Positions 1 through 34,460 of a DNA stretch of 34,460 nucleotides are shown here, piece by piece. The notes under the pieces are model-generated. The model was not told where the DNA came from, searched no databases, and saw only the letters and a list, made by a program, of their open reading frames with translations. The stretch is taken from contig JAUWTD010000008.1 of assembly GCA_030609775.1 (NCBI GenBank), positions 1 through 34,460 of the forward strand, in the 5' to 3' direction. This stretch comes from Candidatus Altarchaeota archaeon. Its GTDB lineage: Archaea > Altiarchaeota > Altiarchaeia > IMC4 > QMZM01. Within the stretch, counting starts at the first letter, position 1, and each line of letters starts with the position of its first letter. Made by a program: the position numbers and the translations under genes.

Positions 1-290
1 AACCGCAACAACAGATTCCTCAAACTTTCTTATCGAGACTTTTAATTAAGGGAAAATCATCTTCTGCTAAGGATTCTGCGTGCAACTTATTTGTGTGTAT
101 GTGGTTCTCCCTGAAATACACATATAGTCAACGACTATACTGTGATGACCTATTCTCCATCATCACTCTCTTCTGAAATTTAAATGCAAAAAAACCGTAT
201 TGAAACAATACTGAAACAATAGATGATACCTTCAAAACCTGGAGTTTTTTTTATTATATGGCAGAAATCCCCTATAATTAATCAATCAAC

Positions 291-770
291 ATGAACCCAA
301 ACAAGCTCCTAATCTACCTATTTTTCCTATTCCCCGGGTTTGTATGGTGTATTCTAATCCTCCTGGCACCCTACCTTACAAACTCCGGCCACACCCTATC
401 TGCGGACTTACTGTACACCACTTTTTCATTGACGTGCCACCAACTCCCCGAACGCTCTTTTTCCCTATTTGGCTTCAAGTTCGCAGTCTGCGCCCGCTGC
501 ACAGGCATCTACTTCGGCGCATTACTAACAACACTTTTCTACCCATTCATCCTGGAGATAGATAACAAAAAAACACCGAACAAATACCTGTTATTACTCT
601 CACTTATACCAATAGGCTTAGACGGAGGAATACAGCTTATAACAAACTATGAAAGCAACAACATACTACGGCTTCTAACCGGCTTATTCTTTGGATGCGT
701 TATACCCCTCTATGTCCTCCCCACATATAATGAAATAGTATATGGCTTTTTAAACAGGAAAATAAAATAG
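291..770 (+). CDS. DUF2085-family membrane protein
   Basis: ORF with CHQLPERSF...FAVCARCTGIYFG motif typical of DUF2085, plus several hydrophobic helices. Confidence 0.8.
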   Translation: MNPNKLLIYLFFLFPGFVWCILILLAPYLTNSGHTLSADLLYTTFSLTCHQLPERSFSLFGFKFAVCARCTGIYFGALLTTLFYPFILEIDNKKTPNKYLLLLSLIPIGLDGGIQLITNYESNNILRLLTGLFFGCVIPLYVLPTYNEIVYGFLNRKIK

Positions 771-774
771 ATAA

Positions 775-1230
775 ATGATGAGAACAGAAACCGAGACAGT
801 TAAAGGAGACAAACCCGATGCCAAAGCAGATAAGCCCACGGGCGATTCAGGTGCTGGAAAATCCGGAGACGATAAACTTATAGCTGCGTTTGCACATGCC
901 AGTGCTTTAGTGACTACTTTCACGGTTGTAGGAATAGTTATCCCCTTACTTATCTGGTTACTGCAAAAAGACAAATCCCGGTTCATTGAATTCCAGGCCA
1001 AACAAGCCCTATTCTACCAATCAATTGTTTTAATAATATCCTTTGTTTTAGGTATTGCCACCTTCATTATTTCCCTTATTACATTAGGTTTAGGGGCCGT
1101 TATCATGGTTCCCTTACTCCTATTATTCGGGTTGGCTGCCATAATATATGGTCTCTATGCGGCATATAAGACCTATGAAGGCGAAGATTTTAAGTATTAT
1201 TTGCTGGGCGACTGGCTGCAGAAACAATAA
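775..1230 (+). CDS. DUF4870 (Tic20-like) membrane protein
   Basis: ORF with DDKLIAAFAHASAL...IPLLIWLLQKDKSRFIEFQAKQALFYQ followed by hydrophobic helices. Confidence 0.75.
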   Translation: MMRTETETVKGDKPDAKADKPTGDSGAGKSGDDKLIAAFAHASALVTTFTVVGIVIPLLIWLLQKDKSRFIEFQAKQALFYQSIVLIISFVLGIATFIISLITLGLGAVIMVPLLLLFGLAAIIYGLYAAYKTYEGEDFKYYLLGDWLQKQ

Positions 1231-1237
1231 ACTCACT

Positions 1238-2038
1238 CTATTTTGAAACTGTTTTGATGTCAACCGAATAAATGCGTCCGCCCCTGTCTTCGAGTGCGTA
1301 GACGATGATGTTTAATGCCTGATTAACTGCTTTTTCGCTGTTTCCGGTGACCTCAATGAACAGGTCTAATGTATCCTCTGAAACCTTTGTTAATTCACCG
1401 TTTATTATGGGAGGAAACGAGAGGACCTTATCTTTTTTATCGAGTATTACCGGATACCTGCCAAAACCTTCAAGGATCCAAGCATACTCCCTTCCCTTCG
1501 GATGTTTTTTCAGTATCTCCCCTAGGTTCATCTCATCTGACATATCCAGGGGTATGAATGAAACCTCACCGGGTTTTGCTGTCGTGTACCTGAATGGAGG
1601 CATTACATTTTTTAGGTCATGGACCCCGATAGCAACTTTTTTTCTTTTCCTGCCGTGGGTAATATGTAGTTTCTCTTGCAGATCCATTAAAGACTTCAGA
1701 CTCATATCATCTAAGATAACTCCTCTAAGCACTGCTCCTACAACATACGGTCTAACCGATGAAACCGATGGATCAATGCTTAACTCAATTCCCGAATCCT
1801 CAAGCGTGGGTTCACACAAACCCGCATCTAAACTCAGTTTGCCTTTAAGTGCACGAGCGAACCCTTCAACAGAGAGAAGATCGGGTCTGTTTGGAAAGAC
1901 TTCAAGTGTTATTTTTTCATGATCTATGCTTTCAAGGTCCACGCCAAGCATGGGTATTGTATCCTTTAAGTCGTCTGGCGTGAATTCTTCCCCTAATAGC
2001 TTCACCATGTCCCTAAACTCAAATTCTACCGTCGGCAT
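1238..2038 (-). CDS. pheT: PheT-like protein, N-terminal part only (B1 and B3/B4 regions of archaeal phenylalanyl-tRNA synthetase beta)
   Basis: MPTVEFEFRDMVKLLGEEF...LEVFPNRPDLLSVEGFARALKG matches the PheT N-terminus; the ORF stops after ...ALEDRGGRIYSVDIKTVSK, with no B5 or catalytic-like C-terminal half. Confidence 0.75.
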   Translation of the reverse strand: MPTVEFEFRDMVKLLGEEFTPDDLKDTIPMLGVDLESIDHEKITLEVFPNRPDLLSVEGFARALKGKLSLDAGLCEPTLEDSGIELSIDPSVSSVRPYVVGAVLRGVILDDMSLKSLMDLQEKLHITHGRKRKKVAIGVHDLKNVMPPFRYTTAKPGEVSFIPLDMSDEMNLGEILKKHPKGREYAWILEGFGRYPVILDKKDKVLSFPPIINGELTKVSEDTLDLFIEVTGNSEKAVNQALNIIVYALEDRGGRIYSVDIKTVSK

Positions 2039-2074
2039 TGTAATTTAATAGTGTTTTAACTATAATTAATTCAA

Positions 2075-3565
2075 ATGCTAGCCTTACACAAATCCGATCT
2101 GAAGATCGCTGCAAACGACCTCAGTGAAATATGCCGGATAGCGTCTTTTATCATGTTGGTGCCGCTCATCGTAACGTTCATGTATCTGGGTAACCTTGAA
2201 CCTCTCCAAATTCTGGAAAAGATCTGGGCATTTGTAGCGCCCTCCCTCCTTTTCTATCTATTATATATTGGTCTAGCAGGGATTAAATCAGATGCCCGGC
2301 CGAGGACGAAACATACGATGATAACTGTGTCTCTTGCCTGGCTTATCATCGCGTTGGTGGGTTTTTTACCTTATCTTTTGAATGGGACATTAAGTCCCCT
2401 TGACTCATTTTTTGAGTCCATGTCTGGTTGGACGACAACCGGCATGACCTTGATTAAGGTACCTGAAAATGTTGACCGGGATGTTCTCTTCTATAGGGCA
2501 CTTACCCAGTGGGTTGGCGGGGTAGGGATCATAGTTCTTGCATTGGTTGTCTTCCTGCGAAAGGGCACCTTTGCCATGGACTATTATGCCTCCGAGGTGG
2601 GAGAACAGAAGATTAAACCTAGGCTGAAGGACACTATCCATGAGACATGGAAGATTTACATAGTGTACACCATAGCGTGCATAATCCTGCTATATATTGT
2701 GGGAATGGATATATTTGATGCGGTTGCACACGCATTCTCTGCAATGTCTACTGGAGGATTTTCAAGCCACACAGACAACATAGGTTATTATAACTCCCAC
2801 CCCAACGGTTTCATGATACAGGTTATCCTGCTTGTGTTCATGATAATAGGTGCAATAAGCTTTCTTGTGCACTTCAAGCTTTTTGAGGGAGAATACAAGC
2901 GTGTACTGCAGAATATTGAATTAAATTATATGTTCCGGATTCTATCCATCGCCACATTGATTACGTTTCTTTCCCTTTACTTCATAAACCCGGGAAACAC
3001 GGCGAATAAGGTTATGGACAGCATATTCCACACGATCGCTGCGATGACGTGCACGGGGTTTAGCATAACTGATCTGAGCACTTGGCCTGATCTTCCTCAG
3101 ACAATTCTGATGGTCCTCATGTACATTGGCGGCCTATATGGCTCGACTGCGGGAGGCATAAAAATCTTGAGACTGATACTCATAGTCCAAGTGATACTCA
3201 TCAGCATGAAAAAGCTCATGCTCCCTAAAACAGCCGTTCTCAGAATGAAAATCAGGGGCAAACAGATCAAAGGCAACGAGATCCTTTATGTATTCGGTTT
3301 AACCTCACTATATCTTATTGTTGCTTTCCTAGGCGCATCTGTACTCATGACGTCCGGGTACACTGGAACACAATCCATGTTCCTCAGCCTTTCGGCGATG
3401 GGCAACGTCGGACTCACGGATGTAAGCGGCGACCTATGGTTTGGAATGCATACAATAGATAAAATAACCTTGACATCTCTTATGTGGATAGGGCGACTTG
3501 AGGTATTTCCCGTGCTCGTGTTATTTTACTCAATAATTTATAAAGGGAAATCGCGTAAGAAGTAA
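2075..3565 (+). CDS. trkH: TrkH-family potassium uptake protein
   Basis: Multi-TM ORF with filter-like segments: SMSGWTTTGMTL, AMSTGGFSSH, AMTCTGFSITD, GLYGSTAGGIKILR, AMGNVGLTD. Confidence 0.9.
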   Translation: MLALHKSDLKIAANDLSEICRIASFIMLVPLIVTFMYLGNLEPLQILEKIWAFVAPSLLFYLLYIGLAGIKSDARPRTKHTMITVSLAWLIIALVGFLPYLLNGTLSPLDSFFESMSGWTTTGMTLIKVPENVDRDVLFYRALTQWVGGVGIIVLALVVFLRKGTFAMDYYASEVGEQKIKPRLKDTIHETWKIYIVYTIACIILLYIVGMDIFDAVAHAFSAMSTGGFSSHTDNIGYYNSHPNGFMIQVILLVFMIIGAISFLVHFKLFEGEYKRVLQNIELNYMFRILSIATLITFLSLYFINPGNTANKVMDSIFHTIAAMTCTGFSITDLSTWPDLPQTILMVLMYIGGLYGSTAGGIKILRLILIVQVILISMKKLMLPKTAVLRMKIRGKQIKGNEILYVFGLTSLYLIVAFLGASVLMTSGYTGTQSMFLSLSAMGNVGLTDVSGDLWFGMHTIDKITLTSLMWIGRLEVFPVLVLFYSIIYKGKSRKK

Positions 3566-3567
3566 CT

Positions 3568-4863
3568 ATGGAGGGATTTCTTATACTATTTACCCTGTGC
3601 CTGTTTGTGTCCTTTCTGATGTCTGAGATATTCTACAGCCTAAAATATCCTCGTGTAGTGGGTCTCATTCTTGCAGGCATAATACTTGGGTTTTTCACAG
3701 ATTTTATTTTTATAGAAGGTGATTTTATTTATGCCCTCCAGGTGAATGATCCTGCAGCATTAGCCATTAAAGGATTGGGGGATATAGGGATCATCTTCTT
3801 ACTTATCTTGGTTGGATTAGAGATAAACCTCAAAAAATTAAGGAAGGTTTCTATTGATGCATTCGCTATAGGGCTTTTTGCAGCGATAATTCCCTTTATC
3901 CTTGGTGTGCTTCTGATGAAACTATTTTTTGAGTCATCGAACATAGTAGCGCTAATAGTTGGGGCATGTTTGTCTATAACAGCCGAGGGAACAAAGAGCA
4001 TGATATTAATGGAGGAGAAGAAACTTAACAGCAAGCTTGGTGAGATAATGATCGGGGCAGGGGCAATAGATGATGTATGGGGTGTACTCTTCCTAAGCTG
4101 TGCCCTGATCCTAACGCCGGGAATTGATCCTTCCCCTCTTGCATTTTTCCTGGTTCAAAACATTTCTCCACTCCACGATCTAAGTCAGTTTATGGGGGAT
4201 ATAGTTCAACTGCTGCTGCTGCCTATAGAATTCATTATCTTCGTTTTGTTTTCATATATCCTATTTAAGGTCATCCCCAAGGTGATGGAATATGTTCAAA
4301 GAGATAAGTCCGAGGTTACTGATTTTATGACAATGATAATCTTGGGTCTTTCTATAGCAATTGTATCAGAGTTACTGGGCATTGGAACCATCATAGGCGC
4401 ATTAGTTGCCGGGGTAATCCTGCAATTATCAATAAAGGATGCAGAGAAAGAACACAAGATGATAGAAAACCTCAGAATAGCAAGCTTGGGTTTGATTGTG
4501 CCATTTTTCTTTCTTAGTGTTGGCTTATACTTTGATATACACTCCCTGTTTAACAATCAGCTGCTTCTATTATCTCTTTTAGGTACTGCAATACTTGGAA
4601 AAGTTGCAGGCAGCCTACTTGCGAAACCATTTACTGATCTAAGTTTCAGGCAGCTGTATCTGATTGGATGGGGAATGAATTCACGAGGAGCAATAGAACT
4701 TGTTATCGCATCTGTGGCGTTGCCTCTGCTGGTTAAAGAATGCGGCACTCGCTGCGCAAGCGATATTTTTTCAGCTATTGTTGCGATGGCAATATTAACT
4801 ACACTAATCTTCCCTATGTTCCTGAGACATGAGATAAAGAAACATCCTAAGATAATGGATTAA
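3568..4863 (+). CDS. Kef/CPA2-type cation:proton antiporter
   Basis: Multi-TM ORF with YPRVVGLILAGIILG, GLGDIGIIFLLILVGLEI, GAGAIDDVWGVLFLS, GWGMNSRGAIELVIA; starts 2 nt after the trkH stop. Confidence 0.88.
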   Translation: MEGFLILFTLCLFVSFLMSEIFYSLKYPRVVGLILAGIILGFFTDFIFIEGDFIYALQVNDPAALAIKGLGDIGIIFLLILVGLEINLKKLRKVSIDAFAIGLFAAIIPFILGVLLMKLFFESSNIVALIVGACLSITAEGTKSMILMEEKKLNSKLGEIMIGAGAIDDVWGVLFLSCALILTPGIDPSPLAFFLVQNISPLHDLSQFMGDIVQLLLLPIEFIIFVLFSYILFKVIPKVMEYVQRDKSEVTDFMTMIILGLSIAIVSELLGIGTIIGALVAGVILQLSIKDAEKEHKMIENLRIASLGLIVPFFFLSVGLYFDIHSLFNNQLLLLSLLGTAILGKVAGSLLAKPFTDLSFRQLYLIGWGMNSRGAIELVIASVALPLLVKECGTRCASDIFSAIVAMAILTTLIFPMFLRHEIKKHPKIMD

Positions 4864-4888
4864 AAATAGATGAGAACCCACTGAAGGG

Positions 4889-5329
4889 CTATTTTTCTAA
4901 AAGCTTTGCACCCAGCACCCCTCCAACCGCGCCAAAGACGACGCCCACAGCAAGGGCGATAGAGAAAAATACAAACCCTACGAATCCAATGACAATGAAA
5001 AGAGGGCCTGCAATATTCTCTAATCCCTCAGGCATTGCAAGATTCACAACTACACCAAAAGCTATAAAAATAGCAGCAATAAAGATTACATTTACTATAG
5101 TATAATATACTCCGCTCAATGCGCCCACGATTGCACCGTCTTTTAATTCTATCTTGCCTACACTCCTTTTTAGGAGATATGTTGCGAGAACGCCTCCACC
5201 CATCAGCCACAAGCAGCATGCGAAACTACATATATGGACGACAGGTATCATACGAATAATCGCAGCAAAAAAAGCCGCAACAAAACCTGCAATAAACGCA
5301 GGCGCAACCATTTTATTGACTTTTACCAT
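4889..5329 (-). CDS. Small glycine-rich multi-TM membrane protein, paralogue of 5427..6125
   Basis: Shares CCLWLMGGGVLATYLLKRSVGKIELKDGAIVGALSGV and GGVLGAKLLEK with the next gene. Confidence 0.65.
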   Translation of the reverse strand: MVKVNKMVAPAFIAGFVAAFFAAIIRMIPVVHICSFACCLWLMGGGVLATYLLKRSVGKIELKDGAIVGALSGVYYTIVNVIFIAAIFIAFGVVVNLAMPEGLENIAGPLFIVIGFVGFVFFSIALAVGVVFGAVGGVLGAKLLEK

Positions 5330-5426
5330 AGATTCACCTTATCACAAAAAAGATGTAAGGGGGTATATATTTAAATAAGCGATGTTTGATTAATAAAAAA
5401 AGAAAAAAGAAGGCAAAATGCCTCAC

Positions 5427-6125
5427 TTATTCTTCTAGAAGCTTTGCGCCCAGCACACCTCCTATTATGCTGAAGATTACTCCTACAACAAGGGCGAGTA
5501 TAAAGTAGATAACTACTACACCGATCCCAATAGCGGCTGTAGGTCCAACCACATCCCCTCCAAAAACATCATATATTAAAGGCATAACCATACCTAATCC
5601 CAGCAGCAGCATGATTACTAAAAGGATTGTATCTACTATAGCAAAGACGACGCCGCTTAATGCACCTACGATTGCACCGTCTTTTAATTCTATTTTACCT
5701 ACATCCCTTTTTAGAAGATATGCTGCGAGAACGCCTCCACCCATCAGCCACAGACAACATGCTAAATCACAGAAAGCAATAACGGGTATTATTATAGCTA
5801 ATAAAACAATAACTGACGTAAAAACAGAAACTATAACACCTGAAACAACTGCTGGAACAAGCATCTTTTTAAGGGTCGCTCCTCCGCCACTTCCTTTAAT
5901 CTCGACCACCTTGTTATCTGCTTTAATCTCGGCTGCAGTGTCGTCTGCTTTAATTCCGGTCACCTCTTCACCTGCTTTAATCTCGGCTACGGTTTTGTCT
6001 GCTTTAATTCCGGTCACCTCTTCACCTGCTTTAATCTCGGCTGCAGTGTCGTCTGCTTTAATTCCGGTCACCTCTTCACCTACATCAATATCCCACCCCC
6101 AATCGTTTGCTTTAACATCTACCAT
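5427..6125 (-). CDS. Membrane protein with N-terminal 18-aa repeats, paralogue of 4889..5329
   Basis: N-terminal (EIKAGEEVTGIKADxTxA)n followed by CCLWLMGGGVLAAYLLKRDVGKIELKDGAIVGALSGV membrane domain. Confidence 0.65.
   Translation of the reverse strand: MVDVKANDWGWDIDVGEEVTGIKADDTAAEIKAGEEVTGIKADKTVAEIKAGEEVTGIKADDTAAEIKADNKVVEIKGSGGGATLKKMLVPAVVSGVIVSVFTSVIVLLAIIIPVIAFCDLACCLWLMGGGVLAAYLLKRDVGKIELKDGAIVGALSGVVFAIVDTILLVIMLLLGLGMVMPLIYDVFGGDVVGPTAAIGIGVVVIYFILALVVGVIFSIIGGVLGAKLLEE
5914..6083. repeat. 54-bp in-frame direct repeats (two full copies plus partial copies at both ends)
   Basis: tctgctttaattccggtcacctcttcacctgctttaatctcggct... repeats at 5944, 5998 and 6052 (partial). Confidence 0.92.
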
Positions 6126-6225
6126 CTCCTCACCTCGTTATAACCAATACTCTCAATATAACCTACTTTTATATATTTTTCCGATATCTATAAAAAGGCA
6201 TATGCTGAAATAGGTTAACACATAA

Positions 6226-9200
6226 ATGAAAATCCAAAGAGCAGAGACAAAATCTTTTGCGATATCAGAGCGCGCGGAAAGAAAATGGAAGAAAAAACTC
6301 AGAAGAGGGTTCATAAAACGATTCATTAACCGGCTGATTTTCAAGGAAGAAACCAAGTTTGTGAGCTCCTACCGCTTGCTTGCAAAGTTTAAGGTTTCCC
6401 GGATAGAGGAGATACATAAAGGTATGGTGGGAGAGCAGACCGTTTACGAGACAAAAGAAAACTACTTCTACGTCGACTTATCTAACCTGGATTTTTATAT
6501 GATACACGGCCACTCTATAGAAAAGACAGATGTCTTACAGAAGATAGTCAACCTACCTGATGCATCAGTCCGGCTACTTGGAGAACTCCTGAAAAAGAGC
6601 TACGTATACACCGAGAAATTAGACCGAAACAGTCTTCTTGACCTAGCGCATCTCGGCTACACAGAGATGTACAAATCCACGACGCTTAACCTATTTAAGG
6701 GACTCTGGGATGAATTAAACCCTGAAGAAATGCACAAGACCGTTGTAAAAGAAAGAATCAAGACCACAGTCCACCTCCCCCGATTCGACGACAAGTGCTA
6801 TGATCTATCATTATCCCTAATAGAGACTGACGTAATAGATGATACATATTCAAAAGACAACATAAAGCATTCAATAGATGCTCTGTCTCACCTACTTACT
6901 ACTCTATTTGATGCAAAGATTATTTTAAAGGGCATAGTCTTTATGCCTTATTTGACTGCTGTTTATGAGCGGGTGGGCCAACACAAGATCAAATCACCTG
7001 AAAGACATTTTCCTGTTTGCTTTATCCACGATTTCCGGGTGAAACAAAAAGAAGGAGTAAAACTAAAACCCATATCATTAAGTACGTCAATATCTGTTGC
7101 CGGATCAGTCCCAATCCAGGAATCTGCGATAGATTTTTCTGATATAGGTGGATTAGAGGAGGTAAAAAAAGAGATCAGGGAAACCATTCTAAGCCCTATG
7201 GTAAACCCTGAATTTGCCAAACAAATAGGGAAAAAATGCGGTGGAGCAATATTATTATATGGTCCGCCGGGGTGCGGAAAAACCCATATAGCAAAAGCAA
7301 CCATCGGAGAAATAGGGCTACCCTTTTTCAATGTCAACATCAGTGAAATTGTGAACAAAGGCGTGCAATCAGAGGCTGGAAGCCTCCACAAGATTTTTGA
7401 GGAGGCCAGAAGGAATGCGCCTTCCATACTATTTTTTGATGAATTGGATGCGATAGGTGGATGCAGAGGAGGCACAATGGACTACACTGAGAAGATGGAG
7501 GTCGACCAATTCCTAATGGAGATGGACGGCGTTGAAAGCCTAGGCAGAGAAGTGCTTATCATTGCAGCTACGAACACTCCCTGGAACATAGATCCTGCGC
7601 TCAGGAGGTCTGAGAGATTCACAAAACAGATATTTGTTCCGCCACCTGACCTTGATGCAAGAGAAAAAATATTTAGGATACACCTAAGAGACAAACCATT
7701 GGAAAAAGACGTGGATCTGGCAAAACTTGCAAAGTTAACCAAAGGATACTCCTCATCAGACATAAAAGCAATATGTGACCGTGCAGTGGATATACTCTGG
7801 GGTGAGGCGATGAAAGGAGACGCCGAAAGGAAGATCCAGATGACTGATTTCGAACAGGCTATAAAAAAACAGAAACCCTCTCTTATTCCTTGGTTTAAAT
7901 TGGCTCATAAAGAACTCAGGTCAAGTGGCGAAGAGAAATTATTTGGCGAATTCTCAAAATACATACTCAAATACGGGGGAGGGGTCGATCAGGTTGAAAA
8001 ACCCGGGCTGAACTTCTCTGATGTGGGGGGCATGGAGCAGGTTAAGGAAGAAATAAAAAAACTTATCATATACCCTTTAACTAATCCAGAACTTTCAAAA
8101 GAATTCAAAAAAGAGGTCGGCGGATCTCTTCTCCTATATGGGCCACCTGGCTGCGGCAAAACCTATATAGCGAGGGCGACAGCAGGTGAATGTGATGTGG
8201 CGTTTTTTAATATCCGGCTCACTGACATACTCTCTGATAAAACCGGCGAATCAGAGAAAAACATCCAAGAGATCTTCGAGCGGGCAAACCGGAACACGCC
8301 AGCCATTTTATTCTTTGACGAGATTGATGCAATAGCCGGCAGAAGAGATAAGGATAATACCGAATTAGGGAAACGCCTCATTGATGCGTTCCTGACGGAG
8401 ATGGACGGATTCAAGAAGACTAAGGGGTTGGTTATCATCGCAGCTACGAACACTCCATGGAACATAGATCCTGCGCTCAGGAGGGCTGGGAGATTCACAA
8501 AACAGATATTTGTTCCGCCACCCGACCTTGATGCAAGAGAACAGATATTTAAGATACACATAAGAGATAAACCCATATCGCCTGGTGTTAACTTCAATAA
8601 ACTTACTAGTTTAACCTACGGATACGCTTCATCAGACATAAAAGCAATATGTGATTTAGCAGTTGAGCTACCCTGGGAGGAGGCTTTAAAGGGCGGTAAG
8701 GATAGAAAGGTTGAGCTGCGCGACTTCATTACGGTCATCCAATCATATAAGACCTCTCTTTCCTCCTGGTACTGTTCTGCAGAGAAACAGATTACAGAGA
8801 GCGGTGAAGGAGACCTATACGCCGAACTCATGAACAATATGAAAGAATTTAAGGAAAACGTCTTAATGTCATCTGAAGATGGATTCAGAGAAATAATGGA
8901 AGAAGAGAAAACAAGACTAGGTATGCGCTCAAAAAGTGAACGCGCCGATATAGAGAAACTTATCCTATCCAAAGATGAGATAGAAGAAAAGATCAAAGTG
9001 GTGCGGTCAAGATACTATAACCGACAATTAGACGAAGACATGTTCAGAGAAATACTCGTCGGATACGAAAAACAACTTGTAGAAACTGACGTGAAACTGG
9101 AGATACTCCGAGACCGAGGCGTCAACGCAGAGAGGGATAAAATAAGCCCCGAAACCCAAGAGAGACTGGAAGGCGGTCAAATATACCTAATAAAGGAAAA

Positions 9201-9639
9201 GAAACCAAGAAAATGCATTGAATTATTTTTATATGAAACCGACACATATCCTGGGTTATGGATATCGAGGACAAATCCAGATGAACTTAAAACCACTTAC
9301 GGTCCAAATACCGAAAACACATCCTTGCTCTGGTTAACAGAATCCCTAACATACGACGGATCTATTTCACCTCAGATACCTCAATTATTTGCTAGATTAA
9401 TGGATTTTATTGCAGGCAGCGAGAGAAAGATTATATTGTTGGATGGAATCGAATACCTGATTAGTCATAATGGCTTTGACTCTACTCTTAATTTTATACA
9501 GGGCATGAAGGATAAAATAAGTGTGAGTAATGCTATGATGCTGATTACTGTAATTCCTGAGGTATTCAGTGAACGGGAGCTGATACTAATTGAGAAAGAA
9601 TGTAGATTTTGTCCTATATCCGTTTGTACCGTTCCATGA
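6226..9639 (+). CDS. Tandem AAA+ ATPase (Cdc48-like AAA modules) with coiled coil and C-terminal DUF835-like domain
   Basis: Two Walker A motifs (GPPGCGKTH, GPPGCGKTY), two Walker B motifs (ILFFDELDAIGG, ILFFDEIDAIAG), two SRH-like segments (AATNTPWNIDPALRR). C-terminus GQIYLIKEKKP...PGLWISRTNPDELKTTYG...LLWLTE...IILLDGIEYLISHNGF resembles DUF835. Confidence 0.85.
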   Translation: MKIQRAETKSFAISERAERKWKKKLRRGFIKRFINRLIFKEETKFVSSYRLLAKFKVSRIEEIHKGMVGEQTVYETKENYFYVDLSNLDFYMIHGHSIEKTDVLQKIVNLPDASVRLLGELLKKSYVYTEKLDRNSLLDLAHLGYTEMYKSTTLNLFKGLWDELNPEEMHKTVVKERIKTTVHLPRFDDKCYDLSLSLIETDVIDDTYSKDNIKHSIDALSHLLTTLFDAKIILKGIVFMPYLTAVYERVGQHKIKSPERHFPVCFIHDFRVKQKEGVKLKPISLSTSISVAGSVPIQESAIDFSDIGGLEEVKKEIRETILSPMVNPEFAKQIGKKCGGAILLYGPPGCGKTHIAKATIGEIGLPFFNVNISEIVNKGVQSEAGSLHKIFEEARRNAPSILFFDELDAIGGCRGGTMDYTEKMEVDQFLMEMDGVESLGREVLIIAATNTPWNIDPALRRSERFTKQIFVPPPDLDAREKIFRIHLRDKPLEKDVDLAKLAKLTKGYSSSDIKAICDRAVDILWGEAMKGDAERKIQMTDFEQAIKKQKPSLIPWFKLAHKELRSSGEEKLFGEFSKYILKYGGGVDQVEKPGLNFSDVGGMEQVKEEIKKLIIYPLTNPELSKEFKKEVGGSLLLYGPPGCGKTYIARATAGECDVAFFNIRLTDILSDKTGESEKNIQEIFERANRNTPAILFFDEIDAIAGRRDKDNTELGKRLIDAFLTEMDGFKKTKGLVIIAATNTPWNIDPALRRAGRFTKQIFVPPPDLDAREQIFKIHIRDKPISPGVNFNKLTSLTYGYASSDIKAICDLAVELPWEEALKGGKDRKVELRDFITVIQSYKTSLSSWYCSAEKQITESGEGDLYAELMNNMKEFKENVLMSSEDGFREIMEEEKTRLGMRSKSERADIEKLILSKDEIEEKIKVVRSRYYNRQLDEDMFREILVGYEKQLVETDVKLEILRDRGVNAERDKISPETQERLEGGQIYLIKEKKPRKCIELFLYETDTYPGLWISRTNPDELKTTYGPNTENTSLLWLTESLTYDGSISPQIPQLFARLMDFIAGSERKIILLDGIEYLISHNGFDSTLNFIQGMKDKISVSNAMMLITVIPEVFSERELILIEKECRFCPISVCTVP

Positions 9640-10540
9640 CTTTTTCCCATGCCGGAAGATTCGTCTGACACCCCCACCCTCCAACGATAAAGGACGCGGT
9701 GGCGTTCCCTATCTTCACAGCATCATAGGTGTCAAATCCTCTGATGTGCGCTGCAATGAATCCTGCATTAAATGCATCACCTGCACCTGCTGCATTAACA
9801 ACATCTGTTTTAAATGCGGGAACATTTATTTCAGCGCCCTTTGAATAGATGCCGCAGCCCATGCCCCCTTTCGTAATCAGGAAGATTGAGGGGCCAAGAC
9901 TAAAATTTAGCCTGAACCCTATATCCTTTAGGTGCTGCAATTCATGGTGATTCAGAACAAGGACATCTGTGTTCTTTATTATCTTGTAGAATATCTCTGG
10001 TATGGTCCTGAACTTGAAGACACCGTAGCCTGGATTATAAACTAGGAACATACGCTTGCAATGCCTTGCGACCTTCCTCTGAAGCTCAAGGTAGGTTCTT
10101 GCCATATATATGCATTTAGTGTTCTCAAGATCCTCTTTACTTAGACCAAGATCTTTTCTGAAATCTAATTCCTCTAGTTTTTCAGTGACGCCTTTATAGA
10201 AGAAGCTGATCTGGTTTTCATTATCCTTAAAGAATATGGATTTTGTTGTATCCCCAAAGATACCCTTCAGGTAAAGTTTTATCCCGAGATTCTCCATATA
10301 CTTCCTATAATCCTCTGCATCGGTTCCTATAACACTAACCAAACCCGTTTCAAGCCCAAGTGCATTAGCAACAACTGCAGTGTTTGCACCCATCCCCCCG
10401 TAGAATTGCATCGCTCCGATAACATCAGAAGCATTATTGATCTTGGGGATCTGATCTACTTCATAAAAATAATCTATTGCAGTATCACCAAAAACAAGGA
10501 GATCTATTTTATCTGGATTCATATATCTAGGTTGATTCAT
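9614..10540 (-). CDS. PfkB/ribokinase-family carbohydrate kinase
   Basis: MDLLVFGD-type N-terminus, GGMGANTAVVANALG, and C-terminal VVNAAGAGDAFNAGFIA signature. Confidence 0.85.
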   Translation of the reverse strand: MNQPRYMNPDKIDLLVFGDTAIDYFYEVDQIPKINNASDVIGAMQFYGGMGANTAVVANALGLETGLVSVIGTDAEDYRKYMENLGIKLYLKGIFGDTTKSIFFKDNENQISFFYKGVTEKLEELDFRKDLGLSKEDLENTKCIYMARTYLELQRKVARHCKRMFLVYNPGYGVFKFRTIPEIFYKIIKNTDVLVLNHHELQHLKDIGFRLNFSLGPSIFLITKGGMGCGIYSKGAEINVPAFKTDVVNAAGAGDAFNAGFIAAHIRGFDTYDAVKIGNATASFIVGGWGCQTNLPAWEKVMERYKRI

Positions 10541-10567
10541 ATATCTAATTAGAATTATGATAAATTA

Positions 10568-11263
10568 ATGCGTAAAAAAATGAGGGTAGTTATATCAATC
10601 GGCGGATCAATACTTGTCCCGGATGAAGTGGACATAATATATGCAAGACACCTTGCTGAACTGGTGAACGATATCTCAGATAGCTGCCAGATTTCAATCG
10701 TAACCGGGGGCGGGAGATTAGCCAGAAAATATATTGGACACGCAAGAGATTCCGGTGCATCAGAGATATTCTGCGACCTCATAGGGATCAATGCAACAAG
10801 ATTGAATGCACGGCTTTTATCTGCCGTGATCGGAGAAAAGGCAACACGTGAGCCTCCGAGAGACTTCATAGGTGCGTTAAAGGCACTTGATTCGGGAAAA
10901 ATAGTTGTGATGGGTGGAACCCATCCAGCGCACTCAACGGATGCAGTCTCGGCCTTACTTGCAGAATACATAACAGCAGATGTACTGATTAATGCAACTA
11001 ACGTAGACGGCATATACGACAAGGACCCTGAAAAACACACTGATGCAATAATGTATGAAAAACTTTCTTCTGAAAAGCTTGTAGACATGATTAAGTCTTA
11101 TTCTGCCGGCGCAGGACAATACGAGTTAGTGGATATCCTAGCGGTTAAGATAATACAGAGATCCAACCTAAAGACGATTTTTCTCAATGGAAGAAATCTT
11201 GAGAACCTGAGGAACGCAATAGAAGGAAAGGAATTCACCGGAACCTTAATTGAGAACGGATAG
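10568..11263 (+). CDS. pyrH: Uridylate kinase, archaeal type
   Basis: MRVVISIGGSILVPDEVD...VTGGGRLARKYI...NATNVDGIYDKDP amino-acid-kinase fold. Confidence 0.88.
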   Translation: MRKKMRVVISIGGSILVPDEVDIIYARHLAELVNDISDSCQISIVTGGGRLARKYIGHARDSGASEIFCDLIGINATRLNARLLSAVIGEKATREPPRDFIGALKALDSGKIVVMGGTHPAHSTDAVSALLAEYITADVLINATNVDGIYDKDPEKHTDAIMYEKLSSEKLVDMIKSYSAGAGQYELVDILAVKIIQRSNLKTIFLNGRNLENLRNAIEGKEFTGTLIENG

Positions 11264-11270
11264 GCCTTAA

Positions 11271-12185
11271 TCAGACATAATCCAACCAATTATCATATCC
11301 TGCGGTTTTCCCTTTCACTATACTAAAGAATTTATCTTGTATACCCCTTGTTATGGGGCCGGGTTTACCTATTATCATGCCATCTATCTGCCTTATCGGT
11401 GTTATCTCTGCAGCGGTTCCGCTGAAGAATGCCTCATCTGCGTTATAGAGCATATCTCTTGTGATGTCTGTTTCATTCACACTATAACCCAACTCACCCG
11501 ATATCTTAATTACTGCATCTCTTGTTATCCCTTGGAGAATACTTGCGTGTGCGGGAGGAGTGAATAATTTCGAATCCTTGACTATGAATATGTTCTCTCC
11601 TGGGCCTTCTGAGATAAACCCCCTGAAGTCGAGCATTACTGCTTCATCATAACCTGAATCCAATGCATCCAATTTTGCCAGAATAGAGTTTATGTACTGT
11701 CCAGTAGCCTTCGCACCCGAGGGCAGTGTGTTAGGTGCGATCCTCTGAAAGGAGGATATCTTTGCTTTAATCCCGTTCTTTAAGCCTTCTTCTCCAAGAT
11801 ATGTTCCCCAAGGCCAGATAGCAATTGCGGTATCAACAACAGCATTCAATGGATTCAACCCCATCTCACCGTAGCCTCTATATGCGATCGGGCGAATGTA
11901 ACCCTCCTCTAGCTTATTTGCCTTTATGAGCTCTTTTGTCGCCTTACACAACTCATCCACTGAATACGGAATATTCATCCGATAGATCCTTGCCGACTCA
12001 TGGAGACGCTGCATGTGCTCCTTTAATCTAAAGACTGCCGGACCTTCTCTTGTATTATAACACCTTATCCCCTCAAAAACACCTGATCCATAATGTAAAC
12101 CGTGAGTTAATAAATGAATCTTGGCATCATCCCAGTTAATAAGCTCCCCATTCATCCATATTTTTTCGACTTTCTGTATCGGCAT
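11271..12185 (-). CDS. ilvE: Branched-chain amino acid aminotransferase
   Basis: WMNGELINWDDAKIHLLTHGLHYGSGVFEGIRCY...GPGENIFIV...EAFFSGTAAEITPI class IV aminotransferase motifs. Confidence 0.92.
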   Translation of the reverse strand: MPIQKVEKIWMNGELINWDDAKIHLLTHGLHYGSGVFEGIRCYNTREGPAVFRLKEHMQRLHESARIYRMNIPYSVDELCKATKELIKANKLEEGYIRPIAYRGYGEMGLNPLNAVVDTAIAIWPWGTYLGEEGLKNGIKAKISSFQRIAPNTLPSGAKATGQYINSILAKLDALDSGYDEAVMLDFRGFISEGPGENIFIVKDSKLFTPPAHASILQGITRDAVIKISGELGYSVNETDITRDMLYNADEAFFSGTAAEITPIRQIDGMIIGKPGPITRGIQDKFFSIVKGKTAGYDNWLDYV

Positions 12186-12228
12186 TTTAATCTATTCCCT
12201 CAATTATTTAGATTCCAAAAATAAGATA

Positions 12229-13239
12229 CTACCTGAATACTATCTCCTCATCATCTTTTAATACCCTGACACCTGGTTCTTCTGTAACATAACCTATCTT
12301 GCTTATCTTCCATTCAGATCCGTGCTTGCTTATGATTTCATCAGCGGATACCTTATCTACAATAACACAGAATCCGATTCCCATATTGAATGTCTTATAC
12401 ATCTCTTTATCGGAGATGTTACCCATCTCCTGGATCTTCCCGAATATCATCTTGGGCTTAGGTAAATTATCTAAACAGAATCCTAAGTCCGTTAACCTAA
12501 GGAGATTCTTAACCCCCCCGCCGGTAATATGTGCAAGCCCATGGATGTCATAGTCTCTTATAAGCTCCATAACCTCTTTTACATAGATCCTTGTTGGTGT
12601 AAGAAGATCAATCCACATGTTTCTTGGAAGGACTTTTCTTGCGAGAGTCAGACCATTAGAGTGTATACCTGAGCTCTTAAAGCCGAGGACAACATCCCCT
12701 GCATGTATCCTATCCCCTGTTATCTTCCTTTCTTTTCTTACAACTCCGATACCGGTTCCCACAAGATCAAAGCCGTTCTCTCCTATACCTATTATGATCT
12801 CAGGCAAGGTTGCAGTTTCTCCTCCAATAACTGCGATTTCTGCTTGCATGGCACCTTCATATATACCTAAAGCTATGTCTTTTATAATGTCCGGGTTCAC
12901 CATCTTCACTGCAAGATAATCAACCATTGCAATAGGCTCTGCTCCAATACAGATGAGATCATTCACGTTCATAGCAACAAGATCTATTCCAACTGTATCA
13001 TATTTGCCTAGTTCCTGTGCTATAAGAATCTTTGAACCGACACCGTCAGTGCACATTGCAAGCGCGAAATCACCTAAATCAATTACATTTGCAAAGGATC
13101 CTATATCACCCATCACCTCTCCTATCTTCCCTTTACGGAATTTGAATGTTTTTTGTAGGATCTTTTTTATACCTTTTATCGCCAAATCCTCTCTTTCAAT
13201 ATTCACCCCAGCCTTTGAATATGTCATCTTTTCAGGCAT
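12229..13239 (-). CDS. purM: Phosphoribosylformylglycinamidine cyclo-ligase
   Basis: MTYSKAGVNIEREDLAI...CTDGVGSKILIAQELGKYDTVGIDLVAMNVNDLICIGAEPI. Confidence 0.92.
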   Translation of the reverse strand: MPEKMTYSKAGVNIEREDLAIKGIKKILQKTFKFRKGKIGEVMGDIGSFANVIDLGDFALAMCTDGVGSKILIAQELGKYDTVGIDLVAMNVNDLICIGAEPIAMVDYLAVKMVNPDIIKDIALGIYEGAMQAEIAVIGGETATLPEIIIGIGENGFDLVGTGIGVVRKERKITGDRIHAGDVVLGFKSSGIHSNGLTLARKVLPRNMWIDLLTPTRIYVKEVMELIRDYDIHGLAHITGGGVKNLLRLTDLGFCLDNLPKPKMIFGKIQEMGNISDKEMYKTFNMGIGFCVIVDKVSADEIISKHGSEWKISKIGYVTEEPGVRVLKDDEEIVFR

Positions 13240-13249
13240 TTTATTTTAT

Positions 13250-13885
13250 TCACTCCTTTATTTCATCACGTTCATGTTCCCTAGCTACGATATGCGCTGG
13301 AATCTTTTTGTATTTCCCTATACAACTTATCAAGGTCTCCTGGAAAAGATAGGCCATCGTTTCAAACTCTCCTCCCCCATAGAAGAGCGGTTCATTCATG
13401 GATTCAGGAGCCAGTTGAGCCTCGAGATAATCCCATCCCTTCTTTTTCTCAAGCCCCCCCGGGAGCAGAATCACAAGATCAGAATACTTAGTTAAGGTGC
13501 TCTTAGCGTACGATGATATTGCAACAACATAGGCGTTGTCTTCTTTAGCCCTCTTGGCTACATTAACTACTTCAGCGGTCTCACCCGAACCAGAAAACAA
13601 TATCGCAAGATCCCCTCCCTTAATCCTCTCCTTTACAACATCACCTACAAACCAGATATTATACCCAAAGTGCTTAAGCCTGAGGGCGAGGCTTATTGCG
13701 GAGTTAGCTGTCCTGCCTTTGCCGTAGAGATGTATCGCACGACTTCCCTCAATAAACTCATAGAATCTATTTAGTTCGTCTGCCTGACCCTCAAAAAATG
13801 AGGGATATTTTTCCAGATATTTTGAAAGCATCCTAGACTGCTCTAAGACAACTTTCGAAAATTCCTTTTTTTTATTGGATTTCAT
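13250..13885 (-). CDS. SIS-domain protein, probable 6-phospho-3-hexuloisomerase (PHI)-like
   Basis: IHLYGKGRTANSAISLALRLKHFGYNIWFVGD...LAILFSGSGETAEVVNVAKRAKE SIS motifs; length suits PHI. Confidence 0.65.
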   Translation of the reverse strand: MKSNKKKEFSKVVLEQSRMLSKYLEKYPSFFEGQADELNRFYEFIEGSRAIHLYGKGRTANSAISLALRLKHFGYNIWFVGDVVKERIKGGDLAILFSGSGETAEVVNVAKRAKEDNAYVVAISSYAKSTLTKYSDLVILLPGGLEKKKGWDYLEAQLAPESMNEPLFYGGGEFETMAYLFQETLISCIGKYKKIPAHIVAREHERDEIKE

Positions 13886-13904
13886 TTTAGCTAAAAAAAC
13901 AGGG

Positions 13905-14663
13905 TTATGTTAAATTCCCCTTTAAATTAAAAAACTGTTTCGCGTTCTCTGTTGTAACCTCTTCGACAATGCACTCATCAACACCCTTTATCTTTGCTAT
14001 CATGTCCCGGGATGATAATATGTTCACTGGCTCATTTCTTGTCCTAGGCTGAGGCGATAGATACGGGGCATCCGTTTCAAGGACGATACACTCCAAGGGC
14101 AATTCTTTTACCATCCTCTGCTTCTTCTTTGAGTAAACAACAGAGGTTGGAACCGATATCAGACAACCAAAGGATGACGCGTTCTTGGCCTGCCCGACGC
14201 TGCCAGAGAAACAATGCAATAATGCACCGATTTCATCATCCTGCAATATCTGAATTATGTCCTCTTCTGCATCCCTTGAATGTATTACCAACGGAAGATT
14301 TAATTCAATAGATAATTCCCTGAACAATCCAAGGTTCTTATGCTCCTTCTTTCTCATCACATCATCCTTGACCCAATAGTAATCGAGCCCGACCTCGCCA
14401 ATACCTATGATCTCTTTTCTATGCTTCCTTATCAATTCAATAGTCTTATCTATGACTCCTTGATCAAATTCCTGCGGAGAAAGCCCAAGGGTTGCAAATA
14501 CATTATCATATCCTCTCGACAGCCTGAGGGTCCGTTCTATGCTCTCAGGGCCGAGACCAGAGTTTACTATAAAGACACCTGCCTCATATGCACGTTCAAT
14601 AACCTTCTCTCTGTCAGGATCAAACTGCGGAAGATCCAGATGAGAATGCACGTCAAACAACAT
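13905..14663 (-). CDS. tatD: TatD-family metal-dependent hydrolase
   Basis: MLFDVHSHLDLPQFD...GIGEVGLDYYW...LPLVIHSRDAEEDI...LHCFSGS...LETDAPYLSPQPRTRNEP. Confidence 0.9.
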   Translation of the reverse strand: MLFDVHSHLDLPQFDPDREKVIERAYEAGVFIVNSGLGPESIERTLRLSRGYDNVFATLGLSPQEFDQGVIDKTIELIRKHRKEIIGIGEVGLDYYWVKDDVMRKKEHKNLGLFRELSIELNLPLVIHSRDAEEDIIQILQDDEIGALLHCFSGSVGQAKNASSFGCLISVPTSVVYSKKKQRMVKELPLECIVLETDAPYLSPQPRTRNEPVNILSSRDMIAKIKGVDECIVEEVTTENAKQFFNLKGNLT

Positions 14664-14718
14664 TTTAATCCAGTACCCTCCCCTATTTTACCTGCTCTGC
14701 CAAAACTGAAAGACAGGG

Positions 14719-15243
14719 TCAATCATTTCCCCCTCCTATAAATTTATTTAAACCTTCCCCCCCTTTCTTCTCTATAAATTTATTTAGGTCCTCTATATGA
14801 AAGTAGTCTTTGAATTTGGATGTTACTGTGAGGATTCTTGTCCTACCCTCCTTTTTACCTTCAACCAAATTCCTCTGGCGCAGAAATTTTATATACGCAT
14901 ACGATTTATTACCCCTTTGTTTAACAATATCTGACTGTTTCACCGGCTGATCATAGGCGATCAACGCCAATGTTTTCAATATCGGGGCAGGCATGTCAGT
15001 TTCCGGGACGAGATGAATTATTCTGTTCTCCAGATCAGGTTTCACATGCATCAGATATCCATCATCAGTTTTCTTGATAACAAGCCCCGAATCCCTTTTT
15101 TCATACTCTCCGGACAACTCCTCAACAAACCTGCGGATAAGACCCATACTCCCCGATCTACACGTCCTCGCAAGATCCTCCACACTCAAAGGCTTCCCTG
15201 ATGCAAACAACGCGGCCTCAATTAATGGCTTCACTTCATCCAT
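14719..15243 (-). CDS. scpB: Segregation and condensation protein B
   Basis: IEAALFASGKPLSVEDLA...LKTLALIAYDQPVKQSDIVKQRGNKSYAYIKFLRQRNLVEGKKEGRTRILTVTSKFKDYF. Confidence 0.85.
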   Translation of the reverse strand: MDEVKPLIEAALFASGKPLSVEDLARTCRSGSMGLIRRFVEELSGEYEKRDSGLVIKKTDDGYLMHVKPDLENRIIHLVPETDMPAPILKTLALIAYDQPVKQSDIVKQRGNKSYAYIKFLRQRNLVEGKKEGRTRILTVTSKFKDYFHIEDLNKFIEKKGGEGLNKFIGGGND

Positions 15244-15278
15244 TGCTCTTTTTTTTCTGTATTGGTTCTATGTCTACC

Positions 15279-16850
15279 TCACTTAACCTCATGTTCTTTC
15301 TCCTCAATGATATCCTCAATAATTTTTTCTTCTTTAGATACACTGGTCTCCTCATCTTTTGATCTATTCTTTTTCTTTTTTTTCATCACGAAAACAAAAA
15401 CGATCACAGCCAACAAGACAAAAACCACCACACCTACTGCAAAAACACCTAAAATGATTGTTAACCAAGAAATACCTGATTCATCATCTATCTCTGGCAT
15501 GGTTGAGGTTGTTTTGATTGTTGTGGTTGTGGCCCCTGTTTCCGGCGGACTATAAACTGTTGTTGTAGTGGTTTCGGGCATAGGTGTTGTTGTTATAGTT
15601 GGAACTGTTGTTGGGGTTTCTTGAATTCTGGTGCTCTTCAATATTATGAGTTCACCTGACTTATGTCCATGATCCAGCCTTGCACCCTCCCAACCATAAC
15701 CTGCAATAATCTCTGCTTTACCGTCGTTGTCAAGATCAGATATCTGCATAGACAAAGTGCTTACGTCTTTTCCGAGGCTCCATTCACCCTTTATCGTACC
15801 GTCCCGTCCAATAACCTTTATCATATTGTTTGTGCCGACAACCATATCCTCATATCCGCCACCTGCCAGATCCGCAGACTGGATTATACGCGCAGAACCA
15901 TTTATATTCGTCTTATCTTTTAGATTCCCGTGTGAGTCAAGAAAATACAGGTAGGGGTTGGAGCCGAATAATACTTCAGGTTTACCATCATCATCAATAT
16001 CTGAGATGTGAACGGATCTTACTAGCTTATCTGTCAAATAACTCCACACCAAGTCCCCCTTATAATCAAGGGCAACTACTCCCTCTTTGTATGTTGCAAC
16101 AACAATCTCCTGCATGCCGTCGCCGTCTAGGTCTGCTATGCTTATCGTGTCCTCTGATGCCTGATATATGCTTTCATATATCGGATGATTCCAGATAACC
16201 GAACCATTGCTGTCAAGGACATACACCCCAGCCGAGTTAAGATACTTATTGGTTAATGCAACAACCTCCATAGAGCCATCGTTATCCACATCAACAGCCT
16301 TCACGAAATAGACTGGATTATCAAGGGAGGCTACCCACTTTATGTCATCTTCTCCATCTATTACAACTACACGATTTCCACCGTTCCCGATTATAATCTC
16401 ATCTAAACCATCCCCGTCCATATCCAAGATATCAAGCGAGAGAACAAGACCTCCTGCCTTTTCCTCACTCCACCTGAAGAAACCTTCATTACTGAGAACA
16501 AAGAGATAATCATCCCGTGAATATGCAGCGACAACGAGATCATTTTTACCGTCGTTATCCAGGTTGCTCACACCCACATCCATGATCTTGTTTTTATCCT
16601 CACCCTTTTGAAGATGAGACCATGCAGGCGTCCACTGCCTCCTACAATCCCTGTAAGTGAAATCCATAAGCTGACCATTATCTGATCCAGCAAATATTTC
16701 CTTTACTCCGTCACCAAACAAGTCTCCCGCATAAACGAAGGTTATATGGGAACCTTCCCTCTGATATATACATTCCTGCTCAAGATAATCTGCACAAACA
16801 AAATTCATCAAAGATACTAAAACCAAAAAAACAAGCATAGATTTCTTCAT
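15279..16850 (-). CDS. FG-GAP/VCBS-type beta-propeller surface protein with Thr-rich linker and C-terminal TM anchor
   Basis: N-terminal signal-like sequence; DxDxDG motifs (NLDNDGKND, DMDGDGLDE, DVDNDGSME, DLDGDGMQE, DIDDDGKPE, DLDNDGKAE); TTTTT-rich linker; TM near the C-terminus. Confidence 0.8.
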   Translation of the reverse strand: MKKSMLVFLVLVSLMNFVCADYLEQECIYQREGSHITFVYAGDLFGDGVKEIFAGSDNGQLMDFTYRDCRRQWTPAWSHLQKGEDKNKIMDVGVSNLDNDGKNDLVVAAYSRDDYLFVLSNEGFFRWSEEKAGGLVLSLDILDMDGDGLDEIIIGNGGNRVVVIDGEDDIKWVASLDNPVYFVKAVDVDNDGSMEVVALTNKYLNSAGVYVLDSNGSVIWNHPIYESIYQASEDTISIADLDGDGMQEIVVATYKEGVVALDYKGDLVWSYLTDKLVRSVHISDIDDDGKPEVLFGSNPYLYFLDSHGNLKDKTNINGSARIIQSADLAGGGYEDMVVGTNNMIKVIGRDGTIKGEWSLGKDVSTLSMQISDLDNDGKAEIIAGYGWEGARLDHGHKSGELIILKSTRIQETPTTVPTITTTPMPETTTTTVYSPPETGATTTTIKTTSTMPEIDDESGISWLTIILGVFAVGVVVFVLLAVIVFVFVMKKKKKNRSKDEETSVSKEEKIIEDIIEEKEHEVK

Positions 16851-16884
16851 CTGACATCACCGTTACTAATTAGGTTCCGGTTGA

Positions 16885-17478
16885 TTAAATAGCAGAAAAA
16901 CAGCACCTTAAGACATAGAGTTCCTCAAAAAAGAGTTTCTTGTTTGCTACAATCTCCGGCTCCAGATTATGTTCTCTAAGTAGTGCACAAACATTGTTTA
17001 TTCCATTAACTGAGGAAATGAGGAGCATGATTATCCCTCCCTGATTCAAGTATGCAGGAGCATCAGCGACAAATCTTCTAATGGTCTGCATACCCCCGCA
17101 GCCACCTGACCAAGCCTTCTCCAAAAGACCATTCTCCTCAACCGGAAGATAGGGTGGATTAAATATTATGCAATCAAATCGTTCATCTCCTCTTATGTTA
17201 CTGAAGAGATCACTTACCCTAAATCTGACATTATCTATCCTATTAACACAGGCATTCTCTTTTGCAAGCTCTACAGCATTTAGGTTAACATCAACACCTA
17301 AAACATGCTTTGCTTTCTCTGCAGCCACAAGAGCTAACAAACCCGTTCCGGTACCCATATCCAAGACAACACCCCCTACAGAAACACCAAGATTTTCCGC
17401 TAAGAGAAACGAGTCCTCTGCAGGCTTATAAACCTCCGGATGAGTTTTTAGTTTAATAGAAGTTTCTACATTTCCCAT
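16885..17478 (-). CDS. HemK2/Mtq2-like SAM-dependent methyltransferase
   Basis: VYKPAEDSFLLAENL, VLDMGTGTGLLAL, and catalytic-type NPPYLP motif. Confidence 0.85.
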   Translation of the reverse strand: MGNVETSIKLKTHPEVYKPAEDSFLLAENLGVSVGGVVLDMGTGTGLLALVAAEKAKHVLGVDVNLNAVELAKENACVNRIDNVRFRVSDLFSNIRGDERFDCIIFNPPYLPVEENGLLEKAWSGGCGGMQTIRRFVADAPAYLNQGGIIMLLISSVNGINNVCALLREHNLEPEIVANKKLFFEELYVLRCCFSAI

Positions 17479-17517
17479 ATTTATTCACAAAATAGGTTAT
17501 ATCTATCCTATTATACT

Positions 17518-18042
17518 TTGAAGATGAAATATTCTGTTGCATTATCTGGATCCTACAACGGCAGGCACATAGAAGATCTATTCAAGGATCTGCCAATGGA
17601 GGGCATATTGCACATGTCTCTTGTTGGAAGAGAAATAACAATGCAGGTGAAAAGCGAAAAACTGGATGCAGTCAAAAAAAGACTCTCAGAGCTTGGGATA
17701 AGCAACATCGCCGTCATGGAGTGGATAAAGGCCGGGATGACCCTATCTGATCCCGGATTGGGATTCGACAAAAACAAGATACTAAAAGTCTCCCTAATAC
17801 CTACGGTCAAAGGCGAAGGAATCAAGCAACTTGCATTCATATCGGATTTTGAAATAGAAAAGAAAATCAGAGAAGACCTAAGCAAACAGATTGATAACAT
17901 ACTTGACAATGCAGGCGTTACCGATGTCCTATACATCGTCCAGATACTAGCGAAGGCAGATAGTGAGGAATACACCTCATCCGCATCAATAGCAACACTG
18001 AATGCACTCTTTGACTCAGGGGGTATAGTAGATTTAGACTAA
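17518..18042 (+). CDS. Conserved-looking hypothetical protein of unknown function
   Basis: ORF of 174 aa (TTG start at 17518, or ATG at 17524); no family recognised. Confidence 0.6.
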   Translation: MKMKYSVALSGSYNGRHIEDLFKDLPMEGILHMSLVGREITMQVKSEKLDAVKKRLSELGISNIAVMEWIKAGMTLSDPGLGFDKNKILKVSLIPTVKGEGIKQLAFISDFEIEKKIREDLSKQIDNILDNAGVTDVLYIVQILAKADSEEYTSSASIATLNALFDSGGIVDLD

Positions 18043-18123
18043 CCTATTCTACATGCATCCTGTTCAAATCTATTATAGTAGATTTAGACTAACTTATTCT
18101 ACATGCACCCGGTTCAAATCTAT
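18024..18123. repeat. 50-bp tandem duplication (two copies, three mismatches) spanning the 3' ends of two convergent genes
   Basis: tatagtagatttagactaacYtattctacatgcaYccKgttcaaatctat at 18024-18073 and 18074-18123. Confidence 0.95.
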
Positions 18124-19275
18124 GTCGCCACCTATCTGGTTTATGAACAATCGGGTTGATCTCTCAACGTCTTTAGATTGTGTTATGAACCTACCCACTA
18201 TTATGATATCTGCACCCTCTTTCAAGGCCAACGGAGCCGTGTTTGGGTTTATCCCGCCAGCGACTGCAACATAGATGTTCGGAAACCCTTTCTTGATCTC
18301 CTTTATCTTATCAAATCTCAGCTCTTGAGTCTTCTCCGAGTCAACACACCTATGCAGGATAACGATATCAGGTACGTCCCTAAGAGACTTCAGCTTCTTT
18401 ACCGGATCGTCGACATTCATCATATCAATGATTGCATAGATTCCAAGCCTCTTAGCCTCATAAATAAACTTGTCGATTACCTCCGGCGTCGCAAGACCCG
18501 AAGCAACCACTGCATCTGCTCCATCATCAAAGGCCATATCCACCTCAACTTGGCCCACATCTAATGTCTTAAGGTCTGCGATCACAAAGGCATTATTTGA
18601 AGCAGACTTGAGCTGCCCGATAACCTCTGTTCCATATTTTTTAATCAAGGGAGTCCCTGCTTCAAGAATGATCTTATCACTGTGCGGCAGTTCACTAATA
18701 ACCCTTTTAATCATCTCAATGTTCGGAGCATCCAACGCGATTTGCAGGTAAGGGGCATTCCATTTAGGCAATCTCGGCACCTTGAAACCCATTACCGGAT
18801 GTACCGCTCTATCCTTATCAAACATTATCTTATCCAATGACGGATAATCCAACATAGCCCTCTTCAATGCAAGCTTTGTCGCCCCGTAATTATACTGATA
18901 TATCCTCCTATAATCCTTTGCCTCGGGGTGAATGAACACCGAACAGATAATAACCAAATCCTCGATCTGATCCTTTGGTATAATCCCTTCCTCAACTGAG
19001 TCTGCAATAGCTTTCCCGACCGCGGCCTGAGCCGGACCAAAGATCTTTTCAGCGTCCTTCATATCATCTACTGTGACCTTGGGAACTACAAGGGTGTATG
19101 GTTTAGTTGGAAGATTCGGCCTAATAACTGAGAGAACCGGGGTATGTCCCGCAGACAACTGCGTCAAACCATTTGCGAATGCTTCCCCGACACGACCTTC
19201 TTTGTCGCCTATTATCAGATCAATGTGAGCTACTTCATTATCTTTTCCAACTAATGCTTCTCCTATCTTATACAT
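18094..19275 (-). CDS. fae-hps: Bifunctional formaldehyde-activating enzyme / 3-hexulose-6-phosphate synthase
   Basis: N-terminal [37 protein letters not shown]...[13 protein letters not shown] (Fae), C-terminal [13 protein letters not shown]...[12 protein letters not shown]...[29 protein letters not shown] (HPS). Confidence 0.93.
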
Positions 19276-19328
19276 TTTCTCTCATTTATGGTTAGATTAT
19301 ATTTTGGGCACTGGAGTATAAAACGCGC

Positions 19329-20540
19329 CTATTTTTGCCTTAAGATCTCCACAGCAGGTAACTTATATCCTGCAAGCAAGCTTATGCTTGCCCCTCCGCC
19401 TGAGCTTATATGTGTTATTTTTTTTGATATATCCAGCTTCCTTGCAGAAGCAACCAAATGCCCTCCGCCGATAACAGAGAATGCATCAGAATTAGCTATT
19501 GCCTTTACTACCTCCTCAGTACCGTAGGCAAAACCCTCTTTTTCGAATATGCCAAGCGCACCTTTTGCAAATATTGTTCCGCATTCATCAATTATTTCCT
19601 TGAATTTTTTAACTGTTTCATGACCGATGTCACTTATATTCTTGTTTCTGGGGAGCTCTGAAACCGGGATCTCCATTCTCTTCCCAAAGTTATCTAAGGC
19701 AACATCCACTGGCAGAATTATCCTGTCTCCAAACTCATTTAACAATTCTCTTGCAACATCTATTTGATCAACCATTTTTTTCCCGCGGATAAACTCTATG
19801 TTAGGGTCCCCGATCCGGTAGCCTTTAGCAACCAAAAATATGTTACCTAAGACCCCCCCTGTTAAGATATAATCTGTGCCGTTCTCTAAGGCACGCCTTG
19901 AAGCACGCAAGGAATCATCTGCCTTGGTTCCTCCCAAAACAAATGCAATAGGCTTTTTAGGATCCTTTGTTATTCTGTCAATACTCTTAAGCTCTTTTTC
20001 CATTAATCTGCCTGCAAGGGATTCAACAACCAACGGGAAACCCACCATCGAAGGCTGAGACCTATGGGCGGTTGCGAATGCATCAGATACGTAGAAATCA
20101 ACAACCTCTGATAGTTTCCGGACTAAAAAGGTTTTCGCCTGAGCATCAGGAGGCCTATTTAACACCTCTTCTGAGTAAAACCTCACATTCTCAAGCATAA
20201 GCACTTCAGCGTTTTTCATCTTCTTTATCTTTTTAAGTGCATAGGAACTGAATGTGGCGTCGATGTATTCTACCGGGTGGTTGATAACCTCGCCGAGGTG
20301 GATTGCGTGCTTTTCCATGGTCGTGAAATCCGCCTCACCGGGCCGGCCCTGATGCGCAAGAATAACTATTTTTGCGCCTTTTTCTATAAGCTCTGTTAGC
20401 GTATCCTTATGTGATACAAATCTTCTGTCATCGAGTAACTCACCGGTGCTCACCCTGATCGGCGTATTAATGTCTATCCTGACCAAAACGGTTTTCCCGG
20501 AGAAATCAATCCCATTAAGTGTCTTAATATCCTTTAGCAT
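19329..20540 (-). CDS. pgk: Phosphoglycerate kinase
   Basis: GKTVLVRIDINTPI...VILAHQGRPGEADFT...SDAFATAHRSQPSMVGFP...FVLGGTKADDSL...VIGGGH. Confidence 0.93.
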   Translation of the reverse strand: MLKDIKTLNGIDFSGKTVLVRIDINTPIRVSTGELLDDRRFVSHKDTLTELIEKGAKIVILAHQGRPGEADFTTMEKHAIHLGEVINHPVEYIDATFSSYALKKIKKMKNAEVLMLENVRFYSEEVLNRPPDAQAKTFLVRKLSEVVDFYVSDAFATAHRSQPSMVGFPLVVESLAGRLMEKELKSIDRITKDPKKPIAFVLGGTKADDSLRASRRALENGTDYILTGGVLGNIFLVAKGYRIGDPNIEFIRGKKMVDQIDVARELLNEFGDRIILPVDVALDNFGKRMEIPVSELPRNKNISDIGHETVKKFKEIIDECGTIFAKGALGIFEKEGFAYGTEEVVKAIANSDAFSVIGGGHLVASARKLDISKKITHISSGGGASISLLAGYKLPAVEILRQK

Positions 20541-20601
20541 TGTATCTACCTATCTCTTTTTTTTATCCAAGATTTAAAATATATTATAGAATGATAACTT
20601 A

Positions 20602-21132
20602 TTGAAAACTGAGAGAATAAAAAAGGAAACAATGTTTGATATCGAAAAAACCTTCTCAAGGAAAAGAGAACAGAGACGCGTAGCAGAATTCCTCCTGAAG
20701 AATGCCCTAAGGGTGTCGGAGGATGGAGGACTTTTCTTGAGGAAAATAGAGATACCCTACACCTCGGTTGCAAAGGTCCTAAATGTAGACCGGAGAGTAG
20801 TTAAAGCAACAATAAACTCTATTCTCAACGAACCCCGGCTAAAAAAAATCTATACGAAACTGGATTCCGCATTACTATTAAGAGATGTCGCCCCGGAGAT
20901 AGGCTATGGGGCAATAGAGATCATCCCAACTGACGCAGCCTCAAAAGGCATTATCGCAGGGGTTACAAAAATAATCGACGACGCCGAGATAAGCATTAGA
21001 CAAATAATTTCCGAGGACCCGATGTTCGAAAACGCCGAAACCACCATAATCACCGAAAAACCCATTCCAAGAGAAAAAATAGACGAAATACTGCAAATCT
21101 CTGGAGTAAAAAAAGTTACTGTATTAAGCTGA
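20602..21132 (+). CDS. HTH plus ACT-like regulator of amino acid metabolism (COG2150-like)
   Basis: N-terminal HTH (YTSVAKVLNVDRRVVKATINSI) and C-terminal ACT-like segment; the likely real start is ATG 20632 after an aagga SD-like sequence. Confidence 0.65.
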   Translation: MKTERIKKETMFDIEKTFSRKREQRRVAEFLLKNALRVSEDGGLFLRKIEIPYTSVAKVLNVDRRVVKATINSILNEPRLKKIYTKLDSALLLRDVAPEIGYGAIEIIPTDAASKGIIAGVTKIIDDAEISIRQIISEDPMFENAETTIITEKPIPREKIDEILQISGVKKVTVLS

Positions 21133-21388
21133 TCTACTTTCCCCCCCTTACCTGTTATGCGCTTTATTGTTACCTGAGGGGTGTGGGCGGTAGAAACTAT
21201 TATTGTTGCGTGTCTTCTTCTTTTTTGTTTTTATCTTATTTGTGTTATTGTTTTGAGTGGTTGTATGGATAATGTAGTGCCTAACTAATCCTTGCTGTAA
21301 CAATAACAAACCGACGAATTCTTCTGCCACTATATTTTGGTTTAAATCCTTGCTGATACAAATGCCCATATCTATACATTTATGTATA

Positions 21389-21396
21389 TTTATATA
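21389..21396 (+). promoter_or_regulatory. TATA-box-like element of trpE
   Basis: tttatata about 25 nt upstream of the trpE ATG, consistent with a near-leaderless archaeal transcript. Confidence 0.45.
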
Positions 21397-21416
21397 CAAA
21401 ATACCTCATATATGTT

Positions 21417-22835
21417 ATGCAAGTTTTCCCAATCCACATAGAAATCACCGAAAGAAACCCCGAGAAGACATATGAAGCAATCCGCGGAGAAAATACTTAT
21501 CTACTCGAATCCTCCGAAGGCGGAGAAAAAACCGCCCGATACAGTTTCATTGGATTCAATCCAGCTGCTAAATTAACAATCAACGCAAAAAACATTAACT
21601 TAAATATTTTTGATCCGGCTCTGGAACATATAAAAGCTACAGGAAACAACCCCCTGGAGGTGATGAGAAACCTCTTAAACGAGTTTAACCTGACAAAGGA
21701 TCCGATCTCCCGGTTCTTCGGCGGATTCGTCGGCTATTACACATATGACTTAATCCGATACTTTATCGACTTGGAAGAGAACACAAAAAACGACCTCAAA
21801 GAACCCGAATGCGAGTTCATATTAACCAAAAACAACATAATCTTTGACCACTTAGAGAATAAAACCTATCTTCTGTCACACCAATTCCTTAAGGGAAACG
21901 ACGTTAAAGACGTTAAAGATGTCGACGAGGAAACGATAAAGAGGGATCTACGGGAGATTGCCGACAAAATATCCCAGTTCCCTGATCTAAATGAGGTAAA
22001 CATCCTGAATCCAAGTGATTATTCTTCGAACATATCCAAGAAAGAATTCGAGGATAATGTAAGAGCCGCCAAAGACTACATCTATGCAGGAGACATACTT
22101 CAGGTGGTATTATCCCAGCGCCTTGAGACAGAATACGCCGGAGACAAATTTTCGATATACCGCAACCTGAAAAAGATTAATCCATCCCCGTATATGTATT
22201 ACCTTGACTTAGGTGACCGGAAGATAATCGGGTCGTCCCCTGAGATGCTGGTGCGGGTAGAACATAGGCGGGTTGAAACCTATCCGATAGCCGGCACACG
22301 GCCGAGGGGAAAAACACCCACGGAGGATAAACTGCTCGCAGATGAGATGCTAAACGATGAAAAAGAACGGGCGGAACACTTGATGCTTGTTGACCTCGGG
22401 AGAAACGATGTTGGGCGGGTTGCAGAATTCGGAACAGTTAAGGTGACTAAATTCATGGAAGTTGAGAAATATTCTCACGTACAACACATGGTCTCCGAGG
22501 TGGTCGGCGAACTAAAGAAAGACCGAGACGAATTCGATGCCCTAGAATCAATATTTCCTGCAGGAACCGTTTCCGGAGCACCCAAGGTCCGGGCAATGGA
22601 GATCATAGAAGAACTGGAGACTACGCGGAGAGGAATATATTCCGGATGCGTAGGATATTTTTCATTCGATAAAAACATGGATCATGCAATAACTATCCGG
22701 ACAATAGTTTTTGAGAAAGATAAAGCCTACGTCCAGGTGGGTGCAGGCATCGTGGCAGATTCGATTCCAGAGAACGAATATTATGAAACAATGAACAAAG
22801 GAAAAGGCATGCTAAGAGCATTGGGTATAAAATGA
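21417..22835 (+). CDS. trpE: Anthranilate synthase component I
   Basis: YLLESSEGGEKTARYSFIGFNP...GDILQVVLSQRLE...YPIAGTRPRGKT...DLGRNDVGRV...FPAGTVSGAPKVRAMEII. Confidence 0.95.
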   Translation: MQVFPIHIEITERNPEKTYEAIRGENTYLLESSEGGEKTARYSFIGFNPAAKLTINAKNINLNIFDPALEHIKATGNNPLEVMRNLLNEFNLTKDPISRFFGGFVGYYTYDLIRYFIDLEENTKNDLKEPECEFILTKNNIIFDHLENKTYLLSHQFLKGNDVKDVKDVDEETIKRDLREIADKISQFPDLNEVNILNPSDYSSNISKKEFEDNVRAAKDYIYAGDILQVVLSQRLETEYAGDKFSIYRNLKKINPSPYMYYLDLGDRKIIGSSPEMLVRVEHRRVETYPIAGTRPRGKTPTEDKLLADEMLNDEKERAEHLMLVDLGRNDVGRVAEFGTVKVTKFMEVEKYSHVQHMVSEVVGELKKDRDEFDALESIFPAGTVSGAPKVRAMEIIEELETTRRGIYSGCVGYFSFDKNMDHAITIRTIVFEKDKAYVQVGAGIVADSIPENEYYETMNKGKGMLRALGIK

Positions 22836-23218
22836 AAATCCGTGAAACATTATATACAGAAAACGCACCGAAGCCAAAGGGTCCGTATTCGCAGGCAGTC
22901 ATCTACGGTGACCTGGTTTTTGTTTCCGGCCAGGGACCAATAGACTCTAAGACAAATGAAATAATGAGAGGCGAAATCGAGGAGGAAGCCGAACAGACCC
23001 TTGATAACCTAAAGACGATACTGCTTGAGGCCGGATCCTCCCTTGAAAATACGCTAAAGGTGACAGTGTATTTAAGCGATATGAATCATTTCCAGAGATT
23101 TAATAAAATATATGAAAAATATTTCAACAAAAACCCCCCGGCACGTGTATGCATACAAGCTGGGCGACTCCCAAGCGATATAAAGGTTGAAATCGACGCG
23201 ATTGGATATGTTGAATAG
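22832..23218 (+). CDS. ridA: RidA/YjgF-family enamine/imine deaminase
   Basis: APKPKGPYSQAVIYGDLVFVSGQGPID...KVTVYLSDMNHFQRFNKIYEKYF...PARVCIQAGRLP; ATGA overlap with trpE. Confidence 0.92.
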   Translation: MKIRETLYTENAPKPKGPYSQAVIYGDLVFVSGQGPIDSKTNEIMRGEIEEEAEQTLDNLKTILLEAGSSLENTLKVTVYLSDMNHFQRFNKIYEKYFNKNPPARVCIQAGRLPSDIKVEIDAIGYVE

Positions 23219-23243
23219 CCCCTAACTCCTTTATATCCCGTTT

Positions 23244-23286
23244 ATAACAAATTTGTTATTTATCTGGTTTATAACAAATTTGTTAT
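23244..23286. promoter_or_regulatory. Two identical 16-bp perfect palindromes (ataacaaatttgttat), probable operator
   Basis: Copies at 23244-23259 and 23271-23286, 27 bp apart; a related imperfect inverted repeat aataac-aataat-gttatt lies at 23298-23315 next to the ATG. Confidence 0.7.
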
Positions 23287-23315
23287 TTTTATTAAATAAT
23301 AACAATAATGTTATT

Positions 23316-24167
23316 ATGCCAAGTTTATTCACCCAATATCAGCGATTGTGGCTACAATTCAAGAATAAGACAATAACTGCAGATGATGCTGCAAAAGCAT
23401 TAACCCTAGAAAAAAACAAAACAAGGGTAACCTTATCACGAATGAAAAAAGACCATATGCTGGTAACGCATAAGCGGGGAGAATATCAGATAGTAGCACC
23501 AACGAAATGGATTAAGATTAAAGAACTTGGTTTAAGGAACCTACCAATACCTGATCAATTAATAGAGGATATTGCATTACACTCAAGGAATATAAGGGCC
23601 ATAATACTGCATGGTTCAATGATCTCGGGGGATACGACCTACCTTAGTGATATAGATATTTTGATAATATCTGATAAAAATTTAGAGGAATTGGCAGATA
23701 AATACAAGTTTCCGCTGAGTATAGAGATACAGCCTGCTGAAGGGTACGACAAAATCTACGTACAACACGCCATAAAAAAAGGGGCCGTTTTATACGATGA
23801 CGGCGTTTGTATAACAATTATGGATTCCAAAAAAACCAAAGAAGATTATATCAAAAAACTTGAAGAAATTCAGTTAATCCTCTTCAAACTTGAAGACGAA
23901 AAACTATTTGAATCCCTAACCCTTATGGACCTAAGTCACATACTCTACTCGAATTTGAGGGGGCTTGAAATATTGGAGGAAGAACTTAGTGGAAAAACAA
24001 CAAAAATCAAAACAGATCAAAAGATACTTGAAGAGACAAAACAGCTATATGGTTTGTCAAAGGCAGGGATGAAAGGGATACCCCACGTTACAAGGAATGA
24101 GTTGAAGAAACTCAGAAATACTATAATAAAGAAATGGGTGCAGCTAAGAACCGAGGCAGATAAATGA
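23316..24167 (+). CDS. AbiEi-like winged-HTH fused to a Pol-beta-type nucleotidyltransferase domain
   Basis: N-terminal TADDAAKALTLEKNKTRVTLSRMKKDHMLVTHKRGEYQIV (wHTH) and HGSMISGDTTYLSDIDILIISD (GS-x11-DxD NTase motif). Start set at ATG 23316, because the track start at 23253 is a TTG inside the palindrome region. Confidence 0.7.
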   Translation: MPSLFTQYQRLWLQFKNKTITADDAAKALTLEKNKTRVTLSRMKKDHMLVTHKRGEYQIVAPTKWIKIKELGLRNLPIPDQLIEDIALHSRNIRAIILHGSMISGDTTYLSDIDILIISDKNLEELADKYKFPLSIEIQPAEGYDKIYVQHAIKKGAVLYDDGVCITIMDSKKTKEDYIKKLEEIQLILFKLEDEKLFESLTLMDLSHILYSNLRGLEILEEELSGKTTKIKTDQKILEETKQLYGLSKAGMKGIPHVTRNELKKLRNTIIKKWVQLRTEADK

Positions 24168-24457
24168 GTCAAAAAAGAGGCAGAAAAAAGAAGATAAAGG
24201 ATGCTATCTCGCTAAAGGCCCAAGGAGATGCACATGAAAAATTGGCTGAAGACCCTGATGTGGATGTAGGGGAACATACTAAGAAGTATTGGAAAAAAGA
24301 GGCGGTTGAATATCATCACCAACTTGAGAAGATAATAGAAAGAGCACAGTTTCCCCAGATTTATATTGAGGAAATTGAACAAAAAGGAAAAGAAAGAGGT
24401 GAAAAATTATATCAAAAAAAGAAAGAGAAAGTCAAAAATCAAAAACAAAGAAGATGA
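24164..24457 (+). CDS. Small highly charged (K/E-rich) hypothetical protein
   Basis: 97-aa ORF with ATGA overlaps with both neighbouring ORFs. Confidence 0.6.
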   Translation: MSQKRGRKKKIKDAISLKAQGDAHEKLAEDPDVDVGEHTKKYWKKEAVEYHHQLEKIIERAQFPQIYIEEIEQKGKERGEKLYQKKKEKVKNQKQRR

Positions 24458-25998
24458 AAAAAACAAAGTTAGCTGAAATAAGGGCACTTCTAAAAGACAA
24501 AAGATTTGAAGATGCACTGAAAATTGCCAGAAAAGAGTCAAAAGGAACAGAAAACCAAAAGGCAAAAGCGTTCATCAATATGGGTGTTGAAGAAGGTGAA
24601 AAAGATAAATTGGAAAATTATCGATTGGCTTCCTTCTACTTTAGATTAGCGGAGAAGATTGCAAAAGATAATAAAATAAAGAAAAATGCAAAAATAAATC
24701 AAGCAATTGATCACACTAATATAGGCGATTTATTAGATGGTTTGGATAAGCTGGAAGAGGCGGTGGTGGCGTATCGTGAGGCGATAAAGATAGATCCTAC
24801 GTATGCACCTGCTCACTACAATTTGGGGGTTGCATTAGTTGGTTTGGGTAAGTTGGGTGAGTCTGTGGTGGCGTATCGTGAGGCGATAGAGCTGGATCCT
24901 ACTCTTGCAGTTGCTTACTACAATTTAGGAAATTCATTAGCTGATTTGGATAAGCTGGAAGAGGCGGTGGTGGCGTATCGTGAGGCGATAAAGATAGATC
25001 CTACGTATGCACCTGCTCACTACAATTTGGGGAGTGTATTAGTTGGTTTGGGTAAGTTGGGTGAGTCTGTGGTGGCGTATCGTGAGGCGATAGAGCTGGA
25101 TCCTACGTATGCACCTGCTCACTACAATTTGGGGGTTGCATTAGTTGGTTTGGGTAAGTTGGGTGAGTCTGTGGTGGCGTATCGTGAGGCGATAAAGATA
25201 GATCCTACTCTTGCAGTTGCTCACAATAATTTAGGGGTTGTGTTGTTTGATTTGGGTAAGTTGGGTGAGTCTGTGGTGGTGTATCGTGAGGCGATAAAGA
25301 TAGATCCTACGCATGCAGTTGCTCACTTTAACTTAGGGCGTACATTAGTTAATCTAGGTGAGATCGGAGAGGCTGAGTCGGAATATAATAAAGCCATAGG
25401 ACTCTTAATGGATTCTCCCAAGAAATGTGCTAGTGTGCATGTGAAGCTTGGAGAGTTATATCTGTCACTTGGAGATAGGCTGCATGATGATAGTTTCTAT
25501 GAGGATGCATTGAATGAGTTTAGGGATGCATTAAAGAAGTCATCTAAATTCAATGAGGACGCTGAACTACACAACAACATGGGTTATGTATTTGTAAAAC
25601 TAAAAAAATTAGATGATGCATTAACTGAATTTAGAGAGAGCGCTAATTTAGATCACAGAGATAGAAAAGTCAAACGTAACCTCCGAAGGATAGAAAAAAT
25701 AGTTGATGAAAAACAAACTAAATCAAAGATGCAAGAGGGTGCATACCTCTTGATATTTGTTGTGCTTTGTTTGTCAATTGCATTATTGACCTTAAATTGG
25801 AATAGTAGTAACTTTATAAATTATGCAGGGTTTGTCATAGCCCTGTTGGTATTACTTTTAGTAATAGCTAATTTACCCGATATGGGGAGAGTTAAGCTTG
25901 GTAATTTCGAATTTGAAAAGGAGACTGCAGATGTAACTATGAGATCCCCTGTAATAAGTAAATTTGAGAGTTCAATATATGGACGGAGGAGAGATTAG
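24454..25998 (+). CDS. TPR-repeat protein with two C-terminal TM helices
   Basis: Multiple 34-aa TPRs (LGKLGESVVAYREAIELDPTYAPAHYNLGVALVG), then AYLLIFVVLCLSIALLTL and YAGFVIALLVLLLVIANL hydrophobic segments. Confidence 0.85.
   Translation: MKKTKLAEIRALLKDKRFEDALKIARKESKGTENQKAKAFINMGVEEGEKDKLENYRLASFYFRLAEKIAKDNKIKKNAKINQAIDHTNIGDLLDGLDKLEEAVVAYREAIKIDPTYAPAHYNLGVALVGLGKLGESVVAYREAIELDPTLAVAYYNLGNSLADLDKLEEAVVAYREAIKIDPTYAPAHYNLGSVLVGLGKLGESVVAYREAIELDPTYAPAHYNLGVALVGLGKLGESVVAYREAIKIDPTLAVAHNNLGVVLFDLGKLGESVVVYREAIKIDPTHAVAHFNLGRTLVNLGEIGEAESEYNKAIGLLMDSPKKCASVHVKLGELYLSLGDRLHDDSFYEDALNEFRDALKKSSKFNEDAELHNNMGYVFVKLKKLDDALTEFRESANLDHRDRKVKRNLRRIEKIVDEKQTKSKMQEGAYLLIFVVLCLSIALLTLNWNSSNFINYAGFVIALLVLLLVIANLPDMGRVKLGNFEFEKETADVTMRSPVISKFESSIYGRRRD
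24741..25344. repeat. Tandem 102-bp TPR-encoding DNA repeats with high nucleotide identity
   Basis: An 88-bp run at 24741-24828 is repeated exactly at 24945-25032 (204-bp offset = 2 units); about six similar units in total. Confidence 0.9.
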
Positions 25999-26007
25999 CT
26001 GCTGAAA

Positions 26008-26607
26008 ATGGAAAAAATTGAAACATGCCGGGTCCTGGTAATTGACAACATAGATTCATTCGTATATAATCTGGTGCAGTACGTGGGAGTGCTTGGCGGA
26101 AACCCGATTGTTTTTTGCAATACCTCCGATATAACTGAAATAGAGGATGCGATAAATGAGAACTCAATCACCCACATAATCATCTCTCCCGGACCCAAAA
26201 CCCCTGCGGATGCGAAGATATCAAATACCGTGATCAAAAAATTTGGCGTAGAGATCCCGACACTGGGAATCTGTCTAGGCCACCAATGCATTGGATACGT
26301 ATTCGGCGCAAAGATCAGGCAGGCTAAAACCCTGAAACACGGGAAAACCTCCCTAATCGAGCACAACGGCAAAGATGTGTTAGCGGATATCTCCAATCCT
26401 TTTGAGGTGGTGAGATACCATTCCTTGGCGGTGGATGACAAGACGCTGCCTGATTGCCTTGAAGTGACTGCAAGAAGCCAAGATGACCAAGAGATAATGG
26501 GTCTAAAACACAAAGAATTCCCGATCCATGGACTACAGTTCCACCCGGAATCAATACTGACCAAGGAAGGAATGAAGATAATAAAAAATTTTTTGGAGTT
26601 GAATTGA
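26008..26607 (+). CDS. trpG: Anthranilate synthase component II (glutamine amidotransferase)
   Basis: VLVIDNIDSFVYNLVQYVG...ISPGPKTP...LGICLGHQCIGYVFG...HGLQFHPESILT. Confidence 0.94.
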   Translation: MEKIETCRVLVIDNIDSFVYNLVQYVGVLGGNPIVFCNTSDITEIEDAINENSITHIIISPGPKTPADAKISNTVIKKFGVEIPTLGICLGHQCIGYVFGAKIRQAKTLKHGKTSLIEHNGKDVLADISNPFEVVRYHSLAVDDKTLPDCLEVTARSQDDQEIMGLKHKEFPIHGLQFHPESILTKEGMKIIKNFLELN

Positions 26608-26687
26608 AAAATAGATCCCTAAAAAAGGGTTTACATCATAAAATACAAATAACATACTACCAGTTGAGGTGAATAAATAAAAAAAAA

Positions 26688-27698
26688 ATGAAGCAATTCA
26701 TCCAAAAACTTGTGGACGGAAAGGATTTAAATGCGACGGAATCTGAGAAGGCGATGGAAGCCATCATGTCGGGTGATGCGACTGATGCACAGATAGGTTC
26801 TTTTTTAACTGCGCTGCGAATGAAAAAAGAGACACCTACCGAGATAGCGTCCCTTGCAAAGGTTATGAGAAAATTCGCAGAAACAATAAACCCCCAGGTC
26901 GACGGAATCTTGGTGGATGTCTGCGGTACTGGCGGAGACCTGCTTAACACTTTTAATATTTCAACTACTTCGATGTTTGTTGTGGCGGCAGCAGGCATAC
27001 CCATAGCAAAACACGGCAACCGATCAATTACATCAAAATGCGGGTCAGCAGACGTATTGGAAGAATTAGGGATCAACCTGGGTACAGAATTCAATAAAAT
27101 CAGTGAAGGAATAGAAGAGATTGGAATCGGATTTATGTTTGCTCCAATGCATCATTCCGCGATGAAGTATGTTATGCCTGCTCGAAGAGAGCTTGGAGTC
27201 AGAACCGTATTCAATATACTGGGGCCTTTAACCAATCCTGCAAACGCCCAAGCCCAACTTATGGGGGTCTTTGATGAGGCCTTAACTGAGGTCCTTGCAG
27301 AGGTTTTCCAGATCCTTGGGCTTAAGAGGGCGATAGTCGCCCACGGTGAACCGGGCCTAGATGAGCTCTCAACCTTAGGCAAAACAAAGATCTCCGAGCT
27401 CAGAGACGGCCAAATCAAAACCTATTATATTACGCCTGAAGACCTTGGTTTAGACCGGGCTAAACCAGAGGACTTGGCGGGCGGAAACGCACAAGAGAAT
27501 GCAAAAATATTGGAAAACATCCTCAAAGGAGAAGAGGCGGGTCCGAGAACAGATATTGTTTTATTGAATTCCGCAGCAGGGATAGTTGTCGGCGGAATAG
27601 CAGATAACCTACCTGAGGGATTAGAGATAGCACGGGACACGTTAGATGGTGGCAGAGCATATAAAAAACTTAAAGAATTCATAGATTTCACCAAATAA
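26688..27698 (+). CDS. trpD: Anthranilate phosphoribosyltransferase
   Basis: VDVCGTGGDLLNTFNISTTSMFVVAAAGIPIAKHGNRSITSKCGSADVLEELG...LGPLTNPA. Confidence 0.95.
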   Translation: MKQFIQKLVDGKDLNATESEKAMEAIMSGDATDAQIGSFLTALRMKKETPTEIASLAKVMRKFAETINPQVDGILVDVCGTGGDLLNTFNISTTSMFVVAAAGIPIAKHGNRSITSKCGSADVLEELGINLGTEFNKISEGIEEIGIGFMFAPMHHSAMKYVMPARRELGVRTVFNILGPLTNPANAQAQLMGVFDEALTEVLAEVFQILGLKRAIVAHGEPGLDELSTLGKTKISELRDGQIKTYYITPEDLGLDRAKPEDLAGGNAQENAKILENILKGEEAGPRTDIVLLNSAAGIVVGGIADNLPEGLEIARDTLDGGRAYKKLKEFIDFTK

Positions 27699-27745
27699 AC
27701 AGTTAAATGTTTCCGTAAACAGTAACATTTACATGAAAACTGTTT
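27697..27745. promoter_or_regulatory. Nested inverted repeats downstream of trpD
   Basis: taaatgtt(27704-27711)/aacattta(27724-27731), and aaacagtt(27697-27704) plus aaacagt(27717-27723) versus aactgttt(27738-27745). Confidence 0.5.
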
Positions 27746-27836
27746 GTAGTTAACAGAAACATCTCTTGGTGAAGAACTTGAATGAAAAAAAGGATACCTT
27801 TGCTGAGGTGTATGATGAGTATTTCGAGGATGAGGA

Positions 27837-28370
27837 ATGATTGATTCTCAACCAATGAAGGTTAAAATAATTCGCAGCAGCAGACGGAAGAAGACAATAA
27901 GCGCCAAGGAAGTCGGGGAGATGATCTATTTGTATCTTCCAACGGGTTTGTCGCGTGAACAAGAATCCGGATACGTTCAGTGGGCAAAGAAAAAGACTGA
28001 AGTCCGCCAGAGGAAAGATATGCTCAAAGCCCAGAACGCCGACCAGGAATTAAGTAAACTGGCGGATAAATTCAATAAAAAATATTTTAAGGGAGAATTA
28101 ACCTGGGAGAAGATATGCTACTCTACTCAGCAGAATTCTCGCATGTTTGGAGTCTGCAATATTTCCCAAAAAAAGATCCGGATCTCGGATCGATTGATAA
28201 CGATGCCGAAATTTGTTCACGATTATGTTGTTATACACGAGCTTGCGCACTTAAAGATGCTAAAACACAACAAAGAGTTCTGGGAACTTGTGAACCAGTA
28301 CCCTAAAGCAGAACGGGCAAGAGGATACCTGATGGCAGTTGGAATGGGTAACGGATACGACTTGGATTAA
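27837..28370 (+). CDS. YgjP/DUF45-like M48-type metallopeptidase
   Basis: VIHELAHLKMLKHNKEFWELV zinc-binding HExxH motif and KIIRSSRRKKTISAKEV...VYLPTGLS-type N-terminus. Confidence 0.85.
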   Translation: MIDSQPMKVKIIRSSRRKKTISAKEVGEMIYLYLPTGLSREQESGYVQWAKKKTEVRQRKDMLKAQNADQELSKLADKFNKKYFKGELTWEKICYSTQQNSRMFGVCNISQKKIRISDRLITMPKFVHDYVVIHELAHLKMLKHNKEFWELVNQYPKAERARGYLMAVGMGNGYDLD

Positions 28371-28430
28371 ACTTCGAAGAAATAAGGACTTAATCTAATA
28401 TATTTAATGTAAATGTAGGTACTTTTGTAG

Positions 28431-29165
28431 ATGAAATTTAGTTTCGATAAGATAAAGGAGGAGAAACTTGCACAGATCCGGAAGATAAAGGAGAAACGCA
28501 GCCTGATCTCTGCGATAGAAAAAGCCGCGGAGAAGGGATTAAATCCGGTGATATCTGAGGTGAAAAGAAAAAGCCCGAGCCGGGGAGAGATTAAGGATGC
28601 TGATCCGGTGAAAACAGCAGAACAGATGGAGAAGGGTGGCGCGTGCGCGATATCTGTTCTGACAGATAAATACTTTAACGGAAGCTTATATGACCTAAAG
28701 AAGGTGAAGGAGGCTGTTGCGATTCCTGTTCTTCGAAAGGATTTCATTGTTGATGAATTCCAGATACATCAAAGCTATGGCTACGGGGCGGACGCAGTCT
28801 TATTGATTGTTTTCCTGTTAGGTGAGAAAACCAGGGAGTTTGTGAAAAAAACCCATGAACTGGGGATGGAGGCGTTAGTTGAGGTCCACTCCGAAGAGGA
28901 GTTACGTATTGCGTTAGATTCGGGTGCCCGGTTGATTGGAATAAATAACAGGGATCTAGGCACCTTAAAAATAGATTTAGGCACTACAGAATATCTTGCA
29001 AATAAAATCCCGGAGGACTGGATAACTGTCAGCGAAAGCGGAGTTGACAACAGAGAAGACCTGGCACGGATACGGAGAGCCGGAGCCGACGCAGCCTTGA
29101 TCGGGACAAGCATAATGGAATCAGAGGACATCGAAAAAAAAGTCAGAGAGTTTACTGGAAAATGA
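28431..29165 (+). CDS. trpC: Indole-3-glycerol phosphate synthase
   Basis: VISEVKRKSPSRGEI...SVLTDKYFNGSLYDLKKVKEAVAIPVLRKDFIVDEFQI...GINNRDLGTLKIDL. Confidence 0.95.
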   Translation: MKFSFDKIKEEKLAQIRKIKEKRSLISAIEKAAEKGLNPVISEVKRKSPSRGEIKDADPVKTAEQMEKGGACAISVLTDKYFNGSLYDLKKVKEAVAIPVLRKDFIVDEFQIHQSYGYGADAVLLIVFLLGEKTREFVKKTHELGMEALVEVHSEEELRIALDSGARLIGINNRDLGTLKIDLGTTEYLANKIPEDWITVSESGVDNREDLARIRRAGADAALIGTSIMESEDIEKKVREFTGK

Positions 29166-29821
29166 TTAAGGCAAAGATCTGCGGCATAACAAACAAAGAG
29201 GATGCATTGATGGCATCAGAAGCCGGAGCTGACGTGGTCGGCGTAATAAATGTTAAAGAATCAAAACGATTCATTGATTTAGAGGCCGCCAAAGAGATAT
29301 TTGATGTTTTACCTGTTTTTGTTTCAAGGGTTGTTGTCGCAACACCTGCGAGCATAGAAGAGGCTCTCAACATAGAAAAAACCGGGGCCGAATATATACA
29401 ACTGCATGGAAACGAATCACTTGATTTTGTCAGAGAACTAAAAGAAAAAACCCGGTTGAGGCTAATAAAAAAGATCCCAGTAGATACAGATTGCATAAAA
29501 AATTCAAGAAAATACGCTGAGATAGTTGATGCTATCTTACTGGATACATCAGTTAAGGGATTAATAGGGGGCACTGGCATAGTCCATGACTGGAATATAA
29601 GCCGGGAGGTTACAGAATCCCTAAACAAACCCGTGATCTTGGCAGGCGGACTGAATCCAGGGAATGTGAAAAATGCAATAGATTCTGTGAAACCCTATGC
29701 AGTGGATGTGTCAAGCGGCGTTGAATCCAAGCCAAGGAAAAAGGATAAAAAGAAGGTTGAACAATTTATAATAAATGTAAGACAAAATACAGGAGAAAAA
29801 AAAGAAGATGACCTTACCTGA
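29162..29821 (+). CDS. trpF: Phosphoribosylanthranilate isomerase
   Basis: [29 protein letters not shown]...YIQLHGNES...GGTGIVHDW...[10 protein letters not shown]...VDVSSGVE. Confidence 0.95.
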
Positions 29822-30995
29822 CAAACTCGGTAGATTTGATGGATACGGCGGAAGATTCGCGCCCGAGGTGCTGATGCCTGCTCTTGAAGAGCTTGAAGCA
29901 GCCTTCGATAAATACCGCAGAGACGAAGAATTCCGACAAGAACTATCCTACTATCAAACAGAATTCGCCGGAAGACCCACTCCCCTATACTATGCCCGGA
30001 ACCTAACAGAACAGATAGGCGGGGCAAAAATATATTTGAAAAGAGAAGACTTGGTTCACGGCGGAGCCCACAAACTAAATAATACTCTAGGACAGGTGTT
30101 ACTTGCCAAAAAGATGGGGAAAAAGCGGATAATTGCCGAAACCGGTGCAGGACAACACGGGGTCGCAACCGCAATAGCTGCAGCAGCCCTCGGGATAAAA
30201 TGCGAGGTCTATATGGGAACAGAAGACATAGAACGCCAGAGCCTGAATGTTTTCCGGATGAAGCTGATGGATGCAAAGGTAATCCCTGTAGAATCCGGCT
30301 CATGCACCCTAAAAGATGCGGTGAATGAGGCAATGAGGGACTGGCTAACAAACATCAAGTCAACCTACTACCTGATAGGCAGCATAGTTGGACCCCACCC
30401 TTATCCTATGATAGTGCGGGAATTCCAGCGCATAATCGGAATAGAGACAAAAAAACAGATCAATGAAAAAGAAGACAGATTACCTGATTCAATCGTTGCC
30501 TGCGTTGGCGGAGGAAGCAACGCTATAGGGATATTTTATGAATTCCTGGAAGATGACGTAGAATTGATCGGGGTGGAGGCAGGAGGCAAAGGAATAAAAA
30601 CCGGCAAACACGGGGCAACACTATGCGCCGGAACAGATGGGGTATTACATGGAGCCTGCTCAAAGCTACTGCAGGACAAAGACGGCCAGATAACCGTTTC
30701 ATACTCAATTGCTGCAGGCCTAGACTATCCGGGAGTCGGACCAGAGCTAAGCTACCTAATGAAGAAAAACCGGATCACGGCAACCTCTGTAACAGATGAT
30801 GAAGCCCTTGAAGCCTTTAAACTTCTAAGCCGGGTAGAGGGAATCGTACCTGCGCTAGAGTCGGCGCATGCAATATATCACACAATAAAGATTGCCAAAC
30901 AAATGAAAAAAGACCAAATCATTGTCATGAATCTTTCAGGGAGAGGAGACAAAGATGTATTCACAATTGCTGATGCGTTAGGGGAGAAAATATGA
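29808..30995 (+). CDS. trpB: Tryptophan synthase beta chain
   Basis: [14 protein letters not shown]-type start, [22 protein letters not shown]-lysine motif, [22 protein letters not shown]. Confidence 0.96.
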
Positions 30996-31795
30996 AAATT
31001 ATCCGAATAAAAGAAAAATTCAAGGAACTAAAAAAAAGACGGGAATGCGCCTTAATAGGTTTCGTAACCGCCGGGGATCCGACACCTGATGATACCGTGG
31101 ATATTGTGAATTCCATGATCCGAGGCGGCGCAGATTTAATTGAATTAGGGTTACCGTTCTCTGATCCTATAGCTGACGGCGTAGTCATCCAAAAAGCAAG
31201 TGAAAGAAGCCTGAATGCGGGAATGAACCCTGACTTGTTTTTTGAATTAGCAAAAAAAATAGAGAAAGTACCCAAGGTCTGTTTGACATACTACAACATA
31301 GTCCTCCAGAGAGGATTAGACAAGTTCGCCCGAGATTGCACAGAATCCGGAATAGATGGCTTAATTGTTCCCGATCTACCTGTCGAGGAAGCCACTCCTC
31401 TGCTTTTGGCATGCAACAAACACGATATTAATCTAATCTTTCTTGTAGCCCAAACAACAACAGAGGAAAGACTACAAAAAATACTGGAGGTTTCAAGAGG
31501 ATTCCTCTACGTAGTTTCTCTTTTAGGTGTCACAGGCGCAAGAAAAGAATTATCCGGGACAATAAACCCGCTGATCAGAAAAGTTAAGCAGGCATCTGAC
31601 AAAATACCCTTAGCGGTTGGCTTCGGCATATCGAATCCAAAACAGGTTAAGGAAGTATGTGACGCAGGAGCAGACGGGGTCATAGTTGGAAGCGCATTTG
31701 TTAAGATAATCGAGGAAAACGCCGGCAACAAAGAACAAATGCTCCAGACCCTAGAGGAATTCACACGAAGATTAAAACAAGTAACCAAACCCTAA
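30992..31795 (+). CDS. trpA: Tryptophan synthase alpha chain
   Basis: [17 protein letters not shown]...[26 protein letters not shown]...[11 protein letters not shown]...[11 protein letters not shown]. Confidence 0.95.
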
Positions 31796-31798
31796 ATC

Positions 31799-32515
31799 AT
31801 GAATGTGCTCTTTTTAGGAACCGGGGAAGCCTTCGGTGAACGGGCGAACACAAGTGTCCTGATAGATGATAAGCTTCTAGTGGATTGTGGTTTAACCACT
31901 CTGCAGCAGCTGATGAGGGCCGAATCAGATTTAAACAAGATCAAAGCCATATATGTCACCCATTTTCACGCAGACCACTGCTTTAGCCTGCCTTCTTTTC
32001 TGGTAGCGTGCAAAGAAGAATCCAGAAAAAACACCTTAAATTTATTTGCTTCTGCCGGTGCAGAAGAATACATACATACCCTGCTGGATTTGGCTTATAA
32101 AAAAACCGTTGATGACCTGGGGTTCAAGATAAATTTCCATGAAGCAAAAGAAAAAACAGTTTTTGAAGAATATATTCTATCCTTTGCGCCGATGAAGCAT
32201 TCTATTCCCTGCATGGCAGTCTCCATAGAAAAAGACAACAAAAAAATAACCTACACCGGAGACGGAGAGTTCACCTCTGAGGCTACGTTGCTTGCCAAAG
32301 ACTCTGATCTATTGATAGCAGAAGCCTACAAAGAAGACATTCGAGGGCATTCGTCAATAATTAAAGCAGCGAAGATGGCAAAGAAAACAGATTCAAAGAA
32401 ACTGGCCTTAGTTCACATATACAGAAAAGAAAATGTCGGAGAGAAGATAATGGAAGCAAAAAAGATATTTTTTGATATATTCATACCAGAGGATTTAAGT
32501 GCTGTGACTGTATAG
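31799..32515 (+). CDS. Metallo-beta-lactamase-fold hydrolase, RNase Z-like
   Basis: MNVLFLGTGEAFGE...AIYVTHFHADHCFSLPSFL (HxHxDH) and C-terminal acidic/His residues. Confidence 0.8.
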   Translation: MNVLFLGTGEAFGERANTSVLIDDKLLVDCGLTTLQQLMRAESDLNKIKAIYVTHFHADHCFSLPSFLVACKEESRKNTLNLFASAGAEEYIHTLLDLAYKKTVDDLGFKINFHEAKEKTVFEEYILSFAPMKHSIPCMAVSIEKDNKKITYTGDGEFTSEATLLAKDSDLLIAEAYKEDIRGHSSIIKAAKMAKKTDSKKLALVHIYRKENVGEKIMEAKKIFFDIFIPEDLSAVTV

Positions 32516-32518
32516 CGT

Positions 32519-33289
32519 TTAACCTTTTTCGAAGAGTTTGTCAATTATTCCATGACCTTTTTTCTCTTTCTTTTGTTTATGCATGCCCTCTAACACATCC
32601 CCGATACGTTCCACTGCTCTTAGAAACTCTACCGGTATTGCATAAACGCTGGTGTTTGAGTTATCTGAAGACAAATCATTTATGGTGTGCAGTGTCCTTA
32701 GATGCAGGGCCCCTGGTTTACTGTATAGTGTTTTTGCAGCCTTTGCTATGTTATCTGCTGCAATCAATTCTCCTTCTGAGTTTATTATAACTGCTCTTTT
32801 CTCTCTTTCGGCTTCAGCCTGCTTTGCCATCACCCTCTTCATGTCTTCGGGAAGCTCAATATCCTGCAACTCTATCATGGTGACACTGATACCCCATGCA
32901 TCAGTTGCCTTATCAACGATTCTCCTGAGTTTTTCAGCAATCTGCTGCCTATCCGAGAGTAATTCATCAAGGGTTGCTTCACCTGTCACATTCCTGAGCG
33001 CTGCCTGACCATATTTTGTGGTCGCGTAGGCGAAATTAGATATCTTTAATATAGCCTTGGCAGGATCCGTAACCTTAAAGTAGATTACTGCATTTATGTT
33101 AACTGGAACATTATCCCGGGTCATAACCTCTTGTTTGGGTATGTCCACGGTTTTTACCCGGGTATCTACCTTGATTAGTGAATGATAAATTGGCATCTGG
33201 AAATGAAGGCCTGGCTCCCATATCCCTGAAAATTTCCCGAGACTGAATAAGACCCCTCGCTCATACTGGTTAATTATCCTTGGCACCAT
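32519..33289 (-). CDS. SPFH/stomatin-like protein lacking the N-terminal TM segment
   Basis: MVPRIINQYERGVLFSLGKFSGIWEPGLHFQMPIYHSLIKVDTRVKTVDIPKQEVMTRDNVPVNINAVIYFKV. Confidence 0.88.
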   Translation of the reverse strand: MVPRIINQYERGVLFSLGKFSGIWEPGLHFQMPIYHSLIKVDTRVKTVDIPKQEVMTRDNVPVNINAVIYFKVTDPAKAILKISNFAYATTKYGQAALRNVTGEATLDELLSDRQQIAEKLRRIVDKATDAWGISVTMIELQDIELPEDMKRVMAKQAEAEREKRAVIINSEGELIAADNIAKAAKTLYSKPGALHLRTLHTINDLSSDNSNTSVYAIPVEFLRAVERIGDVLEGMHKQKKEKKGHGIIDKLFEKG

Positions 33290-33291
33290 TT

Positions 33292-34083
33292 TTAGTCTAC
33301 ATCCTCCAATGCCCTTAAGATCTCTAAGGGGACAAAGAAATGAACCGTGTTCGTTTGATCAGATGACATATCATTTAATGAATGAAGGCTTCTGAGATGC
33401 AGTGCGCCCGGGATTTTATGCAACTTCTCTGCAGCATCCGCCAGATTCTTTGAGGCTGCAACCTCTCCTTCAGCCTTCAGGATTGTGGCCCGCTTCTCTC
33501 TTTCGGCTTCGGCCTGCTTTGCCATCGTCCTTTTCAGGTTACCTGGAAGCTCCACGTCCATTAACTCTATCATATCAATCTCGATACCCCAACCATCAGT
33601 TGCCTCACCAACTATTTTTTTGAGTTTTTCTGCTAGGTTCTTCCTATCCGAGAGGAGTTCATCAAGGGTTGCTTCACCACACACATTCCTCAGAGACGTT
33701 TGACCATATTTTGAGACCGCATATCTGTAGTCCTCAACCTCCAAAAAAGCCTTTTCCGGATTTTTAACCTTGAAATACACGACAGCATTTATGTTAGCAG
33801 GTACATTATCCTTGGTCATAATCTCTTGTTTCGGAACATCCAAGGTCAAGGTCCGAAGATCCATCTTTATCAACTGATGATAAAACGGTATAACCAGATT
33901 AAGCCCAGGTCCACGAACCTCAGAATATTTTCCAAACGCGAGAAGCACACCCCGCTCATACTCTTTTATGATTCTTACAAACATAGAGGATACTATTATC
34001 AAAAGAGGCAAACCAACGAAAATTAAAGGAATTAACAAAGCAAACAAACCAAATATTGCACTAAACAGACCCATAAGATTCAC
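33292..34083 (-). CDS. SPFH/stomatin-like protein with N-terminal TM segment
   Basis: Hydrophobic N-terminus, then VRIIKEYERGVLLAFGKYSEVRGPGLNLVIPFYHQLIKMDLRTLTLDVPKQEIMTKDNVPANINAVVYFKV; ATG at 34074 after an aggtga SD-like sequence is the likelier start. Confidence 0.88.
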   Translation of the reverse strand: MNLMGLFSAIFGLFALLIPLIFVGLPLLIIVSSMFVRIIKEYERGVLLAFGKYSEVRGPGLNLVIPFYHQLIKMDLRTLTLDVPKQEIMTKDNVPANINAVVYFKVKNPEKAFLEVEDYRYAVSKYGQTSLRNVCGEATLDELLSDRKNLAEKLKKIVGEATDGWGIEIDMIELMDVELPGNLKRTMAKQAEAEREKRATILKAEGEVAASKNLADAAEKLHKIPGALHLRSLHSLNDMSSDQTNTVHFFVPLEILRALEDVD

Positions 34084-34095
34084 CTTTTAATAGTA

Positions 34096-34147
34096 TACGG
34101 TGCAGTGTATATAAACCTTGTTACGGTGCAGTGTATATAAATCTTAT
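34096..34147 (-). promoter_or_regulatory. Tandem 26-bp repeat carrying two TATA-box-like elements upstream of the SPFH genes
   Basis: tacggtgcagtgtatataaaccttgt / tacggtgcagtgtatataaatcttat; minus-strand TTTATATA in each copy. Confidence 0.6.
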
Positions 34148-34200
34148 AGTGTCTTATAATTTTTCAATTTCTATTATATTTATTATACAAAAATAAGATG

Positions 34201-34460
34201 CCAACCATATCAGAGAAGATTCTTGCCCAGAACTCCCAAAGAAGGGCAGTGGATGCCGGAGAGATAGTGGAAGCCGATGTAGACTATGTCATGGTTAACG
34301 ATGTCACGGGTTTACCTGCATTCGAAGTCTTTGAAGAATTCAATACCCAACCCAAAAAGGAAAAGATCATCCTGATTCCAGACCATTATGTGCCTAACAA
34401 AGATGTCGCGTCTGCTGAACAGGCTAACGCGATGCGCAGGTTCGCTGAAAAACATGGTAT
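34201..34460 (+). CDS. leuC: 3-isopropylmalate dehydratase / homoaconitase large subunit, N-terminal part (runs off window)
   Basis: Open frame from ATG 34201: MPTISEKILAQNSQRRAVDAGEIVEADVDYVMVNDVTGLPAFEVFEEF...IILIPDHYVPNKDVASAEQANAMRRFAEKHG. Confidence 0.82.

Follow-up and report, generated by a model that had tools for sequence, protein, structure and literature searches.

A candidate self-repressed nucleotidyltransferase gene pair with toxin-antitoxin-like features in the trp operon of an Altiarchaeota archaeon

The trp operon of the Candidatus Altarchaeota archaeon studied here carries three open reading frames between trpE-ridA and trpG, and this raises the question of whether these genes form one functional module and how such a module would relate to the biosynthetic operon around it. 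The window, meaning the whole stretch of DNA that was analysed, comprises 34,460 nucleotides of contig JAUWTD010000008.1. An earlier note made from the letters of this DNA had described the three genes as a self-regulated, AbiE-like unit of a nucleotidyltransferase (NTase), a small charged protein and a membrane-tethered TPR protein, joined by ATGA overlaps and separated by 9 nt from trpG. The window sequence bears out this layout (Table 1). With moderate confidence, we read ORF1 and ORF2 as a self-repressed two-gene, MNT-type, toxin-antitoxin (TA)-like passenger cassette whose partner is not of the HEPN kind. The direct support for this comes from the gene pair, its conserved operators and catalytic residues, its recurrence elsewhere and its patchy distribution.

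Table 1. Features of the trp region discussed in the text. Positions are those of the window; G008 and G004 are the two other genomes with ORF1-ORF2 at trp.
Feature	Position	Strand	Description
TrpY-family regulator gene	20602..21132		adjoins trpE
Near-palindrome	21383..21398		TGTATATTTATATACA, immediately 5' of trpE
ridA (Ribonuc_L-PSP)	22832..23218	+	passenger separating trpE from ORF1; not seen there in relatives
Operator 1 (predicted)	23244..23259	.	perfect 16-bp palindrome ATAACAAATTTGTTAT; conserved in G008 and G004
Operator 2 (predicted)	23271..23286	.	perfect 16-bp palindrome, second copy of ATAACAAATTTGTTAT, 27 bp 3' of operator 1; position conserved
TATA-box-like A/T-rich stretch (putative)	23287..23298	+	about 25 nt 5' of the start codon; read directly from the sequence
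Operator 3 (predicted)	23299..23314	.	imperfect palindrome ATAACAATAATGTTAT, abuts the start codon; identical in G008, degenerate in G004
ORF1	23316..24167	+	winged helix-turn-helix (wHTH) ~1-66; Pol-beta/MNT-type nucleotidyltransferase ~83-165; helical C-terminal region ~175-283
ORF2	24164..24457	+	97-aa basic three-helix small partner; 4-nt (ATGA) overlap with ORF1
ORF3	24454..25998	+	TPR array and two C-terminal hydrophobic (TM-like) helices; judged outside the cassette, at the ORF2/trpG junction
Tandem repeats in ORF3	24732..25327		102-nt TPR repeats, about six, 84% alike
YgjP-like metallopeptidase gene	27837..28370		between trpD and trpC

The two proteins and the predicted promoter

Homologues of ORF1 align from the ATG at 23316 and an upstream TTG at 23253 falls inside the operators, so this ATG is most likely the true start, giving a protein of 283 aa. 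Its NTase core, proposed in the earlier note, was recovered above the Pfam cut-offs (Polbeta, 3.7e-8; NTP_transf_2, 7.2e-7), and G100, S101, D112, D114 and E137 were found to be invariant in 7 sequences from two phyla, the catalytic acidic residues that the note had marked for checking thus being kept. The match to NCBIfam MntA (1.1e-5) lies far below the curated cut-off, and the similarity to PDC-M05A is likewise weak and sub-threshold. The N-terminus had been taken for an AbiEi-type wHTH. In ORF1 itself the resemblance is weak (PADLOC AbiEi, 1e-3, residues 17-63); L101, a homologue with the same domain layout, passes the AbiEi_4 cut-off (1.9e-6) and is linked to ORF1 by hhalign over wHTH and NTase together (1.1e-12). 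The AbiE label for the enzyme has to be dropped: no AbiEii/DUF1814 match was obtained for ORF1-3 in Pfam, NCBIfam or PADLOC, and the NTase, which is fused to the wHTH, is Pol-beta/MNT-like. As judged from a dN/dS of about 0.1, ORF1 is under purifying selection. Its structure model was poor (pLDDT 61.6), and a fold search with it returned mostly winged-helix regulators, none at E<=0.001, and was uninformative.

ORF2 is rich in lysine and glutamate, as had been noted, and its AlphaFold2 model is confident (pLDDT 89). Its residues His24 and Tyr67 are conserved. A fold search with this model gave no PDB match at E<=0.001, and small-partner profiles run against PDB sequences found nothing credible; across profile libraries, fold search and PDB sequence search ORF2 resembles no known toxin. 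We also considered ORF2 as a HEPN protein, which is without support, there being no HEPN match for it or its homologues in Pfam and no conserved Rx4-6H motif in the alignment of its family.

The three palindromes 5' of ORF1 are spaced 27-28 bp apart, and exact copies of the palindrome appeared in none of 100 shuffled windows. Across the three genera that carry the pair at trp, the triplets lie at offsets of 28/55/83, 27/55/83 and 28/56/83 from the ATG. In a scan of five genomes that tolerated one mismatch, the three carriers (the window genome G000, G008 and G004) had such sites only at the ORF1 promoter, with none at trpE or elsewhere in these genomes; the one other site was a diverged one in G001. 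It is this conservation of operators in sequence and position that speaks most strongly and directly for self-regulation by ORF1, which the earlier note had suggested and which we infer here. The start codon directly follows operator 3 and is not preceded by a Shine-Dalgarno motif, and this, together with the A/T-rich stretch, suggests a promoter that would fit a leaderless transcript of ORF1.

Occurrence at the trp locus and outside it

ORF1-ORF2 were found between trpE and trpG in three of the eight trp loci of one Altiarchaeota family, each in a different genus, and were absent from all six loci with trpE-trpG that lie outside it. In the closest trp relatives, G002 and the same-genus G001, the pair is lacking and trpE directly adjoins trpG, so that the uninterrupted sister loci sought in the earlier note do exist and the pair is not part of a conserved core trp locus. 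When the trp genes were concatenated, trees with the three carriers in a single clade were rejected (AU p 0.019 and 0.012); with trpG on its own such a clade was not rejected (p 0.12). The divergence of ORF1 tracks that of TrpG. On these comparisons the cassette would either be old at the trp site, with losses, or have travelled together with parts of the operon.

The window operon has taken up several passengers, namely ridA, ORF1-2, ORF3 and the YgjP-like metallopeptidase gene; trpD and trpC, which flank the last of these, are adjacent in G001 and G002. Two further genomes, G005 and G011, have a different short ORF, about 54 aa long, at the trpE-trpG junction (L051 6366-6531 and L052 7172-7337), so that insertions have occurred there repeatedly. 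The GC content of ORF1 and ORF2 (0.36 and 0.35) is below that of the trp genes (0.40-0.47). The TrpY-family gene beside trpE (NF053754, 1.7e-47, below cut-off) suggests that the operon is under a control of its own as well; a near-palindrome was noticed immediately 5' of trpE (Table 1).

In ORF3, the TPR array (Pfam, 7e-71) and the two hydrophobic helices near the C-terminus, the latter read directly, agree with the earlier description, and the tandem repeats suggest a recent expansion. An arrangement in which ORF1, ORF2 and this protein act jointly as a membrane-tethered defence could appeal to the adjacency and ATGA coupling of the three genes in the window and to known systems of an NTase with a membrane protein, such as Hailong, whose HalB gives a weak NTase-motif match (0.008). 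We regard it as highly improbable. ORF3 was found only in the window genome, where it sits exactly at the ORF2/trpG junction; in the other two trp copies it is missing and ORF2 runs straight into trpG, with a 47-nt overlap in G008 and an ATGA overlap in G004. The C-terminal part of ORF3 has no homologue in 30 relatives, and no TPR gene adjoins the homologous cassettes of a second archaeal phylum among the ORFs listed there. ORF3 was therefore rejected as a component, both as the membrane-tethered partner and as the third member of the unit, since ORF1 and ORF2 recur together and ORF3 does not recur with them.

This recurrence outside trp was seen when 394 archaeal genomes were searched with profiles. 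Credible ORF2 matches came from 3 Altiarchaeota and 4 members of the second phylum, all of them beside ORF1; a match in G307 (9e-5, within a 434-aa frame) was taken as chance. In the second phylum, represented by 28 species in the set, relatives of ORF1 are followed by relatives of ORF2 in G123, G175, G193 and G142, and a fifth pair is present in G398. The cross-phylum matches are near full length (hhalign, ORF1 2.4e-14 over 261 columns, ORF2 4.6e-14 over 89 columns). Some of these cassettes adjoin MNT/HEPN, MazE/PIN, or HATPase and PAPS-reductase genes, and their promoters have a conserved upstream repeat motif of their own, unlike the operators of the trp copies. An overlapping gene pair that stably co-occurs and is patchily distributed is a general feature of TA modules, and ORF1-ORF2 show it.

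These data bear on another explanation, in which ORF1-ORF2, possibly a former conflict module that was domesticated, were recruited as a regulator of trp and control trpG-trpA in response to tryptophan, nucleotides or stress. The same position and operators in three genera, with ORF1 diverged about as far as TrpG, could speak for such a resident regulatory role and against a TA module; the overlap of ORF2 with trpG in G004 and G008 points the same way, and domesticated MNT-HEPN fusions are known as protein-modifying regulators (PMC3710099). We nevertheless think this quite unlikely, because the closest trp relatives run the operon without the pair, the second-phylum homologues lie outside trp loci, no operators were found at trpE or at other places in the carriers, and a TrpY-family gene is already in place beside trpE.

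Wider searches linked the passenger cassette to further archaeal NTases. Those with a DUF2080/AbrB-like head are homologous to ORF1 in the NTase and C-terminal region (hhalign 5.1e-18, 222 columns), and several are followed by an overlapping small, basic, K/E-rich ORF of 54-87 aa. As a control we took every distinct ORF of 180 aa or more in the collected loci, 411 in all, and defined a partner as an overlapping or abutting ORF of 45-115 aa with at least 36% K/R/E. Such a neighbour was present for 15 of the 411, and all 15 were among the 24 NTase-motif ORFs of 230-360 aa, a count which reflects pairing specificity within the loci and not genome frequency, since the loci had been gathered with NTase queries. 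The shorter partners align with the first two helices of ORF2, an invariant histidine being in register (hhalign 1.7e-5; weak, same genomic position). We tentatively propose, as a suggestion that may well need revision, that ORF1-ORF2 are one branch of an undescribed, widespread archaeal TA/defence class, made up of an NTase whose DNA-binding domain is exchangeable (AbiEi-like wHTH or DUF2080/AbrB-like), a helical C-terminus, and a small basic helical partner that has an invariant histidine and takes the place of HEPN.

Two other arrangements were observed on the way. In a second flavour, an AbiEi_4-like wHTH-NTase is followed by a GNSAAHxAxYGE protein of about 105 aa (L101 107-1344, L119 1420-2611, L116 985-1875); this small second-phylum partner was dismissed as a relative of ORF2, the sequences being unrelated. 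Some Altiarchaeota NTases with a DUF2080-like head have no small partner (L007 452-1851, L014 1435-2914, L156) and are followed by a conserved multi-helix membrane protein of about 205 aa, possibly a Hailong-like pair of NTase and membrane protein.

Proposed function and polarity of the pair

In the scheme that we prefer for the passenger cassette, the winged helix of ORF1 would bind the three palindromes and shut off its own promoter, while its NTase domain would most likely modify ORF2, presumably by nucleotidylylation, or hold it in check, the overlap of the two genes providing for their co-translation. If infection or stress, for example, upset the ORF1:ORF2 balance, the cell would be arrested by the free ORF2. 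Both ORF3 and ridA are passengers in their own right. As the cassette lies directly upstream of trpG, its promoter is expected to affect trpG-trpA, so that its repression or induction would feed into these genes; such a coupling is plausible given how ORF2 runs into trpG in the two other carriers. Several observations weigh against this scheme: ORF2 is unlike known toxins, the cassette was not found on plasmids, phages or viral contigs, the MntA and PDC-M05A scores are weak and the ORF1 model is poor.

We prefer to see in ORF1 the repressor and antitoxin-type enzyme, and in ORF2 its target, because the NTase groups with MNT/MntA and not with AbiEii; in type VII modules MNT/MntA supplies the antitoxin (PMC7641770, PMC3710099). 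The G004 copy of ORF2 (L062, from 1159) has an in-frame TGA at a conserved Trp codon beside an intact ORF1, which would also point to ORF2 as the target; the contig has 3.6x coverage, so that a sequencing error is possible, and the dN/dS value of this ORF2 is unreliable because of the stop. The polarity could instead be reversed, with the ORF1 NTase as a toxin, tRNA-modifying like MenT and carrying a fused repressor, and ORF2 as a small antitoxin. MenT and AbiEii are indeed nucleotidyltransferase toxins (PMC10435456, PMC3985639), the family has an AbiEi-like wHTH, as the AbiEi_4 match of L101 indicates, the catalytic residues of ORF1 are kept, and many antitoxins are small and charged, as is ORF2. 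We consider this reversal unlikely, though deserving of serious attention: the NTase scores with MNT/MntA and not AbiEii/DUF1814, the role of DNA-binding repressor usually belongs to the antitoxin and is here found in ORF1, and a stop in ORF2 next to an intact ORF1, on that low-coverage contig, is the opposite of a tolerable antitoxin loss. If ORF2 is a toxin it is probably one of a new kind; if it is the antitoxin, the NTase would be an uncharacterised archaeal toxin. The trp copy is in addition a natural case of a passenger module inside a biosynthetic transcription unit.

Comparison with known systems

Hailong (HalA/HalB) shares with ORF1 the core motif of its NTase, weakly and far below cut-off, and differs in that ORF1-ORF2 have no conserved membrane effector. 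AbiE and MenAT (type IV) have in common with ORF1 a nucleotidyltransferase and a winged helix, which in ORF1 itself is weakly AbiEi-like, and repression through multiple inverted repeats, known from Rv2827c (PMC7319586), has its counterpart here in predicted operators. ORF1, however, fuses wHTH and NTase, is without AbiEii/DUF1814 and has an extra small partner in ORF2; membership of ORF1-ORF2 in AbiE was rejected on the lack of AbiEii. The archaeal NTases with a DUF2080/AbrB-like head have a homologous NTase and C-terminal region and a small overlapping partner that aligns with ORF2, and differ in their DNA-binding domain, in a partner that is mostly shorter and in lying outside trp.

MNT-HEPN pairs are among the commonest two-gene modules of archaea, and their logic, in which the toxin is disarmed by nucleotidylylation, has been worked out recently. 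In these pairs the MNT gene lies 5' and encodes the antitoxin (PMC3710099), and a candidate system, PDC-M05, combines an NTase with HEPN and is enriched in archaea (PMC12988326). As in type VII HepT/MntA and PDC-M05, a Pol-beta/MNT-type NTase gene here stands 5' of a small helical partner, the NTase shows the MNT signature GS...DxD...acidic residue, and wHTH-MNT/HEPN pairs adjoin ORF1-ORF2 homologues. Insertion into an amino-acid operon also has a precedent, an MNT-HEPN pair being present in the lysine operon of Thermus thermophilus HB8 and not in that of HB27 (PMC2701414). The differences are that ORF2 is not HEPN and that ORF1 is much longer, with a helical C-terminal region and an AbiEi-like N-terminus. 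Our searches of the open-licence literature turned up no account of an NTase whose small helical partner is of the ORF2 kind and not HEPN. MNT-HEPN modules, their insertion into amino-acid operons and PDC-M05 were thus known already, and relative to them the ORF1-ORF2 family keeps the MNT enzyme and swaps its DNA-binding head and its partner, the latter for a small helical protein unnamed in the profile libraries searched.
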